This document shows, piece by piece, positions 1-64,000 of a stretch of DNA of 64,000 bases. The stretch is from contig PXRL01000022.1 of the NCBI GenBank assembly GCA_003020965.1, positions 62,001 through 126,000 of the forward strand, in the 5' to 3' direction. Numbering within the stretch: the stretch's first letter is position 1; the number at the start of each line of letters is the position of its first letter. The stretch comes from Halobacteriales archaeon QS_4_69_225. GTDB taxonomy: Archaea > Halobacteriota > Halobacteria > Halobacteriales > Haloarculaceae. A model generated the notes under the pieces. That model made no database searches and was not told the DNA's origin. It worked only from the letters and a program-made list of their open reading frames with translations. The translations under genes and the position numbers were made by a program.

Positions 1-32
1 GCTGACGCCGGTGTGCCGCCGCCAGCCGGAGC

Positions 33-235
33 GCCCGGCCTCGCGGGTCACTTCGCTCCCCGCTATTCAGTCGGCGGCCTCGCTACCGCTCGGCCGCCCG
101 GCCTCCCGAATCGCTCTGCTCTCCGCTCGTTCACTCGGCGGCCTCGCTGTCGCTCGGCTGCCCGGCCTCACGGGTCACTCCGTTCCCCGCTCGTTCACTC
201 GGCGGCCTCGCTACCGCTCGGCCGCCCGGCCCACT
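33..235. repeat. Imperfect 64-bp tandem repeat at the 3' end of the helicase gene
   Basis: Three and a half copies of a 64-bp unit. The same phrase (about TCACTCGGCGGCCTCGCT) begins at 67, 131 and 195, so the period is exactly 64. The copy at 195 holds the stop codon and last residues of the minus-strand helicase gene; the two downstream copies repeat that terminus outside the gene. Because 64 is not a multiple of 3, the array cannot extend the reading frame. Confidence 0.75.
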
Positions 236-2876
236 CCAGCATCCGCTCGTAAAACGGCCGGCTCCGGAGGGCGGCCTCGTCGCCGACCAGCACGAGCGCC
301 CGCTTGGCCCGCGTCAGCGCGACGTTCACCCGGCGGTGGTCATCGAAGATCGGGCTGTCGAGATCGCCGGTCGCCACGAACGAGACGACGATCACCTCCT
401 TGGCCGACCCCTGGAACCGGTCGACGGTGTCGACGGTCGCGGCGTCGAGCCGCTTCGATATCTCCGCCACCTGCGCCCGGAACGGCGCGATGACGCCGAT
501 GTCGTCGGCGTCGACGCCCGCGGCGCGGAACGCGTCGACGACCTCGGCGACCCGGTCGGCCTCCGTCGGGTTGGAGTTGCCCGCCGCGGCCCCGTCGGGG
601 TCGACGAACGACACCGGGTCGGACAGCGCCGACGGCAACGCCTCGGGGTCGACGCCCGGCAGGTCCGCGAGCCGCCGGCCGGCCACCTCGCCGGAGGCCG
701 GCCGCAGTTGGCCGTCGTAGAACTCCCGACTCGGGAAGTACTGCACGCGCTGGCTCATCCGGTACTGCCGGTCCAAGGTTACGCCGGCCTCGGGGTGGTC
801 GTCGATGAGCCGCTCGAACAGCGACTCCCGGAGCTCGTTTTCCGCGCGAACCACGGGCGGCAGCTGACGGTGGTCGCCGACGAGGACGAACCGGTCGGCG
901 AGGTTCGTCGCCAGGAAGGTTCCGGGCTCGGCGAGCTGGCCGGCCTCGTCGACGACGGCGACGTCGAAGGACTGCGCCTTCAGCGCTCGCGAGCCGCAGG
1001 CCGCCGTCGTCGCCGCGACCACGCGGGCCTCGTCCAGCGCCGCCGCCCGCTCTTCGGGATCGCCGGCCCGCTCCAGCCGGTAGGACTGCATGTCCTCGCG
1101 GACGCCGGACTCCGAGCCCCACCGGACGACGTCGGTGAACCCCTGGGCTTCCAGCGCCTCGATTGCGTTGTCGACCGCGCGGTTCGTGAACGCCGACAGC
1201 AGCACCCGCCGGCCGTCGGCGACCAGCGCCCGGACCGTCCGCGCCAGCGTGTACGTCTTGCCCGTCCCCGGCGGGCCATGAACGAGCGCGAAGTCCTGGG
1301 CGTTCAACGCCGCGTTGACCGCCTCGTTCTGAGCGTCGTTGTTGTCGATGTAGACGCCGCGGTCGTCGTCGAAGGCGGGGTCGCGGCGGCCGAAAAGGAC
1401 GTCCTTCCGGTCCTCGTCGCCGCGGAGGATCGCGTCGTGCAGCGCCGTCAGCTGGCGATCGACGCCGATCTCCGAGGGGTAGACGTCGAGCCGCCGGAGC
1501 TCGAAGGGCTCGTCGGCGACGACGGTCACCTCCTCGCCGAGCCGCTCGACGGTCGCCAGCTCGGCGGTGCCGCGGGTCGGGTGGCCGTCGCTGGCCAGCA
1601 CCCGGTCGTCCTCGCGGATCTTCGAGACGGCGTCGCCGGTCCGGCGGGCCCGGAGCCGCCAGCGGCCGCCGTCGAGTGACTCCCGGCCGAGGGGCTCGAG
1701 GTCGACGAGCGCGCGGTCGTCGTCGACCCGCTCGGCGGCGGTCTGCTCCCACAGCTTCCGGTACTCGGCGTGGACCTCGCGGCGCTCCTCCTCGATCGCC
1801 CGGTAGAGCCGCTCGAAGTACGCTTGCTCGGCGTCGGGCACCGGCTCGCCGACGCGGCCGGCCTTCGACTCCTGGTCGAGCCGGCCCGCCACGACCATGC
1901 AGGTGTCCCGCTCGAAGCAGTACTCGCACTTCGCGTCGGCCTCGTACCCCGTCGGCACCGTCAGGTCGTACTCGGCGGCGGCGATCTCGTTGCGTTGCCG
2001 GAGGACGTACTTCAGGAGCCCCGGCCCGACGGAGAAGTCCTTGGCCGGCGAGAGGTCCCCGGAGGCGTCGCCGCGGTCCAGCGTCGTGTTCTTCGTGTAC
2101 AGTAGCGTCCCGGTGTCCGGCGCCGTCGCGACGTCGTCGGCCAGCAGCAGCGCGTAGCAGGCCGCCTGGATCTTGTCGTGAAACCGCGGCTCCCGGCCGG
2201 TGTTCTTGCCGGTCTTCAGCTCGACCGGCGCCCCCCGGCGGACGGCGTCGGCCCGGCCCTTGATTCCGAACCGCTCGGAGACGAGCGTCTGCTCGGAGCG
2301 CCAGGAGTCCTCGTCGGTCAGCGCCCCCTGCTCGAGCCACCCCTCGATGGCGGCGGCGTTGGCCCGGACGTCGTCGGCGACGGCCTCGGCGGACTCCCCG
2401 AGCAGGCCCAACTCGAGGGCCGCCTCCGCGACCCGCTCGTCGACGCTGTCCTCCAGGTCCCGGCCCCGCAGCAGGTCGCCGAACACCTCGTGGACGATCG
2501 TTCCCCTCGCGACCGGGTACTTCAGCGGGACGCCGGAGAGCTTGTTCAGGTAGTAGATCCGGGGACACTGCACCCACCCCCGGACGTCGGTCACGTCGAC
2601 GAGGAAGTCGGGCTCGATGACGACGGCGGAGTCGCCGGTCGTCGCGTACTGCGTCTCGCCGCGGAACTCCCGCTCGTCGGCGTCGGTGACCAGCAGCCCC
2701 ATCCCCGGCTCCAGCAGCTCCGCCGTGCCGGTCCACTTGCCCCACAGCGTCACCTGGACCGGCTCGCCGGCCCCGCGGTCGGGCCGGACGACCACCTCCG
2801 CCAGCTCCGAACTCCCGTTGGAGGTCTCGACGGTCCGCGGCTCGCGCGCCTCGACGACAGGTCCCCGTATCTGCAC
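195..2876 (-). CDS. Dna2/Cas4-like nuclease fused to a superfamily 1B helicase
   Basis: 893 aa from a GTG start. The N-terminal half is a Cas4/RecB-type PD-(D/E)XK nuclease with Asp210, Glu219 and Lys221 (VELKTG). Four cysteines suited to a 4Fe-4S cluster (Cys104, 317, 320, 326) bracket it, as in Dna2 and Cas4. The C-terminal half is a UPF1/Dna2-type helicase: Walker A GPPGTGKT near 534-541, then DEAG, GDHRQLPP, QYRMS, a Q-rich motif V and NVALTRAK. By family it should process 5' flaps or ends in replication and repair. The reading frame stays open to 3953, but that extension runs antisense to the next gene and across a decayed region, so the start at 2876, where the domain begins, was chosen. 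It is divergent from the gene at 3405. Confidence 0.9.
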   Translation of the reverse strand: MQIRGPVVEAREPRTVETSNGSSELAEVVVRPDRGAGEPVQVTLWGKWTGTAELLEPGMGLLVTDADEREFRGETQYATTGDSAVVIEPDFLVDVTDVRGWVQCPRIYYLNKLSGVPLKYPVARGTIVHEVFGDLLRGRDLEDSVDERVAEAALELGLLGESAEAVADDVRANAAAIEGWLEQGALTDEDSWRSEQTLVSERFGIKGRADAVRRGAPVELKTGKNTGREPRFHDKIQAACYALLLADDVATAPDTGTLLYTKNTTLDRGDASGDLSPAKDFSVGPGLLKYVLRQRNEIAAAEYDLTVPTGYEADAKCEYCFERDTCMVVAGRLDQESKAGRVGEPVPDAEQAYFERLYRAIEEERREVHAEYRKLWEQTAAERVDDDRALVDLEPLGRESLDGGRWRLRARRTGDAVSKIREDDRVLASDGHPTRGTAELATVERLGEEVTVVADEPFELRRLDVYPSEIGVDRQLTALHDAILRGDEDRKDVLFGRRDPAFDDDRGVYIDNNDAQNEAVNAALNAQDFALVHGPPGTGKTYTLARTVRALVADGRRVLLSAFTNRAVDNAIEALEAQGFTDVVRWGSESGVREDMQSYRLERAGDPEERAAALDEARVVAATTAACGSRALKAQSFDVAVVDEAGQLAEPGTFLATNLADRFVLVGDHRQLPPVVRAENELRESLFERLIDDHPEAGVTLDRQYRMSQRVQYFPSREFYDGQLRPASGEVAGRRLADLPGVDPEALPSALSDPVSFVDPDGAAAGNSNPTEADRVAEVVDAFRAAGVDADDIGVIAPFRAQVAEISKRLDAATVDTVDRFQGSAKEVIVVSFVATGDLDSPIFDDHRRVNVALTRAKRALVLVGDEAALRSRPFYERMLEWAGRPSGSEAAE

Positions 2877-2959
2877 GTCCCCCTCCAGCGCCCTCGGCGG
2901 AAAAACGCTATCGGTCGCCGGGAGTAGTTCCCTTCTGCCGGCGAGCACCGCCGGACACG

Positions 2960-3362
2960 TCACTGAACCGGCTCCGAGCCGCCGTCGACGTCGTCGCCCT
3001 GCTGGCGGCCGTGGCGACGCCGCGGTGCCGCTCGCCGCCGGGAGCGACGGCGCCTTCCGCCGCGCGATCGTCAGGTCGAACCCCCTGGCAGCGGTCCTCG
3101 CCGGCAACGGCGCCACTCGATCGTCACCGCCGACGTACCGCGGTTCGCGGCGAGCGTCGTCGCCGGCGTCATCGGGCCGTGGCTCGTCGCGGCGCCGCTC
3201 ATCCACGACGTCGGGGCCGCCACCGTCGGCGCACGGACGACGGGGATGCCGCTCGCGATGACGGCCGGTTGCACCGCTTTCGGCGCCGTCGAGTCGGGGG
3301 TCCCTGGCTCCGACTCCGGCTCCGGCTCCGTGCCGGCGGCCGCCGACGAGTTCGACGATTGA
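2960..3362 (+). pseudogene. Possible remnant of a small membrane protein gene
   Basis: The 528-bp gap between the divergent genes contains stretches that read as protein in successive frames: RLRAAVDVVALLAAVA, then RAIVRSNPLAAVLAGN, then PRFAASVVAGVIGPWLVAAP running to a stop at 3360-3362. Each piece is hydrophobic and GC3-rich, as real genes here are. No single frame joins them and no start codon is seen. This suggests a frameshifted membrane protein gene. The family is not recognised. Confidence 0.3.
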
Positions 3363-3404
3363 CAGGGTCGATAGCTTCTTTTCCGCGCCGGACCTACCGT
3401 CAGT

Positions 3405-3956
3405 ATGCGCGTCCGCGACTGGCAGGACATCCTCGAGGACGTCGTCGAGTCGGATGCCGACCCCGGCGGCTGGCGCGCCGTCGCCGGCGACCGCCGCGGC
3501 GGGCCCGGCGAGGACATGTTCCTCGGGCACCCGTCGGCCGGGGTCTATCAGCTGAAGACGTTCGCCAAGAACCCCCACGAGGTGCGGGGGGTCGGCTCCC
3601 GCGTCGCCCGGAAGGTCGACGACGAACTCGACCCACTGCTGCCGACGGACGACGCCGACGGGCTGTTCGGTGTCAACGACGGCGTCGACGGCGAGGACGC
3701 CGCGAGGGAGCGGGCGAAGGACCTCGAGGCGGTGCTCGAGACCCACGCCGACGCCCCGACGACGCCGGACGCCCTCTTCGAGGACGTGATGGACGCACTC
3801 GACAGCCCCGCCTTCGGACCGATGGAGTACGACATGTACGACCGCCCGGAGGAGCTGGAGACGCTGGGCGACACCTTCGAGGAGGCCGAGGAACTGCTGT
3901 CGAGCGAGCTGGACGACCTCATCGAGGACAGCGACGTCGGCCGCGGGTTCCACTGA
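3405..3956 (+). CDS. Conserved haloarchaeal acidic protein, unknown function
   Basis: 183 aa, strongly acidic, with no membrane segment, signal peptide or cysteine. The N-terminal third is mixed alpha/beta (RVRDWQDILEDVVE; YQLKTFAKNPHEVRGVGSRV). The C-terminal half is helical and Glu/Asp-rich (PEELETLGDTFEEAEELL). The ATG at 3405 is the first in the frame and follows an AT-rich stretch (AGCTTCTTTTCC) by about 25 nt, suiting a leaderless transcript. I do not recognise the family and assign no function. It is transcribed away from the helicase gene. Confidence 0.75.
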   Translation: MRVRDWQDILEDVVESDADPGGWRAVAGDRRGGPGEDMFLGHPSAGVYQLKTFAKNPHEVRGVGSRVARKVDDELDPLLPTDDADGLFGVNDGVDGEDAARERAKDLEAVLETHADAPTTPDALFEDVMDALDSPAFGPMEYDMYDRPEELETLGDTFEEAEELLSSELDDLIEDSDVGRGFH

Positions 3957-4108
3957 TTGCCGCCGGTGAACTCGGAGCGGGCGCCGCCGGCATGCAGCGC
4001 CGTCGGAGCGTCGGGGCGGACGGCAGAGTCCGGTTGGTCGGAAGCGGTGCTCGTCTCGGGGTGGCCAGCAGCGACTACCCGGGAGCTAGCGGAACGCCAG
4101 CCCGGGCG

Positions 4109-4258
4109 TCACCCGTCGGTCGCGTAGCTCCTGTAGCTCATCACCGACCCGTCGACGATGACCGTGTCGAGGCCGTGCTGGCGTTCCTGCGGCGGGACCT
4201 CGCCGACGGCTTCCGTCTCGGCGTCGCCGTAGTCGTAGGGTGTGTGACTTCCTGGCAT
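4109..4258 (-). CDS. Small 49-aa haloarchaeal protein
   Basis: A 50-codon ORF beginning MPGSHTPYDYGDAETEAVGE and ending MSYRSYATDG. Codon use is typical of the neighbours, with nearly every third base G or C. A strong TATA box (TTTATATG on the minus strand, around 4283-4288) lies about 27 nt before the ATG, so it should be a leaderless transcript. It starts 36 bp after the stop of the alpha/beta hydrolase gene on the same strand but has its own promoter. There is no recognised domain, cysteine or membrane segment. Promoter, codon bias and clean start together support a real gene. Confidence 0.6.
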   Translation of the reverse strand: MPGSHTPYDYGDAETEAVGEVPPQERQHGLDTVIVDGSVMSYRSYATDG

Positions 4259-4280
4259 ACGTACTACTGTGAGTCCCTCA

Positions 4281-4290
4281 CATATAAATC
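4281..4290 (-). promoter_or_regulatory. TATA box of the 49-aa gene
   Basis: On the minus strand GATTTATATG, centred about 27 nt upstream of the start at 4258. It lies just past the stop codon of the upstream hydrolase gene, so the small gene can be transcribed independently. Confidence 0.6.
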
Positions 4291-4294
4291 CTTG

Positions 4295-4987
4295 TCAGAG
4301 GGTGACATTCGATTCGGCGGCCGACAGCGCCTCCGTGACGACCCCGGTGGCGGCCGCCCGGTCGGCGGCGGTGAACGGCTCGTGGCGGCCCTCGTAGAGG
4401 TGAATCCGCTCCGGGGGCACGCGGTCGCCGACGCCTTGTAGGCCGACGACGGTGTCGGACAGCGACACGCAGACCCGCGCGTCGTCGCCGATCGCCGGCA
4501 GCTCCGCCTGCGCACGGCGTATCTCCCGGACGAACGCCGGCGAGACGCGGTCGGGGACCCGCCGCCACCCCCGGTCGGTCACCCGCGGGCCGACCTCCTC
4601 GCGGCCGAAGTCGACCGGGACGAGCGGCGTCGAGACGGGGAGCTTCGAGCCGAGTTCGAGTAATCGGCCGCGGAGCCGCTCGCCGTAGAACGCCCACCAC
4701 GGGCTTACGTAGACGGCACCCCGTGGTTCGAGGTGGGCAGCGACCAGCCCGCCGGCGCTGTGGCCGACGACGGTCGGCGACCCCAGGTCGTCGCGGACGC
4801 CCGCCACCGGCACGAGATAGTCCCGCTCGAAGCTGGTCGGGTTCGTCGGCAGCTCGACCAGCGTCACGCGGTAGCCCTCGTTCGCGAGCTGCTCGGCGAA
4901 CCACCGCTCGTTCGTCCCGTCGACCCGGTTGCCCCACCCCATCACGAACAGCAGGTCGTCGCCGCGGCCGAGCGCGTCCGTCTCCAT
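4295..4987 (-). CDS. Alpha/beta hydrolase
   Basis: 230 aa, cytosolic. The nucleophile elbow GHSAGG places Ser77 as the catalytic serine. A preceding FVMGWGN strand resembles the oxyanion-hole strand of the fold. The C-terminal YEGRHEPF supplies the likely catalytic His. The length fits a minimal single-domain hydrolase (RBBP9/YdeN-like or a small esterase). The substrate cannot be inferred. The ATG at 4987 is followed at once by folded sequence. It lies downstream of the HAD phosphatase on the same strand with a 47-bp gap, so co-transcription is possible. Confidence 0.8.
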   Translation of the reverse strand: METDALGRGDDLLFVMGWGNRVDGTNERWFAEQLANEGYRVTLVELPTNPTSFERDYLVPVAGVRDDLGSPTVVGHSAGGLVAAHLEPRGAVYVSPWWAFYGERLRGRLLELGSKLPVSTPLVPVDFGREEVGPRVTDRGWRRVPDRVSPAFVREIRRAQAELPAIGDDARVCVSLSDTVVGLQGVGDRVPPERIHLYEGRHEPFTAADRAAATGVVTEALSAAESNVTL

Positions 4988-5034
4988 GCGCCCGCGAGGA
5001 CACGGACGGGCATAAGCACCCCCGGCGGCGACGG

Positions 5035-5823
5035 TCAGCCGAGGACGTCCCCGAGATCGGCCAGCGAGTCGACGACGTGGTCGGGCTCGACGTCGCTTTT
5101 GGCTCCGGAACCGGGGTCGGCCCCGGTCTCGACGCCGGTCCGGACCAGCACCGTCGTCATGCCGGCTCGCTCGCCGAGGGCGACGTCGGTCTCCAGGCGG
5201 TCGCCGACGACGACGCAGCGCTCCGGCGGCGCCCCGAGCGCGTCGAGGGCGGCCCGCCGGGCGGGCTCGCTCGGCTTGCCGAACAGACGCTCCGGCTCGC
5301 GGTCGACGACCGCGCCGACGGCGCCGACGACCGCGCCGGAGCCGGGAACCAGCCCCTCCTCGGCCGGCACGAGTCGGTCCGGGTCGGTGCCGTAGAACGT
5401 CGCCCCGCCCGCGACCGCCCGGTAGCCCGCCAGCATGTCGTCGTAGTCGAACTCCCGGTCGTAGGAGACGACGAGGACGTCGGCGTCGGCCGGCACCGCC
5501 GTCAGCTTGAGGTCGGCGGCCGCCAGCTGTCGCCGCAGCCCCGGCGCGCCCACGAGGTAGATTGCGTCGTCGGCGTGTTCGTCGGCGAGATACCGGGTCG
5601 TCACCGTCCCGGCCGACAGCACCTCCGCCGGGCGGGTCTCGATGCCGAACCCCTCGAGACGGTCGACGTACTCCGCCCGCGACCGGGTCGGGTTGTTCGA
5701 GAAGAACACCGTCCGGACGCCGGCCGCCCGGAGCTCCTCGACCGCCGTCGCCGCCCCGGAAAGCAGCCGGTCGCCGCGGTAGACCGTCCCGTCGAGGTCC
5801 AGCACCGCACCGTCGTAGTCCAT
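5035..5823 (-). CDS. HAD-IIA family sugar phosphatase (NagD-like)
   Basis: 262 aa. Motif I is DLDGTVY (Asp9 nucleophile, Asp11 acid/base), motif II SNNPTRSR, the lysine motif GKPSEP and motif IV VGDRLETDV: the full subclass IIA set with a C2-type cap between. These enzymes dephosphorylate small phosphoesters such as sugar phosphates or p-nitrophenyl phosphate. The physiological substrate is unknown. The length is normal for the family. It lies between the CDGSH gene and the hydrolase, all on the minus strand with short gaps. Confidence 0.9.
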   Translation of the reverse strand: MDYDGAVLDLDGTVYRGDRLLSGAATAVEELRAAGVRTVFFSNNPTRSRAEYVDRLEGFGIETRPAEVLSAGTVTTRYLADEHADDAIYLVGAPGLRRQLAAADLKLTAVPADADVLVVSYDREFDYDDMLAGYRAVAGGATFYGTDPDRLVPAEEGLVPGSGAVVGAVGAVVDREPERLFGKPSEPARRAALDALGAPPERCVVVGDRLETDVALGERAGMTTVLVRTGVETGADPGSGAKSDVEPDHVVDSLADLGDVLG

Positions 5824-5857
5824 ACCGCCGGTACGGGGCCGGCGGGATTAACTCTCC

Positions 5858-6094
5858 CTACTCGTCGGCGAGCTCCAGCGACTCGACGACGCGGCGCTCG
5901 CCGTCGGCACCGGGCGGGTCGTACCGGTAGACGACGTCGTCGGCCTCGTCGTCGGTCCGCCGGTGGGAGCCGTCGCAGAGCGGCGGCCGCTCCGAGAGCC
6001 CACAGCGGCAGACGTACAGTTCGCCGTCGTCGCCGAGGTCGTCGGCGTCGAAGACGGCCGGCTCGGTCGCCTCGTGGCGCACCTCACGTGCCAT
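5858..6094 (-). CDS. CDGSH iron-sulfur domain protein
   Basis: 78 aa if it starts at MAREVRHE; an upstream ATG at 6178 would add 28 unstructured residues and is less likely. It carries the CDGSH signature CRCGLSERPPLCDGSH, with ligands Cys29, Cys31, Cys40 and His44 for a 2Fe-2S cluster. Single-CDGSH proteins of this size are taken as small electron carriers or Fe-S donors. There is no signal peptide or membrane anchor, so it should be cytosolic. It lies 34 bp upstream of the HAD phosphatase gene on the same strand. Confidence 0.85.
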   Translation of the reverse strand: MAREVRHEATEPAVFDADDLGDDGELYVCRCGLSERPPLCDGSHRRTDDEADDVVYRYDPPGADGERRVVESLELADE

Positions 6095-6246
6095 GTCGGC
6101 CGTCGGGTCCGCAGCGTCAAGAGGCTTGGCCGTCGGCCCCGAGCGGTGTTCGAACGAGCGATGGCCAGCCGAATACACCTCGCCGGGCGGGATGAAGGGG
6201 GCCGGGCTTTCGAAGTCCTCGACGTCACTACTCTCAGTTCAGGTCC

Positions 6247-6262
6247 GTTATCTGAACACTAC
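6247..6262. repeat. Solo copy of a repeat-family terminus
   Basis: GTTATCTGAACACTA matches, in inverted orientation, the terminus GTGTTCAGATAAGA of the element at 16496-16704. It overlaps the stop codon of the lipoprotein gene. A possible partner end (GTGTTCGAACGAGCG near 6147) is weak, so this may be a degraded copy. Confidence 0.4.
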
Positions 6263-7065
6263 CCGGTCTCGGCGGCCCGGTCGTACCACGCCGGCCGCTC
6301 GACCCGCTCGTCGCCGACGGAGTCGACGACCGCGACCCCCTGCAGTTCCGTGCCCTTCTCGGTGACGACGGTGTATCTGGCGCCCCTGACGTAGCCGTCC
6401 TCGTGGACGAGCAGCTGGACGTCGAATCGCCGGATTCCTTCGTCGACGACGTTGCCCGGAACGATCGCCCTCGGATCGGTGACCCGCTCGCTCCGGTACC
6501 GGTAGACGGTCCCGTTGTCCGTCTCGACCCGCTCCGGGGTGCCGTAGTCGACGGCGCCGAACAGCGGGTCGATGAACTCCCCGCCGCCGAACGCCTCGGG
6601 GGCGAACGGCGCGTCCGTCGCGTTGTACTGCTCGCCGTCCGGGGTCTCGACGTTGGCGTACAGCCGGTCGTTTTCGTAGTACTGCCGCCGCGTCACGACG
6701 CCGTCCTCGCGTATCTCCAGGGCCGTCTCGTCGGTCTGGTCGACCGACAGCCGGTAGCTGAACCGGCTTTCGGTCCCGTTGCCCGCCCCGACGGCGACGT
6801 CGAACCGGATGCGGTAACTGTCGTAGCCGGCGAGGGTCCCGGCGTGGGCCTCGGCGGCGGCCGTCGCGTCGGTGACGCCGTCCGGTCCGTAGCCGTCGGG
6901 GTAGTCGAAGGCCGCCGGGCCGGGCGTCGGCGTCGCCGTCGCGGTCGGCTCCGGGATTGGCGTCGCCGTCGACGGCCCGGCGCCGCCGTCGCCGAGCAGC
7001 ACCGAACAGCCGGCGAGCGAGATCACGACGACGACCGCGGCGGCGGCGACGACACGACGCTCCAT
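6259..7065 (-). CDS. Haloarchaeal lipoprotein (DUF7537-like)
   Basis: 268 aa. A signal peptide with lipobox LAGC (Cys20) indicates a lipid-anchored extracellular protein. A Thr/Pro-rich linker (residues about 28-50) leads into a beta-rich domain starting FDYPDGYGPDGV. Its paralogue is the next gene at 7228, which has the same FDYxDGxGPDGV opening and similar length, so the two arose by tandem duplication. The fold resembles LolA/LppX-type beta sheets of haloarchaeal lipoproteins; function is unknown. A TATA-like box (CTACTATAC on the minus strand) lies about 28 nt upstream of the ATG. Confidence 0.8.
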   Translation of the reverse strand: MERRVVAAAAVVVVISLAGCSVLLGDGGAGPSTATPIPEPTATATPTPGPAAFDYPDGYGPDGVTDATAAAEAHAGTLAGYDSYRIRFDVAVGAGNGTESRFSYRLSVDQTDETALEIREDGVVTRRQYYENDRLYANVETPDGEQYNATDAPFAPEAFGGGEFIDPLFGAVDYGTPERVETDNGTVYRYRSERVTDPRAIVPGNVVDEGIRRFDVQLLVHEDGYVRGARYTVVTEKGTELQGVAVVDSVGDERVERPAWYDRAAETG

Positions 7066-7119
7066 GGCCCGACGGTCCCGCCGGGCACGTATAGTAGCAC
7101 CGCCAGCGCCGTGTCCGTG

Positions 7120-7256
7120 TTCCGGTCGAGCCAGGTCCGGTCGGCTCCGGTCGGAGTCGGTCGCCTGGTCGGGGCCAGTCCGGTCTGGTTGAGCCTGATC
7201 GGTCCAGTCGAACCTGGCCGGGGCCGATCAAGCTCGGTCGGTCCAGTCCGGTTCGG
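7120..7256. repeat. Degenerate short repeats between the paralogous lipoprotein genes
   Basis: The stretch is built from variants of GGTCCRGTCSG (for example CCAGGTCCGGTCGG, CCAGTCCGGTCTGG, GGTCCAGTCGAACC) and runs into the 3' end of the second lipoprotein gene. It looks like slippage-derived DNA. No gene was seen in it. Confidence 0.5.
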
Positions 7257-8022
7257 ACACCGACGTCTCCCCGACCGCCGAGACGGTGTACTCGACGGTC
7301 AGCGTCCGCTCTTCACCGTCGACGACGTAGCCGAGTTCGTAACTCGCCGAGCGAACGACGCCGTCGGCGTCGACGGCGAACCGCCCGGAGAAGCTCGTGA
7401 TGTTTGCCGAGTCGCGGACCCCGTAGAAGGAGTCGACCCCCTCGCTGCTGTCTTTCTCGTAGACGACGACCGTGGCGCCGTCGCGGTCGCCGACCGACGC
7501 CTCGTAGCCGGAGATGTTCGACAGTAGCGGCCGGACGGGGTCGAGCGCGGTGAGGTTCTCGGCGTTGAAGGCCTGCCCTCGCCGCCGGAACGAGGTGTCG
7601 TTTTCCGTCTCCACCCGGCGGTACAGGGTGTCGTCGGTGCGGTAAATCTCGACGGTGCCGTTGGCGTTCGGCCGGTCGAACACCACCTGCTGGCCGACAC
7701 GCGTGTCGTCGAAGTCGACCCGTCCCTCGACGTCGAGGACCGTCGTCCCCTCCGCGGTGTCGAGGGTGTAGTTGTACGCCGTCGCGTAGCTCCCGGCGGC
7801 GATGAGCCCCGACTGGTGGCTCTCGACGGCCGCCGACCCGTCGACGACTCCGTCGGGGCCGAAGCCGTCGGCGTAGTCGAACGTCGAGGCGTCCGGCGTC
7901 AGGTCGGCCGTCCCGCCGACGGAGGCGCCGTCGCCGTTGCCGTCGCCGAGCAGCGCCGAGCAGCCGGCGAGCAGGACGCAGACGAGAAGAACCGACACCG
8001 CCAGCGCCGAGCGTGTTCGCAT
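7228..8022 (-). CDS. Haloarchaeal lipoprotein (DUF7537-like), paralogue
   Basis: 264 aa from the ATG that opens the signal peptide (MRTRSALAVSVLLVCVLLAG, with lipobox Cys21 next). Longer upstream reading to 8229 lacks a signal peptide at the start and crosses a repeat element, so it was rejected. The mature region opens FDYADGFGPDGVVDGSAAV like its neighbour, and several NxT/S sites suit an exported glycoprotein. Function is unknown. The 3' end overlaps the short-repeat stretch. Confidence 0.8.
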   Translation of the reverse strand: MRTRSALAVSVLLVCVLLAGCSALLGDGNGDGASVGGTADLTPDASTFDYADGFGPDGVVDGSAAVESHQSGLIAAGSYATAYNYTLDTAEGTTVLDVEGRVDFDDTRVGQQVVFDRPNANGTVEIYRTDDTLYRRVETENDTSFRRRGQAFNAENLTALDPVRPLLSNISGYEASVGDRDGATVVVYEKDSSEGVDSFYGVRDSANITSFSGRFAVDADGVVRSASYELGYVVDGEERTLTVEYTVSAVGETSVSEPDWTDRA

Positions 8023-8074
8023 ACGACCCCCTGGCGCCGTTCGGGTGAAAAGCGTAGCGGCCGCCGAGCGCGTA

Positions 8075-8230
8075 GCGTTCGGTGAGGACGAAGTAGCGTC
8101 TTTCGGGGATGACAACGGCGTGTCCGGACGCCCCCTCCCGCTCACTCGCTCTCGCCGCGCGAGCGGTCGGCCCCGTTCGAACTCCCGCCCGACGCCGGTC
8201 GACCGGCCGGCTCTCGCGTGACCGAACACC
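8075..8230. mobile_element. Short non-coding repeat element, family A copy 1 (MITE-like)
   Basis: About 155 bp between the divergent lipoprotein and nucleotidyltransferase genes. The left end GTTCGGTGA matches the inverted right end TCACGCG..ACCGAAC. The right half (GCCCGACGCCGG then GACCGGCCGGCTCTCGCGT) is nearly identical to the copies at 14567-14760 and 43253-43352. No transposase is inside. Called mobile by analogy with miniature inverted-repeat elements; no target duplication was established. Confidence 0.6.
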
Positions 8231-8252
8231 GCCAGCGCCGGAGGACGGACGC

Positions 8253-8258
8253 TTTATC
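8253..8258 (+). promoter_or_regulatory. TATA box of the nucleotidyltransferase gene
   Basis: TTTATC centred 27 nt upstream of the GTG at 8283, which supports that GTG as a leaderless start and places the promoter just outside the repeat element. Confidence 0.55.
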
Positions 8259-8282
8259 CGGTCGGCGCCGAAACTGGCGGTC

Positions 8283-8981
8283 GTGCGGGGACTCGTCCCG
8301 GCGGCCGGCCGCGGCACCCGGCTCCGTCCGCTGACCGACGACCGACCGAAAGCTCTCGTCGAGGTCGGCGGCCGGCCGCTGCTCGAGCACGTCCTCGAGG
8401 CGCTGGCGCCGCACGTCGAGGGGTTCGTCGTCGTCGTCGGCTACCGCGGTGAGCAGATCCGCGACGCCTTCGGCGATGCCTACGACGGCCGGCCGATCGA
8501 TTACGTCGAGCAGCCGGAGCCACGGGGGCTGGCCGACGCGGTTCGTCGCGCGGAGCCGCTGCTCGAGGGGTCGTTCCTGCAGCTGAACGGCGACAACGTC
8601 CTCCGTGGCAATGCCGACGAGGTCCTCGATCGGCACCGCGAACGGGGGGCCGACGCGACGCTGCTGGTCGAGAGGGTGTCGGAGTCCCGCGCCCGCCGGG
8701 GCGGCGTCGTTGAACTGACCGACGGCGCGGTCACGGACCTCGTCGAGAAGCCCGACGACCCGCCCTCGCGGCTGGCGACGACCGGCTGTTTCGTTCTCTC
8801 GCCGCGGGTTTTCGAGGGGTGTCGGGCGATCGACCCCTCGCCGCGCGGCGAGTACGAACTCACCGACGCCGTCCGGTGGCTGCTGGAACACGGCGGTACC
8901 GTCGAGACCGTCCGGCTCGACGGCTGGCGGGTCAACGTCAACACCCCCGAGGACGTCGACCGCGCGGCGGCGCGGCTGTAA
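8283..8981 (+). CDS. Sugar-1-phosphate nucleotidyltransferase
   Basis: 232 aa from a leaderless GTG. The signature GRGTRLRPLTDDRPK binds the nucleotide phosphates and is followed by the family Lys. QLNGDN is the metal/sugar motif and EKPDDP a later conserved block. It is a catalytic domain only, with no left-handed beta-helix, so it should make an NDP-sugar (UDP- or dTDP-glucose type) without acetyltransferase activity. An upstream in-frame ATG at 8109 lies in the repeat element and is ignored. The nucleotide and sugar specificity cannot be read from sequence. Confidence 0.85.
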   Translation: MRGLVPAAGRGTRLRPLTDDRPKALVEVGGRPLLEHVLEALAPHVEGFVVVVGYRGEQIRDAFGDAYDGRPIDYVEQPEPRGLADAVRRAEPLLEGSFLQLNGDNVLRGNADEVLDRHRERGADATLLVERVSESRARRGGVVELTDGAVTDLVEKPDDPPSRLATTGCFVLSPRVFEGCRAIDPSPRGEYELTDAVRWLLEHGGTVETVRLDGWRVNVNTPEDVDRAAARL

Positions 8982-9070
8982 GCGGGCACAGTCGCGCGGC
9001 GGTCGCGATGGCACCGCGACGGCACCGCGACGACCGACTCGCTTTTCACCGTCGCCCGCGTCGGCGGCGT

Positions 9071-10159
9071 ATGGAACGGGAGCGACTGTGGCTGCTGCTG
9101 CCGGCGCCCGTCCGGCAGCTGTCGGCGGATCTGGCGGCCGTCCTCGCGCTCGTCGGGCTGACGAACGCGGCGGTGTTCCTGCCGGTCGTCAACGACTCGC
9201 CGCTCCGGGTCGTCGTCGGCCTGGCGTTCGTGCTGTTCGTCCCCGGCTACGCCTTCGTCGCCGCGCTGTTCCCCGAGGCCGGCGAGCCGCCGACGGCCGA
9301 CGACGGCTCGGAGCCGGACGGCGGCCTGCAGGACCGCGGCATCGACGGCATCGAGCGGACGGCGCTGTCGTTCGGGCTCTCGATCGCGATCGTCCCGCTC
9401 ATCGGGCTCGCGCTGAACTTCACGCCGTTCGGCATCCGGCTCGTCCCGATTCTGGTCGGCATCAGCGGGTTCACCGCCGTCGCGACCGCCGTCGCGGCCC
9501 GGCGCCGGTGGGACCTGCCGGCCGACGAGCGGTTCGCGGTGCCGTACCGGGAGTGGCTCGCGGCCGGCCGTTCGGAGCTTCTCGACCCCGAATCGACGGC
9601 CGACGCGGCGCTGAACGTCGCGCTCGTGGTCGCGATCCTGCTGGCGACGACCAGCGTCGTCTACGCGGTCGCGGTCCCCCAGCAGGGCGAGCAGTTCACC
9701 GAGTTCTACGTGCTGACCGAAAACGAAACCGACGACCTGGTCGCGGCGGGCTACCCGAGCGAGCTGTCCGCCGACGACCCCGAGTCGGTCCACGTCGGCG
9801 TCGAGAACAACGAATACGAGCAACTCGACTACACGGTGGTAGTGCAGCTACAGGCCGTCGAGTTCCGGGAGTCCGTCACGACCGCCGGGCCGAACGGGAC
9901 CGAAACCACGCGGACGGTCAACGAGACGGTCGTGACCGACCGCACCGAGCTGACCCGGTACTCGACGACGGTGCCGCACAACGGCAGCGACGTCCGTCAA
10001 CAGAACCTGTCGGTCGACGACGAGACCGCGGCGGCGTACGCGGGCGACGACCGCCGGGTGAAGTTCCTGCTGTACCGCGGCGACGCCCCGGCCCGGCCGA
10101 CCGCGGCGAATGCCCAGTGGGACCTGCAGCTCTGGGTCGAGGTCGAATCCGGGTCGTAG
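9071..10159 (+). CDS. DUF1616 membrane protein
   Basis: 362 aa. Four hydrophobic segments are visible (about 18-36, 43-62, 98-130 and a single one near 177-200), followed by a roughly 160-residue soluble domain rich in NxT sites (ENETDD, NGTETT, NETVV) that should lie outside. This matches DUF1616, often found near haloarchaeal surface-glycan genes. The ATG at 9071 was chosen because the first transmembrane segment follows directly. The role is unknown. The neighbouring nucleotidyltransferases suggest surface glycosylation, as inference only. Confidence 0.75.
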   Translation: MERERLWLLLPAPVRQLSADLAAVLALVGLTNAAVFLPVVNDSPLRVVVGLAFVLFVPGYAFVAALFPEAGEPPTADDGSEPDGGLQDRGIDGIERTALSFGLSIAIVPLIGLALNFTPFGIRLVPILVGISGFTAVATAVAARRRWDLPADERFAVPYREWLAAGRSELLDPESTADAALNVALVVAILLATTSVVYAVAVPQQGEQFTEFYVLTENETDDLVAAGYPSELSADDPESVHVGVENNEYEQLDYTVVVQLQAVEFRESVTTAGPNGTETTRTVNETVVTDRTELTRYSTTVPHNGSDVRQQNLSVDDETAAAYAGDDRRVKFLLYRGDAPARPTAANAQWDLQLWVEVESGS

Positions 10160-10204
10160 CGCCGCGTTCAGTGGCGGACCGACGGCCCGGCGCGCGCCGG
10201 CAGG

Positions 10205-11179
10205 TCACGTCCCGCCGCCGTTCAGCTCCGTGTGCGCGCCGATGACCGCCCCCGAGAGGTTGAGCCCCTCGACCTGCGTGTTCTCGTCGACGATCGACCG
10301 CCGGAGCTCGCCGCCGACGATGGTCGCCTCGGGGAAGACGATGCTACTCTCGACGGTCGCGTCGTCGACCGTCGCCCCCGCGAGTACCTGGACGTTCTCG
10401 CCGAGCGTGGCGCCGTCGACGTCGGCGTCCGGGTGGACGTAGGTGCCGCCGTCGAGGTACCACGCGACGGCGTCGAGGTAGCTCTCCGGCGTCCCGATGT
10501 CGAACCACGCCTCGTCGAAGGTGAACCCGTACACCGGCTCGCGGTTCTGCAGCCACTGGACGAACCAGCCCGGCTCGTCGGGGTTGTTGTCGTCGGCGAG
10601 GTACGCCTCGAGCTTCGGCAGCGTCTCGCCGGGGAACCCGTAGCAGGCGATCGACACGAGCGTGCTCTTGGGGTCGTCGGGCTTCTCCTGGAAGTCGATC
10701 ACCCGGTCGTCGTCGTCCAGTTCGACCAGCCCGTACGAACTCGCACGGTCGTAGGAGCCGACGTCGTAGCTGGCCAGCGTCGGCGCATCGTTGGCCTCGA
10801 AGGCGTCGAGAAAGTCGGCGACCTCGAAGCTGATGAGGTTGTCGCCGGCGACGACCAGCGTGTCGTCGGTCAGCCCCTCCCGGTCGACCAGCTGTGCGAG
10901 GGCGCCGACGACGCCGAACTTCTCGTCCTCGGCGGTCGTCTCCTCGACCGACAGCTCCGGCTTCTCGAACTCCGACTCCTCGAGGTACGCCTCGAAGTCG
11001 GGGGCGAACTTCTCGTTGGTGGAGACGTAGACGTCGTCGATCCGCTCGTCCCGCTCGAGGGCGTCGAAGATCGTCCCGATGACCGTCCGCTCGCCGATCG
11101 GCAGCAGCATCTTCGGCCGGTTTCTGGTGATCGGCCACAGCCGCGTCGCGTATCCACCAGCAAGGACGATTGCGTGCAT
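10205..11179 (-). CDS. Glucose-1-phosphate nucleotidyltransferase with beta-helix tail (RmlA/AglF-like)
   Basis: 324 aa starting MHAIVLAGGYATRLWPITRN; an ATG 20 codons upstream lies in the promoter and was rejected. The N-terminal catalytic domain has the GGxxTRLxP variant, NRPKMLLP and EKPDDPKS. The C-terminal 80 residues show the hexapeptide pattern of a left-handed beta-helix (VHPDADVDGATLGENVQVLA). Archaeal homologues make dTDP- or UDP-glucose for S-layer N-glycans. A TATA-like ACTTATGT sits about 30 nt upstream. It is convergent with the DUF1616 gene. Confidence 0.85.
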   Translation of the reverse strand: MHAIVLAGGYATRLWPITRNRPKMLLPIGERTVIGTIFDALERDERIDDVYVSTNEKFAPDFEAYLEESEFEKPELSVEETTAEDEKFGVVGALAQLVDREGLTDDTLVVAGDNLISFEVADFLDAFEANDAPTLASYDVGSYDRASSYGLVELDDDDRVIDFQEKPDDPKSTLVSIACYGFPGETLPKLEAYLADDNNPDEPGWFVQWLQNREPVYGFTFDEAWFDIGTPESYLDAVAWYLDGGTYVHPDADVDGATLGENVQVLAGATVDDATVESSIVFPEATIVGGELRRSIVDENTQVEGLNLSGAVIGAHTELNGGGT

Positions 11180-11366
11180 TGTTTGGCATCCAAAATACCC
11201 AGCGACATAAGTCTGTACCACCGAGCGCGTCGCCGCCACCGTGCCTCGCCGCGGATCCGTTCGTTATTCCGACGCTCGTGGGCGGTACGTACGCGGCGCT
11301 GGCGGACGAGGTACGGCGGGCAGGCGTGCCGGCGTGCTGGCGAGCGAGACAGCGACGGGAGACCGT

Positions 11367-12863
11367 TCAGGCCTCGCCGGCGGTGCTTCCGGGCTCCGTC
11401 TCGTCGCTCTCGGCGGCCGTTCCGCCGGCCGGGTCGGAGGCGTCGTCGCCGGTGACGTCGACGCCGCGCCACTTCCCGAGTTCGAACCAGCCGGCGGCGA
11501 CGGTGGCGGCGGTGACGCTGGAGACGGCGAAGGCGAACCAGATGCCGACCGGCGTCGTCTCGCCGAAGAACCAGACGTCGAGGGGGACGAGCCCCTGGGA
11601 GGCGACGTAGGCGACCGGCAGCCGGATGAAGCCGAACAGGACGACCGCGATGGCGGCGGCCGTCAGCGTCCGGCCGGCGCCGCGGAAGCCACCGCTGTAG
11701 GCCCGCAGGACGCCGACGAAACCGAACGTCGGCGCGATCCACCGCAGGAAGGTCGCCCCCTCGGCGACGACGGCCGGCGAGTCGTCGAACAGCCGGACGA
11801 TGTCGGGCGCGAAGACGAACGTGCCGACGCCCAGCGTCGTGAGGATGACGAACGACGCCTTGACGGCGAAGCGGTTGGTCGCGACGACGCGGTCCTCGCG
11901 GCCGGCGCCGATGTTCTGGCCGGTCATCGTCTCGACGCCCCGGTCGACCGCGATGGCCGGCATGAAGATCATCGAGAACACCCGGAGGCCGACGCCGAAG
12001 GCGGCGACGACGGGCGTCGAAAACAGCGTCACGATGACGAGCACGGCGTTGACCGAGACCGCCCGGCCGGTGTTTTCGACCGAGGCCGGCACGCCGATCC
12101 GCAGGAGCTTCCGGACGTACGACGGCTCCGGGACCATCTCGCGCGGGTCGATCCGGATGCCGCGAGAGCCGCGCAGCATGAGCCACAGCCCGACCGCCGT
12201 CGCCGACCCGCGCGAGAGGACGGTCGCGACGGCCGCGCCCTCGACGCCCAGTTCGGGGACGGGCCCGACGCCGAAGATGAGCACCGGGTCGATGACGACG
12301 TTGAGAACGACCGTCCCGAGCATGACGAGCATCGGCGTGACGGTGTCGCCGGCGCCCCGCATCAGCGCGATGAAGACCGTGAAGCCGAACAGGAAGGGCA
12401 ACCCGAGGCTGATGACCTCCATGTAGTCGGTCGCCAGTCCCAGAACGGTCGGCGTCGCCCCGAACAGCCGCAGGAGGTCGGCGACGAAGACGAAGCCGAC
12501 GGCGCCGAGCCCCGCGCCGGCCAGCAGCGTCAGGCTGACCGTCTGCGAGGCGGCGCGCTCGGCGGCCGCCGTGTCGCCGGCGCCGGTGTGCTGGGCGACG
12601 AGGACGCTCCCGGCGACCGTGAGCCCCAGACCGAGGGAGATGAACAGGTAGACGAGCGGGAAGCCGAGGCTGATCGCCGCCAGCGCCTCCGTGCTGTAGC
12701 GGCCCAGCCAGAAGGTGTCGGCGAGGTTGTAGCCGACCTGCAGCATGTTGGTGACGACGATCGGCAGCGAGAGGAAAAACAGCGACTTCGGAATCGAGCC
12801 GTCGGTCAGGTCCAGCTCCGACTGGCCCTTGAACAGCCCGCCGAGACGGCTCCGCAGGCTCAC
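11367..12863 (-). CDS. MATE family multidrug/cation exporter
   Basis: 498 aa from GTG (VSLRSRLGGLFKGQSELD). Twelve hydrophobic segments in two homologous halves. The hallmark LPIVVTNMLQVGYNLADTFW spans TM1, and a matching RIGVPASVENTG stretch begins the second half, so it is a Na+/H+-coupled exporter in the cell membrane. The tail is acidic and disordered. In-frame GTGs further upstream (12905, 12956) are alternatives: a TATA box (GATTTATCGG, minus strand, 12976-12983) lies only 24 nt before 12956. The substrate is unknown. Confidence 0.85.
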   Translation of the reverse strand: MSLRSRLGGLFKGQSELDLTDGSIPKSLFFLSLPIVVTNMLQVGYNLADTFWLGRYSTEALAAISLGFPLVYLFISLGLGLTVAGSVLVAQHTGAGDTAAAERAASQTVSLTLLAGAGLGAVGFVFVADLLRLFGATPTVLGLATDYMEVISLGLPFLFGFTVFIALMRGAGDTVTPMLVMLGTVVLNVVIDPVLIFGVGPVPELGVEGAAVATVLSRGSATAVGLWLMLRGSRGIRIDPREMVPEPSYVRKLLRIGVPASVENTGRAVSVNAVLVIVTLFSTPVVAAFGVGLRVFSMIFMPAIAVDRGVETMTGQNIGAGREDRVVATNRFAVKASFVILTTLGVGTFVFAPDIVRLFDDSPAVVAEGATFLRWIAPTFGFVGVLRAYSGGFRGAGRTLTAAAIAVVLFGFIRLPVAYVASQGLVPLDVWFFGETTPVGIWFAFAVSSVTAATVAAGWFELGKWRGVDVTGDDASDPAGGTAAESDETEPGSTAGEA

Positions 12864-13082
12864 GGCGACGCCCCGGCGCGCTCGCCCCGATGGACCGTCC
12901 GACACGCACAATCGACTCCGACGAACAATGGGACTCTCGGCGAGTTCACGTGCCACCGACGACGGTCTCGTGGCCGATAAATCATCCGTACTGCCCGGCA
13001 TCGGTGTGACGACCGACGGACGGCACGTTCGCCTCAGCAACTACACTCAAACCACTCCGGTACGTACCGACGGCCGTAGCCG

Positions 13083-13184
13083 ATGAACGAGAGCACGCGA
13101 CACCACGGGGAACCCGTCGCCGACGGCCCTCCGGCAACCACGGTCGCGCTCGGCTCCGAGTCAGGGTCGGGGGGGAGTCGATAG
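13083..13184 (+). CDS. Possible 33-aa ORF coupled to the zinc-ribbon gene
   Basis: A 34-codon ORF (begins MNESTRHHGEPVADG, ends GSESGSGGSR) whose stop TAG shares its G with the GTG of the next ORF (TAGTG). This one-base overlap is typical of translationally coupled haloarchaeal genes. No domain or clear promoter is seen, so it may be chance. Confidence 0.25.
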   Translation: MNESTRHHGEPVADGPPATTVALGSESGSGGSR

Positions 13185-13342
13185 TGGTCGAGGAGGTGCT
13201 CTGTCCGCACTGCGACCGGCCGACGGTGGTCGACCCGCCGGCATCAGCGGCGGGTGTCGACGAACTCCACGCCAGCCTGCGGTACGGCAGCCGGGAAACC
13301 TGCACGCAGTGCGACCGGGAGTTCAGCGTCAGATACCGCTGA
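13184..13342 (+). CDS. Small zinc-ribbon protein
   Basis: 52 aa from a GTG. Two CxxC knuckles (LCPHCDRP near the N-terminus, TCTQCDRE near the C-terminus) are separated by about 30 residues, the pattern of a zinc ribbon. Third codon positions are almost all G or C, as in real genes here. The start overlaps the stop of the small ORF before it. Such proteins bind one zinc ion; partner and role are unknown. Confidence 0.55.
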   Translation: MVEEVLCPHCDRPTVVDPPASAAGVDELHASLRYGSRETCTQCDREFSVRYR

Positions 13343-13516
13343 GGGCCGTCGGTGGCCGAGGGGGGCCGACGCCGCCGGCCGTCGACGAGTCGACGGCGAG
13401 CACGGTCCTGCGCCGGGCGCAGGCGCGGCTCGTGGCGCGATACCGCTCCGGCGTCGACCGAGAGCGGTGAGCGGGCGAGCAACGGCGCCCGGCCCGGAGA
13501 CGCTCGCGGCCGTCGC

Positions 13517-14512
13517 TCAGAAGTCGCCCAGCGTCGTCTGGTTCTGCTGGAGCGACTGCGCCCGGTACGACGTTTCCGCGGTGAGGTAGCTGGCGAACTC
13601 GTCGACCGACCCGTGGGTGACGTACACCTGCTCGGGGTCGACGCCGCGGACCAGCTCCACCAGCTCGGTGTGGTCGCAGTGATCCGACAGGACGAACGTC
13701 TCGTCGTAGTCGCCCTGGTACAGGAACGCGGATTCGACGGCCCACCCGGAGAAGCCGGCCTTCAGCGCGCCGGCCGACTCCTGCAGCTGCTCGACGAAGG
13801 CGAGGTGGTTGGTCTGGCTCGGCAGTACCAGCACGTCGCCCGCCTCCAGGGTCGTCGCCTCGTCGTACCGTTCGGCACCGAAGCGGACGTCGAGGTGCCG
13901 CTCGATGACGGCGTTGAGGTCGGCGATAGCGTCGCTGACGAGCAGCCGCGAGCGGCCGGCCCGGGCGGCCAGTCGCTGGATCTCTTGGGCGCGGCCGAGG
14001 CTGTACCCCATGCAGATGGCGGGCCGGTCGGCGGTGTCCTCGAACCAGTCGACGATCTCGGCTTCGAGTTCGGCCTGCGGCCGGAAGACGTACTCCGGGG
14101 TTCCGTAGGTTGCCTCGACGATCAACACGTCCGCCGGGACGGGGTCGAACCCCTCGAGGTAGAACCGGTCCCGGATCGACACGTCGCCGGTGTACAGCAC
14201 GCGCGTCGTCTCGCCGGTCGCCGGGTCCTCGCCGGCGACGAGGGTGGCCCGCGAGCCGGGGATGTGGCCGGCGTCCAGCAGCTCCACGTCCGGGTGGGTC
14301 GCCGGCTCGGGCGCCGTCTCGCGGCGGACGCCGGCCAGCGCGGCGGTCAGCTCCGAGCAGACCATGGACGCCGGCGGCTCGTCGTAGAGGTGGTCGCCGT
14401 GGGCGTGGCTCAGCACGTTCACGTCGCCGGCCGGCGCGGCGGCATCGGCCTGCACCACGCGGTCGTCCGGCAGCGTCACCTCGATGCCGTCGGTGTGTCG
14501 GATCGTCGTCAC
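13517..14512 (-). CDS. Metallo-beta-lactamase fold exonuclease (mRNA 3'-end-processing-like)
   Basis: 331 aa from a GTG. The MBL metal motif HAHGDH (His36, His38, Asp40, His41) is followed by LDAGHIPGS, VLYTGD and a beta-CASP-like region, with LSDHCDHTEL and VYVTHG at the C-terminus. Relatives are annotated as mRNA 3'-end processing or ligase-associated exonucleases. The DNA ligase gene directly upstream on the same strand matches the bacterial arrangement in which a related MBL exonuclease sits beside a DNA ligase, so a repair role is plausible. A repeat element now fills the gap between the two genes. Confidence 0.8.
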   Translation of the reverse strand: MTTIRHTDGIEVTLPDDRVVQADAAAPAGDVNVLSHAHGDHLYDEPPASMVCSELTAALAGVRRETAPEPATHPDVELLDAGHIPGSRATLVAGEDPATGETTRVLYTGDVSIRDRFYLEGFDPVPADVLIVEATYGTPEYVFRPQAELEAEIVDWFEDTADRPAICMGYSLGRAQEIQRLAARAGRSRLLVSDAIADLNAVIERHLDVRFGAERYDEATTLEAGDVLVLPSQTNHLAFVEQLQESAGALKAGFSGWAVESAFLYQGDYDETFVLSDHCDHTELVELVRGVDPEQVYVTHGSVDEFASYLTAETSYRAQSLQQNQTTLGDF

Positions 14513-14566
14513 TCGCTCGGAGTTAGGGCGGCCGACCCAAAAACCGTTCCCGTCGGCTACTGGGTA

Positions 14567-14760
14567 GTGTTTGATAAAGAGAGTAACGTGCTTCGGCGGT
14601 GACGGCGGTGCGTCCGAACGCCCCCTCCCGCTCGCGGGCTGCGCCTCGCTGCGCGCGGCCTGCGGCCGTGCTTGCGTCGGCTCGCTCCGCGAGCGGTCGG
14701 CCCCGTTCGAGTTCCCGCCCGACGCCGGCTGACCGGCCGGCTCTCGCGTGAATAAATACT
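14567..14760. mobile_element. Short non-coding repeat element, family A copy 2 (MITE-like)
   Basis: About 194 bp in the gap between the ligase stop and the MBL exonuclease start. It shares CGAACGCCCCCTCCCGCTC, GAGCGGTCGGCCCCGTTCGA and the terminal CCGGCCGGCTCTCGCGT with copy 1. Its ends (AGTGTTTGATAAAG; right end ATAAATACT) are only partly complementary. A Gly/Arg-coding-like palindromic insert around 14640-14690 makes it longer than the other copies. Confidence 0.6.
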
Positions 14761-14765
14761 GTCGG

Positions 14766-16442
14766 TTACTGCTTTTCGTACAGCCGCTCGACCCGTTCGA
14801 GGCCGTCTGCGTCGGCCGGCGCGAGGTCCTCCCGGACGTCGAGAAACCGCGGGAACCGAAGCGCATAGCCGGAGCCGTACTCCGGCGAGGCCTGGATCTC
14901 CTCGTACTCGACCTCGAGGACGATGGCCGGGTCGACGTCGACCATGCGGCCGTCCTCGGCGACGACGTGGTCGGTCAGGCGGTCGGTCAGCGCCGCCAGC
15001 TCCTCGTCGGTGTAGCCCGTCGACAGCCGGCCGACCTCCGCGAAGCCGCCGTCGGGGTCCCGACAGCCGAGGAACAGCCGCCCCAGGTAGTCGCTGCGGC
15101 GGCCCTCGCTCCACTGCGCGCGGGTGACGACCAGATCCAGCGGCTCCATCACCGGCTTGGCCTTCATCACGTAGCCGACGCGGTTGCCCGGCTGGTAGGT
15201 CGCCTCGAGGTTCTTCAGCATCACCCCCTCGTGGCCGGCTTCCAGCGCCGACTGGTAGAACGACCGCATCGAGGCGAGGTCCTCGAACCGGTGGCCGGTC
15301 GCCCGCTCGATGGCGCCGTCAGCCGGCGTGAAGGCGTCTTCGAGGTGCGACAGCCGACTCGACAGCGGCCGGTCGAACAGCGACTCGCCCTCGTGGCTGA
15401 GGGCGTCGAACAGGTGGAGCACGACGGGGATCTCCTCGACCAGTTCCTCGACGTCGTACTTGCGCTTGATGCGGCGGGAGAAGTCCTGGAACGGCACCGG
15501 CTCGCCGGCGTCGTCGTAGCCGACCAGCTCGCCGTCGAGCAGACAGCGCTCGGCGGTGACGTGCTCGCGGACGGCCGCGACGACGTCGGGGAACTGCTCG
15601 GTGATCGTCTCCAGCCGCCGGGTGTACACCTCGACGCGGTCGCCGTCGACGTGCACCTGGACGCGGGCGCCGTCGTACTTGTACTCCGCCCGGACGGACG
15701 CGGGGTCGTCGGCGACGCTCTCGACGCCGTCCTCCAGGCCCTCCGCCTTCTTCGCGAGCATCATCTGCACCGGCCGGAACAGCTCCACCCCGAGGTCGTC
15801 GAGCCCCGCTCGACCCTCGTCGCGGGCGGTCCGGGCGACGAGCCGGAGGTCGTTCGTCACCTGGTGGGCGCGCTCGACGGCCGCGGCGGCCTCGTCGCCG
15901 TCGAGGAAGGCCGCGGCGATGGCCTCCCGGGTCGTCCCGTCGCCGACGCCCAGCCGCATGTGCCCCAGTGCGGTCCGGACGAGATAGCGGGCCTCCTCCG
16001 GGTCGGCGTCCGACAGCAGCCCCGCCACCTCGTCGACGCGGCGGTCCTGGCTGCCCGCGCCCTCGTAGTCGGCCAGCTCCCGCAGGTCGTCGTGGACCCG
16101 CCGGAGGGTCAACGGCTCCGAGAACAGCGACTGCTGGGTGGCGTGGTCGACCGCCCAGGCGGCGGCGTCGCCCAGGTCGCCGGACTCCCGCCAGACGGAC
16201 TCGATCTCCGCGGCCGACACGCCCGTCGCCGTCTCGATGGCCTCGGCCGTCAGGCTCGAGGACACCCCGAGGTCGGCGTCGACCCACGGCTCGAAGACCT
16301 TCCCCCGGACCGTCCCGACCAGCGGCCCCAGCTCGTCGTCGTCGGCGGCCGCCAGCGCCTCGGCCAGCGTCTCGATCTTCTCGAGGTCCGCGTCCGTCGC
16401 GTCGAGCTCCCGGTAGACCGCCACCGCGTCGGCGTACTCCAT
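14766..16442 (-). CDS. lig: ATP-dependent DNA ligase
   Basis: 558 aa, the usual size of archaeal replicative ligases. The N-terminal DNA-binding domain (1-230) precedes the adenylation domain with catalytic Lys255 in KYDGARVQVH, then RRLETITEQFP (motif Ia), LLDGELVGYD (III), HEGVMLKNL (IV) and the OB-fold domain with VMKAKP (V). It seals nicks in DNA using ATP, joining Okazaki fragments and finishing repair. The stop lies 6 bp from a MITE-like element. The MBL exonuclease gene follows on the same strand. Confidence 0.95.
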   Translation of the reverse strand: MEYADAVAVYRELDATDADLEKIETLAEALAAADDDELGPLVGTVRGKVFEPWVDADLGVSSSLTAEAIETATGVSAAEIESVWRESGDLGDAAAWAVDHATQQSLFSEPLTLRRVHDDLRELADYEGAGSQDRRVDEVAGLLSDADPEEARYLVRTALGHMRLGVGDGTTREAIAAAFLDGDEAAAAVERAHQVTNDLRLVARTARDEGRAGLDDLGVELFRPVQMMLAKKAEGLEDGVESVADDPASVRAEYKYDGARVQVHVDGDRVEVYTRRLETITEQFPDVVAAVREHVTAERCLLDGELVGYDDAGEPVPFQDFSRRIKRKYDVEELVEEIPVVLHLFDALSHEGESLFDRPLSSRLSHLEDAFTPADGAIERATGHRFEDLASMRSFYQSALEAGHEGVMLKNLEATYQPGNRVGYVMKAKPVMEPLDLVVTRAQWSEGRRSDYLGRLFLGCRDPDGGFAEVGRLSTGYTDEELAALTDRLTDHVVAEDGRMVDVDPAIVLEVEYEEIQASPEYGSGYALRFPRFLDVREDLAPADADGLERVERLYEKQ

Positions 16443-16495
16443 CGACCGTCGGTAGGGCCGCCCCCGCCTTAGAGGTGCCGTCGGTCCGTACGGTA

Positions 16496-16704
16496 GTGTT
16501 CAGATAAGAGACCAAGAGAACAGAACACGGGAGAAAGCCCTCGGCGCTTTCGACTCCCGCGACTCGCTGCGCGCTTCGGGCGCGTGCGCCCTGCAGTGCT
16601 TGCGTCGTCGGGGGTCGTCGAGAGCGCCTCGCCCTTTCAGTCCGCCAGGAGTCAGTTGAGCGGCCGGCAGAAACTGACTTGTCAATCGGTTCTTATCTGA
16701 ACAC
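16496..16704. mobile_element. Short non-coding element with 14-bp perfect terminal inverted repeats (family B)
   Basis: 209 bp bounded by GTGTTCAGATAAGA on the left and its exact reverse complement TCTTATCTGAACAC on the right. The inside shows no ORF with host-like codon use and contains GC-rich palindromic stretches. It lies between the divergent ligase and glycosyltransferase genes, so it may carry or disrupt their promoters. Its ends share the GTGTTYAG core with family A. Confidence 0.65.
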
Positions 16705-16813
16705 CGCCATCCGTACCGTCCATTCCGTTCCATCGCCGCCGGTCGTCGGCTCCGACGGCGGGCTGTACCGACGAGCAATCCATTTCCGTCCGCCGGCCGT
16801 CGGTCCGTACGAC

Positions 16814-17755
16814 GTGAGCGACAGGGAGCCGACGAGCGTGCTGCTGCCGACGACGGAGTGGAGCCCGGTCTGCGAGCAGCTGCGGGCCGGACTCGCGGAG
16901 GGCGACGAACTGCTGGTGCTGTGCGATACCGAGGCCGACCCCGTCGCGTGCCGCGACACCCCCGACGGCGTCGAGGTCGTCGTCGCCGGCGAGCCGGAGG
17001 GCTGTTCGGGGAAGGCCAACGCCCTCGCGGCGGGAATGCAGCGGGCGGAAAACGATCGGTTCGTCTGGACCGACGACGACTTCGATCGGTCACCCGGGTG
17101 GCTCGATCGTCTCGTCACGGAGAGCCGGCGCCACGGCCCGACGACGCTGCTGCCGGAGTTCGTCGGCGGCGGCTGGTGGCACCTCGCCAAGCCGGCGCTA
17201 CTGCAAGTGCTCGTCGTCCGAACGCTCCTCGTCGAGCGCCGCGGGGACGGCGAGGCCTTCCCGTGGGGCGGCGGCGTCGCCTTCGGGCGCTCCGACCTCG
17301 AAAGCGGCGTCGACGCGCTCGTCGCCGACCTGCGGCGCTGTCTGAGCGACGACCTCGTCCTCGACGACCACCTCCGACGGTGCCGCCGGGACCCGGAACT
17401 GGACGCGACGGTCGCCGTCGACGGCGACCTGAAGAGCGTCTCCGACCGACTGCTGCGGTACTTCCGGGCCGACCACGTCCACAAGGACGGCGGCCTGACG
17501 GCGGAGTTCGCGCTGTGGTGTCCCGTCGCCGCCGCCGCCGTGCTCGCGCCGCTTCCGGCCGCGGTCGCCGCGACGGCCGCCGTCGGCGTCGCGCTCTCGG
17601 CGGCCGGCCAGCTCCGGTGGCACGCCGCGCTCGCCTACCCCGCCGTTCTGCTGGTACCGCTGCTCCTCGCGGTCGGGATGGTCGTCACCGACGTCGAGTG
17701 GGCCGGCCGGCGCTACCGCGTGACCGACGACGGCGTCGAGGTGGTAACGCGGTGA
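16814..17755 (+). CDS. Membrane-associated family 2 glycosyltransferase (first of a tandem pair)
   Basis: 313 aa from GTG. A GT-A domain opens with SVLLPTTEW and has GEPEGCSGKANA and the metal/nucleotide motif WTDDDFD. DDLVLDDHLRR may carry the catalytic base. Two or three C-terminal hydrophobic segments (about 235-300) anchor it. The neighbouring gene is a close paralogue with the same motifs, so this is a tandem duplication. Donor and acceptor sugars are unknown. Its TGA overlaps the GTG of the next gene (GTGA), so the two are translationally coupled. Confidence 0.75.
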   Translation: MSDREPTSVLLPTTEWSPVCEQLRAGLAEGDELLVLCDTEADPVACRDTPDGVEVVVAGEPEGCSGKANALAAGMQRAENDRFVWTDDDFDRSPGWLDRLVTESRRHGPTTLLPEFVGGGWWHLAKPALLQVLVVRTLLVERRGDGEAFPWGGGVAFGRSDLESGVDALVADLRRCLSDDLVLDDHLRRCRRDPELDATVAVDGDLKSVSDRLLRYFRADHVHKDGGLTAEFALWCPVAAAAVLAPLPAAVAATAAVGVALSAAGQLRWHAALAYPAVLLVPLLLAVGMVVTDVEWAGRRYRVTDDGVEVVTR

Positions 17756-18687
17756 CGGCCGCCGGTCGCTCGCGGAGCCCGCCGGTCAGCGTCGTCCTGC
17801 CGACGACCGACGGCGTCGACGCCTGTAGTAGGGTGGCGGCGCTGCTGGCGCCCGACGACGAGCTGCTGGTCGTCTGCGACACCGGCGCCGACCCCGTCGT
17901 CGACGCCGAGTTGCCGGCGGCCGCCCGCGTCGTTGTCGCCGGCGAGCCGGAGGGCTGTTCCGGGAAGGCCAACGCCGTGGCGGCGGGCCTGGAGGCGGCC
18001 GCCCACGACCGGCTCGTGCTGACCGACGACGACTTCGCCCGGCCGCCGTCGTGGCTCGACCGGCTCCGGGCGGACTACGAGCGGCTCGGTCCGGTCTCGG
18101 AGCTACCGCTGTTCGTCGGCCGGGACCCGCTGTCGCGGCTGCTGGAGCCGCTGTACGCCTGGGGGACGCTCGGACTCTCCCGCAGCGACACGCCGTGGGG
18201 CGGCGCGCTCGTCTTCGACCGCGCCGACGTCGACGGCCCGGTCGTCCGGCGGCGACTCCGGCGGACGGTGAGTGACGACGGCCTCCTGTCGGAGCACCTC
18301 GAGGTGACCCAGCGCCCCCGGCTGCGCCGCGTCCCGGTCGGCGGCTCGCTCCGGACGTCCTTGGAGCGGCACGTCCGGTTCGTGCAGATATTCCGCCGGT
18401 TCGCGCCGTGGGGGCTGGCGAAGGCGACCGCCGTCCTCGCGCTGCTGACCGCCATCTGTCTCGCCGCCCCGGTCGTCGGCGTCGCCCTCGTGACGGCGCT
18501 GACCGCCGCGGCCTACGCGACGCTCGGCGCCGGCCGTCCGGCCGTCCTCTGGAGCGCCGCCTCGGTCGTCGCCTTCCTCCCGCTGCTCTGCTACGCGCTG
18601 GCGCGCCGGACCTTCGTCTGGGGCGGCCGCCGCTACCGCTGGCGAGGACGATTCGACGTGGAGGTCGAGGGCCGCGTGGACCGGTAG
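17752..18687 (+). CDS. Membrane-associated family 2 glycosyltransferase (second of a tandem pair)
   Basis: 311 aa from GTG, overlapping the previous gene by 4 bp. The same layout: PPVSVVLPTTDGVDAC, GEPEGCSGKANAV, LTDDDFARPPSWLDR, WGGALVFDR, SDDGLLSEHL, then hydrophobic helices at about 215-285. The two paralogues align through their whole length and both end with a WxGRRYR motif. They probably glycosylate a lipid-linked or membrane acceptor; no substrate can be named. Confidence 0.75.
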   Translation: MTAAGRSRSPPVSVVLPTTDGVDACSRVAALLAPDDELLVVCDTGADPVVDAELPAAARVVVAGEPEGCSGKANAVAAGLEAAAHDRLVLTDDDFARPPSWLDRLRADYERLGPVSELPLFVGRDPLSRLLEPLYAWGTLGLSRSDTPWGGALVFDRADVDGPVVRRRLRRTVSDDGLLSEHLEVTQRPRLRRVPVGGSLRTSLERHVRFVQIFRRFAPWGLAKATAVLALLTAICLAAPVVGVALVTALTAAAYATLGAGRPAVLWSAASVVAFLPLLCYALARRTFVWGGRRYRWRGRFDVEVEGRVDR

Positions 18688-18717
18688 CCCGTCGAGTGAC
18701 CGTCGCAGGGCCGCCGT

Positions 18718-19278
18718 CTACCGGGCGTTCGGGGCCGCCGACCGCCGTTCGCGGGCCTCAAGCGCGACGAAGACGCCGGCGGCGAGCAGGATCAGCTCCA
18801 GTTCGGGGTGCGCCAGGGGAGTCCGGTACAGCGCCAGAAGGCGGACGACGGGCGAGACGGCGTCGCCCGGGTACTGCACCGGCGGCAGGACGGGCCACAG
18901 CAGGAACGTCAGGTCGCCGTACTGCCCGGCGGCCAGCGCCCCGACGGAGTCGCCGAGCAGGTGCGACAGGTAGCCGACCGCGAAGGCCGCCGGCGCGTGC
19001 TCGAGCGGTCGTCGCCACCCCCGGCCGGTCCCGTCGACCCGTCGTGCGAGCGCCCACACCCCGGCGACGAACACGCCGGCGACGAGAACCGAGTGGCCGA
19101 GCGACCGCCCGCTGGCCAGCACGCCGTAAAACGACAGCGGCTTGTCGAGGAGGTCCGGGAGCTGGCTGCCGACGGCCAGCGGCACCAGCGCCCAGCGGAC
19201 GGGCAGCGGCCGGCGGGTCGCGGCGGCGAAGCCGACGTACGACAGGTAGGCGAACGCCGCGTGCCCGAGCGGGAACAC
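18718..19278 (-). CDS. Membrane-bound metal-dependent hydrolase (YdjM/DUF457-like)
   Basis: 186 aa from GTG (VFPLGHAAFAYLSYVGF). About five hydrophobic segments. Conserved His and Asp residues at GHAAFAY, QLPDLLDKPL, LGHS and SHLLGDS match the DUF457 family of predicted integral-membrane metal-dependent hydrolases. The frame is open far upstream, but that part is antisense to the histidine kinase gene. Substrate unknown. It is convergent with the glycosyltransferase pair and 68 bp downstream of the kinase gene on the same strand. Confidence 0.75.
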   Translation of the reverse strand: MFPLGHAAFAYLSYVGFAAATRRPLPVRWALVPLAVGSQLPDLLDKPLSFYGVLASGRSLGHSVLVAGVFVAGVWALARRVDGTGRGWRRPLEHAPAAFAVGYLSHLLGDSVGALAAGQYGDLTFLLWPVLPPVQYPGDAVSPVVRLLALYRTPLAHPELELILLAAGVFVALEARERRSAAPNAR

Positions 19279-19346
19279 GGTCGGACGTCTCGCGGGACAC
19301 GGGTAAGCGTGCCGGACGCGGGCCGTCGGTTCGGCGCCGGCGGCGG

Positions 19347-21038
19347 TCAGTCGTCGCCGGTCGCCTCGCGTCCGTCGGCGTCCGCGGCGGGCTCCGTCGT
19401 CACGCCCGAGACGCGAATCTCGATTCCGGCGTCTCGATCCGTCGCCTCGACCTCCCAGCCGTGGGCCTGCGCCAGCGCCCGGATGTTCGGCCCCACGAGC
19501 CCGGCCTCGGCGTGCGGGACCGCGCCGTAGTCGAACAGCGTCGACGGGTCGGCACAGTCCAGCTGTCCGCCGACGACCCGGAACCGGACCTCGTCGCCCG
19601 ACAGGGTCGCCGCCAGCTCCGCCGCGTCGAGTTCCTCGGCCAGCCGTGCCGCACAGCCGACGAGCTCGCTCCACCGCTCGGAACACGCCCGAACGCGGCC
19701 GTCTCCCTCGACGGCGAGACGCACGTCGTGGTCGTCGGCCGTCCGGACGGCCTCCCGGACGGTCGGCTCGAACCGCAGCGTGGCCGGGTCGGTGACCCGC
19801 TGGCTCAGCCGCGCCATCTGCATCAGCGTCTCCGCGACCCCGATCATCCGGTCGGTGACCGCGTCGGTCCGCTCGAGGTGTTCGGCGGCGGCCTCCTCGT
19901 CGCCGGCGGCCACCGCCTCGGCCGCGAGGTCGACGGAGCCGTCGGCGATACTGAGCGTGTTCCGCAGCTCGTGGGCCACCGCCGTCGAGAACCCCTCGAG
20001 CTGGTCGGACTGTCGCCGTGCCGCCCGGCGCTGGCGCTCGGCCTCCGTCGCGTCCGTCGCCACCAGTGCCCGCCCGGTCCGCTCGGGGCCGATCGTCATC
20101 ACCGTCTCGGTCACGAGGTAGTGTCGCGTTCCGGTGCCACGGTCGACCGAGCAGAAGCGCGAGTTGGCGGTGTCCTCGGCCGTCGCGCCGGCGTGGGCGG
20201 CCAGCTCCGGCGCCGCCGCCGACAGGGACGACCCGGCCTCGACGCCCGGGAACAGCGTCGTCGCCGCGTCGTTGAACTCCCGGACGACGTCGTCCCCGTC
20301 GACGACGATCACGGCGTCGTTGATGCTGTCGAGCAGCTGTCTGTGGCTGGTCCAGGTGACACGCTCGAAGGTCCCGTCGACGACGTAGAGCGCCCCGAGC
20401 GCGAAGACGGCGACCCCGGCCGGCTCGTAGTTGTTCGCCAGCAGCCACGGAACCGAGAAGGCTGCCATGACGTTCGGCACCACCGGAACGATGGTGAGTC
20501 CGACGAGCACCGCCAGCGCCGTCGTGTCGATGTTCGACCGGACGAACGTCCGGAACAGCATGTAGGTTCCGACGGCCGTCAGCGAGTAGGCGACGATGGT
20601 CGTGAGCCAGTGCAGCCCGAGCAGGTCGATGTTCGCGTACCGGAACGGCGTCGTCACCACCTCCAGCTCGAAGTACCAGCCGTGGAGCCCGTTGGTGAGC
20701 TTCAGCGTGCTGACACAGACGAACACGGCGGCGGCGACCCGCCTGTAGAGCGGGTTGAGGTGGTAGTCGTGGCCGGTGTACGCCGAACAGAAGTAGAGCC
20801 ACGCGCCGACGGTCGTCAGGCCGGCGACGAGTCCGATCTGGTAGGCGGCGACGACGGCCGGCCGCGGGAGCGGGAGAAAGGTGATCAGTTCGGCCGTCGC
20901 CCAGACGCCGGAGGCGCCGACCAGCCCCGCCAGCCCCCGGCGGATGCCGTCGTGTGGCACCCGCCGGACCCGCCACAGCGCGGCGAGACAGCCGCTGGCC
21001 GCGAGGGCGAACGCGGCGATGTGAAGTGTCCTGAGCAT
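19347..21038 (-). CDS. Membrane sensor histidine kinase (7TM-PAS-HisKA)
   Basis: 563 aa. Residues 1-220 hold about seven transmembrane helices matching the haloarchaeal 7TM sensor module. A PAS domain (LLDSINDAVIVVDGDD) follows, then HisKA with the phospho-acceptor box FSTAVAHELRNTLS and a dimerisation helix. The HATPase part is poorly conserved: the usual N-box and DxGxG are not obvious, although LVGPNIRALAQAHGWEVEA resembles the G2/C-terminal piece. The output may therefore be weak or altered. No partner regulator is adjacent. An AT-rich promoter (TTATTTATTACGG, minus strand) lies about 50 nt upstream. Confidence 0.8.
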   Translation of the reverse strand: MLRTLHIAAFALAASGCLAALWRVRRVPHDGIRRGLAGLVGASGVWATAELITFLPLPRPAVVAAYQIGLVAGLTTVGAWLYFCSAYTGHDYHLNPLYRRVAAAVFVCVSTLKLTNGLHGWYFELEVVTTPFRYANIDLLGLHWLTTIVAYSLTAVGTYMLFRTFVRSNIDTTALAVLVGLTIVPVVPNVMAAFSVPWLLANNYEPAGVAVFALGALYVVDGTFERVTWTSHRQLLDSINDAVIVVDGDDVVREFNDAATTLFPGVEAGSSLSAAAPELAAHAGATAEDTANSRFCSVDRGTGTRHYLVTETVMTIGPERTGRALVATDATEAERQRRAARRQSDQLEGFSTAVAHELRNTLSIADGSVDLAAEAVAAGDEEAAAEHLERTDAVTDRMIGVAETLMQMARLSQRVTDPATLRFEPTVREAVRTADDHDVRLAVEGDGRVRACSERWSELVGCAARLAEELDAAELAATLSGDEVRFRVVGGQLDCADPSTLFDYGAVPHAEAGLVGPNIRALAQAHGWEVEATDRDAGIEIRVSGVTTEPAADADGREATGDD

Positions 21039-21063
21039 CTGTCCTCCCGAGCGTCGAGTTCAT

Positions 21064-21425
21064 CTGAGCCAGATGATGTGCCGTAATAAATAATCATGAT
21101 TCGCTTCTCGGCTCGAAGTCGGGGCAAATTTTTATAAAATGGCCCGTGGGCCCGGGGATCGGGACCCTTCGTCGTCGGGTCTCGTGACCCGCGCACGGTC
21201 TCCCGCAGGACGGGCCTCCGGACGCTCGGGACGTTCGATCGGGAGCCCGCTGCCGGCGACGAGCGGCGCTACGTGTCCGGCTGCGACGGCCTCCGGCGGT
21301 CGGCCGCGACGGCGGCCGGGCGCGGACGGTCGGGGCGCTCGGCGACGGCGTCCAGTTCGTCGCAACCGCCAGCAGCGCAGGACCCCGGGCTTAATGACGC
21401 CCGTCGGCGAACGTCCGCCCGAGAT
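21064..21425. other. Intergenic region with divergent AT-rich promoters
   Basis: 362 bp between divergent genes. It holds TTATTTATTACGG (minus strand, about 21083-21094) serving the histidine kinase, an isolated strong A/T block AATTTTTATAAAAT at about 21127-21139 followed by the palindrome GGCCCGTGGGCCC, and CTTAAT about 30 nt before the epimerase start. No ORF with convincing codon use begins downstream of the A/T block, so its transcript, if any, is unexplained. Confidence 0.4.
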
Positions 21426-22343
21426 ATGCAGGGACGGCGAGTACTCGTCACCGGCGGCGCCGGCTTCATCGGATCGAACCTCGCGAACGCGCTCGCGGCC
21501 GACGACGAGGTCGTGGTCGTCGACGACGGGCACCTCGGCACGCCGGCGAACCTCGAGCCGGCGGTCGACTACCGCGAGGCGAGCGTCCTCGACGACGACC
21601 TGCCGACGGACGTCGACGTCGTCTACCACCTGGCGGCGCTGTCCTCCTACGCGATGCACGAGGACGACCCGACGATGGGCGCCCGCGTCAACGTCGAGGG
21701 GTTCGTCAACGTCGTCGAGCAGGCCCGCCGGGACGGCTGCGAGACGGTGGTCTACGCCTCGACGTCCTCGATTTACGGCAGCCGGACCGAGCCGTCGCCG
21801 GAGGAGATGCCGGTCGGGGTGAACACGGGGTACGAGGCCTCGAAGCTGGCTCGCGAGCGCTACGCGGAGTACTTCTCGAACCACTACGGCCTCTCGACGG
21901 CCGGGATGCGCTTTTTCTCCGTCTACCAGGGCTACGGCGGCGCCGAGGCCCACAAGGGCGAGTACGCCAACGTCATCGCGCAGTTCGCCGACGACGTCGC
22001 CAACGGCCGCCGACCGGAGCTGTACGGCGACGGCACGCAGACCCGGGACTTCACCCACGTCGACGACGTCGTCCGGGGGCTCGTGCTGGCGGCCGACCAC
22101 GAGCTCGACGGGGTCTACAACCTCGGCACCGGCGAGGCCTACTCGTTCAATACGGTCGTCGAGTTGATAAACGAGGAACTGGGGACCGACGTCGCCCCCG
22201 AGTACGTCGACAACCCCATCCCCGAGTCGGTGTACGTCCACGACACCTGCGCCGACGCCGCGAAGATGCGCGAGGCGACCGGCTGGGAGCCGGAGATCGG
22301 CTTCCGCGAGGGACTCCGCCGGGTCTGCTCGCAGTACGTCTGA
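21426..22343 (+). CDS. NAD-dependent sugar epimerase/dehydratase
   Basis: 305 aa of the extended SDR family. The N-terminal Rossmann motif is GGAGFIGS. The catalytic triad is STSSIYG (Ser) with YEASK (Tyr, Lys). FSVYQGYGG and the late TRDFTHVDDVVRGL substrate motif place it with UDP-glucose 4-epimerases and related NDP-sugar enzymes. It should act on nucleotide sugars supplied by enzymes such as the two nucleotidyltransferases in this window. The start at MQGRRVLVTGG was chosen because the Rossmann fold begins there; upstream in-frame sequence is promoter. Confidence 0.85.
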   Translation: MQGRRVLVTGGAGFIGSNLANALAADDEVVVVDDGHLGTPANLEPAVDYREASVLDDDLPTDVDVVYHLAALSSYAMHEDDPTMGARVNVEGFVNVVEQARRDGCETVVYASTSSIYGSRTEPSPEEMPVGVNTGYEASKLARERYAEYFSNHYGLSTAGMRFFSVYQGYGGAEAHKGEYANVIAQFADDVANGRRPELYGDGTQTRDFTHVDDVVRGLVLAADHELDGVYNLGTGEAYSFNTVVELINEELGTDVAPEYVDNPIPESVYVHDTCADAAKMREATGWEPEIGFREGLRRVCSQYV

Positions 22344-22413
22344 CCGCCCGGCGGTCGTCGCCCGCGGGCCGGCGACGGATGCTGTCGCGGGGAGCCGAGA
22401 TGTCTACCGTCGC

Positions 22414-22600
22414 TCAGCCGGTCAGCGTCGCCGGGACCCGCTCGGTCGCCTTTGGGACGCTTCTCGCCCGGGCCGTCGCGGCCAGGTACCGCCGTACCGC
22501 GTCGTCCAGCGCCGCCGGTCGGACGGCCCGGCGGGTCCGCCGCAGCTCGTCGTCGGTGAAGGTGGGCCGCTCGGCGACGTCCGACCGGCAGCCGGTGGGG
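22414..22600 (-). pseudogene. Possible fragment of a small gene without a start codon
   Basis: On the minus strand one frame reads coherently (ERPTFTDDELRRTRRAVRP, then ALDDAVRRYLAATARARSVP) to a stop at 22414-22416, with nearly every third base G or C. No ATG or GTG is found before it, and the frame runs into the promoter of the divergent gene at 22629. It could be a 5'-truncated gene or use a rare start. Confidence 0.3.
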
Positions 22601-22628
22601 TTTTGCCGTCCGGCCGCGAGCCCCGGGT

Positions 22629-23657
22629 ATGCTGCTGGTATACGGTGCCTACGGCTACACCGGCGAGCTGATCGCCGAGACGGCGGTCGACCGCGGCCTC
22701 GAGACGGTCGTCGCCGGCCGCGACGACCTCCGAGTCGAGCACCTCGCCGAGCGACTCGACCGTCCGGGCCGCGCCTTCGCCGTCGACGCCGCCGCCTCCC
22801 ACCTCGACGACGTCGAGGTCCTCCTCAACTGCGCGGGGCCGTTCGCCGACACCGCCGAACCGCTGGTCGACGCCTGCGTCGAGACGGGGGTCGACTACCT
22901 CGACATCGCCGGCGAGCTGTCGGTGTTCGAGGCGCTCGCCGAGCGGGACCGCGAGGCCGAGCGGGCCGGCGTCTGTCTGTTGCCGGGCGTCGGCTTCGAC
23001 GTCGTGCCGACGGACTGTCTGGCGGGCCACCTCCACGACCGGCACCCTGCGGCGACGACCCTCCGACTCGGCTTCGACGTCGACGGCGGCGTCTCCGGCG
23101 GCACCCTCACCTCGGCGCTGGAACACGCCGGCGCCGGCGGCCGGGTCCGCCGCGACGGCGAGGTCGTCGAGGCCCCGCTGGCCCACCGGAGCCGGTACGT
23201 CGACTTCGGCCGCGGCGAACGCAACGCTGTCACCGTCCCGTGGGGCGACGTCTCGACGGCCTACTACACGACCGGCATCGAGAACGTCGAGGTGTACGCG
23301 GCGATGCCGGAGGGCGTCGAGCGGGCGCTACAACTCGCCCGGCCGCTGCTGCCGCTGCTCGGCGTCGAGCCGGTCGGGCGGGTGCTGCGGTCGGCCGCCG
23401 GGGCGGTCACCGGGCCCTCGGCCGCCGAACGGGAGGCCGGCGCCGGCTACGTCTGGGGTGAGGCCACCGACGGCGAGCGGACCGTCGTCACCCGGCTCCG
23501 GACGCCCGAGCCGTACGCCCTGACGGTCGACGCCGCCACGACGGCCGCCGAGCGGGTTCTCGCCGGCGACCGGACCGGCTTCGAGACGCCCGCGGCGGCG
23601 TTCACCCCCGAGTTCGCCCTCGAGCTGGACGGTATCGAGGGCTTTCTCGACGGGTGA
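22629..23657 (+). CDS. Saccharopine dehydrogenase-like NAD(P)-binding protein
   Basis: 342 aa. The N-terminal Rossmann motif is GAYGYTGELIAE, then LLNCAGPFADTAEPLVDAC and GVDYLDIAGE, the hallmark blocks of the saccharopine dehydrogenase/trans-acting enoyl reductase group. LLPGVGFDVVPTDCLA marks the second domain. Homologues reduce acyl or enoyl groups or act on amino acids; lysine biosynthesis is not implied. A TATA-like GGTTTTGCC lies about 28 nt before the ATG. Confidence 0.75.
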   Translation: MLLVYGAYGYTGELIAETAVDRGLETVVAGRDDLRVEHLAERLDRPGRAFAVDAAASHLDDVEVLLNCAGPFADTAEPLVDACVETGVDYLDIAGELSVFEALAERDREAERAGVCLLPGVGFDVVPTDCLAGHLHDRHPAATTLRLGFDVDGGVSGGTLTSALEHAGAGGRVRRDGEVVEAPLAHRSRYVDFGRGERNAVTVPWGDVSTAYYTTGIENVEVYAAMPEGVERALQLARPLLPLLGVEPVGRVLRSAAGAVTGPSAAEREAGAGYVWGEATDGERTVVTRLRTPEPYALTVDAATTAAERVLAGDRTGFETPAAAFTPEFALELDGIEGFLDG

Positions 23658-23739
23658 CCGCCGCGCCGGCGACACGCCGCCGGTCCCGCGGGCCGGGACG
23701 TGTCGCAAAGGTGAAGACACGCTCGCCGGAAGGGGACGT

Positions 23740-24837
23740 ATGAAGCGGCTCGCACGGCTGCTCGTGGTGCTTTCGGCCGCCGCCTGCGGGGGCACGGGGG
23801 TCGCGTCGGCCCACGTCGACTACGTCACCGACGCCCCGACCGGCTCGGAATCGTTCGCGGAGCTCCTCGGCGGCGTGGCCGCCGCGCCGCTGAATCTGCT
23901 GCTGCTGGCCGGCGGCGGCGCCGCGGCGGCCGGGACCGCCGTCGCGTACCTGCGGTACGCCGACCGGCTGACCGACGTCCGGGTCGGCATCCGGACGCTG
24001 CGGTCCTACCGGCCGTACCTGCCGTGGATGCTCCGGCTGAGCATGGGACTGCCGCTCGTCGGCGCCGGGTTCGCGGGCTACTACTTCTCGCCGAGCGTCC
24101 CGGTCGAGGCGCGGCTGCTGCAGGTGTTCGTCGGCTTCACCCTGCTGTTCGGGCTGGCGACGCGGCTCGTCGCCGCCGTCGGACTGATCGCGTACCTCGT
24201 CGGGCTGGCCGCACACTTCCCGACGATGCTGCTGGCCAGCGAGTACGTCCCCGGCCTGCTGGCCATCGTGGCGCTCGGGCCGGGGCAGCCGTCGGCGGAC
24301 ATGCTCCTGCGGCGCATCACGGTGACCGACGGCACCGCCCTGAGCCGGTTCCGCGACGCGCCGACGCCGGGGGAGCTGTTCGACCGGGCCGGGCTGACCC
24401 ACGAGATCGTGCCGACGGTCGTCCGGGTCGGCCTCGGGCTCAACTTCGCCTACCTCGGCGTCACCCAGAAGTGGCTCCAGCCGGGCCGCGGGCTCGCCGT
24501 CGTCGAGCAGTACGACCTCACGGCGGTCGTTCCGGTCGCCCCGGAGCTGTGGGTGTTCGGCGCGGGCCTCGCGGAGCTGGCCGTCGGTGTTCTGCTCGTT
24601 GCCGGCTGTTTCACCCGCGGGGCCGCGGCCGTCGGGTTCGTCCTCTTCACGACGACGCTGTTCGGCCTGCCGAACGACCCCGTGCTCGCGCACGTGACGC
24701 TGTTCGGGCTCTCCTCGGCGCTTCTGGTGACCGGCAGCGGGCCGTACGCCCTCGACTCGCGGGTCATCCCGCGGCTCCACCGCCGGCTGGCCGGCACCGT
24801 CGAGGAGCCGACGGGGCAGGCGACCGGCGGCGACTGA
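23740..24837 (+). CDS. DoxX/DUF-type polytopic membrane protein
   Basis: 365 aa. A possible signal anchor (residues 1-24) is followed by about eight transmembrane helices. The C-terminal half (RVGLGLNFAYLGVTQKWLQP, ELAVGVLLVAGCFTR) resembles DoxX/DoxD-like quinone-linked membrane subunits. No catalytic motif is visible. The gene stands 82 bp after the preceding one and 49 bp before the exported winged-helix gene, all on the plus strand. Confidence 0.65.
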   Translation: MKRLARLLVVLSAAACGGTGVASAHVDYVTDAPTGSESFAELLGGVAAAPLNLLLLAGGGAAAAGTAVAYLRYADRLTDVRVGIRTLRSYRPYLPWMLRLSMGLPLVGAGFAGYYFSPSVPVEARLLQVFVGFTLLFGLATRLVAAVGLIAYLVGLAAHFPTMLLASEYVPGLLAIVALGPGQPSADMLLRRITVTDGTALSRFRDAPTPGELFDRAGLTHEIVPTVVRVGLGLNFAYLGVTQKWLQPGRGLAVVEQYDLTAVVPVAPELWVFGAGLAELAVGVLLVAGCFTRGAAAVGFVLFTTTLFGLPNDPVLAHVTLFGLSSALLVTGSGPYALDSRVIPRLHRRLAGTVEEPTGQATGGD

Positions 24838-24886
24838 CGTCGCCGCAGGTCGAAAGGCATACACGACCCGGCGGTCGAGCGGTTCC

Positions 24887-25561
24887 ATGGACCGACGGTT
24901 ACTCCTCGGGGTTCTCGTCGTCTGTCTGACGGCCGCGCTGGCGGTCCCGGCGGCCGCGAGCGGCGCGAACGCGGCCGAGCGGGACGTCTCGCACGCGGCG
25001 GCCGGCGGCGTCGGCGGGCTCGGCGGCCCCGGCGGCCCCGGCGGCGCGACCGTCGACACGGTCCGGCTCGGCGCGTCGTCCGGCAGCCTCAGCCGGACCG
25101 ACACGGAGGGCGTCCTCGAGCAGCCGACGCGGGCGGCGGTGTTCGAGGTCATCGAATCGTCGCCCGGGGCGAGTCTCTCCGCCATCGCGACGGCCGTCGG
25201 CGTCGCGAAGTCGACGGTCAAGTACCACGTCGGCGTACTCCGGGATGCGGGGCTGGTCGACGGGACGACCGTCGCCGGGACGGACCGGTTCGCGCCCGCC
25301 GACGTCGACGCCGAGTTGGCGGGGGTGCTCGGCGCCGACGCGACGGCGGCGGTGCTGCGAGCGGTCGCCGCCAACGAACCCGCCGCGACGGCGACCGTCG
25401 CGGCCGCGACCGACCGAGCGGTCTCGACGGCCTCACACCACCTCTCGCGGCTCGAAGAGCGCGGCGTCATCGAACGGGAGCGGGCCGGCGAGGCGGTCGT
25501 CGCGACGCTCGCGCCAGCGACCCGGCGGGCGCTGACCGACGACGCCGCGGCCGACGACTGA
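24887..25561 (+). CDS. Winged-helix protein with an N-terminal signal/anchor sequence
   Basis: 224 aa. Residues 1-24 (RRLLLGVLVVCLTAALAVPA) are a typical Sec signal or anchor, then a Gly-rich linker (GGVGGLGGPGGPGGA). Two winged-helix units follow: TRAAVFEVIESSPGASLSAI with VGVAKSTVKYHVGVLRDAGL, and a second ending ASHHLSRLEERGVIERE. Such anchored ArsR/MarR-like proteins occur in haloarchaea. If anchored with the wings inside it could regulate transcription from the membrane; the sequence cannot fix the topology. Confidence 0.7.
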   Translation: MDRRLLLGVLVVCLTAALAVPAAASGANAAERDVSHAAAGGVGGLGGPGGPGGATVDTVRLGASSGSLSRTDTEGVLEQPTRAAVFEVIESSPGASLSAIATAVGVAKSTVKYHVGVLRDAGLVDGTTVAGTDRFAPADVDAELAGVLGADATAAVLRAVAANEPAATATVAAATDRAVSTASHHLSRLEERGVIERERAGEAVVATLAPATRRALTDDAAADD

Positions 25562-25803
25562 GCCGCCCCGGCGACGCTCATCGCCGACACGGGCCCGACA
25601 CGGCGCTCTGTGTTCCGGTGAGACGCCCGCTACGCCGACACCCGGATCGCCGAGCGGGTCGTCGCCGGTCTCCGGGGGCTCCGGATCTTGGCGCGGGCGG
25701 TCACTTACGTCTCCCGGCGGTGACCGTCTGGACGCCGGCCGGCGCCCGTATGTCGGCCGGCTTTGCCGGTAGGCTTTTGTCTCGTCCGACGCGAGTTCCC
25801 GAA

Positions 25804-26685
25804 GTGATACTCTGTTCCGACCCCGACGCGGACGAGCTGTCGGCGGCTCGCGACGCGCTGGAGGCGGGCGGATTCCGGACACACGGGGTCGACTCCGCCG
25901 GCGCGGCCCGGGAGGCCATCGAGGAGGTCGGCCCGGTCGATTGTCTGGTCACCGAGTACGACCTTCCCGACGGCAGCGGGCTGGAGCTGATCCGGGAGAC
26001 GCGGGCGACGTCGCCGGACACCGCCTGCGTGCTCTACACCGACGCGGGCATCGGGGAGATGGACACGGAGGCGTTCGGCGAGGTGATCGCCGAGTACGTC
26101 CGGAAGGACGACCCGGGGTCGGCCGACCGGCTGGTCGGGATCGTCGAGCACAGCCTCGCCTTTCGGAGCCAGACGGCCTACCCGCTGCCGGACGACGAGG
26201 ACGTGCGGCTGGCGACGCTGTCGCGGTACGCGACCGACCCGGCGGCGCTGTCGGCGTCGCTGGACCGGCTGACCGAGCTGGCCGCCGCGCAGTTCGACGT
26301 CGACTCGGCGGCCGTCGGCCTCGTCGACAGCCACGAGGAACGGTTCCTCTCCTGTTACGGCGCCGACGTCGACTCCCTGGACCGTGAGGACACCATCTGC
26401 ACGTACGCCATCCTCGAGGAGGGCGTGACGGTCGTCGAGGACGCGACGGCTGACCCCCGGTTCAGCGACAACGAGACGCTGGCGGCCGCGGAGATACGGT
26501 TCTACGCGGGGGCGCCGCTGACGGCGCCGGACGGCCGGGCCATCGGGACGTTCTGTCTCCAGGGCGGCGAGCCTCGGGAGTTCGACGCACGGAACCGGGA
26601 GCTGCTGTCGCTGTTCGCCGACCAGACGATGGAGCAGCTGGAGCTGCGTCGCCGGCTCCGCGAGACGGGAGGCGACGATGGGTGA
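25804..26685 (+). CDS. Receiver-like domain plus GAF domain protein
   Basis: 293 aa from a leaderless GTG (VILCSDPDADEL); a TATA-like GGCTTTTGTC lies about 30 nt upstream. Residues 1-120 are a receiver fold, but the phospho-acceptor position in VTEYDLPDGSG is Glu where D-x-x-LP is expected, so it may be phosphate-independent. Residues about 140-285 form a GAF domain (AAVGLVDSHEERFLSCYG, FYAGAPLTAPDGRAIGTFC). The GAF may bind a small ligand or sense light or redox. The gene overlaps the next by 8 bp, so the two products probably work together. Confidence 0.8.
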   Translation: MILCSDPDADELSAARDALEAGGFRTHGVDSAGAAREAIEEVGPVDCLVTEYDLPDGSGLELIRETRATSPDTACVLYTDAGIGEMDTEAFGEVIAEYVRKDDPGSADRLVGIVEHSLAFRSQTAYPLPDDEDVRLATLSRYATDPAALSASLDRLTELAAAQFDVDSAAVGLVDSHEERFLSCYGADVDSLDREDTICTYAILEEGVTVVEDATADPRFSDNETLAAAEIRFYAGAPLTAPDGRAIGTFCLQGGEPREFDARNRELLSLFADQTMEQLELRRRLRETGGDDG

Positions 26686-27328
26686 CGCCTACGCCTTCGA
26701 CCGGCTCCCGCTCGACGACATCCGGCCGGGGACGACCGTCCTCGTCACCGGGCCGCGGCACGAAGGCGCCCGCGAGCTGGGGCTGCGGCTGCTGGCCGGG
26801 CCGGCCGGCGAGGGCGCCATCGTCGTCACCACGAACCGGCGGGCCGAGCGGGTCGCCGCCGACTGCGAGCGGATCGGCGTTCGGGTCAGCGACGACCGCA
26901 CCGCCATCCTCGATTGCGTCGGCGAGGAGGACGACGACGTCCCGGCGCAGGTGCTGCCGGTGTCCGGGCCGGCGGATCTCACCGGCATCGGGATGCGCTT
27001 TTCCGACGTCTACGTCGACTTCAACGGCGACGGTATCGAGCGCGTCCGGACCGGGCTGTTCTCGCTGTCGACGCTGCTGTCGTTCGGCGACCTCCAGACC
27101 GTCTCGCGGTTCGTCCACACGCTCGTCGGCCGCATCGACAGCGTCGGCGGATTCGGGGCGTTCCTCCTCGATCCCGCGAGCCACGACGAACGGGCCATCC
27201 GGACGCTGTTGCAGTTCTGCGCCGGCCGCATCGAGGTCCGGGACGGCGACGCTGGCCCCGAACTGCGGGCCCGTTGGCTCCCGGACCAGCCCGACGGGTG
27301 GCGGCCCTTCGATCGCTCGCCGCGGTGA
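26678..27328 (+). CDS. RecA/KaiC-like fold protein lacking a P-loop (DUF7504-like)
   Basis: 216 aa. The order of strands resembles a RecA/KaiC ATPase: TTVLVTGPRHEGARELGL at the P-loop site, VVTTNRRAERV, and FLLDPASHDE near the C-terminus. The Walker A lacks the GKT/S, having GPRHEGA instead, so ATP hydrolysis is unlikely. Such proteins often pair with haloarchaeal signalling genes. It overlaps the receiver-GAF gene by 8 bp and is probably its effector or scaffold (inference). Confidence 0.65.
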   Translation: MGDAYAFDRLPLDDIRPGTTVLVTGPRHEGARELGLRLLAGPAGEGAIVVTTNRRAERVAADCERIGVRVSDDRTAILDCVGEEDDDVPAQVLPVSGPADLTGIGMRFSDVYVDFNGDGIERVRTGLFSLSTLLSFGDLQTVSRFVHTLVGRIDSVGGFGAFLLDPASHDERAIRTLLQFCAGRIEVRDGDAGPELRARWLPDQPDGWRPFDRSPR

Positions 27329-27399
27329 GCCGCCCCCGCCGGTGACGGTCCCGCCGTCGCTCGCCTGCGATATCCACGTTTCATCATCGGCTATGGTAT

Positions 27400-27772
27400 A
27401 GTGTGGCAAGCAAGTCGGGAAACCTGGAGTTGGATCGGTGTCTCCGTCAACAGAAAGCGAGCCTGCCCGCGCTTGCCACCGTTACACCGGACTGAAACGG
27501 CGGCGAGGCCGATGGCCCGGCCTGCGGCCACCCGAGAGAACCCGACGGTGGAACCACCGTGCCGTCGGACCGACGGCGCGAGGTTACCGCGAGCGGATGA
27601 CCCGGTGACGGGCAAGTGAATCAGACCCCTGAAAACGGGCCGAAGCGGAGCCCACAAACCGGAGTACCACCACCCCGGTGGGAACGTCGCTTTCGGTGGG
27701 CATCCCCGACGGGATCGCCGACGCGAGGGAATCCCACCCGTTCACGGGCGGGCGGAGGTCAAACTGGCAACG
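27400..27772 (+). mobile_element. Decayed IS200/IS605-type (tnpB) 3' remnant with right-end hairpin
   Basis: Basic, Pro/Arg-rich coding (ENPTVEPPCRRTDGARLPRA) ends in a stop at 27617-27619. Then come GAAAACGGGCCGAAGCGGAG and the hairpin CCCACCCG-TTCA-CGGGCGGG followed by GAGGTCAA, a layout known to me from right ends of haloarchaeal tnpB elements. The left side begins at a 9-bp inverted repeat (GTGGCAAGC 27403-27411, GCTTGCCAC 27471-27479). No TnpA or catalytic part of TnpB remains. It lies against the AT-richer island. Confidence 0.5.
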
Positions 27773-29578
27773 CTACCCTTCCGACTGGATCGTATACAGT
27801 TCTTCGTACTGCCCGCCGTCGTCCAGTAGGTCAGCGTGCGTTCCGATTTCAGTCACTTCGCCGTCGTCCATCGTGTATATTCGGTCGGCGTTCTGAACGG
27901 TCGAGAGCCGATGGGCGATCGTGATCATCGCGTAGTCGCGGTCCATCGCTTCGATCGCCGCCTGGACTTCCTGCTCCAAGTTCGAGTCCAAGTCGCTCGT
28001 CGCTTCGTCCAAGACCAGCAGGTCCGCATCCTCTATCAAGGCTCGTGCCAACGCGACACGTTGCTTCTGTCCCCCGGAGAGGCGAACCCCATCGTCGCCC
28101 AGCATCGTATCGTATCCGTTCGGAAGGTCATCGAAGAACTCGTCGACCCGTGCAATCTCACAGACACGATCCAGTTCCGCTTCCGTTGCGTCTCGATTCC
28201 CGATCGTGAGGTTGTACCGCAGCGTATCGTTGAAGATGAACGGACTCTGCCGCACGACCGAAAGCCGGTCGCGCCACTCATCGATTTCCATCTCGTCCGT
28301 CGGGATCCCGTTCGCCCTGATCTCGCCCTCGTTTGTTTCGTACAGACGAGTCAGCAAGCTTACAATCGTCGATTTGCCGGCCCCGGATTGCCCGACGAAC
28401 GCGATGAACTCGCCTTTTTCGACCTCGAAGTCCACTCCACGGAGCGTCTGCCCCTCGCCGTCGTACGAGAACCGAACGTCGTCGAATTCGAGGTGGTCAA
28501 CCTCCGCTGGAACGTCACGAACTGGCTCGTTCGGCTCTTTTTTGCCTTCCAGTTTTCGGATGAACGTCTGTGTCCGTACGAGGTGGGGCAGGTTGTTCTC
28601 GATCTTGTAGAACTGCTTGTTGAGCTTGCTCACTTTCGGTCCGAGCTGGAACATGGCGAAAAGAAATACACCGAGAGCTCCGATCGATAGTTCTGCGAAC
28701 CTCAACGCGAGATAGATCAATACGAACACCGAGACAGCGACGCCGAGGTTGGAGAAATTTCTGATGGCAGCTTCGTTGCGTCGAAGCGTGATCCTGGCGC
28801 TCGTATACTGGTTTACCGCGTCCGTGAAGTCTCGATACAGCTCGCCGGCCAGGCCGAAAATCCGAATATCCCTGATCCCTTGGGTCCCGGCCTGGGCGGC
28901 CTCCTGTCTGCGTTCGTTCGCGTCGGCGACGAGATCTCCGAGTTCGTATCCCGGTTCGAGTACGTGACGGAGCGACACAGTCAACCCGCCGAGAACGAGG
29001 ATAGCGAACGACGTGAGCAGCGGAGCGATCACGAGCGCGATTAGCAGATACGCGAGCGACAAGAACGACGTTTCCGTGAACCTGACGATTCGTTTTATCA
29101 CCCGACCTGCGTAGTGCGTCTGGGTGACGATCGCGTTGAGCATATCGTCCGAGTCTTCCGTATCGAAGTACTCGACGCGGGCATCCAGCGTGTTCCGGAA
29201 CGCTCGCAGCTGTAGGTCTCGCATATAGCGGGTTCGCAAGGCTTCTCGAAACCATGCCACCACGAAAGTCGTCGTATACCGTACTGTTATCACGGCGGTC
29301 ACACCGACGACCACGAACCCCAGCGTAAACGGTATTCCTACCGTCTGATACACCGTCACGAAAACAGCCATCAGCCCGTCCGCTTCCGCAACTGGGTCGT
29401 CCAGTTGAACGATTTCGATGATCGGCAGTATGAAGCTCAATCCGATCCCTTCCAGCACCGCAGCCACGAGACCTAACCCCACGAGGAGGAAGGTGAACGT
29501 GGGGTCGAATCGTGCAACATTGAGAAGAGCGTCGACCTTTTCCTGACGAGATATACTGTCGGGGTCTGAATCGGACAT
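27773..29578 (-). CDS. ABC transporter, fused permease and ATPase (MsbA/lipid-glycan exporter type)
   Basis: 601 aa. Six transmembrane helices in residues about 30-320, then a complete ATP-binding domain: Walker A GQSGAGKST, Q-loop VVRQSPF, signature LSGGQKQR, Walker B LLVLDEATSDLD, and an H-loop IAHRLSTV. It is a type IV half-transporter that works as a homodimer. Relatives export lipids, lipid-linked oligosaccharides or peptides. Lower GC and different codon choice from the surrounding genes, plus a glycosyltransferase stub nearby, suggest acquisition with a polysaccharide locus. Confidence 0.9.
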   Translation of the reverse strand: MSDSDPDSISRQEKVDALLNVARFDPTFTFLLVGLGLVAAVLEGIGLSFILPIIEIVQLDDPVAEADGLMAVFVTVYQTVGIPFTLGFVVVGVTAVITVRYTTTFVVAWFREALRTRYMRDLQLRAFRNTLDARVEYFDTEDSDDMLNAIVTQTHYAGRVIKRIVRFTETSFLSLAYLLIALVIAPLLTSFAILVLGGLTVSLRHVLEPGYELGDLVADANERRQEAAQAGTQGIRDIRIFGLAGELYRDFTDAVNQYTSARITLRRNEAAIRNFSNLGVAVSVFVLIYLALRFAELSIGALGVFLFAMFQLGPKVSKLNKQFYKIENNLPHLVRTQTFIRKLEGKKEPNEPVRDVPAEVDHLEFDDVRFSYDGEGQTLRGVDFEVEKGEFIAFVGQSGAGKSTIVSLLTRLYETNEGEIRANGIPTDEMEIDEWRDRLSVVRQSPFIFNDTLRYNLTIGNRDATEAELDRVCEIARVDEFFDDLPNGYDTMLGDDGVRLSGGQKQRVALARALIEDADLLVLDEATSDLDSNLEQEVQAAIEAMDRDYAMITIAHRLSTVQNADRIYTMDDGEVTEIGTHADLLDDGGQYEELYTIQSEG

Positions 29579-29639
29579 GAATACGTGCGCGAAGACGCGT
29601 CGACCGATTCGAACGGCACCCGATAATAAAAGTACAAAG

Positions 29640-29756
29640 TAACTAACATCAAGGAATGGAATTTAATTCCGCGCTACGGAGTTCCGGAGTGCCACTTGCT
29701 TAAACGCCGGGGCCCTTCGGGACGGTTGAACCGCCCGTACGGTCGTCCCCGGCTTT
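29640..29756. repeat. Palindromic stretch, possible second IS scar
   Basis: CCGGGGCCCTTCGGGACGG facing GTCCCCGG around 29707-29751, plus GGAATTTAATTCC at about 29656-29668, form nested inverted repeats in the gap between two minus-strand island genes. A minus-strand reading ending AFKQVALRNSVARN looks like the tail of a mobile-element protein. The identification is weak. Confidence 0.3.
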
Positions 29757-30504
29757 ACCTGTCGAGCTGCACACGCAATGCAGAGTAGACGACCGGTAGC
29801 GTCGACTCGATCGATCCGGTGTTCTCGACCGTGACGACGGTCGTTCGGTCGGCGAACTGGTCGACGATCCGTCGACACACGCCGTGAACCTCCCGCTGTA
29901 CTTCGTATTGGTCGCCGTGTTTCCACTCGATCGACGCCCAGGGATCCTCGGGATTCCGTTCGTGCTGTCGGTCGAGACACACGTCGATGGGCGCAGTAAC
30001 GTGGATCAGTAAGTCGGGTATCGGAACCGTCTCTAGGTAGGTATCAAGCGGGAACGACTCGTCCGTTTCCCTCAGTAGAGTTGCTACGGCACATTGTGCG
30101 AATCCCTCGTCCAAACAGAGACGTTCTTCTCCACGAGTGGTCGAAATCGCCAGTTGATACGCCTCCGCGAGTTTCTTATGGTACGAACACAACCACTTGG
30201 ACTCGTATTGGGTACTCCGAAGAACGACGGACAGAATATCGAGGAATCGCGGATGCTTCAAGACGAACCTGCCGAACGCCGCTCGTCGGAACCCCGGTTC
30301 GACGAATTTCCGTTCGACGAAGGACCGGACGTCTTTGAGCAGGCTACGGTACGTAACTCTGCACCTACCCCTGGCTTCTCGGGGGATCCGACGTCTGACG
30401 GTATCCTCTACGTCCCCGCCGAAACACCCGTCGGCCTCCACGAGTCGAGAGTGTATGGTCGACTTCCCCGCACCGGGGGGGCCGACGAGTTCGGCGTGGC
30501 TCAT
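29755..30504 (-). CDS. P-loop kinase-like protein
   Basis: 249 aa. The N-terminal Walker A is GPPGAGKST, and LCLDEGFAQ is the Walker B-like strand, where Asp-Glu may bind the substrate. CLDRQHERNP resembles the LID arginines of nucleoside, gluconate or thymidylate-type kinases. It is soluble, and the whole length is one kinase domain. The substrate is unknown; in glycan loci such proteins often phosphorylate small molecules or sugars. The gene shares the lower GC of the island and lies 176 bp upstream of the ABC transporter gene on the same strand. Confidence 0.7.
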   Translation of the reverse strand: MSHAELVGPPGAGKSTIHSRLVEADGCFGGDVEDTVRRRIPREARGRCRVTYRSLLKDVRSFVERKFVEPGFRRAAFGRFVLKHPRFLDILSVVLRSTQYESKWLCSYHKKLAEAYQLAISTTRGEERLCLDEGFAQCAVATLLRETDESFPLDTYLETVPIPDLLIHVTAPIDVCLDRQHERNPEDPWASIEWKHGDQYEVQREVHGVCRRIVDQFADRTTVVTVENTGSIESTLPVVYSALRVQLDR

Positions 30505-30656
30505 GTATTGACCGGGATGCAGCTATGTGAAATATTCGTTATGAGGTGCTTGCTCGACGGATCCAGCGGAGAACGAGCAAAAGCGCCCGGGAGATTGTCG
30601 GGTGATCGATTTGTACTCGCTCGGTAACTATTCGTATCGGGCGTCCTGCGACGGGT

Positions 30657-31508
30657 ATGATCCGTCTGCTGCGAAGCGGGTACGACATCCTGCGGAACGA
30701 GGGCCTACCCCCGTTCATGCGGAAGTCGTCCGCGCTCGTACGAGGCGAACCCCAGACGTACGCACGGCGTGTCTTCGGCCGTCTGTATCCGCGTCTGCCG
30801 CCGGTTGTTGTCACGCACCATTTCGAGCGCAGGTCGCGGAGACGCGCGGATACGAGCGACGCGAATCCGGCACGGCCGATCCGGGTCGATCCCGATCGAA
30901 TCGGCTACTACCAGGGTTCTGGGCCCAAGAAGTTCGGTCTCGTCGCCGACGGCAGCTGGGACGATCCGGAGTGTCGGTTCGACGAACACCCCGTGTATCG
31001 GTCCATCTCCAGCAGATACGAGGATGGTGCCGACTGGACGGATACCGAACTGTACGAACGATACCGCGAACGAATTCGGAACGGGAGCCCGTACTGGCGT
31101 TGCACCACTCCGGAGGAACTGGAGAGCTATTTCGAATCGATCGATAGATTACACGAGGAGATATCCGAAAACGGATACAAGTCACAGCGTGAGCTCCTCG
31201 CGGAGGATCCCCTGTCGACCAGACGACGAAACACGGACGCTCCGCATCCGATACTCCAGGAGATCGGTGTGAACGTGCACAGAGATGGAACGCTGGCAAA
31301 AAAGGGTGCGGGGTCTCACAGGCTGGCGCTCGCACAGGTCATCGGAGTCGAAGAGGTACCGGTGACCGTTCGTGTGAGACACGCCGAGTGGCAATCGATT
31401 CGTGACGAAATCGATCGAACCGCGTCACCGGACCACCTGAGTCCGATGGCTCGCGAGCGATTGAACCATCCGGATTTGCACGATACTGTCCCGAACTCGT
31501 GGCGGTGA
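30657..31508 (+). CDS. Island protein with a ParB/sulfiredoxin-like C-terminal motif
   Basis: 283 aa, basic N-terminus. The C-terminal part (GVNVHRDGTLAKKGAGSHRL, then ALAQVIGVEEVPVTVRVRH) matches the GxHRxxxAxxxGxxxVPV pattern of the ParB N-terminal/sulfiredoxin fold. There is no HTH DNA-binding half, so plasmid partition is not implied. No signal peptide. The frame and GC content match the island genes beside it. The start ATG follows an AT-rich stretch. Function unknown; similar proteins occur, as far as I know, in haloarchaeal surface-polysaccharide regions. Confidence 0.55.
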   Translation: MIRLLRSGYDILRNEGLPPFMRKSSALVRGEPQTYARRVFGRLYPRLPPVVVTHHFERRSRRRADTSDANPARPIRVDPDRIGYYQGSGPKKFGLVADGSWDDPECRFDEHPVYRSISSRYEDGADWTDTELYERYRERIRNGSPYWRCTTPEELESYFESIDRLHEEISENGYKSQRELLAEDPLSTRRRNTDAPHPILQEIGVNVHRDGTLAKKGAGSHRLALAQVIGVEEVPVTVRVRHAEWQSIRDEIDRTASPDHLSPMARERLNHPDLHDTVPNSWR

Positions 31509-31545
31509 CTGGGGACCGCTGCCGAAGCCGACACGCGGCGGGGAT

Positions 31546-31640
31546 CAGTCCTTGAGAAAGCCGCGTACCTCCGCGGCCGCTCTGAGGCCCGGCCACCCAC
31601 CGAAGAACGCGATCAAGGCTCCAACGTGTTTCGCTCGCTC
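31546..31640 (-). pseudogene. C-terminal stub of a glycosyltransferase-like gene
   Basis: The minus strand reads HVGALIAFFGGWPGLRAAAE to a proper stop at 31546-31548, resembling the amphipathic end of family 2 glycosyltransferases. An in-frame stop lies directly before it and no further coding is found upstream, so only about 30 codons remain. It marks the right end of the island. Confidence 0.4.
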
Positions 31641-31781
31641 TCACCGAAACTGGCAGTCGATCCGTGATACGCTTGCGGTCACCGCACAAGGACTACAGTG
31701 CGACCCACCCCGACGAGGCGGCGGTGCTGGAGGCGCATCTCGTCCCGGTCGGGTCGACGGCCGACGGCTACCGGCTCCCGG

Positions 31782-32057
31782 CTACCCGCCGTCCAGCCGC
31801 CGCTCGAAGGAGCCGAACGCGACCTCCGCCATCGTCCGCTCGACGGCCGCCGGCGAGGTGGTCCGGACGAAGCCGGCGTCGCGCTTGGCGCCGTGTTCGA
31901 TTCTGAACCCCCAGGTCTCCTCGTCGACGTACCGGCTCCGGTTGACCTGGAAGATCGCCTGATCGGAGTGGACGTCGGCAATCTCCTCGAACGTCTTCCG
32001 GGCCGCCGGAACCCCGCCGTCGGCCGGGACGTTGAGCTTGACGCGGAGCGTCTCCAT
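31782..32057 (-). CDS. Small conserved haloarchaeal protein
   Basis: 91 aa, mixed alpha/beta (METLRVKLNVPADGGVPAAR; DQAIFQVNRSRYVDEETWGF), no cysteine or membrane segment. GC content and codon use return to the genome norm here, so it lies outside the island. A TATA-like CCTAATAG (minus strand) lies about 25 nt before the ATG, suiting leaderless transcription. The family is not recognised and no function is offered. Confidence 0.65.
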   Translation of the reverse strand: METLRVKLNVPADGGVPAARKTFEEIADVHSDQAIFQVNRSRYVDEETWGFRIEHGAKRDAGFVRTTSPAAVERTMAEVAFGSFERRLDGG

Positions 32058-32135
32058 GTGTACGGGTGGAAGCCGGCGCTATTAGGATGTGGCCCGACCG
32101 GCGTTGAGGAAGCCACCCGCCGCGACAGCCGGCGC

Positions 32136-32275
32136 TCATTCCAGCAGCCAGACGCCGGCGTCGGCCTTCGGAGTCACGTCGCCGCTGACGACCGCCGCGG
32201 GTCGACGTCGGCGTCCTCGTGGACGGCCGGCTCGACGCCGTCGAAGCTCAGGACATACCCGAAGTGGCCCGACAT
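32136..32275 (-). pseudogene. Frameshifted 46-codon ORF
   Basis: From ATG at 32275 one frame reads MSGHFGYVLSFDGVEPAVHE and the next frame continues AAVVSGDVTPKADAGVWLLE to a stop at 32136-32138. Both parts have host-like third bases. The span is 140 bp, so one indel separates them. It may be a real small gene broken by mutation or by a sequencing error. The gap 32276-32526 shows nothing else I can support. Confidence 0.4.
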
Positions 32276-32526
32276 CGTACCCGTATTCGGTCCGCTGGGC
32301 CGCCGCCCGGGGGCCGGGCCGCGCCCGAGCGCCGAATCCGTATGTTTCACACCGTGAGCGGACAAGAAACTGTGTCATCATCGTTCCTGACGGCCGCCGA
32401 CCGGATACCATACTCAACCGTACAAGGGAGATAGAACGCGTATTAGGCGTTTATCTCGGGCTATTCTCGTCGCCCGCCCGGGGCGGCCGCCTACGAAAGG
32501 CCGTCAATATCTGTTCCAGAGACAAG

Positions 32527-32534
32527 TTTAAGTA
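32527..32534 (+). promoter_or_regulatory. TATA box of leuA
   Basis: TTTAAGTA centred 31 nt upstream of the ATG at 32561. A second ATG at 32551 would lie at or before the transcript start and reads into an unrelated frame, so 32561 is preferred. Confidence 0.5.
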
Positions 32535-32560
32535 CCCCCGAGCTACTCGGATGGAATGCA

Positions 32561-33779
32561 ATGACATCGCACGAGGATACGTCGGCTTCGCCGGCGGGTC
32601 GAGTTCTTCCAGGGCACGTTAGATAGTACCTCGGAGATCAGCGAGGCCCGGATTTTCGACACGACGCTGCGCGACGGCGAACAGTCACCCCGTACGTCCT
32701 TTTCGTACGAGGACAAACGCGAGATAGCGGCCGTCCTCGACGAGATGGGAACCCACGTGATCGAGGCGGGGTTCCCTGTCAACTCCGAGGCGGAGTTCGA
32801 GGCGGTGCGGGACATCGCCGAGGCGACGTCGACCACGGTCTGTGGGCTGGCCCGCGTCGTGGACGGGGACATCGACGCCGCGTTGGAGTCCGGCGTCGAG
32901 ATGGTGCACGTCTTCTGTTCGACCAGCGACGTGCAGCTGCAGGATTCGATGCACGCAAGCCGCGAGGAGGCGCTGGAACGGTCGGTCGCGGCCGTCGAGC
33001 GCGTCGTCGACGCCGGCGCGACCTGCATGTTCTCGCCGATGGACGCCACGCGCACGGAGGAATCGTACCTGACGGCGGTCGTCGAGGCCGTCTCCGAGGC
33101 GGGGACGGACTGGATCAACATCCCCGACACCTGCGGCGTGGCGACGCCGGGGCGGTTCCGGGACGTCGTCGAGACGGTCGTCGCCCGCGCCGGCGACGCC
33201 GATGTCGACGTCCACACCCACGACGACTTCGGGCTGGCGACGGCCAACGCCCTCTCGGGGTTCGAGGCCGGCGCCGCCCAGGCGCAGGTGTCGGTCAACG
33301 GCATCGGCGAGCGGGCGGGCAACGCCGCCTACGAGGAGACGGTGATGGCGCTGGAGTCGGTGTACGACGTCGACACCGGCGTCGAGGCCGAGCGCATCAC
33401 CGAGCTGGCCCGACTCGTCGAGGCAAAGAGCGGCATCGACGTCCCGGCCAACAAGCCCGTCGTGGGACGCAACGCCTTCTCCCACGAGTCGGGCATCCAC
33501 GCCGCCGGCGTCATCGAGAACGCCGACACCTTCGAGCCCGGCGTGATGACGCCGGCGATGGTCGGCGCCAGCCGCGAACTCGTGTTGGGCAAACACACCG
33601 GCACCCACTCGGTCCGCGAGCGGCTCGAGGACGCCGGCTTCCGGCCGACCGACGGCGAGGTCCGGGCGGTGACCCGGAAGGTGAAGGACCGCGGCGCCCG
33701 CGACGAGCGGATCACCGTCGACCGGCTCGCGGAGTTCGCCCGCGAGGTCGGCGTCCGACGCACGGAGGTCCACGCCTGA
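32561..33779 (+). CDS. leuA: 2-isopropylmalate synthase (or citramalate synthase), apparent frameshift near the start
   Basis: The catalytic domain is complete from ARIFDTTLRDGEQSPRTSFS: substrate/metal motif RDGEQ, CMFSPMDATRTEES, VDVHTHDDFGLA (metal His pair) and SVNGIGERAGN. It ends without a long regulatory domain, about 405 codons in all, normal for haloarchaeal LeuA. From ATG 32561 the frame gives MTSHEDTSASPAG and then stops, while EFFQGTLDSTSEISEA, clearly LeuA, lies in another frame: 32561-33779 is one base more than a multiple of three. It is either mutated, mis-sequenced or started at a non-standard codon. It condenses acetyl-CoA with 2-ketoisovalerate (leucine) or pyruvate. Confidence 0.75.
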
Positions 33780-33806
33780 GATGGCCGTCGCTGATCGCCC
33801 TCGCCC

Positions 33807-33960
33807 CCGGCAGCCGCAGGTGCAGGTGCGAGTGCAGCCGCGGGTGCAAGCGCGGCCGCGGGCGCGGATGCAGCCACGGGTGCAACTGCAACCGCGGACG
33901 CAGGCGCAGCCGCGAGAGCAAATACAGCCACGAAGGCAAGTGCGCTTGAACCTACAACCG
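33807..33960. repeat. 6/12-bp periodic repeat between leuA and the ilvB leader
   Basis: Variants of GCAGCCGCGGGTGCA repeat with 6- and 12-bp spacing. The leuA frame, after its stop, would read as Ala/Gly-rich sequence; another frame reads Gln-Pro-Arg repeats from ATG 33781. No ORF with a convincing start is supported, so this is annotated as low-complexity spacer. Confidence 0.5.
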
Positions 33961-34000
33961 CGGACGCGCATCGACCACGACGGCCGTGTCGCGGGGAACG

Positions 34001-34008
34001 TTTATGTA
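34001..34008 (+). promoter_or_regulatory. TATA box of the ilvB leader transcript
   Basis: TTTATGTA centred about 29 nt upstream of the leader ORF start at 34034. It gives the ilvBNC-leuCDB operon a promoter separate from that of leuA and implies a leader of about 205 nt before ilvB. Confidence 0.55.
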
Positions 34009-34033
34009 GATTGCTCGTACTACCCATGTGGTA

Positions 34034-34108
34034 ATGACGGAGGCGACCGCCGGCCGACGCTCACCGCGTCCCGCCAGCGGCGCGATCCGTATTGTAGGGG
34101 CCGCCTAG
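34034..34108 (+). CDS. Candidate 24-aa leader peptide upstream of ilvB
   Basis: A 25-codon ORF (MTEATAGRRS at the start) whose ATG stands at the expected transcript start, so it should be translated leaderless. It ends Ile18-Arg-Ile-Val-Gly-Ala-Ala24-stop. ATT and GTA at codons 20-21 are rare in this GC-rich genome and are two of the three amino acids the operon makes. Codons 21 to 25 form the left arm and loop of a perfect hairpin. Together this looks like a branched-chain amino-acid attenuator. The function is inference. Confidence 0.5.
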   Translation: MTEATAGRRSPRPASGAIRIVGAA

Positions 34109-34115
34109 CCCCTAC
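34094..34115 (+). promoter_or_regulatory. Hairpin overlapping the end of the ilvB leader ORF
   Basis: GTAGGGGC (34094-34101) pairs perfectly with GCCCCTAC (34108-34115) around the 6-nt loop CGCCTA. The left arm begins at the Val21 codon and the loop and right arm contain the TAG stop. There is no U-run after it, so it is less like a classical terminator than a structure controlling translation, pausing or decay. A ribosome on the leader ORF would melt it. Confidence 0.55.
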
Positions 34116-34179
34116 ACCACCTTCCTCGTCGCCGCGACTCGCACCGACTTCCGATAGACGCAGTCACATCCACAGGAGT

Positions 34180-34239
34180 ATGCACACACGAGACACGAAC
34201 CGACGGTATCGCAGGAGAACGACCGGTGAGTCGCCATGA
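34180..34239 (+). CDS. Possible 19-aa Arg-rich ORF coupled to ilvB
   Basis: ATG at 34180, preceded by AGGAG one base away, gives 20 codons ([19 protein letters not shown]) whose TGA overlaps the ilvB start as ATGA. It may couple translation of the leader to ilvB, or be chance. GGTGA at about 34225-34229 also provides ilvB with an ordinary ribosome-binding site. Confidence 0.3.
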   Translation: MHTRDTNRRYRRRTTGESP

Positions 34240-35978
34240 GCGGCGAGCCGAAGGAGGCGCAGGCCGACGCCGAGGCGACCCCGACCGAGATCGACACCGG
34301 CGCGGACGCGGTCGTCCGTGCCCTGGAGAACGCCGGCGTCGAACACCTCTTCGGCGTCCAGGGCGGCGCCATCATGCCCGTCTACGACGCGCTGTACGAC
34401 AGCGGGATGACCCACGTCACGATGGCCCACGAGCAGGGTGCCGCCCACGCCGCCGACGCCTACGGCGTCGTCAGCGGCGAGCCGGGCGTCTGCATGGCGA
34501 CGTCCGGCCCCGGGGCGACCAACCTCGTCACCGGGCTGGCCGACGCCAACATGGACTCGGACCCGGTGGTTGCTCTGACGGGGCAGGTGCCGACGGAGTT
34601 CGTCGGCAGCGACGCCTTCCAGGAGACCGACACCGTCGGCGTCACCGGCCCGGTCACGAAGGCCAACTTCTTCGCCGACGACGCCGACGCCGTCGGCGGC
34701 GACGTCGGCACCGCCGTCGCGCTGGCCGACGAGGGCCGACAGGGGCCGACGCTGGTCGACCTCCCGAAGGACGTCACCAACGGCGAGACGAGCCGGGGGG
34801 ATCCGGGCGAGCCGCGGACGCCGTCGACGTACCGACCGCCGGAGACCGCCGACCCGGAGGCCGTCGAGGCGGCGACCGAGGCGCTCGTGGCTGCCGACCG
34901 GCCGGTCGTCCTGGCCGGCGGCGGCGTCGTCAGGGCCGACGCCTGCGAGGAGCTGCGCTCCTTCGCCACCGACCACGGGATTCCGGTGGTCACGACGATG
35001 CCGGCCATCGGCGCCTTCCCCGAGGACCACGACCTCTCGCTGGAGTGGGCCGGCATGCACGGCACTGGCTACGCCAACATGGCGCTCACGATGACCGACT
35101 GCGTGCTGGCGGTCGGCACGCGGTTCGACGACCGGCTGACCGGCGGCGTCGAGACGTTCGCACCCGACGCCGAGATAATCCACGTCGACATCGACCCCGC
35201 GGAGATCTCGAAGAACGTCGAGGCGGATTACCCGCTGGTCGGCGACGCGGCGGCCGTTCTCGAACAGGTCGCGGCCGCGACGTCCCGGTCGCCGTCGGCC
35301 GGCGCCTGGCGCGAGCAGTGTCAGGAGTGGAAGGAAGAGTACCCGATGGACTACGCCGCGCCGGCCGACGAGCCGGTCAAGCCGCAGTACGTCGTCGAGG
35401 CGTTCGACGAGGCGACGGCTGACGACACGGTCGTCACGACCGGCGTCGGCCAGCATCAGATGTGGGCCGCCCAGTACTGGACGTTCACCGAACCCCGGAC
35501 GTGGGTGTCCTCCCACGGCCTGGGGACGATGGGCTACGGCCTGCCGGCGGCCATCGGTGCCCGGGTCGCCGCCGACGACGACCGCTCCGTCGTCTGCTTC
35601 GACGGCGACGGCTCCTTTCTGATGACGTGTCAGGAGCTGTCCGTCGCGGTCCGGGAGGACCTCGACGTCACGGTCGTCGTGCTGAACAACGCGGCCGTCG
35701 GCATGGTCCGGCAGTGGCAGGACGCCTTCTTCGAGGAGCGACACGTCGCCTCGGAGTACCCCTGGGTGCCGGAGTTCGACGCGCTGGCGGAGGCGTTCGG
35801 CGCCCGCGGTTTCCGGATCGAGAGCTACGAGGAGGTCGAGACGGTCGTCGAGGCCGCGACGGCCTACGACGGCCCGAGCGTCGTCGACGCCCACATCGAC
35901 CCCGACGAGAACGTCTACCCGATGGTGCCGAGCGGCGGCGACAACGGGCTGTTCGCCCTCTCGGAGGACCAGCTGTGA
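34236..35978 (+). CDS. ilvB: Acetolactate synthase, large catalytic subunit
   Basis: 580 aa, normal length. The catalytic Glu lies in [14 protein letters not shown], the FAD/central domain spans about 200-340, and the thiamine diphosphate motif is [19 protein letters not shown] with VVLNN. An acidic 20-residue N-terminal tail is haloarchaeal. It condenses two pyruvates (or pyruvate and 2-oxobutyrate) in the first common step of valine, leucine and isoleucine synthesis. It heads an operon, overlaps ilvN by 4 bp, has GGTGA as its ribosome-binding site and lies behind the leader described above. Confidence 0.95.
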
Positions 35979-36607
35979 GCCGCAACGAGGACACCCGTCG
36001 GGACGGCCTGGCGGGGCCGGCGCCGGAGGAGCGCCAGCGGCCGGTCGGCCGGCGCAACGGGGAGGGTATCCGCGTCGACCCCGAGGTCGATGCCGACCAC
36101 GAACCGCGCCGGAGCACCATCTCGGCGTACGTCGCCGACGAGCCGGGCGTGCTCGCGAGCGTCTCCGGGCTGTTCCACCGCCGGCAGTTCAACATCGAGT
36201 CGCTGACGGTCGGGCCGACGCAGAACGACGGCTACTCCCGGATCACGCTGGTCGTCGAGGAGCCGGACCCCGGCGTCGAGCAGGCGAAAAAGCAGCTCCG
36301 GAAGCTGCTGCCGGTGGTCCACGTCCGCGAGCTGGACGCCGACCCCGTCGCCAGGGAGCTGGTCATCCTGAAGGTCGACGGCGACGAGCCGGACGAGGTC
36401 CAGGCCATCACCGAGATGTACGACGGCGAGACGCTGGACGCCGGCCCGGAGACCATCACCGTCCAGATCACCGGCGACGAGGGAAAGATCGACGACGCGC
36501 TGGACGCCTACGCGCAGTTCGGCATCCGGGAGATCGCCCGGACCGGGCAGGCGGCGCTGGCGCGCGGCGCGACCGAAACCGCACGGGTCGACGAGACACA
36601 CACATGA
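35975..36607 (+). CDS. ilvN: Acetolactate synthase, small regulatory subunit
   Basis: 210 aa from GTG, overlapping ilvB (GTGA). A disordered acidic N-terminal extension of about 45 residues precedes an ACT domain ([40 protein letters not shown]) and the C-terminal ALS-SS domain. It binds the large subunit and confers feedback inhibition, usually by valine. The ACT start pattern [11 protein letters not shown] is diagnostic. Its TGA overlaps the ATG of ilvC (ATGA). Confidence 0.9.
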
Positions 36608-37593
36608 CGGAGATCCACTACGACGACGACGCCGACAGCACCGTACTGAACGACCGGACCGTGGCCGTCCTCGGCTACGGCAGCCAGGGCCACGCCCACG
36701 CGCAGAACCTCGACGACTCCGGCGTGGACGTCGTCGTCGGCCTGCGCGAGGGGTCGAGTTCCCGCGAGGCCGCCCGCGCGGACGGTCTCGAGGTGGCGAC
36801 GCCGTACGATGCCGCCGAGCGGGCCGACGTGGTGAGCGCCCTCGTTCCCGACACCGTCCAGCCGGCCGTCTACGAGACGATCGAAAGCGCCCTCGAACCG
36901 GGCGACACGCTGCAGTTCGCCCACGGGTTCAACGTCCACTACGGCCAGATCGAGCCGAGCGACGACGTCGACGTGACGATGGTTGCGCCGAAGTCGCCGG
37001 GCCATCTCGTCCGGCGCAACTACGAGAACGACGAGGGCACGCCCGGCCTGCTGGCGGTGTATCAGGATGCCACGGGCGAGGCCCACGACATCGGGCTGGC
37101 GTACGCGAGGGCCATCGGCTGTACGCGGGCCGGCGTCGTCGAGACGACGTTCCGCGAGGAAACCGAGACGGATCTCTTCGGCGAGCAGGCGGTGCTGTGC
37201 GGCGGCGTCACCGCGCTCGTCAAACAGGGCTACGAGACGCTCGTCGAGGCCGGCTACTCCCGGGAGATGGCGTACTTCGAGTGTCTGAACGAGCTGAAGC
37301 TCATCGTCGACCTGATGTACGAGGGTGGGCTCGGCGAGATGTGGAACTCGGTGTCCGACACCGCCGAGTACGGCGGGCTCACCCGCGGCGACCGGGTCGT
37401 CGACGACCGCGCCCGCGAGCGGATGGAGGAGGTGCTCGAGGAGGTCCAGGACGGCACCTTCGCCCGCGAGTGGATCGCCGAGAACCAGGCCGGCCGGCCG
37501 AGCTACACCCAGCTCCGGGCCGCCGAGGACGACCACGACATCGAGGACGTCGGCGAGGAGCTCCGCGCGCTGTTCGCGTGGGGGGAGGAGTGA
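36604..37593 (+). CDS. ilvC: Ketol-acid reductoisomerase
   Basis: 329 aa, class I length. The Rossmann motif [17 protein letters not shown] binds [17 protein letters not shown] holds the catalytic His, and the C-terminal knotted domain has [12 protein letters not shown] (Mg ligands) and [17 protein letters not shown]. It converts acetolactate or acetohydroxybutyrate to the dihydroxy acids. It overlaps ilvN by 4 bp and is followed one base later by the unknown operon gene. Confidence 0.95.
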
Positions 37594-37594
37594 G

Positions 37595-38158
37595 ATGGAC
37601 GCCGGACCGACCGACGGAACGCGGAGGAACCGGACACCGACCGAGACGCGACGCGCAGACAGCATGATCGACCACGCGACCGACACCGACCGACGAGGCA
37701 CCGACGACCGACCGACCCTGGCCGAGACCGACCACACCAACCCGTACACGGGCGAGGTCTTCGGCGCCACGCAGATGTACAGTCGCGGCCGGACCGTCGC
37801 GGCCGACGGTGGTGAGGCGAGCGATGCGAGCCGAGTCTCGTCGGGGCTGCGGTCCGACGGTAGTGAGGCGAACAGCGGGAGTCGAGCCTCGTCGGAGCTG
37901 CGGTCCGACGGTGGTGAGGCGAGCGATGCGAGCCGAGCCTCGTCGGAGGCGAAAGCATCCGACGGTGGCGAGCGGGGAGCCGACCCCCGGACGAACGGGA
38001 CCGACACCGGAACCGGGACCGGGACCACCGCGCACGACGGCGGCGACGAGGAGGAGGAAACGGACGACGTAGCGACGATGGCCGACGTCGCCCACGAGCC
38101 GCCGGGCGACGCCGACGGCGCACAGGCCGCCTACGACCGCGGAGCAAGGGATGAGTGA
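37595..38158 (+). CDS. Unknown acidic protein inside the ilv-leu operon, with tandem repeats
   Basis: 187 aa, starting one base after the ilvC stop and overlapping leuC by 8 bp, so it is a firm operon member. Two parts look conserved: DHTNPYTGEVFGATQMYSRG near residues 48-67 and DDVATMADVAHEPPGDADGA near the C-terminus. Between them is a low-complexity block of three 17-18-residue repeats (DGGEASDASRVSSGLRS type). No domain, cysteine or membrane segment. The repeats are probably a recent in-frame expansion. Function unknown. Confidence 0.65.
   Translation: MDAGPTDGTRRNRTPTETRRADSMIDHATDTDRRGTDDRPTLAETDHTNPYTGEVFGATQMYSRGRTVAADGGEASDASRVSSGLRSDGSEANSGSRASSELRSDGGEASDASRASSEAKASDGGERGADPRTNGTDTGTGTGTTAHDGGDEEEETDDVATMADVAHEPPGDADGAQAAYDRGARDE
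37805..37972 (+). repeat. In-frame 51/54-bp tandem repeat
   Basis: Units starting GACGGTRGTGAGGCGA at 37805, 37856, 37907 and (partial) 37961, spaced 51, 51 and 54 bp, all keeping the reading frame. They encode Asp/Ser/Ala-rich repeats in the operon gene of unknown function. Confidence 0.85.
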
Positions 38159-39608
38159 GCGGACGCTGTACGACAAGGTGTGGGAGCGCCACAGGGTGAC
38201 CGAGCTCCCGAACGGCCAGGACCAGCTGTTCGTCGGCCTGCACCTGGTCCACGAGGTCACGAGCCCCCAGGCGTTCGCGATGCTCGAAGAGCGCGGCCAC
38301 GACGTCGCCTTCCCGGACCGGACGTTCGCGACGACGGATCACATCGTCCCGACGGAGGCCGACGGACGGGAGCGGCCGCTGGTCGACGACGAGGCCGAGA
38401 CGATGCTGTCGGCACTGGAGCGCAACACCGCCGAGAACGGCATCACGTTCTTCGGTCTCGACTCCGACAGGCAGGGTATCACCCACGTCGTCGCGCCGGA
38501 ACTCGGGCTGAGCCGGCCCGGTATGACCGTCGCCTGCGGCGACTCCCACACCGCCACCCACGGCGCCTTCGGGTCCATCGGCGTCGGGGTCGGCACCTCC
38601 CAGATCCGGGACGTGCTGGCGACGGGCTGTATCGCCGCCGACAAGCAGCGGGTCCGACGCGTCGAGGTCGAGGGCGAGCTCGGCGCCGGCGTCGGCGCCA
38701 AGGACGTCGTCCTGAAGATCATCGGGGAGTTGGGCGTCGACGGCGGCGTCGGCCACGTCTACGAGTACGGCGGCCCCGTAATCGAGGCGCTGGGCATGGA
38801 GGGCCGGCTGGCGGTCTGCAACATGTCCATCGAGGGCGGCGCCCGCGCGGGCTACGTCAATCCCGACGAGACGACCTACGAGTACCTGCGCGGCCGCGAG
38901 TACGCCCCCGAGGGCGAGGCCTTCGAGGAGCGGAAGGTCTACTGGGAGTCCCTCAGGAGCGACGACGACGCCGTCTACGACGACGTCGTCACGGTCGACG
39001 TCGACGGAATGGACCCGCTCGTCACCTGGGGCGTCGACCCCGGCCAGGTGATCGAGATCTCCGAGCCGGTTCCGGCGCCCGACGCCTTCACGGACCGCAC
39101 CGACCGCGAGGCCGCCGAGCGGGCCTACGACCACATGGGCGTCGAGCCGGGGGAGTCGATGCTCGGCTACGACGTCGACGTCGCCTTCCTGGGGACGTGC
39201 ACGAACGGCCGCGTCTCGGACTTCGCGGCGGCCGCCCGCGTCCTCGAGGGACGGACGGTCGCCGACGACGTCCGGGCGCTGGCGGTCCCGGGCTCGGAGA
39301 CCGTCCGGGCGGAGTGCGAGCGCCGCGGCCTCGACGAGACGTTCATCGAGGCCGGCTTCGAGTGGCGCCGCGCCGGCTGTTCGATGTGTCTGGCGATGAA
39401 CGACGACGCCCTGGAGGGCGAGGAGGTCTGTGCTTCCTCGTCGAACCGGAACTTCGTCGGTCGGCAGGGGTCGAAGGACGGCCGGACGGTCCTGATGAGC
39501 CCCGGCATGGTCGCCGCGGCGGCCGTCGCCGGCGAGGTGGCCGACGTCCGAAAGTACCTCGACGACGACCGACCGGCCGGCGGCGGCGTCGAGGGGGTGG
39601 CCGACTGA
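38151..39608 (+). CDS. leuC: 3-isopropylmalate dehydratase, large subunit
   Basis: 485 aa. Aconitase-family enzyme with 4Fe-4S ligands Cys in GTCTNGRVSDF and in the pair CSMCLAMNDD. GDSHTATHGAFGSIGVGVG and the GQDQLFVGLHLVHEVTSPQA start are family hallmarks. It isomerises 2- to 3-isopropylmalate with LeuD in leucine synthesis, and in haloarchaea may also act on citramalate. It begins 8 bp before the end of the unknown gene and its TGA overlaps the ATG of a 25-codon ORF. Confidence 0.95.
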   Translation: MSERTLYDKVWERHRVTELPNGQDQLFVGLHLVHEVTSPQAFAMLEERGHDVAFPDRTFATTDHIVPTEADGRERPLVDDEAETMLSALERNTAENGITFFGLDSDRQGITHVVAPELGLSRPGMTVACGDSHTATHGAFGSIGVGVGTSQIRDVLATGCIAADKQRVRRVEVEGELGAGVGAKDVVLKIIGELGVDGGVGHVYEYGGPVIEALGMEGRLAVCNMSIEGGARAGYVNPDETTYEYLRGREYAPEGEAFEERKVYWESLRSDDDAVYDDVVTVDVDGMDPLVTWGVDPGQVIEISEPVPAPDAFTDRTDREAAERAYDHMGVEPGESMLGYDVDVAFLGTCTNGRVSDFAAAARVLEGRTVADDVRALAVPGSETVRAECERRGLDETFIEAGFEWRRAGCSMCLAMNDDALEGEEVCASSSNRNFVGRQGSKDGRTVLMSPGMVAAAAVAGEVADVRKYLDDDRPAGGGVEGVAD

Positions 39609-39685
39609 TGGCCGACGACGTCCGCCGCACACCGATGCGCAAAGGCGCCGTCGCTCGCGGGCCCACCGGAGGTGTGCTGCGATGA
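39608..39685 (+). CDS. 25-aa ORF chained between leuC and leuD
   Basis: A 26-codon ORF (MADDVRRTPMRKGAVARGPT at the start). Its ATG overlaps the leuC stop by one base (TGATG) and its TGA overlaps the leuD start (ATGA). It fills exactly the only gap in an otherwise continuous chain of overlapping genes, so ribosomes could pass from leuC to leuD through it. The product is basic in a genome of acidic proteins. It could be translated but functionless. Confidence 0.35.
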   Translation: MADDVRRTPMRKGAVARGPTGGVLR

Positions 39686-40287
39686 GCGACGACCACCACA
39701 TCACCGAGGTCGCCGGCACCGGCGTCCCCATCCCCGGCGACGACGTCGACACCGACCGGATACTGCCGGCGCGATTCATGAAGGAGGTGACGTTCGACAA
39801 CATGGCCGACTACCTCTTCTACGACGCCCGTCGGAACGACGACGGCGAACTCGGCGACCACCCGCTCGACCGCTTCGACGGCGCCAACGTCGCCGTCGCC
39901 AACGCGAACTTCGGCTGTGGGTCCTCCCGGGAGCACGCCCCGCAGGCGATGATGCGGTGGGGCATCGACGGAATCGTCGGGGAGTCCTACGCCGAGATAT
40001 TCCGGGATAACTGCAGGTCGCTGGGCATCCCGGCGGCGACGGCCGACCACGAGACGGTCGTCGCGCTGCAGGAGTGGATCGAGGCCAACCCCGACGGCGA
40101 GGTCGAAATCGACGTCGCCGCGGAGACGGTCACCTACGGCGACACGACCGTCGATGTCGCGATCGACGACGCGATGCAGGAGGCGCTCGTCGACGGCATC
40201 TGGGACACGACGACGCTGATGTACGCCAACATGAGCAAGGTCGAGCGGACGGCCGCCGACCTGCCGTACGTCGGGAGCGATGGCTGA
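39682..40287 (+). CDS. leuD: 3-isopropylmalate dehydratase, small subunit
   Basis: 201 aa. [15 protein letters not shown] and the substrate-loop signature [15 protein letters not shown] identify the swivel-domain subunit that completes the LeuC active site. The length is usual for archaeal LeuD. It overlaps the preceding micro-ORF (ATGA) and leuB (8 bp). Confidence 0.95.
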
Positions 40288-41308
40288 GTCGGTGCTGGTC
40301 GTCCCGGGCGACGGCGTCGGCCGGGAGGTGGTGCCCGCGGCGATCGAGGTGCTGGAGGCCGTCGCCGACCTGGAGTTCGTCGAGGCCGACGCCGGCGACC
40401 GCGTGAAGCGAGAGACGGGCGAGGCGCTGCCGGAAGAGACCTACGAGCTGGCGGCGGCGGCCGACGCGACGCTGTTCGGCGCGGCCGGCGAGACGGCCGC
40501 CGACGTCGTCCTCCCGCTGCGGGAGGCGGTCGACTCCTTCGCCAACGTCCGGCCGGTCCGCGCGTACCCGGGCGTCGACGCGCTCCGTCCGGAGACGGAC
40601 CTCGCCTTCGTCCGGGAGAACACCGAGGGCGTCTACGCCGGCATCGAGTCGGAGGTCACCGACGGCGTGACCACGCTGACCCGCGTCGTCACGGAGAAGG
40701 CGTCCCGGCGCATCGCCGAGTTCGGCTTCGACTACGCCGCCGACAACGGCTACGACGAGGTGACGGTCGCCCACAAAGCCAACGTGATGCGGGCGACCGA
40801 CGGCCAGTTTCTCGACAGCGTCGCGACCGTCGCCGAGGAGCGCGCGGAGCGAAGCGACGCGAATGGCGCGAGCAGTGACGCCGCGCGCGCCGCGGGCGCC
40901 GATTACGAGTCGGCGCTGATGGACGCGCTGGCGACGGACCTGGTCATGCGTCCCGAGGAGTACGGCGTCGTCATCTGCCCGAACCTGGCGGGCGACGTGC
41001 TATCGGACCTGGCGGCAGGGCTGGTCGGCGGGCTGGGGCTGTTGCCGAGCGCGAACGTCGGCGCCGGAAACGGGCTGTTCGAGCCGGTCCACGGCTCGGC
41101 GCCGGACATCGCCGGCGAGGGCGTCGCCAACCCGACGGCGACGGTGCTGTCGGCGGCGATGCTGCTGGAACACCTCGACGAGACGGCGGCGGCGGCGCGC
41201 GTCCGGACGGCCGTCGAGGGCGTCCTCGCCGACGGCCCGCGAACGCCCGACCTCGGCGGCGACGCCTCGACGACGGCGGTGACGGACGCAATCGTCGCCC
41301 GGCTGTAG
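40280..41308 (+). CDS. leuB: 3-isopropylmalate dehydrogenase
   Basis: 342 aa of the isocitrate/isopropylmalate dehydrogenase family: [36 protein letters not shown], and the NAD/metal block [19 protein letters not shown]. It oxidises and decarboxylates 3-isopropylmalate (or 3-methylmalate). A short low-complexity insert ([20 protein letters not shown], residues about 193-212) splits the region before the metal Asp and looks like a slippage expansion. It is the last gene of the operon, convergent with the DUF5799 gene, with no gap between. Confidence 0.9.
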
Positions 41309-41767
41309 CTACGGCTCGTCGCCCCCGGCCGCGGCGGCCCGCACCTCCGCCCAGCGGCCCTCCGTTTCGAGGTGACTCTGCAGTTCCTCGGCGTAGCGGT
41401 CGACCATCGACTCGGCGGCCTCGAGCCGCTCCTCGTCGACGCCGTCGTCGTCGCCGCCGCCGCCGAGCCCGAGCGAGTCGAGCACCGAGCCGATGAGCCC
41501 GCCACCGCCGCCGCTCTGTTCCTGCGGCCCGCCCATCGGCCCCATCTCGGCGACCCGTTCGAGTTCCGGCATCACGGCCGGCAGCTCCGAGGTGTCGGCG
41601 ACCAGCGTCGCCGCCTCCTCGTCGCCCGGGTCGGTGATCTCGAAGCTCGTCGCCGTCATGATGAGCCCCCACTCCTGCCGGGAGAAGGGCGACCCGTCGA
41701 CCTCCGTCGAGAACTCCTCGTCGACGGCCATCCGGTCGCCGACGATCATGTCCTGCCAGTCGCTCAT
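41309..41767 (-). CDS. DUF5799 family protein
   Basis: 152 aa. The opening SDWQDMIVGDRMAVDEEFST and WGLIMTATSFEITDP match what I know of haloarchaeal DUF5799. A Gly-rich middle (residues about 90-110) precedes a helical C-terminus. No cysteine or membrane segment; function unknown. It ends directly against leuB on the opposite strand, so the two transcripts must terminate into each other. Confidence 0.75.
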   Translation of the reverse strand: MSDWQDMIVGDRMAVDEEFSTEVDGSPFSRQEWGLIMTATSFEITDPGDEEAATLVADTSELPAVMPELERVAEMGPMGGPQEQSGGGGGLIGSVLDSLGLGGGGDDDGVDEERLEAAESMVDRYAEELQSHLETEGRWAEVRAAAAGGDEP

Positions 41768-41813
41768 GCCCGTCGGTAGGGGCTCGCGATCATAAAAGTC
41801 CGAGGCGGGAGCG

Positions 41814-42212
41814 TCAGAAGGCGTCGGTCGTCACGTCGACGTCGGCCGTCAGCGACTCCTTCAGCGAGTCGCGGACGTGGCAGATCTCCTCGCCGAGCGC
41901 GAGCACGTCGTCGACCTGCCGCTCGTCGAGGTCGGCTTCGATGTGCATGTGGAAGCCGATGGCGGTGAGGTCGTCGTCGTCGTCGAGTTCGGCCTCGGCC
42001 TCGGTTTCGATTTTCCCGAGCTCGAGTTCCAGCTCCCGTTGGGCGCCGGCCCGGCAGGCGAAGCCGAAGCAGGAGGCGTAGTCGGCGACGAGCACCTCGT
42101 TCGGCGACGGCCCCTCGGCGCCGGTGGCGTCGATGCTCAGCTCGAAGTCGCCCGCGCGGCTCAGGGCGTGGAACTCCTCCTCGTTGACGGTGGTGGTCTC
42201 TATGTCGGCCAT
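41814..42212 (-). CDS. OsmC family protein
   Basis: 132 aa starting MADIETTTVNEEEFHAL; a longer reading to 42395 was rejected as it crosses inverted repeats. The OsmC/Ohr fold is marked by GPSPNEVLVADYASCFGFAC with two cysteines, and CxFxF is the usual first redox Cys. The family reduces organic hydroperoxides or acts as a stress protein. The second Cys site is altered (CHVRDS late), so peroxidase activity is uncertain. Confidence 0.75.
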   Translation of the reverse strand: MADIETTTVNEEEFHALSRAGDFELSIDATGAEGPSPNEVLVADYASCFGFACRAGAQRELELELGKIETEAEAELDDDDDLTAIGFHMHIEADLDERQVDDVLALGEEICHVRDSLKESLTADVDVTTDAF

Positions 42213-42344
42213 TGCGCATCGGACTTCGCGCGGCTCCGATAAAAACCTCTCCCGATCGGACGGGACCGCGTTCGGTTGAGTGATGCTGGCCGAAAATCCA
42301 CCGCCGGGTGGGACTTCCGAGGTCCCGTCGGCTCCGTTCGCACG

Positions 42345-42364
42345 TGTTCGGTCTTGACCGAACA
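42345..42364. promoter_or_regulatory. Perfect inverted repeat upstream of the OsmC gene
   Basis: TGTTCGGTC-TT-GACCGAACA, 9-bp arms around 2 bp, 130 bp upstream of the OsmC start and downstream of the UPF0173 stop. It resembles the GTTCGGT terminus of the family A element at 8075. It could be an operator, a terminator or two joined element ends. Confidence 0.4.
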
Positions 42365-42477
42365 GTACCCCGGGCGACGTGCCGTTCGGTTGCACGAATT
42401 CGGCGACCCGGGACGGCGACGGCGTCGTCTTCCCGACCGACGTCGGCTCCGGTGCCGGGAGAGCCGACGCCGCCGGC

Positions 42478-43197
42478 CTACAGTTCGAAGCTCTCGTCGC
42501 CGTCGAGGACGACCGGCTCGACGCCGTCGGTGGCCGCCTCGACCTCCCGCTCGAAGTCGGCGGTGTCGATCTCGATCGGCGGGAAGGTGTCGTAGTGCAT
42601 CGGCGCCGCGTAGTCGGGATCGACCCAGTCGGCGGCGACCGCCGCCTGGCCCGGCCCCATGGTGAAGTGGTCGCCGGCCGGCAGCGCCGCGAACTCCGGC
42701 TCGAGGTACCGCCCGACGACGTCCCGCATCGCCGGCAGCAGGCTGGTGTCGCCGGCGTGGTAGAAGCCGGTCGCGTCCGGATCGGACTCCCGGGTCGGCT
42801 CCGCGTCGGTGACGACGAAGCCGGCCGGCACGCCCAGCGAGTGCTCGTGGCCCGTCTCGGCGCCGTTGGTGTGGGCCGCCTGCGTCATCGTCACCCAGGC
42901 GTCGCCGCACTCGACGGTCCCGCCGAGGTTCATCCCCATCCCGGCGACGGCGTCCTCGAGGCCGAACTGCTCCTCGGCGTAGCCGGCCAGCTCCGGGACG
43001 GCGACGAGCGTGGCGTCGGGGAAGGCCCCCGCGTCGCCGACGTGGTCGGCGTGGCCGTGGGTCAGCAGGACGTAGTCGGGGTCCAGCTCCGCCGGCTCGA
43101 CGTCCGTCTTCGGGTTCTGGAAGAACGGGTCGATCAGCAGCTCCGTGTCCGCGACCGAGACGTGCCACGTCGAGTGGCCGTGCCAGGTGAGTTCCAT
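42478..43197 (-). CDS. UPF0173 metal-dependent hydrolase (MBL fold)
   Basis: 239 aa. The metal motif [10 protein letters not shown], the opening [13 protein letters not shown], and [13 protein letters not shown] plus a late [11 protein letters not shown] define UPF0173, the UlaG-like MBL branch. The substrate is unknown; relatives hydrolyse lactones or phosphodiesters. Cytosolic. The start follows directly after the promoter region, and the frame ends 265 bp before the OsmC start. Confidence 0.85.
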
Positions 43198-43252
43198 AGC
43201 ACCCGACAGTAGTCGCGTCGGCGTCTTAAGCGTGGGTGCCGCCCAGAGGATA

Positions 43253-43352
43253 GTGTTTAGTTACGACGAAGTAGCGTATTTCGGCGGCGGTGACGGCGTT
43301 CGAGGTCCCGCCCGACGCCGGCTGACTGGCCGGCTCTCGCGTAACTGAACAT
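43253..43352. mobile_element. Short non-coding repeat element, family A copy 3 (short form)
   Basis: About 100 bp: left end GTGTTTAGTTACGACGAAGT, right end CTCTCGCGTAACTGAACAT. The arms TGTTYAGTTACG match each other as inverted repeats. The middle of copies 1 and 2 is missing, leaving CCCGCCCGACGCCGGCTGAC. It lies between the divergent UPF0173 and GNAT genes. Confidence 0.6.
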
Positions 43353-43462
43353 GGTCGCCCGGAGCCGTCTGGCCGTCGGTCGACCGCCCGCCGGTCGGCC
43401 GCAGACCGCGGTCTGGCCGCCGACCGCGCGAATTATGTGGTTGCCGTCGCCTACCGGCACGC

Positions 43463-43909
43463 ATGGACGTCCGACGGGTCGACGGCGAGGCGGGAATGGC
43501 CGACGCCCTCGGCATCCGGCGGGCGGTGTTCATCGAGGAGCAGGACGTCCCCGAGGAGCTGGAGTTGGACGGCAACGACGAGGTGGCGATGCAGTTCGTC
43601 GCCTACGACGACGGCCGACCGGTCGGGACCGCGCGGCTCCGGGAGGGCGACGAGACGACGGCGAAGGCCGAGCGCGTGGCGGTCCTGTCCGACGAGCGGG
43701 GCCGGGGGATCGGCCGGCGGCTGATGGCGGCCGTCGAGGCCCACGCCGTCGAGGCCGGCTACGAGGTAGTCGTCCTCAACGCCCAGGTGCCGGTCGTCGG
43801 CTTCTACGAGCAACTCGGTTACGCGACGACGAGCGACGTCTTCGAGGACGCCGGCATCCCCCACCGCAAGATGCGGAAGGGGCTGTCGGAGCGAGACGAA
43901 CGCTTTTGA
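43463..43909 (+). CDS. GNAT family N-acetyltransferase
   Basis: 148 aa. The acetyl-CoA motif is RVAVLSDERGRGIGRRLMAA (R/Q-x-x-G-x-G/A type). VLNAQVPVVGFYEQLGYATT supplies the C-terminal GFYxxxGF block. The opening resembles ElaA-like GNATs (RRAVFIEEQDVPEELE). Substrate unknown. It is followed 23 bp later by the FAH-fold hydrolase on the same strand. Confidence 0.85.
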   Translation: MDVRRVDGEAGMADALGIRRAVFIEEQDVPEELELDGNDEVAMQFVAYDDGRPVGTARLREGDETTAKAERVAVLSDERGRGIGRRLMAAVEAHAVEAGYEVVVLNAQVPVVGFYEQLGYATTSDVFEDAGIPHRKMRKGLSERDERF

Positions 43910-43932
43910 CCGGGCCGGCCGCACGGAACGGT

Positions 43933-44703
43933 ATGCGATTCGTGCGCTTCCGCGACCCGAACGGCGACGTCCGCGGCGGGGAGTGGACCGGCGAGGACGG
44001 CGCCGAGATACGGGCCTACCCGGTCGACGGCCGCCGGTACACCGTCGCGTCGGAGCGGTACGCCGTCGCCGACGTCGACGTACTGCCGCCGACCGTCCCC
44101 TCGAAGATCGTCTGCGTGGGGCTGAACTACGCCGACCACGCCGCCGAGCAGGACGAGGAGCTTCCGGACCGGCCGCTTTTGTTCCTGAAACCGCCGAACG
44201 CGCTCGCGAGCCACGGCGCGACGGTCGAGCTGCCGGCCGGAAAGGAACGGCTCGACTACGAGGCCGAACTCGGGGTCGTCGTCGGCGAGCGCTGTCGAGA
44301 CGTCGACGCCGCCGAGGCGGCGTCGGTCGTCGCGGGCTACACCTGCGTGAATGACCTCTCGAACCGCGACGACCAGCGCATCGAGACCAACTGGGTCCGG
44401 GGGAAGGCCTTCGACGGCGCCGCGCCGGTCGGTCCCGTCGTCGCCTCCCCCGACGAGGTGCCGGCCGACGCCGCCGTCCGCTGTCGCGTCAACGGCGACC
44501 TCCGGCAGGACTCCTCGCGGTCGGAGTTCATCTTCTCGGTGCCGGAGCTGCTGGCGGAGATCACCTCCTACATGACCCTGGAGCCGGGCGACGTCGTCTC
44601 GACGGGGACGCCGGCCGGCGTCGGCCCGCTGTCCGACGGCGATTCCGTCGCGGTGACCGTCGAGGGCGTCGGAACGCTCCGGCACGACGTGACGATCCCC
44701 TGA
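43933..44703 (+). CDS. Fumarylacetoacetate hydrolase family protein
   Basis: 256 aa, FAH/YcgM-type. IVCVGLNYADHAAE, ERLDYEAELGVVV with the metal Glu pair, and SGTPAGVG-like STGTPAGVGPLS mark the Mg-dependent fold. Members hydrolyse or decarboxylate acylpyruvates, for example oxaloacetate decarboxylase or homoprotocatechuate catabolism enzymes. No pathway genes flank it. The start was placed at MRFVRFRDPNG since the frame before it overlaps the GNAT gene. Its stop overlaps the next ATG (TGATG). Confidence 0.85.
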   Translation: MRFVRFRDPNGDVRGGEWTGEDGAEIRAYPVDGRRYTVASERYAVADVDVLPPTVPSKIVCVGLNYADHAAEQDEELPDRPLLFLKPPNALASHGATVELPAGKERLDYEAELGVVVGERCRDVDAAEAASVVAGYTCVNDLSNRDDQRIETNWVRGKAFDGAAPVGPVVASPDEVPADAAVRCRVNGDLRQDSSRSEFIFSVPELLAEITSYMTLEPGDVVSTGTPAGVGPLSDGDSVAVTVEGVGTLRHDVTIP

Positions 44704-44903
44704 TGTTCTACTGGTTCCGGCCGCCGGTCCACCTCTGTGAGTCGGCGTCCCCCGAGCGGGCGCTCTGCGGGACGCCGGTGACCGGGCTGTCGCCGACAAT
44801 CCGGCCGTTCCCGGACGACGCCGACCCGGCGGCGTACTTCGAGGACCGCGAGGCCGACGTCTGCGGGAACTGCGAGCGGACGCTCGAAGCCCGGCGGCGG
44901 TAG
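44703..44903 (+). CDS. Small CxxC protein
   Basis: 66 aa, overlapping the FAH gene by one base. Cysteines occur as LCES, ALCGTPV and DVCGNCER; the last CxxC and the earlier pair could bind one zinc ion. No recognised domain. The coupling suggests joint expression with the FAH-family gene. Confidence 0.55.
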   Translation: MFYWFRPPVHLCESASPERALCGTPVTGLSPTIRPFPDDADPAAYFEDREADVCGNCERTLEARRR

Positions 44904-44981
44904 CCGGCTCGTGTCGATCGTTGCGGGTCGGCGGTCGCCGGTCGTCGCGGACCGCTGGTCGCCGGCGCCGGGACGACGGAA

Positions 44982-45443
44982 CTACAGGAACGCCGGCGGC
45001 ATCCCGAGCAGCCCGGAGACGACGAGCAGTCCGACGGACAGCGCGACGGCCGTCAGGTAGAACGGCCGGGCGTCCCGGGCCGGCTGTCTGATCTTCCGCT
45101 CGTCGATGCCCCGCTGTGCACGGGCGCTGCCGATCTCGACGACGGCCGCCAGCCCGAGCCACAGCAGCACCATCGCGACGACGAGGTAGCCGCCGGCCGT
45201 GCCGGTCAGCCGGTCGACGGTGTAGCCGCCGGTGACGGCCAGGTAGCCGCCGGACAGCAGCGTCAGCAGCGCGCTGGCTCGGGTCACCCACTGTAGCGTC
45301 GAGACGACGCGCCCGAAGACGTCGGGCGAGACGTCGCCGTCCATCGCGAGCGGCAGCACGGCGAGGACGACGAACAGCACCGACCCGGTCCACAGCGCCG
45401 ATAACGCCGTGTGGACGGTGTACATCGCGGTGTCTACGACCAT
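44982..45443 (-). CDS. CopD-like membrane protein
   Basis: 153 aa with four transmembrane helices (about 5-27, 52-72, 80-102, 128-150). The start VDTAMYTVHTALSALWTGSV, with its early His, and LQWVTRASALLTLLSGGYLA resemble the CopD/YcnJ four-helix family linked to copper or haem handling. No second domain. Function unproven. It is divergent from the YqeC gene, with about 79 bp between the starts. Confidence 0.65.
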   Translation of the reverse strand: MVVDTAMYTVHTALSALWTGSVLFVVLAVLPLAMDGDVSPDVFGRVVSTLQWVTRASALLTLLSGGYLAVTGGYTVDRLTGTAGGYLVVAMVLLWLGLAAVVEIGSARAQRGIDERKIRQPARDARPFYLTAVALSVGLLVVSGLLGMPPAFL

Positions 45444-45522
45444 GTCCGTCGGGCGCCCGGCACCCACTAATAGTCCCGACATCCGGCAGTACCGTTTTGT
45501 GCCGCCGCGCCGACCGGGGGGT

Positions 45523-46245
45523 ATGGACCTGGCCGCGGCATTCGGGGCCGACCGGGCGGACTGTCTGGCCGTCGTCGGCGCCGGTGGCAAGAAGTCGACG
45601 CTGTACGCGCTGACGGCGGCGCTGGAGCGGGCGGTCCTGACCTCGACGGTCCGGGTACCGCCGCTGTCGGGTCACGTCGCCCGGCAGGTCGTCGCCGACG
45701 ATCCCGTCGCCGTCGCCGACGACGTCGTGCAGCCGCTGGCGGTCGTTCCCGAGGAGACCGACGACGGCCGTTACCGCGGCTACGACCCTGCGGCCGTCGA
45801 CCGGCTGGTTGCCGCCGCCGACGCGCCGGTGCTGGTGAAGGCCGACGGCGCCCGGCGGCGGCTGCTGAAGGCGCCGGCCGGCGACGAACCGCGGCTGCCG
45901 ACCGCCGCCGACGTCGTCGTCCCGGTCGCGAGCGCCCGCGTCGTCGGCGAGCGGCTCACCGACGATCACGTTCACCGCCCGGAGCGGGTGGCCGACCTCA
46001 CCGGCCGGGCGATCGGCGAGCGGCTCCGGGCGACCGACGTCGCGGCCGTCCTCGCCCACGACCGGGGCGGGCTGAAGGACGTCCCCGCCGACGCGACGGT
46101 GCGACCGCTGGTGAACATGGCCGACGATGCCGACCTCGAGGCGACCGCCCGCGAGGTCGCCGCCGAGGTCGCCGCCCACTCCCGGGTCGAGGCGGTCGTC
46201 GTCGGGCGGATGGACCTCCGGTTGGTGGTCGACGTCGTCGACTGA
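45523..46245 (+). CDS. yqeC: YqeC-like protein (selenium-dependent hydroxylase accessory)
   Basis: 240 aa. The phosphate-binding loop is VVGAGGKKSTLYALTAAL. VLVKADGARRRLLKAP and VVPVASARVVGERLT are the family blocks. YqeC is taken to help mature molybdenum hydroxylases, but no such enzyme is in this window. A TATA-like CGTTTTGTG lies about 28 nt upstream of the ATG. It is convergent with the SDR gene. Confidence 0.8.
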   Translation: MDLAAAFGADRADCLAVVGAGGKKSTLYALTAALERAVLTSTVRVPPLSGHVARQVVADDPVAVADDVVQPLAVVPEETDDGRYRGYDPAAVDRLVAAADAPVLVKADGARRRLLKAPAGDEPRLPTAADVVVPVASARVVGERLTDDHVHRPERVADLTGRAIGERLRATDVAAVLAHDRGGLKDVPADATVRPLVNMADDADLEATAREVAAEVAAHSRVEAVVVGRMDLRLVVDVVD

Positions 46246-46253
46246 CGGCTGGC

Positions 46254-46952
46254 TCAGAACTGCTCGACGTGCGGCCGGAGGTCCAGCTCCAGCGTCCACG
46301 CCGAGCGGTCCTGCTCGACGAGCATCCAGTAGGCGTCGGCGATCGCGTCGGGATCGAGGTACGCGGGGTCGTCGGCCGGGTCGTCGGGCGGCCGTATCGC
46401 GCCGTCGATGACGACGTGGGCGACGTGGATCCCCTCCGGGCCGAGTTCGCGGGCCATCGACTCGGCCATGCCGCGGCGGGCGGACGTGGCGGCGCTGAAG
46501 CCGACGGCACCCTCCCGGCCCCGGACGGAGGTGGTGGCGCCGGTGAAGATGACCGTCCCGCCGTCGCCGTCGAGCATGTCCTCGACGGCCGCCTGCGAGC
46601 AGTGCAGCGCCGCCTCCGGGCCGACCGCGAGTGCCCGCCGGAACTCCTCGGGGTCCTGCTCCAGGAGCCCGTCCCACGACGCTGCGCTGGCGTGGTTGAC
46701 GAGGACGTCGATCGGGCCGAAGGCCTCCCGGACGCGCTCGATCGAGTGGTCGATGGTCACCGGGTCCGCGAGGTCGGTCGGCAGCGCCAGCGCCTCGCCG
46801 GGCGTCGCCGCCGTCAGTCGGTCGGCCAGCTCCTCGAGATACGACTCCGAGCGGGCCAGAAGCGCGACCGAACAGCCCTCCTCGGCGAACCGCTCGGCCA
46901 CCGACGCCCCCAGTCCGGGGCCGACGCCCGCGACGACCGCTGTGCGTCCCAT
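46254..46952 (-). CDS. Short-chain dehydrogenase/reductase-like protein with altered active site
   Basis: 232 aa. The nucleotide motif is present as VAGVGPGLGASVAERFA (GxxxGxG) and VLVNHASA stands for the NNAG block. The catalytic Tyr-x-x-x-Lys, expected at VGYSAAK, is here VGFSAATSARRG: Phe for Tyr and Thr for Lys. It can probably bind NAD(P) but not catalyse by the usual mechanism. It may be a binding protein or use other residues. Confidence 0.75.
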   Translation of the reverse strand: MGRTAVVAGVGPGLGASVAERFAEEGCSVALLARSESYLEELADRLTAATPGEALALPTDLADPVTIDHSIERVREAFGPIDVLVNHASAASWDGLLEQDPEEFRRALAVGPEAALHCSQAAVEDMLDGDGGTVIFTGATTSVRGREGAVGFSAATSARRGMAESMARELGPEGIHVAHVVIDGAIRPPDDPADDPAYLDPDAIADAYWMLVEQDRSAWTLELDLRPHVEQF

Positions 46953-47049
46953 ACCGCACGAAGCGGTCCCGGGGGTTTCAATCGTCGGGACGGGTCGTCG
47001 GCCGAGCCGGGGACGAAACGTTATGCCAGGGTGGTCCGAACGTCGGCAC

Positions 47050-47496
47050 ATGAACTGTCCTCGGTGCGGCGGGAGCGTGACCGTCTACCGGCTCGGCGAG
47101 CAGGAGTCGTACGTCTGCGGGGACTGCGAGTACGTCGGCATCGACGTCGAACACGGCGCGGAGCCCGAGGAGATGGAGTCGTGGGACGAGGCGATGGCGC
47201 GGTTCCGCACCCGGTTCGGCGACCCCGAGGACGCCGACGGCGTCGACGTCGGCGACGCGGACGTCGAAATCGGCACTGATGACGGGGCGACGGGCGACGC
47301 GGGCGGCTCGAACGGCGGCCGGCAGGACGTCGACAGCCTTCGCATGGGCGGCACGGACGCGGAAGACGCGGGCGCCGACGGGACGGGAGCGAACGAGACG
47401 GGGGCAAACGAGGCGGACGGTGCGGACGCCGACGACCGCGGCGATCTCGAATCGGCGGTCGTCCGGCGACGAGGCGACGGCGACGGCGACGCCTGA
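47050..47496 (+). CDS. Zinc-ribbon protein with a disordered acidic tail
   Basis: 148 aa. The N-terminal zinc ribbon has MNCPRCGGSVTVYRLG and YVCGDCEYVG: two CxxC pairs. After a short helix (DEAMARFRTRFG) the remaining 80 residues are Asp/Gly-rich and unstructured. A TATA-like GTTATGCC lies about 28 nt before the ATG, supporting leaderless expression. It is probably a nucleic-acid or protein binder; function unknown. Confidence 0.65.
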   Translation: MNCPRCGGSVTVYRLGEQESYVCGDCEYVGIDVEHGAEPEEMESWDEAMARFRTRFGDPEDADGVDVGDADVEIGTDDGATGDAGGSNGGRQDVDSLRMGGTDAEDAGADGTGANETGANEADGADADDRGDLESAVVRRRGDGDGDA

Positions 47497-47537
47497 TCGG
47501 GGGTGCCGTTTTGTACCGCCGCCGACTACGGGCGGGT

Positions 47538-47987
47538 ATGCCGGAGCTCCGGATCACCGAAACACAGCAGGAGCGGTTCGAGACGCTCCGAGAGGAGCTG
47601 GCCGCCGAGCACGCGGGCCCGTACGCCACCGTCCAGCCGCAGGACGTCGTCGACTACCTGCTCGATCTGGCCGAGTCGGTCGAGGAACCGGACCGACGGG
47701 TCGACGGGCCGGCGGGCGACGACGGCGGCGACGCGTCCGGCGGGACGGCGGTCGGGGGAAGCGACGAGGCGACGGCCGACGACGGCGGGTCGCCGCTGCC
47801 GGATCCCGCCGCCGGCGGCGACCTTGACGGCGGACCGGGAGGTCTGTTGAATCTGCTGGAGCGACACGACGACAAGTGGCGGGAGGCCGACGGCGACGAG
47901 CGCTACGAGGTCGAACTCGAAAACGGGAGCGTCGAGACCGCCCGGACGAAAGACGACGTGAAGGCCATCCTCTTCGAGCACTACTGA
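47538..47987 (+). CDS. Conserved haloarchaeal protein, unknown function
   Basis: 149 aa. A helical N-terminus (LRITETQQERFETLREELAA, then VQPQDVVDYLLDLAESVE) resembles a ribbon-helix-helix or small coil domain. An acidic linker of about 50 residues follows, then a C-terminal helix pair (LLNLLERHDDKWREAD, DDVKAILFEHY). The start at MPELRITE is preferred over one 9 codons upstream because a TATA-like GTTTTGTACC lies 27 nt before it. Its stop overlaps the ATG of the next gene. Confidence 0.65.
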   Translation: MPELRITETQQERFETLREELAAEHAGPYATVQPQDVVDYLLDLAESVEEPDRRVDGPAGDDGGDASGGTAVGGSDEATADDGGSPLPDPAAGGDLDGGPGGLLNLLERHDDKWREADGDERYEVELENGSVETARTKDDVKAILFEHY

Positions 47988-48259
47988 TGGGACTGCTCGA
48001 CCGACTCCGCGGCTGGCTCGGGGGGTCCGGCGACCGGGCGGCGGCCGACGACGACGACGGCGCCGACGAGACGGATGCCGACGAGACGGGCGTCGACGAC
48101 GGGCCGCGGCTGGACCCCGAGGGAGCGACGGTGGTGCGGTCGCGGGAGGAAGACGACCCCGTCGAGCGGCTCCGCACCGTCGAGGGGACGCGGAAGTCGG
48201 AACTGGAACCGGAGCTGGAGCCGACCCCGGACGACGAGACGGACGACGACGGCGCCTGA
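47987..48259 (+). CDS. Small acidic protein coupled to the preceding gene
   Basis: 90 aa. An amphipathic N-terminal helix (MGLLDRLRGWLGGSGD) could touch the membrane. The rest is Asp/Glu-rich and unstructured apart from PVERLRTVEGTRKSE. It overlaps the previous stop by one base (TGATG), so the two are coupled. No known family. Confidence 0.55.
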   Translation: MGLLDRLRGWLGGSGDRAAADDDDGADETDADETGVDDGPRLDPEGATVVRSREEDDPVERLRTVEGTRKSELEPELEPTPDDETDDDGA

Positions 48260-48348
48260 GCGGGCGCGGCGCGATCGTCGGCGCGGCGGCTGCCGGGCGT
48301 CCGACGCGACCAAACACCCATTACAGATGCCTCCATACGGTCCTCCAC

Positions 48349-49251
48349 ATGTCCGAGGAGAACTCCCCCGACAACGCCCTCATCCGGCTGTACGAACGGT
48401 ACATCGGCGAACCGGAAACCGAGACGGACGTCTATCTCGGGTTCGGGCTGTTTTTCTGTGCGATCGGCTTCGCGGTCCTCGGGCTGTCGCTGTTCGCCTA
48501 CGGTGCCTCCGTCTACGGCCTCCGGGCCGACGGTTACTTCGCCGTGGCGCAGCCGGCGTACCTGCTCGGAATGCTGTCGATCCCGCTCGCGCTCTTGGGC
48601 GTCATCGTCCTCCTGCCGAACGAGCGGCGCATCGAGTGGATCGGCGCGGCGGGCGTCGCCGTGACGCTCGTCGCCGCCGCCGTGTTCGTCACGTACTACC
48701 CGAGCGAGTGGTTCGAGTTCGGGACGACCCAGACGCTGTTGGTCGTCGGGACCTACGCGGTCGGACTGGCGGTCGTCACCGCCGCGACGGGGACGGCGCT
48801 GGTCGCCTATCGCCTGGAGCAGGTCCGGGCGCCGGTGCCGTCGGAGATCGACCCCGACCGGGAGTCGCCGGGCGAGACGGTCAGCGACGAGCAGGTTGAA
48901 GCCGACATCGACGAGGCGATGTCCGACGTCGACCTCACCCTCGGCGGCATCGAGCGGGAGGAAAACCGCCAGCTGGAGTTCAACACGGACTTCGCGGACG
49001 AGACCCTCGGGACGGTCGACGCCGAGCCGGACCGGACCGTCAGCTCCGGCGGCGTCGACGAGAACGTCGAGGGGCTCCAGCAGCTGACCAGCGGCGAACC
49101 GTCGACGGCGACGAGCGAATCGACCGTCGACGACGAGACGGCCGCGCTCAACGAGCTCAAACAGCAGAAAGAGCGGGACGAGGTGCCGGTCGACCCCGCC
49201 GAAAACGCCGGACCGTTCGCCCGCCTGCTGTCGCGGCTCGGGTTCCGGTAA
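48349..49251 (+). CDS. DUF7139-like polytopic membrane protein upstream of the actin homologue
   Basis: 300 aa. Four or five transmembrane helices lie in residues about 25-155 ([40 protein letters not shown] and others), then a roughly 140-residue acidic cytoplasmic tail ending [13 protein letters not shown] and [11 protein letters not shown]. It lies directly before the actin homologue with a 56-bp gap, an arrangement that suggests a membrane partner for the filament (inference). Family assignment from memory. Confidence 0.65.
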
Positions 49252-49307
49252 CCTCTCGATTGGAGTTACCACGCACATTTATTTGGCTGGCCGCCACGCT
49301 CTCGGTC

Positions 49308-50348
49308 ATGGCAAAGGGCCTCGACGTCGGAACGATGAACATCATTTCGGCACGACAGGACGGCGCGGACACGGTGTACGTCCAGCAGCGGAACTCCTTC
49401 GTGGAGATCGAGTACTCGGACATGGCCGAGCAGATGCTGTCCCGCAGCGACGTCCTCCACATCCGAAAGGACGACCAGGTGTACGTCGTCGGCGACGACG
49501 CCCTGGACTTCGCGAACATCTTCAACAAGGAGACCCGCCGGCCGATGCAGAACGGCATCCTCTCCAGCGACGAGAAATCCGCCATCCCGATGATGAAGCT
49601 CATCATCGAGCAGGTGGTCGGCGAGCCCGACCGGCACAACGAGCGGCTCTACTACTCCTCGCCGGCCGATCCGATGGACTCGGATATCTCGACGCTGTAC
49701 CACCAGAAAACCCTGGAGTCGCTGCTCGACGACATGGGCTACGACGCCGAGCCGATCAACGAGGGGATGTCGGTCATCTACTCGGAGCTGGCGGACAACT
49801 CCTTCACCGGGCTCGGTATCTCCTTCGGCGCCGGCATGACGAACGTCTGTCTGTCCTACTACGCGGTGCCGGTGATGAAGTTCTCCGTGGCCCGCGGCGG
49901 CGACTGGATCGACACCGAGGCCGCCCAGGCGACCGGCACGCCCGTCGACAAGGTCACCTCGATGAAGGAAGACGACTTCGAGTTGAACTTCCGGACCGAC
50001 GTCGGCGGCGTCGAGGGGGCGCTGTCGATCTACTACGAGAACCTGCTGGACTACGTCATCGACCGCATCGTCGAGGAGGTCGACGAGGAGGACGTCGAGG
50101 AGGGCCTCGACGTGCCGGTCGTCGTCACGGGCGGCACCGCCAGCCCCGACGGCTTCGCGGACCTCTTCCGGGACCACCTGGACGGCGCCGACCTGCCGTT
50201 CAGCATCAGCGGCGTCACCCACGTCGAGGAGCCGATGTACAGCGTCGCCCGCGGCGGGCTGGTCGCCGCCCGCTCCGACGAGGAAGAACAGCAGGCCACC
50301 GCCGAACCCGCCGAGCCCGCCGAACCCGCCGAACCTGCCGAGGACTGA
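49308..50348 (+). CDS. Haloarchaeal actin homologue (salactin/volactin type)
   Basis: 346 aa. Actin-fold motifs: [16 protein letters not shown] at the phosphate-1 site, [20 protein letters not shown] at the phosphate-2 site, and [17 protein letters not shown] at the adenosine site. The sequence closely resembles salactin, reported as a dynamically unstable filament in Halobacterium, and volactin in Haloferax, linked to cell shape. The C-terminus carries [15 protein letters not shown], a short tandem repeat. A TATA box (ATTTATTTGG) lies about 30 nt before the start at MAKGLDVG. Confidence 0.85.
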
Positions 50349-50370
50349 ACCGCCGGCCGCCGCCCGGCCT

Positions 50371-50508
50371 TCGACCGCTGCCGCTCGCGAGGGCCGCCCG
50401 GGTCGTCATTGTCCGCCGACGCCCACGTTCGGTCCGCCATCGGCCGCCGCCGCTCGCGACGCCCGCCCGGGTCGTCGTCGGCCACCGACGCACGCTCCGT
50501 CCGCGTTT
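50371..50508. repeat. Two imperfect 69-bp direct repeats
   Basis: CCGCTCGCGA begins at 50381 and again at 50450; GCCCGGGTCGTC and CCGACGC recur at the same 69-bp spacing. They fill most of the gap between the actin homologue and hisC. No gene seen. Confidence 0.55.
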
Positions 50509-50549
50509 GGATGAACGCCTACTTATATCGCCGCCCCCTCCGGAACGGT

Positions 50550-51617
50550 ATGGAACCACGGGACCTGTCCGCGCACGTCGCCTACCAGGCGGGCCGCGGC
50601 GTCGAGGAGGTCGCCCGCGAGCTGGGGCTCGACCGGGAGGAGCTCGTGAAGCTGTCCTCCAACGAGAACCCCTTCGGGCCGGCGCCGAAGGCCGTCGAGG
50701 CCATCCGGGAGACGGCCGAGACGGTCCACGCCTATCCCAAGGCGGCGGCGACGGACCTCCGGGAGCGGCTGGCCGAGGAGTGGGGGGTCACGCCGGCACA
50801 GATATGGCTCGGCAACGGCGCCGACGGCGCCCTCGATTACCTCGCCCGGGCGATGCTCCGGCCCGACGACCGCGTGCTCGTGCCGGCGCCCGGCTTCTCG
50901 TACTACGACATGAGCGTCCGGTACCACCACGGCGTCGTCGAGGAGTACCCGGTCCGCAAGAGCGAGAACTTCGCCCAGAACCCGGAGATGGTGCGGTCGG
51001 CCTACGACGGCCACCGGATCGTCTACCTGACGAGCCCGCACAACCCGACCGGCAGCGAGATACCGCTGTCGGACGTCGAGACGATCGCCGAAGAGACCGA
51101 CGAGGAGACGCTCGTATTGGTCGACGAGGCCTACGGCGAGTACACCGACCGCCCCTCGGCGGTCGGGCTGCTGGCCGACCGCGAGGACGTCGCCGTCCTG
51201 CGGACGTTCTCGAAGGCCTACGGGCTGGCGGGCGCCCGCATCGGCTACGCGGTCGTCCCGGAGGCGTGGGCCGACGCCTACGCCCGGGTCAACACCCCCT
51301 TCGCGGCCTCGGAGCTGGCCTGTCGGGCCGGGCTGGCCGCCCTCGACGACCGCGCCCACGTCGAGCGGGCCGTCGAGACCGCCCGCTGGGCCCGGGAGTT
51401 CATGGCCGACCACCTCGACTGCCGCACCTTCGGGGGCGCCGGCAACTTCCTGCTGTGCGAGGTCGGCGACGGGACGGCCGTCGCCGAGGCCGCGAAGCGG
51501 GAGGGCGTCATCGTCCGCGACACCACCTCCTTCGGACTACCGGAGTGCGTCCGGGTCACCTGCGGCACGCGGGAGGGCACCCGCCGGGCCGTCGAGGTGC
51601 TGAACGAGGTCATATGA
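50550..51617 (+). CDS. hisC: Histidinol-phosphate aminotransferase
   Basis: 355 aa. Class II fold-type I PLP enzyme: KLSSNENPFGPAPKAVEAI is the HisC opening, SPHNPTGSEIP the substrate motif, VDEAYGEY the PLP Asp/Tyr block, and RTFSKAYGLAGARIGY holds the Schiff-base Lys. It transaminates imidazole-acetol phosphate in histidine synthesis. A TATA box CTTATATCG lies about 26 nt before the ATG. Its stop overlaps the next start (ATGA). Confidence 0.93.
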   Translation: MEPRDLSAHVAYQAGRGVEEVARELGLDREELVKLSSNENPFGPAPKAVEAIRETAETVHAYPKAAATDLRERLAEEWGVTPAQIWLGNGADGALDYLARAMLRPDDRVLVPAPGFSYYDMSVRYHHGVVEEYPVRKSENFAQNPEMVRSAYDGHRIVYLTSPHNPTGSEIPLSDVETIAEETDEETLVLVDEAYGEYTDRPSAVGLLADREDVAVLRTFSKAYGLAGARIGYAVVPEAWADAYARVNTPFAASELACRAGLAALDDRAHVERAVETARWAREFMADHLDCRTFGGAGNFLLCEVGDGTAVAEAAKREGVIVRDTTSFGLPECVRVTCGTREGTRRAVEVLNEVI

Positions 51618-52120
51618 GGGTCGCCGTCACCGGCACCCCGGGCGTGGGCAAGACGACCGCCGTCGAGGCGGCCGACCTCGAACTGGAGGTCGTCCATCTC
51701 AACGACCTCGTCCGGGAGGCGGGACTCCACGAGGGCGCCGACGACGAACGCGGCAGCCTGGTGGCCGACCTCGACGCCGTCGGCGAGCGGTTCGCGGGCC
51801 GCGAGGACCTGCTCGTGGAGTCGCACCTGGCCCATCACCTCGACGTCGACCGCGTCGCCGTGCTACGGTGTCACCCCGAGGAACTGCGCGAGCGGCTGTG
51901 CGACCGCGGGGAGCCGGCGGCGACGGCCGAGGAGAACGCCGAGGCCGAGGCGCTGGACGTCGTGCTGTCGGCGGCCGTCGAGGCCCACGGCCTCGGGGCA
52001 ATCTACGAGATCGACACGTCCGACCGGTCGCCGACGGCGGTCGCCGCCGAGATCGAGGCCGTCGTCGCCGGCGACCGCGAGCCGTCGGCCGGCGAGGTGA
52101 CGTTCGTCGACTACCTATGA
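51614..52120 (+). CDS. AK6/Fap7-type adenylate kinase family protein
   Basis: 168 aa. The P-loop is VTGTPGVGKTTAVEAA. NDLVREAGL, VVESHLAHH-like LLVESHLAHHLDVD and LRCHPEELRERLCDRGEP match AK6/Fap7, a compact NMP kinase and ATPase needed for small ribosomal subunit maturation in archaea and eukaryotes. It overlaps hisC by 4 bp and the next gene by 4 bp, forming a three-gene operon. Confidence 0.88.
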   Translation: MRVAVTGTPGVGKTTAVEAADLELEVVHLNDLVREAGLHEGADDERGSLVADLDAVGERFAGREDLLVESHLAHHLDVDRVAVLRCHPEELRERLCDRGEPAATAEENAEAEALDVVLSAAVEAHGLGAIYEIDTSDRSPTAVAAEIEAVVAGDREPSAGEVTFVDYL

Positions 52121-52746
52121 CCCTGGACAGGCTCCGGCCGGTCGCCGAGCGCGCGCTGACGCCGTTCGTGACCGCCGCCGACCGGGTCGGGCTGACACCG
52201 GACGGGGTCAGCGTCGTCGCCTTCGGCGTCGCCGCCGCCGCCGGCGCGGCCTACGCCGTCGCCGGCCGCTCGGCCGCCGGCGTCGGGCCCGACCCGCTGT
52301 TTTACCTGTTCGGAGCGGTGCTGGTGTTTCTGAACGGCTGGCTCGACCTGCTCGACGGCGCCCTCGCGCGGCGGCAGGGCACCGACTCCCGGGCGGGGGA
52401 CCTGCTCGACCACGTCGTCGACCGCTACGCCGATCTCGTCATCGTCGCCGGGCTGGCGGCCGGGACCGGCCGGTACGCCCTCGGCCTCCTGGCGGTAACG
52501 GGCGTGCTGATGACCTCGTATCTCGGGACGCAGGCGCAGGCGGTCGGCCTCGACCGGGTCTACGGTGGCGTCGTCGGCCGGGCCGACCGGCTGGCGATCA
52601 CGGGCGTCGTCACCGCCGTCGCCGCCGTCGCGCCCGGAACGGTCTACGGCCTGACGGCCGTCGGCTGGCTGCTGGTCTTCCTGGCGGTCGTCGGCCACCT
52701 GACCGCCCTCCAGCGGTTCTACCACGCGATGGCCGCCGTCGCGTAG
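52117..52746 (+). CDS. CDP-alcohol phosphatidyltransferase family enzyme
   Basis: 209 aa, about five transmembrane helices. It has the complete catalytic motif DG-x2-AR-x8-G-x3-D-x3-D (LDGALARRQGTDSRAGDLLD to DHVVD). It transfers an alcohol phosphate from a CDP-lipid, as in archaetidyl-glycerol or archaetidyl-inositol phosphate synthesis; which head group is not visible. Last gene of the hisC-AK6 operon. Confidence 0.88.
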   Translation: MTLDRLRPVAERALTPFVTAADRVGLTPDGVSVVAFGVAAAAGAAYAVAGRSAAGVGPDPLFYLFGAVLVFLNGWLDLLDGALARRQGTDSRAGDLLDHVVDRYADLVIVAGLAAGTGRYALGLLAVTGVLMTSYLGTQAQAVGLDRVYGGVVGRADRLAITGVVTAVAAVAPGTVYGLTAVGWLLVFLAVVGHLTALQRFYHAMAAVA

Positions 52747-52784
52747 CGGGAAAACCCTTTGATGCACAAGCCGCAAGGGGGGGT

Positions 52785-53315
52785 ATGGTTCAGTGTGAGA
52801 TGTGCGGCACGGAGACGGGGTCGCCGAAGACGGTCAAGATCGAGGGCGCCGAACTCGAGGTGTGCGACGACTGCGCCGACTTCGGCACGGAGGTCCGCAC
52901 CGAGGAGACCTCCTCGACGTCGACGAAGTACTCCACCTCCTCGTCGTCCGGGTCGTCTTCGTCCTCGTCTTCGACATCAGGGTCGTCGGGCGGCGGTGGC
53001 GGCGGCGGCAGCCGCCGGGACATGTTCGACGAGATGGACGAGGTCGTCCAGGACTACGACGACCGCATCCGCGACGCCCGCGAGAGCGAGGGGCTCACAC
53101 AGGAGGAACTGGCCGACCAGCTCAACGAGAAGTCGAGTCTCATCCGGAAGCTCGAGCGGGGCGACGTCCTGCCGAGCGACACCGTCCAGCGGAAGCTCGA
53201 GAAGTCCCTCGGCATCTCGCTGTCGGCGGCCGGCGGCGGCGACGACGCCGAGTGGTCCAGCGACTCCGCCGGCGGCGGCACCACGCTCGGCGACGTCGTC
53301 AAGCGGAAGGACTAG
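52785..53315 (+). CDS. Multiprotein bridging factor aMBF1
   Basis: 176 aa. The N-terminal zinc ribbon has CEMCGTE and CDDCADFG. A low-complexity Ser/Gly linker (residues about 43-75) follows, then a Cro/C1-type HTH (RDARESEGLTQEELADQLNE with SSLIRKLERGDVLPS). This is the standard aMBF1 architecture; the protein associates with ribosomes or the transcription machinery in archaea. The linker is unusually long. A 4-bp overlap with the opposite-strand gene follows. Confidence 0.9.
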   Translation: MVQCEMCGTETGSPKTVKIEGAELEVCDDCADFGTEVRTEETSSTSTKYSTSSSSGSSSSSSSTSGSSGGGGGGGSRRDMFDEMDEVVQDYDDRIRDARESEGLTQEELADQLNEKSSLIRKLERGDVLPSDTVQRKLEKSLGISLSAAGGGDDAEWSSDSAGGGTTLGDVVKRKD

Positions 53316-53494
53316 TCCTCGAACAGCACGTCGTCGACCTGCGGGCTGACGACGACCCGTTCGGTGCCGTCGACCGACTCTTCGAGTTCGACCGCCAGCA
53401 GCTCCGACCCCTTCTTCGGCGTGTACGTCCGCTCGACGACCGTCCCCGGCCGCGGCTCGCCGCCGACCGACACCCACACGCGACGTCCACTCAT
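53312..53494 (-). CDS. Small conserved protein, unknown function
   Basis: 60 aa (SGRRVWVSVGGEPRPGTVVE at the start, KGSELLAVELEESVDGTERV later), predicted all-beta, suggesting an SH3/Tudor-like barrel. No cysteine or membrane segment. It is convergent and overlaps aMBF1 by 4 bp. An alternative GTG is not needed. Function unknown. Confidence 0.6.
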   Translation of the reverse strand: MSGRRVWVSVGGEPRPGTVVERTYTPKKGSELLAVELEESVDGTERVVVSPQVDDVLFED

Positions 53495-53639
53495 GGCCCC
53501 CAGTTGTGGCTCGCGGTCCGTGTATGCGTCGGTCGCCGGCCCCCAGCGGCCACGGGCCGGAATCGAGCGCTACGGAGGGATATGGAGCCCCCCGGACGAC
53601 TTCTAGCAACCGTTTTTTGCCCATCGACACTGCGAACCG

Positions 53640-53852
53640 ATGATGACCACCACGGGCGGGGACGCCGAGCGGTCCGGCGGCGACCGCGCGGAACCACGAC
53701 GGCCGGTCACCCTCCGATCCAGCCTCGTGCGGTACGACGACGATCCCGACCGCCGGACGGTGTACCCGCGGGGACTGTCGGGCGTCGCCCGGATGTCGAC
53801 GTGGCTGACCGCCGATGACGACGCCTTCGTCGACCTCGAGAGCGCGCGCTGA
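53640..53852 (+). CDS. Small DUF7511-like protein
   Basis: 70 aa. The conserved part RSSLVRYDDDPDRRTVYPRG and STWLTADDDAFVDLESAR fits a haloarchaeal DUF7511-like family known to me only by sequence. A TATA-like CCGTTTTTTGCC lies about 30 nt before the ATG. A second ATG one codon on is equally possible. Function unknown. Confidence 0.6.
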   Translation: MMTTTGGDAERSGGDRAEPRRPVTLRSSLVRYDDDPDRRTVYPRGLSGVARMSTWLTADDDAFVDLESAR

Positions 53853-53910
53853 CCGGGCGGGGGTCATCGCGAACGGGTAGCTATTTGCCGCCCGGGCCCG
53901 CGTTGCTGCC

Positions 53911-54555
53911 ATGTTCGTCCTCGTCAACCTGAAGGCGTACCCCTGTGACCCGGTCGCGGTCGCCGAGGCCGCGGCGACGGTCGCCGACGACGCCGGCGTC
54001 CGCGTCGCCGTCGCCCCGCAGACGGCCCACCTCGAGGCCGTCGCCGCGACCGGCGTCGAAACGTGGGCCCAGGACGTCGCGCCGACCGAACACGGCTCCC
54101 ACACCGGCGCGCCGCTGGCAGCGGCGGCCGCCGACGCCGGCGCCGCCGGGACGCTGCTGAACCACTCCGAGCGCCGGCGCACGCTGGCCGACGTCGACGG
54201 TGCCGTCCGGGCGGCCGAGCGGGCGGGCCTGGAGACGGTCGTCTGCGCCAACAACCCGCGGCAGATCGCGGCCGCCTCGGCCCTGGAGCCGGACGCCGTC
54301 GCCGTCGAGCCGCCCGAACTCATCGGCACCGGCACGCCGGTGTCGCGGGCCGACCCCGAGGTCGTCACCGACTCCGTCGACGCCGCCGCGGCCGTCGGCG
54401 ACGTACCGGTCCTCTGCGGGGCGGGCATCTCGACCGGCGACGACCTGGCGGCGGCGGCCGACCTCGGCGCCGAGGGCGTCCTCCTGGCCTCGGGGGTGGC
54501 GAAGGCCGACGATCCGCGGGCGGCACTGGAGGCGCTCGTCGAGCCGCTGCGGTAG
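53911..54555 (+). CDS. tpiA: Triosephosphate isomerase
   Basis: 214 aa, the short archaeal form. [11 protein letters not shown] contains the active-site Asn and Lys, NHSERR the catalytic His95 equivalent, and [11 protein letters not shown] the catalytic Glu. GAGISTGDD and [14 protein letters not shown] are the phosphate loops. It interconverts dihydroxyacetone phosphate and glyceraldehyde 3-phosphate. It is convergent with the HerA-type gene, with 11 bp between the stops. Confidence 0.95.
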
Positions 54556-54566
54556 CGCGGCCCGGG

Positions 54567-57500
54567 TCAGGCCCCCGGCCAGTCGTCGAAGACGACGCCG
54601 GGGTCGGTCTCTTCGGCCCCGGCGTCACCGGTGCTGCCCCCGTCCGCCGCGTCGCCAGGTAGATCGACGTGTTCGAGGAAGGTCGCCTCGACGGCCCGGA
54701 CGAGCCGGTCGTGATCCGAGGCGTCGCCGAGCCGGTCGTCGGTCTCCTCGGCGATCAGCTCCGGCAGCGCGTAGCCGTGCCGGCCGCGGGCGACGTGATC
54801 GACGAGCCCCAGACGCCGGAGCGACCGGTTGGCGGCGTAGGCGTCGCTGCGGTCGCCCGACCCGCCGGCGGCCGCGTGGGCCTCCTGTGGCGTCGCCGGG
54901 CCGTCGGCGCGGTAGCGGCGCAACATCTCCCGCTCGGTGTCGCTCAGCTCGTCTACCTCCCGCCGCAGGCGGTCCACGAGCGACTCGTCGGGCCGGAACA
55001 CCGACGAATCTTCCCTCGGCAGGTCCGAGTCGGCGTCGGGCGCCGGGGGCTCCGACCGCCCGGGCGGGTCGTCCCCTCCCGTCGCGCCCAGTTCGGCCGC
55101 TCTGGTTTCGGCCACCTGCTCGATCAGGCCGTCGACGGGTCCGCTCGTCGGCTCGTCGTCCGTGAATTCCGACCGCTCCGGGGCGCCGCCCGCGTGCTCC
55201 TCGGCGGCGTCCGGCACCGGCGAGGGAGTCGGCTCCCGCTCACCGTCGCGGACCGCCTCGAGATCCGCCTGGAGTTCGGGGTCCCGACGGACCGCGGGCG
55301 GGTCGTCGAGTTCGGCTCGGGGTCCGGCGACCGAGGCCGCCGACAGCGGCCGGCCCGTCACCTGCTCCATCATCGCCCGCGAGAACCGGTCGGCCATCCG
55401 CTTGAGATCCTGCGCCTCCGACAGCTGCTGTTCGAGGTCGCGGATGCGCTCGTCCTTCCGCTCGAGTTCCCGCTCGAGTTCCGCGATGCGGTCCTCGCGT
55501 TGCTCCTGTTCCTCGACTATCTCCTCGAGTTCGCCCAGCAGGTCGCCGCTGACGCTTTTCAGCTCCGGCCGCTCGAAGTCCTCGAGGCCGGGCGTCGCGC
55601 CGGCGTCGAAGGTCCGCTTGCGCTCGAACTGGACGACCTGGACGTCGTCGTTGTAGTCGGTCTGGAGGAAGCACTCGCCGTCGTCCATCGCCTCGATGTG
55701 GTCGGCGTAGTCGCCGCCGAGGATGCGGCCGACCACCTTGGTGTCGTTGTTCCACGTCAGCCGGTGCCAGACCATCCAGTCGCACTGGGTGATGAAATCC
55801 TTCTTGACGTCGGCCGGCCGCTGGCTGATGCCGACGACGCCGAGGCCGTGCTTGCGGCCGCGCTTGCCCACCTTGATGAGCATCCGGCCGCACTCGTCGA
55901 GACCGCCGCCCTCGGGGATGTACTCGTGGACCTCCTCGATGAGCATCAGGAACGGCTGTTTCAGCTTCTTCTCCTTGGCGAACAGCTGTCTGGCCACCGC
56001 CGTCAGCAGTTCGCGGGCCTCCGACTCGTCGAGGAAACTCGAGACGTCGAGGATGATGGGGACGTTCTGCTCCAGGGCGAGTTCGGCGATCTTCTCGGCG
56101 TGCTCGACGCTGACCCGCAGGTCGCACTCCTCGTCGGCGCCGACGTGGAGTATCTCGTATTCTTCCTTCAGGCCGTAGTACTCGCCGTCGATGTCGACGA
56201 CCAGCAGGCCATAGCCCTGGTCGAGCAGCTTCTCGCAGATGACGCTCGCGGAGTTGGAGTTGTGGACGAACACGCCGTCGGCGATGAAGTTATGAGCGAC
56301 CGAACTGTCGCGCACGACCGCCGACGTCCAGCGCCTCTATCGCGCGATTGTACGTCTCGCGTCCGACCTTCTGTTTGCGAGTGTGGTTGTGGAGCGCGGC
56401 CGCTCTCGAACGGTCGTCGCCGTCGCGGTCGTTCCAGCCGCCGTCGCTCGCTGCCCGATTCAGCACGTCACCGAAGTTGGGAACCATGTCCTTCGCGTTG
56501 TAACTCTCGCCGGATTCGAGCGACGCGACACGATCCGTGAGAGCTTCGTGCTTGTCGTGGATGAGGAGATCGACCGTCTCGGCGAATGTCGGAATCGAGA
56601 AGCCGTCGACGCGCAATCGCGTGTACTCTCTCGTTTCGTCGTTGTAAGTGGTGTACGTGTCCTTGAGAGACGCCGAGACGCCGAACTGTCGCAGGAGTTC
56701 GACGACGCCGTCGAGCAGTTCGCGGGACTTCGACGTCGCCGTCACGCTCTGCCCTATCGTCCCGTCGCCGTCGAAGTACCCCGAGAGCAGGCCAGCCCGG
56801 AACGGAGCAGGCGCCTCGAACACCCAGTTCGGAACGTGTTTGCCGGCGGCACCGCGGCCGAATTCGGTGGCCAGGAACTCGGCGAGTGGCTTGAACCCGA
56901 GGGTGCAGAACCGGTCGTATACGTTGAACCCCGCCCCGTCGAGGAACTCCTTGATCCGTTCGTCGGTCGCCGAAAGCTGTATCGTCATTCTCGCGTCGAA
57001 TGACCCTTCGGCGAGGTAGAGACCGACGATCCGGCCCTCTTCGGCGCCGAGTTCGAAGTACCGGTCCTCGACGCGCGATGCGCTCCGTATCTCCTCCTCG
57101 CGGATGTCCAGCGTGCCCGACTTCGTGACGTACTCGCCGAGATCGACCTCCGTGCGCGTCTCCGGCTCCGGCAGCGACCGCGAAAGCGGCATCCACGTCC
57201 CTTCTTCGACGTTCTCGCCGCGAACCGGTACTATCTCGAGGTCCTGGACCGTGAGGAAGCTGTGGTCCTCCGTGCCGACGAGTTCCGTGCCGTCCTCGAG
57301 CGTGATGCGTACGAGGTCGTCGGCTTCGTGGTCGAGCGTCGCTTGCACCGGACGGAACTCCTGTTCGAACGTCCGCTTGTTCAAAGAGAGCACATTCTCG
57401 CCCTCTTCGACCTTCTCGATCGGCTTTCGACCGGTTTCCGTGTACACCGGCGTCCCTTCGAGAATGCTCTTGCCGCTCCCGCTCTTGCCGGTTACGAACG

Positions 57501-57606
57501 ACCGCCCGGTCAGGACGTCCACGACCGGCAGTTCGACGGGACTGCCGGCGGCGTCACCGCGGCTCACCTCGCCGACGCGGATCGTCTCCGTGTCCTCGCC
57601 CATCAA
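54567..57606 (-). CDS. HerA-type ATPase with an intein in its P-loop; frameshifted
   Basis: The host protein would be about 608 aa: FVTGKSGSGK then, after the intein, SNSASVICEKLLDQGYGLLV. The joined P-loop is GSGKSNSAS. Walker B-like FLMLIEEVHEYIP, the arginine region SQRPADVKKDF, a coiled coil (EEQEQREDRIAELERELERK) and a C-terminal winged-helix-like domain follow, as in HerA/DUF87 translocases for end resection or DNA pumping. One extra base near 56316-56345 breaks the frame, so the full product needs repair, recoding or a corrected read. No NurA gene lies next to it. Confidence 0.85.
56259..57468 (-). mobile_element. LAGLIDADG intein in the HerA P-loop, frameshifted near its C-terminus
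   Basis: About 403 residues. Ser1 follows GSGK (N-splice block SILEGTPVYTETG), block B is TLEDGTELVGTEDHSFLT, and two DOD endonuclease motifs are GLYLAEGSF and LLSGYFDGDG. The C-terminal block is HNFIADGVFVHN with Ser as the first extein residue. The reading frame of blocks A-E stops at 56290, while the C-terminal block is one base out of phase. Without the frameshift every splicing residue is present. Confidence 0.9.
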
Positions 57607-57772
57607 GGGACGACAGGCGATGGCCGCACATAGTTGTCAGTCAGACGGGCGTCATGCGAGGTTCACGGGATGAGCGCGGCCGCGTCACTGCGACTCCCGC
57701 GGGGGGGTCCGGCCGACGGGTCCTCGTCGACTGTCACTCCGGCGCCGGAGAGTGTCCCGGACGCGTCGTCCG

Positions 57773-58300
57773 TCACTTGGCCTCGGGCGACGGCGACGCG
57801 TCCTCGGCGTCCTCCGGCGTCTCCCTGTCATCGTCGCGCGCCCGAAGCGGCGTGATTCGCGGCCCTCGCTCGGTGTGTTCGACTTTGCCGTCGACACGGG
57901 ACACCTCCGCGAGCAGTTCCGCGGTGACGACCTCCTCGGGGAAGCCCCGGGCCCGTATCTCGCCGTCCTGCATCGCGACCATCCAATCGGCGAGTCGGGC
58001 GGCCCCTCGATGTCGTGGAGGACGACGACCGTGACGTCGCTTTCGTCGCGGGGTGTCTCGATTATCTCCAGTACAGTTGGTGGTGCAGATCGAGAAACGT
58101 CGTCGGCTCGTCCAGCAGGAGCACGTCGGTGTCCGAGCACCATCGCGATCCACGCGAGCTGTTTCTGCCCGCCCGAGGGGCTGCCGACCATCCTCGCCGG
58201 TGAGGTCGCTGGCGTCGGTGCCGTCGTCGCGCGCCCCCGCGGCGGCCCGCTCGGCTCCGTTCGTCCGCACCGGATCGTCCGCGCCGCTCGCTATGTCAGA
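57773..58300 (-). pseudogene. Iron-siderophore ABC importer ATPase, truncated and frameshifted
   Basis: Pieces in different minus-strand frames align in order with FecE/BtuD-type ATPases: SGGQKQLAWIAMVLG (signature), then EIIETPRDESDVTVVVLHDI (H-loop region), then ARLADWMVAMQDGEIRARGF and ERGPRITPLRAR. The N-terminal half with the Walker A motif is missing. Several frame changes rule out a working product. It follows the permease remnant and the binding-protein gene, the usual order. Confidence 0.75.
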
Positions 58301-58945
58301 TCTCACCCATGCGCTGCTGTTTCCGCATCAGATACGGGAAGTAGGGCCCACCGACGAGCCCGATGACGACGCCGACCGGGACCTGGATGAGGGTGAGCGC
58401 CAGGCGTGCGCCGACGTCCGCACCGACCATCAGCGCCGGATCGACGAACAGACAGCGGACGATGAGCCCGACGAACTCCCGAGAATGAACGGGCTCGCCA
58501 GCTCGTTCCGCATAACCGCTTGGAAGATGGCCCCTGAGACGGCGAGGTTCATGCCGACGATGATGGTGACGAACACCCGTGGCAGGCGGATGTTCCGGAC
58601 GACGAGGCTCTCGCGGCTCATCTCCGGCAGGTCGCCGCCCAGGAGGAACGCGCTTCAGGCCTGCCGGCTCGACACGATGTCGGGGTCGAAGACGGCGCCC
58701 CACGCCCGTCCGAGCGTCATCGAGTAGGCGCCGACGCTCACCTGCACGAGCCCGGCGGCGAGGACGACGGCGAGGCTCCCGACGACGGTCGTCGGGAGCC
58801 TCGGGTCGACAGCCACGCGAACCGACGACCGTTCCTCGCTCGGGTCGTCGGCGCGGTTCCGGGCGTTCGGTCGCTGCTTATGTTCGTCCACCGGCCCGGC
58901 TCCCGTCGGGCCGTCGAACGGCCGGCTCCGTCCGCCGGGCCCCAT
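58296..58945 (-). pseudogene. FecCD-type iron-siderophore permease, internally deleted
   Basis: The N-terminal region (LPTTVVGSLAVVLAAGLVQV, GRAWGAVFDPDIV) meets an in-frame TGA at about 58655, then AFLLGGDLPEMSRESLV and MNLAVSGAIFQAVMRNELAS continue in the same frame to PFILG. There about 150-200 residues are missing and the C-terminus resumes in another frame (VDPALMVGADVGARLALTLI to YLMRKQQRMGEI). An in-frame stop plus a large deletion show true decay. Confidence 0.8.
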
Positions 58946-58981
58946 CGGGTCCGTCGATGGCCGCGGTACCGCCGATGGACA

Positions 58982-60154
58982 TCAGGCCTCACCGGTGACG
59001 ATACCGGCCAACTCCTCGCGGTCGAACAGCTCGCCCGAGTAGATTTCGGGGAAGTAGCCCGTCGCGTACCGCTCCAGGAGGAACAGGTGATGGAGCGGCC
59101 CCGAGTAGATGGGTCCGCCCCGGAACACCATGTCGTTCCGGACGGCGGCGAGCTCCGACGCGGTGTCGTGGTCCTTCATGAACGCGAGGACGGTCTCCTC
59201 GAACTCGGCGCGGCTCTTTGCCTCGTGGCCTCGGACGAGAATCGAATCGGGGTCGACCTCCAGCATCGTCTCGTAGTCGATCTGCCCGCGGTCGGTCGTC
59301 GAGAGCCCGTCGATGCCCGTTCCCGTCAGGGCGTCGGTGATCCCGAGGTCGCGGAACTGCTTTTTGTTCGTCCCCCGGTCGCTCACCCGGTACGGGGAGA
59401 ACGCCTCGGGTTCGTCGCCGGCCGCGAAGATCAAAAGTGCGTTCGGCCGGGCGTCCGCCGGCGGCAGCTCCGCCTGCACCCGGGGGAGGTACTCGTCGTG
59501 GAAGGCCGCGAGACGCTCGAACCGCTCCGTCTCCCGGTGAATCTCGGCGACCTTCTCGAAGGTTTCGTACAGCGTGTAGTAACGGTAGTCGTGCCACCCG
59601 TCGGTCCGGCGGAAGACCACGTTGCCGACGAAGGGCGCGACGTTGTCCCGCAGCTCCTCGACGTCGGACTCCTCGAGCCCGAAAAAGCCGTTGTTGACGA
59701 GCCATCTGGGGTCGATGAGATGGAGGTCGGCGTCGAGTTCGTAGAACACCTCCTTGTCGATGCCGCTGTCGCCGTTGAGCTTCGTGAGCGATTCGACGTC
59801 GAAGTCGACGCCGTCGAGTTCCCCGTAGTGGTCGGAATGGAACCGCGAGGGGAGCCCCATCGAGAGAACCGAGTCGCCGTGGCCGAGTGCGACCGCCATG
59901 TCGCCGTAGCCCGGGAAATAGTGGGCGACCCGCTCGGGCGGGTCGTCGAACTCGACGGAGCCGACCGGCGCCATATCGACGGTGTAGGCGTCCTCCGAGG
60001 CCTCGGTCGGGGTCGCCGTCCCGTCGGTCGTCTCGGTCGGGCCCTCGCGGCCGCTCCCCGCACAGCCGGCGATCAGTCCGGCCCCGACGACCGCTCCGCC
60101 GGCCGTCAGGAGGTCCCTGCGCGTCGGCACTCCGCGCTCGCCATCGTCCGTCAT
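58982..60154 (-). CDS. Iron-siderophore ABC transporter substrate-binding lipoprotein
   Basis: 390 aa. The N-terminal Tat-type motif TRRDLLTAGG and lipobox LIAGCAG mark an exported lipoprotein. The mature FepB/FhuD-type fold has VAHYFPGYGDMAVALGHGDS, LDADLHLIDPRW and YETMLEVDPDSILVRGH. It should capture a ferric siderophore outside the cell. It is intact while its permease and ATPase are decayed, so it may serve another transporter or be a relic. An 18-bp iron-box palindrome abuts the start codon. Confidence 0.88.
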   Translation of the reverse strand: MTDDGERGVPTRRDLLTAGGAVVGAGLIAGCAGSGREGPTETTDGTATPTEASEDAYTVDMAPVGSVEFDDPPERVAHYFPGYGDMAVALGHGDSVLSMGLPSRFHSDHYGELDGVDFDVESLTKLNGDSGIDKEVFYELDADLHLIDPRWLVNNGFFGLEESDVEELRDNVAPFVGNVVFRRTDGWHDYRYYTLYETFEKVAEIHRETERFERLAAFHDEYLPRVQAELPPADARPNALLIFAAGDEPEAFSPYRVSDRGTNKKQFRDLGITDALTGTGIDGLSTTDRGQIDYETMLEVDPDSILVRGHEAKSRAEFEETVLAFMKDHDTASELAAVRNDMVFRGGPIYSGPLHHLFLLERYATGYFPEIYSGELFDREELAGIVTGEA

Positions 60155-60156
60155 AC

Positions 60157-60174
60157 GATTTAGGCCAGCCTAAA
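60157..60174. promoter_or_regulatory. DtxR/SirR-type iron box at the binding-protein promoter
   Basis: ATTTAGGC-CA-GCCTAAAT, a perfect 8-bp-arm palindrome. It lies between a TATA box (TTTTATC on the minus strand, about 60175-60183) and the start at 60154, where a bound repressor would block initiation. The TTAGGC..GCCTAA core matches DtxR/IdeR-type iron boxes, so expression probably rises when iron is scarce. Confidence 0.7.
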
Positions 60175-60215
60175 TGATAAAAGCGCTTTCGGATCTTTGC
60201 CGCTCTCAAACGAGG

Positions 60216-60494
60216 TCAGTCCTCGCCCCGGATGACCCAGTGGTCGTCGTCCTGGCGGACGAGGTGCGAGGGCTCCCGGAGCTTGGCGATGTAGCCGGTC
60301 GGTTGGTCGAGCAGTTCGTGGTCGGCGTCGACGCGGACGAGGTTGCCGATCAGCTGTGCCGACGGCGGCTTCTGGGCGGCCCCGCAGTCGTAGATGGTGA
60401 GGAACTCGTTGCCGTCGTCGGTCTCGTGGACGATGACGTGGGCGTGCGGGGCGAGCCGCCACCGCCGGTCGCCCGCGGCGGCGAGGTGGTTCAT
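60216..60494 (-). CDS. Small conserved haloarchaeal protein
   Basis: 92 aa starting MNHLAAAGDRRWRLAPHAH. Mixed alpha/beta (NEFLTIYDCGAAQKPPSAQL; LVRQDDDHWVIRGED); one Cys, no membrane segment. A TATA-like GCTTTTGTCC (minus strand) lies about 26 nt upstream of the start, which argues against the in-frame ATG further upstream. It ends 62 bp before the binding-protein start on the same strand. Function unknown. Confidence 0.6.
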   Translation of the reverse strand: MNHLAAAGDRRWRLAPHAHVIVHETDDGNEFLTIYDCGAAQKPPSAQLIGNLVRVDADHELLDQPTGYIAKLREPSHLVRQDDDHWVIRGED

Positions 60495-60546
60495 GTCGGT
60501 ACTGCGACCGGCGCGGACAAAAGCGGTTCCGTTCCGACGGCGGTCC

Positions 60547-60691
60547 GTCCAATGCGGAGCCCGTTTCACCGGCCGATACGCCGCCGGCATACGCATCTCC
60601 GACACCGAAAGGTCGGACGACGGGGTACACGTTCGTACGCGGGCGTCTCGCCGCGACGGTCGTCGTTCTCCCCGGACTGACGATCGCGTAG
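60547..60691 (+). pseudogene. Possible gene fragment between small gene and dinB
   Basis: One plus-strand frame reads SPTPKGRTTGYTFVRG and then the hydrophobic LAATVVVLPGLTIA to a TAG at 60689-60691. There is no start codon and nothing follows. The rest of 60495-60800 shows no feature. Very tentative. Confidence 0.2.
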
Positions 60692-60800
60692 CGGCGGCGC
60701 CGGCGGAGCCGGTCGGTGGCCCCGCCGAGACGCTGCCGCCGAACGGGAACGCACCGGAGGTCTCCCGCGGAGCCGGTCGCCGACAACCGACCGCCGGCCG

Positions 60801-62012
60801 TCAACCGAAGTCGGTGAGGTCGGCCTGGCCGGGCCGGCTGCCGAGGTCTTCCCTGCCGTCGTCGTCGTCGCCATCGGCCGACTCATCGCCGTCGGCCCAG
60901 ACGTCCAGGCTCGCTTGGTCGCGATCGGCAAAGGAGAGGTTCGACAGCCGGACGCCGAGCTTCCGGACCGTCGCGTCGGCGAACTCCTCCAGCAGCTCCA
61001 GGGCGACCGCCTCGGCGAGGTCGGGATCGTCGACCGGCCCCGACAGCGACCGGGCGCGGGTGTTGACGTCGAACGGCGGTTCGACGATCTTCACGCCGAT
61101 GGTCCGGTAGAGGGCCCCCTTCGCGGCGGCCCGGTCGGCGACCTCTTCGGCGAGCGCCCGGACCTTCTGACGCTTCTCGGCGGAATCGTCGGTCGCCTCG
61201 ACGAACGCCGACTCCCCGGAGAGGCTCTTCGGCCGGCCCGTCGGCTCCACCTCGCGGTCGTCCTCGCCGCGCGCCTGGGCGTGGATGTCGCGGCCACGCT
61301 CGCCGAAGGCGTCGACGAGCGCCACCTCGTCGGCCGCCGCGACGTCGCCGGCCGTCTCCAGCCCCATCGATCGCAGCTCGCGGGCGGTGACCGGCCCGAC
61401 GCCGTGGAGGTCTGCGACCTCCATCGGCGCCAGGAACGACCGGACCTCCGACGGCCGGACGACGACGAGCCCGTCGGGCTTGTCGGCGTCGGAGGCCAGC
61501 TTCGCGGTCGTCATGTTCGGCGCGACGCCGACCGAGGCCGTGACGCCGGCCGCTTGCTCGATGTCATCTTTGAGCCGGCGGCCGAAGGCGGCCGCCTCGT
61601 CCCACGGGCGGTCGCCCAGATCGAGGTACGCCTCGTCGACGGAGACGTTCCGAACCGTCTCGGCCGCCGCGTCGAGAACCGCCTGGACGTCCTCGGCGAC
61701 CGACTCGTAGAACGCCATGTCGACGGGCCGGTAGATCCCGGTGTCGGCGGGGTCGTCGGCGTCGGCCCGCCGCGGCAGCAGCTCCAGGGCCTCCGAGATG
61801 GCCATCGCCGATTCGACGCCGTAGTCGCGGGCCTCGTAGCTGGCGGTGGCGACGGCGCCGTGGCTCTCGCCCGGCTCGTACCCCATCCCGACGACGACCG
61901 GCTCGCCCCCGAGGGCCGGCTCGCGGAGCCGCTCGCAGGCCGCGTAGAAGCAGTCCACGTCGACGTGACAGACCACCCGCTCGGGCGGCTCGACGCCCGG
62001 CAGCCGCTCCAT
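60801..62012 (-). CDS. dinB: DNA polymerase IV (Y-family)
   Basis: 403 aa. Palm motifs CHVDVDCFYAACERLREP (metal Asp) and VSVDEAYLDLGDRP (metal Asp-Glu), finger block ATASYEARDYGVESAM, thumb HhH (DLHGVGPVTARELRSMGL) and a little-finger domain. It copies past DNA damage. The acidic C-terminal tail ends QADLTDFG, resembling a PCNA-interacting peptide. The ATG at 62012 was chosen; a TATA-like CTTATAG is about 28 nt upstream. Confidence 0.93.
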   Translation of the reverse strand: MERLPGVEPPERVVCHVDVDCFYAACERLREPALGGEPVVVGMGYEPGESHGAVATASYEARDYGVESAMAISEALELLPRRADADDPADTGIYRPVDMAFYESVAEDVQAVLDAAAETVRNVSVDEAYLDLGDRPWDEAAAFGRRLKDDIEQAAGVTASVGVAPNMTTAKLASDADKPDGLVVVRPSEVRSFLAPMEVADLHGVGPVTARELRSMGLETAGDVAAADEVALVDAFGERGRDIHAQARGEDDREVEPTGRPKSLSGESAFVEATDDSAEKRQKVRALAEEVADRAAAKGALYRTIGVKIVEPPFDVNTRARSLSGPVDDPDLAEAVALELLEEFADATVRKLGVRLSNLSFADRDQASLDVWADGDESADGDDDDGREDLGSRPGQADLTDFG

Positions 62013-62143
62013 ATCCGGGCTTCGGCGCCGCACGTCTATAAGCTTGCGAGAGCGAGGCGGAACTGGAATCACTCGTCAAGACGGCCCGTAGCGCCGGACG
62101 CGGCGGCCGAACGGCGACTCGACGACGACGCGCGCTCCGGCCG

Positions 62144-62644
62144 TCAGCCGACGGGCTCGAACCGCCGGACCGGGGCGTCCAGCCGCTCGAGATTGGCCTC
62201 GATGGCCCGCCGCATCGCGTCGTCGATGCCGGGCAGGACGCCGACGGCGACGGCCGCCTCGTAGGGGTGGGCCTCCAGCTGGCTCCGGGCTTCGAAGTGC
62301 CGGCCGTAACCGGGCGTCTCGCGGTCGGTGTCGCTCGCGAACACCCGCTCGCGGAGGCCCACGCCGGCGTTGGCCTCGGCCTTCGTCGACAGCACCTCGA
62401 GCCGCTGGCCGGCGACCGATCCTTCCGGGTACAGCGCCACCAGCAGGTCCGTCACCGGGTGCGGCGGCTCCTCGCCGGGGTCGGGGGCGTAGGCGCCCGG
62501 CACCCGTTCGAGATTGCCGTCGGACCGCACCTCGTAGGCGACGAACCGCGGGATTCCGCCGCCGTGGAGGTGGGCGACGACCGCGGGCTCGAGGCCGCCG
62601 CCGAGCGGCGCCGGCTCGCCGACGTGGACGACCGCCGAGAGCAC
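62144..62644 (-). CDS. Conserved haloarchaeal protein, unknown function
   Basis: 166 aa from a GTG (VLSAVVHVGEPAPLGG). Mixed alpha/beta with VVAHLHGGGIPRFVAYEVRS and RSQLEAHPYEAAVAVGVLPG; the C-terminus is amphipathic helix. No cysteine or signal. The reading extends upstream to 62734 but that part is basic low-complexity promoter DNA. It is divergent from the Lhr gene. I do not recognise the family. Confidence 0.6.
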   Translation of the reverse strand: MLSAVVHVGEPAPLGGGLEPAVVAHLHGGGIPRFVAYEVRSDGNLERVPGAYAPDPGEEPPHPVTDLLVALYPEGSVAGQRLEVLSTKAEANAGVGLRERVFASDTDRETPGYGRHFEARSQLEAHPYEAAVAVGVLPGIDDAMRRAIEANLERLDAPVRRFEPVG

Positions 62645-62852
62645 GCCTCCGCTTGGCGCCGCGGGGTCCTCACACTTGGGGTCCGTACGGCGACGGAGCC
62701 GTCTCGATCTCGGCGTCGGCCGAACTGTCGTCAATGGTCCCCGTTCCGCCGGTGCCGCCGGTGCTGCCGGTCGGCGTCGGCGTCGGGGCGGACCGCCCCG
62801 AAATCACCCGCATGGAAAACCCACTTGCCGATGCGGCCGCAACCGGACACCG

Positions 62853-64000
62853 ATGAGCGCGGAGGCTCCGACGGACGCCGAGACGGCCGTTCGGGAACTG
62901 CTGGCCGACCGTGGGTTCGACTACGACCCCGAGACGGTCGCCCTCGACGACGCGGCGGCGTTCGCCCGGCTCGCCCCGCCCGTCCGGGAGTGGTGGGTCG
63001 AGGAGTTCGGCGCCTTCGTCCCGGAGAACGGCGGGCTGTTCACGCCGCCGCAGAAGGGCGCGGTTCCGCGCATCGACGACGACACGAACACGCTCGTCTG
63101 TGCGCCGACGGGCAGCGGCAAGACGCAGGCGAGCTTCTGTGCCATCATCGACGACCTCTTCCGGCGGGCCCGCACCGAGGACGGCCTCGACAACAGCGTC
63201 CACTGTCTGTACATCTCGCCGCTGAAGTCGCTGGCCAACGACATCCACCGCAACCTCGCGGAGCCACTGGACGGCATCACCGAGAAGCTGCAAGCCCGCG
63301 GCGAATCCGTCGAGATCAGACACGCCATCCGTCACGGCGACACCAGCGACAGCGACCGCCAGCGGATGCTGAAGACGACGCCGCACATCCTCAACACGAC
63401 GCCGGAGACGCTGGCCATCCTGCTGAACAGCCCGAAGTTCAAGAAGAAACTCGAGACCGTCGAGTACGTCATCGTCGACGAGATCCACTCGCTGGCGGAG
63501 AACAAACGCGGCACCCACCTGGCGGTGTCGCTGGAGCGGCTGGAGGCGATGTGCGAGACGTCGCCGACGCGGATCGGCTGCTCGGCGACCGTCGAGCCGC
63601 TGGAGACCGTCGGGGAGTTCCTCGTCGGCGGCGACTACACCGACGACGGCTGGGAACCCCGCGACTACGAGATCGTCGACGCCCGGTTCGTCCGGGAGTT
63701 CGACATCGAGTTGGCCTGTCCGACCGACGACCTCATCAACACCCCGCGGGAGGTCGTCACCGACCGCTTCTACGACCGGCTGACGGAGCTGATCGACGAC
63801 CACACCAACACGCTGGTGTTCACGAACACGCGGTCCGGCGCCGAGCGCGTCCTGCACAACCTCCGGCAGGGCGGCGACTTCGACGAGTCGAACTCCGGCT
63901 GTCACCACGGCTCGCTGTCGAAGGACCGCCGCAGGGAGATCGAGGAGGGGCTGAAGACCGGCGAGCTGGACGTCGTCACCACCTCGACGTCGCTGGAGCT
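62853..64000 (+). CDS. lhr: Lhr-family ATP-dependent helicase (5' part; runs off the window)
   Basis: The first 382 residues are present. Superfamily 2 motifs: Q-motif-like FTPPQKGAVPRID, Walker A CAPTGSGKTQASF (84-91), Ia SPLKSLANDIHR, Ib NTTPETLAILL, Walker B DEIHSLAENKRG, III GCSATVEPLE, and the motif IV/V approach TLVFTNTRSGAE and TTSTSLEL. This order and the DEIH/SAT motifs fit Lhr, a DNA-repair helicase usually over 900 aa, so most of the protein lies beyond 64000. The gap 62645-62852 before it shows a Val/Pro-coding low-complexity stretch but no gene. Confidence 0.88.
   Translation, partial: MSAEAPTDAETAVRELLADRGFDYDPETVALDDAAAFARLAPPVREWWVEEFGAFVPENGGLFTPPQKGAVPRIDDDTNTLVCAPTGSGKTQASFCAIIDDLFRRARTEDGLDNSVHCLYISPLKSLANDIHRNLAEPLDGITEKLQARGESVEIRHAIRHGDTSDSDRQRMLKTTPHILNTTPETLAILLNSPKFKKKLETVEYVIVDEIHSLAENKRGTHLAVSLERLEAMCETSPTRIGCSATVEPLETVGEFLVGGDYTDDGWEPRDYEIVDARFVREFDIELACPTDDLINTPREVVTDRFYDRLTELIDDHTNTLVFTNTRSGAERVLHNLRQGGDFDESNSGCHHGSLSKDRRREIEEGLKTGELDVVTTSTSLE

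Follow-up and report, generated by a model that had tools for sequence, protein, structure and literature searches.

Organization of the ilvB upstream region

Throughout this work, the window refers to the whole stretch of 64,000 nucleotides that was analysed, positions 62001-126000 of contig C22 in the genome of a haloarchaeon. It carries a run of genes that, from the translations of their ORFs, we take to be ilvB-ilvN-ilvC-leuC-leuD-leuB, an operon for the branched-chain amino acids (BCAAs). Upstream of it is a leuA-like gene, also presumably named correctly from its translation, and between the two is a leader region with the following elements:

34001..34006, + strand: TATA box TTTATG of the leader promoter; the distance from its reference point (TATA +3) to the leader ATG is 30 nt here
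34034..34108, + strand: leaderless leader-peptide ORF MTEATAGRRSPRPASGAIRIVGAA, 24 codons followed by TAG, read from the sequence
34034-34036, + strand: leader ATG
34085..34096, + strand: putative regulatory codons Ile (ATC, 34085), Arg, Ile (ATT, 34091) and Val (GTA, 34094)
34093..34116, + strand: hairpin TGTAGGGGC-cgccta-GCCCCTACA, 9 bp, with the stop codon at the loop and right arm (fold, z-scores and pair counts)
34117..34127, + strand: G-less, pyrimidine-rich tract CCACCTTCCTC, candidate 3'-end or termination region, from the composition of 122 leaders
34180..34239, + strand: second upstream ORF, overlapping the ilvB ATG
34236..35978, + strand: from the ORF list, what we take to be ilvB (acetolactate synthase large subunit), presumably the first gene of the target operon

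An earlier note, made from the letters of this region, had described a TATA box, a leaderless ORF of 24 codons, a hairpin starting at the Val codon and a second short ORF over the ilvB ATG, and direct reading confirms all of these. The hairpin had been given as a perfect stem of 8 bp. These 8 bp are present, with GTAGGGGC (34094-34101) pairing with GCCCCTAC (34108-34115), and the fold adds the pair T34093-A34116 for a total of 9 bp. The stop codon had been assigned to the right arm. As TAG occupies positions 34106-34108, only one of its bases lies there, while the other two belong to the loop (CGCCTA). The 210-nt leader folds with a z-score of -2.47, and 4 of 200 shuffles fold equally well. 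At its 3' end the second ORF overlaps ilvB by four bases (ATGA), with the ilvB ATG at 34236.

The two codons at the stem edge are indeed rare in this DNA, as had been noticed: ATT accounts for 1 of 49 Ile codons and GTA for 2 of 209 Val codons in the five BCAA genes of the window. One tRNA reads both ATT and ATC, by wobble, and the rarity of ATT therefore need not imply slowness.

Two features of the flanking sequence deserve mention. A low-complexity tract of the GCAG/CCGCGG type occupies positions 33781-33970 between leuA and the leader promoter, and it is open as a Q/R/P/V-rich frame that continues to 34239. Further upstream, the leuA frame is apparently broken near its start (32551-32640), with MTSHEDTSASPAGR and VEFFQGTLDSTSEI in different frames; either the sequence contains an error or the gene starts at a GTG further on. 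A leader for leuA itself was sought within the window and not found there.

Conservation of the leader among haloarchaea

A search for ilvB in 60 genomes, including that of the window (E <= 1e-150), found the gene in 55 of them, at 59 places when paralogues are counted. Fifty-three of these 59 places have the leader element; one of them, L054, is a degenerate copy, and its genome (G052) has no match to the covariance model introduced below. At L058-L060 (families f9 and f11) the element is absent. At L014, L043 and L045 the upstream stretch was too short to score, and the genome of L043 does match the model.

The covariance model, R1, was built from 51 leaders. At E <= 0.1, and with the genomes that supplied these leaders included in the counts, it matches 374 of the 392 genomes examined from the Halobacteriales, and 339 of the 345 that are of good quality. 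Conservation among relatives, on which the earlier note had staked its reading of the locus, is therefore extensive: a leaderless ORF whose Ile and Val codons abut a hairpin is kept before ilvB across haloarchaea. A second set of loci, referred to here as the named loci, was taken from the best 80 of 217 in a scan for ilvB, a selection that does not include Haloferax volcanii. L208, which has only 94 nt upstream, was omitted from it, and some of the resulting 79 loci share contigs with the first set. R1 matches upstream of ilvB in each of these 79 loci from the best 80 of 217, in 78 at E <= 4e-4 and in L223 at 0.055. Among the best 80, the closest relatives of the ilvB of the window are found in a Haloarculaceae MAG (90%) and in Natronomonas (80-81%). 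All such counts are less independent than binomial statistics assume, as the loci are related to one another and the two sets, relatives and named loci, have members in common.

In a sample of 294 genomes of the phylum, R1 matches 51 genomes of the order. Three weak matches outside the order (E 0.003-0.007) were taken as chance. With nothing beyond these three outside the order, the leader would be either a haloarchaeal invention or an element that was lost elsewhere.

The leader ORF, its frame and its codons

An in-frame ATG placed by the TATA box is present in 129 of 132 leaders, with L022 and L250 lacking an in-frame ATG and L044 represented by too short a stretch. Removal of 7 exact duplicates gave a set of 122 distinct leaders, in 98 of which the TATA reference point and the ATG are separated by 30 nt. 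The ORF spans 16-54 codons in these 122, with 19 different lengths from ATG to stem. The frame is maintained over this range of lengths. In a blind test, a TATA box was picked regardless of frame, and the start was taken to be the first ATG that followed it by 24 nt or more; this ATG shares the frame of the stem codon in 116 of 121 leaders, against an expectation of one third. The window is one of the five failures because of an extra, out-of-frame ATG at 34026, which in this species lies closer to the TATA box than does the leader ATG. By comparison of sequences, then, the leader ORF is under selection. Its leaderless start would be normal for the group, since 72% of protein-coding transcripts in H. 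volcanii are leaderless (PMC4983044, in excerpt).

Immediately before the stem stands an Ile codon in 116 of the 122 leaders (ATT 89, ATC 26, ATA 1), and at two codons before the stem Arg (48), Ile (30) and Gly (25) are found. The stem codon is GTA in 120 of 122 and the next codon is GGG in 120 of 122. The invariance of GTA is partly selected for, since GTA[GC]GG was the pattern used to refine the position of the stem anchor (and a second valS leader, described below, was sought by GTAGTA). The N-terminal sequence of the peptide is free. This freedom, together with the range of lengths and the fixed position before ilvB in all 79 named loci from the best 80 of 217, is hard to reconcile with a leader that acts in trans as a small protein or small RNA and is no switch for ilvB. 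Such a function has a bacterial precedent in peTrpL (PMC7298713, in excerpt), and for the haloarchaeal leader it seems very unlikely.

In nearly all leaders the Ile is followed by V-G-A/V. This recurrent IVGA end would be expected of a nascent peptide that itself halts the ribosome or recognizes a ligand, with tRNA charging playing no part. However, V-G-A is dictated by the stem sequence GTAGGGGC and the remainder of the peptide is poorly conserved. Moreover, the valS leaders described below (FVGA, VVVGA, PVVGA and the unrelated SVVRGL) have only Val codons in common. We give an arrest peptide little credence.

Some leaders depart from the usual layout. At eight loci (L210, L220, L223-L225, L241, L274 and L281), from what we take to be genera of Natrialbaceae, the stem is kept and the stop lies beyond it (stop +24), which gives peptide ends of the IVGASSPHL type. 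L209 (Natronomonas sp. CBA1123) and L011 carry one C more than L015, so that the usual leader ATG no longer shares the frame of the stem codon, and another nearby ATG opens an in-frame ORF. The extra C is possibly a natural leader mutation or an error.

The hairpin and the tract downstream

The 30-nt hairpins of the 122 leaders have a mean z-score of -3.04 and loops of 3 to 11 nt. Of the 122 stop codons, 113 begin within the loop, 8 beyond the stem and 1 in the right arm, so that a stalled ribosome and one that has departed would leave different RNA behind. Five G-C core pairs are retained in nearly all leaders and the nucleotides GTAGGGG are near-invariant. The outer GTA:TAC pairs, on the other hand, are often broken, which suggests that GTA is retained for more than pairing. 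Compensatory changes in the stem, which had been proposed as a check, do exist and are scarce because the stem core is near-invariant. Alignment A1, from which L011 and L054 were left out, has 2 pairs with double changes, no better than shuffles; alignment A2, which was fitted to the structure, also has 2, above all 500 shuffles. Covariation in the stem can be considered real but thin.

A perfect inverted repeat just 3' of a promoter, with a near-invariant GTAGGGG, might also be a DNA operator. The palindrome TGTAGGGGC-N6-GCCCCTACA would in that case bind a repressor, for instance one of the Lrp family, and the ORF would be incidental. The variable loop is unlike the fixed spacing of a dimer operator, and an incidental ORF would account neither for an ATG in frame over all the different lengths nor for a stop that so regularly starts in the loop. 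The residue before the stem also varies with the downstream gene, as set out below, and we attach very little weight to an operator.

Beyond the stem, the composition changes. G makes up 4% of the first 13 nt after the right arm, compared with 24% at 20-59 nt (122 leaders). Pyrimidine runs of at least six at positions 4-20 occur in 56 of the 122 leaders and in 8 and 8 in control windows, and T-rich tetramers in the post-stem tract show a modest excess (77 of 122, versus 49 and 33 in control windows). The earlier note had reported that a U-run was lacking. This holds for the bacterial type, as none directly follows the hairpin in the 122 leaders and no T stretch is found there; what had been overlooked is the G-poor pyrimidine tract in its place. 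Excerpts of two studies bear on how transcripts end in these organisms: in H. volcanii, T stretches with TC mark intergenic transcript ends, and 59% of transcripts ended at a hairpin from a coding region that was put to the test (PMC7237163), while the preference of FttA is for U-rich RNA (PMC11616081). We regard a terminator formed by the hairpin and the tract as plausible.

Folding with RNAalifold of an 18-sequence alignment from the genus found no mutually exclusive antiterminator hairpin. The candidate that it offered, in which UAUUGU from the stem edge pairs with ACGGUA from the second ORF, was rejected: all six pairs are weak, five being A-U or G-U, and none shows double changes. Against Rfam, the region 33700-34400 gave two chance-level matches, neither of them at the leader nor above the gathering score. 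A T-box or another described Rfam leader family was discarded as an explanation, there being no covariance-model match at the leader.

The second ORF and the start of ilvB

Among 78 named loci (from the best 80 of 217), 69 have a second ORF with a stop codon that overlaps the start of ilvB, while shuffles give 10.8 +/- 3.2 with a maximum of 19. The overlap is four bases in 68 of the 69 and one base in the other. Beyond close relatives the peptide is unconserved, which fits a role as a ribosome feeder. The ATGA arrangement of translational coupling is present beyond chance here, and the coupling itself is putative. The same four-base overlap of stop and start is found in haloarchaeal termination-reinitiation pairs (Huber 2019, via an excerpt of PMC12548453), from which the pair before ilvB differs in that its upstream member is a tiny ORF and no known gene.

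This strongly conserved second ORF is what would be expected under translational control, in which stalling on the leader alters access to the second ORF or the stability of the RNA and thereby sets ilvB translation through the ATGA, with transcription not ended early. Termination-reinitiation coupling, as described for H. volcanii in the work just cited, would provide the means. However, the genus alignment of 18 sequences contains no strong conserved pairing of the hairpin with the second ORF or the ilvB start, the distance from stem to ilvB varies between 88 and 301 nt, and the G-poor pyrimidine tract after the stem is left unexplained. We consider control at translation alone rather unlikely, and second in likelihood to early termination.

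Leaders upstream of valS

Apart from the main ilvB matches, 22 chosen genomes contain 42 extra R1 matches at E <= 1. Twenty-eight were read: 18 lie before valS, 1 before an ilvB paralogue, and 9 (E 0.01-0.16) were dismissed as chance by context. The others are two known ilvB paralogues (L052 and L053) and 12 matches with E > 0.16 that were left out. A valS family search places valS directly downstream for six of the 18; the other twelve genes are presumably valS, from motifs in their translations. Like those before ilvB, these copies are leaderless ORFs, and they end in VFVGA, VVVGA, PVVGA and similar. Val is kept, whereas Ile within five codons of the stem is found in 0 of 18 (116 of 122 for ilvB). 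In the valS leaders L109 and L112, GGGCC/GGCCC replaces GGGGC/GCCCC, a compensated change.

An unrelated leader is found before valS in a further group of loci, L173-L202. It was sought by GTAGTA, and 27 of 30 valS loci were read. The peptide is typically M...SVVRGL, ending at a stop codon, and a tandem GTA GTA is present in 25 of the 27 loci, a count that has no shuffle control. From its codons, this looks like a second, independent Val-reading leader. Before valS, then, two unrelated designs both match their codons to the gene, and this provides the strongest evidence that the leaders read charging.

The SVVRGL-type group includes the genome of the window itself (L200, contig C25, upstream of 28589, minus strand). 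In several of its leaders a downstream CTACCGA could, by eye, pair with TCGGTAG of the GTA GTA codons, and 24 of 25 have a TTCT-like motif no more than 45 nt from the stop (no control). Among the leaders of ilvB paralogues, the peptide ends differ in Ile and Val content, with GIIGIIGIIGAPQ in L039/L113, NSIIGASY in L053 and SPVFVGAA in L052, each followed by the stop.

A proposed mechanism

We propose that the leader is a cis-acting, ribosome-mediated attenuator of the haloarchaeal BCAA operon with early termination as its most likely output, a reading that we hold to be fairly probable. What comparison bears out is the ORF, its frame, the identity of its codons matched to the downstream gene, the hairpin and the second ORF. 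Sensing of Ile- and Val-tRNA charging by the leader is well supported by comparison, and early termination at the hairpin and tract is probably the output. The attenuator reading of the earlier note is upheld in part, namely for the conserved ORF-codon-hairpin design and for the amino acid matching seen before valS; stalling and the output of the hairpin are parts of that reading that we infer.

Transcription would start at the leader AUG or immediately upstream of it, and the RNA would be translated at once as a leaderless message. When charged tRNA-Ile or tRNA-Val is scarce, the ribosome would stall at the ATT or GTA codon and cover the left arm of the stem, no hairpin would form, and RNA polymerase would proceed into ilvBNC-leuCDB. 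A ribosome supplied with both tRNAs in charged form would reach UAG and leave, and the GGGGC/GCCCC hairpin would form behind RNA polymerase. The transcript would then end 10-20 nt further on, within the G-poor pyrimidine tract, either intrinsically or in a manner that depends on FttA/aCPSF1. The predicted sign of control is that scarcity of charged tRNA turns the operon on. On read-through RNA, the second ORF would deliver ribosomes to ilvB via termination-reinitiation at the ATGA. As the position of the ribosome alone could open or close the hairpin, an alternative hairpin would be unnecessary.

Relation to known attenuators

Ribosome-mediated transcription attenuation is the general scheme of the bacterial ilv, leu and his attenuators, for example that of ilvBNC in Corynebacterium glutamicum. 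Like them, the haloarchaeal leader ORF ends in codons for the amino acids of the operon, adjoins a hairpin and precedes ilvBN(C). Two hallmarks of an attenuator are apparent at the level of sequence: a short leader ORF, conserved in frame, directly upstream of the operon, and pathway codons at the stem edge that match the gene presumably controlled. The terminator/antiterminator pair and the U-run are not apparent. Unlike the bacterial attenuators, the haloarchaeal leader is leaderless, has its stop inside a single conserved hairpin and few regulatory codons, lacks a U-run and a conserved antiterminator (none was found), and resides in an archaeal host.

The closest parallel for a switch with no alternative hairpin is E. 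coli pyrBI, where the position of the ribosome alone decides, as it would here, whether the terminator hairpin forms. The pyrBI attenuator senses UTP through RNA polymerase pausing, whereas the codons of the haloarchaeal leader would sense amino acids. Leaderless leader peptides are also known in actinobacteria. The leader-peptide regulators of that group resemble the haloarchaeal one in that a leader peptide precedes amino acid genes in GC-rich genomes (PMC1262725, in excerpt), but they are bacterial, and a three-hairpin design has been proposed for C. glutamicum ilvBNC (PMC11857589, in excerpt).

Overall, the haloarchaeal leader looks like a ribosome-operated switch of a type familiar mainly from bacteria. 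Attenuation that relies on a translating ribosome requires tight coupling of transcription and translation. For archaea, excerpts of two papers contain the speculation that the ribosome and FttA are mutually exclusive (PMC8116511; PMC11616081). A literature search at the level of titles and abstract openings found no archaeal leader-peptide attenuator for amino acid genes, which is not proof of absence in print, and the words ilvB and attenuation do not occur in the main texts of PMC4983044 and PMC6490895.

If the proposed mechanism is true, it would explain how the haloarchaeal BCAA operon and valS follow their amino acids. Its presence in nearly all searched haloarchaeal genomes makes the leader a natural and easily mutated test of coupling-based regulation in archaea. 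The short ORFs described here merit addition to annotation.

Candidate leaders before other genes

More broadly, haloarchaea may own a class of leaderless mini-ORF attenuators that read tRNA charging, with Ile/Val read before ilvB, Val before valS in two unrelated designs and possibly Thr before thrS. In each, the presence or absence of a ribosome between the hairpin and RNA polymerase would gate premature termination dependent on FttA/aCPSF1. Such a class would place translation-coupled attenuation in Archaea, independently arisen and with a single hairpin. For this wider idea we see the case as evenly balanced.

Inspection by eye revealed no such leader before ileS (26 readable loci of 27, L153 being inside the gene), leuS (9 loci), hisG (30 loci) or trpS (17 of 23 loci).

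Upstream of thrS, several haloarchaeal families (L313, L315, L316, L331 and L373-L401) have a conserved leaderless mini-ORF, MVGVRFTGAFARF and kin, that ends at a stop codon and contains the Thr codon ACA. The pattern of this mini-ORF is present in 72 of 293 genomes (0 in the reversed control), and a thrS-like LPDGS follows it in 28 of the 29 loci read. The start of the mini-ORF can pair with a stretch after its stop in 10 of the 29 by a strict 7-base test, and in more of them by eye.
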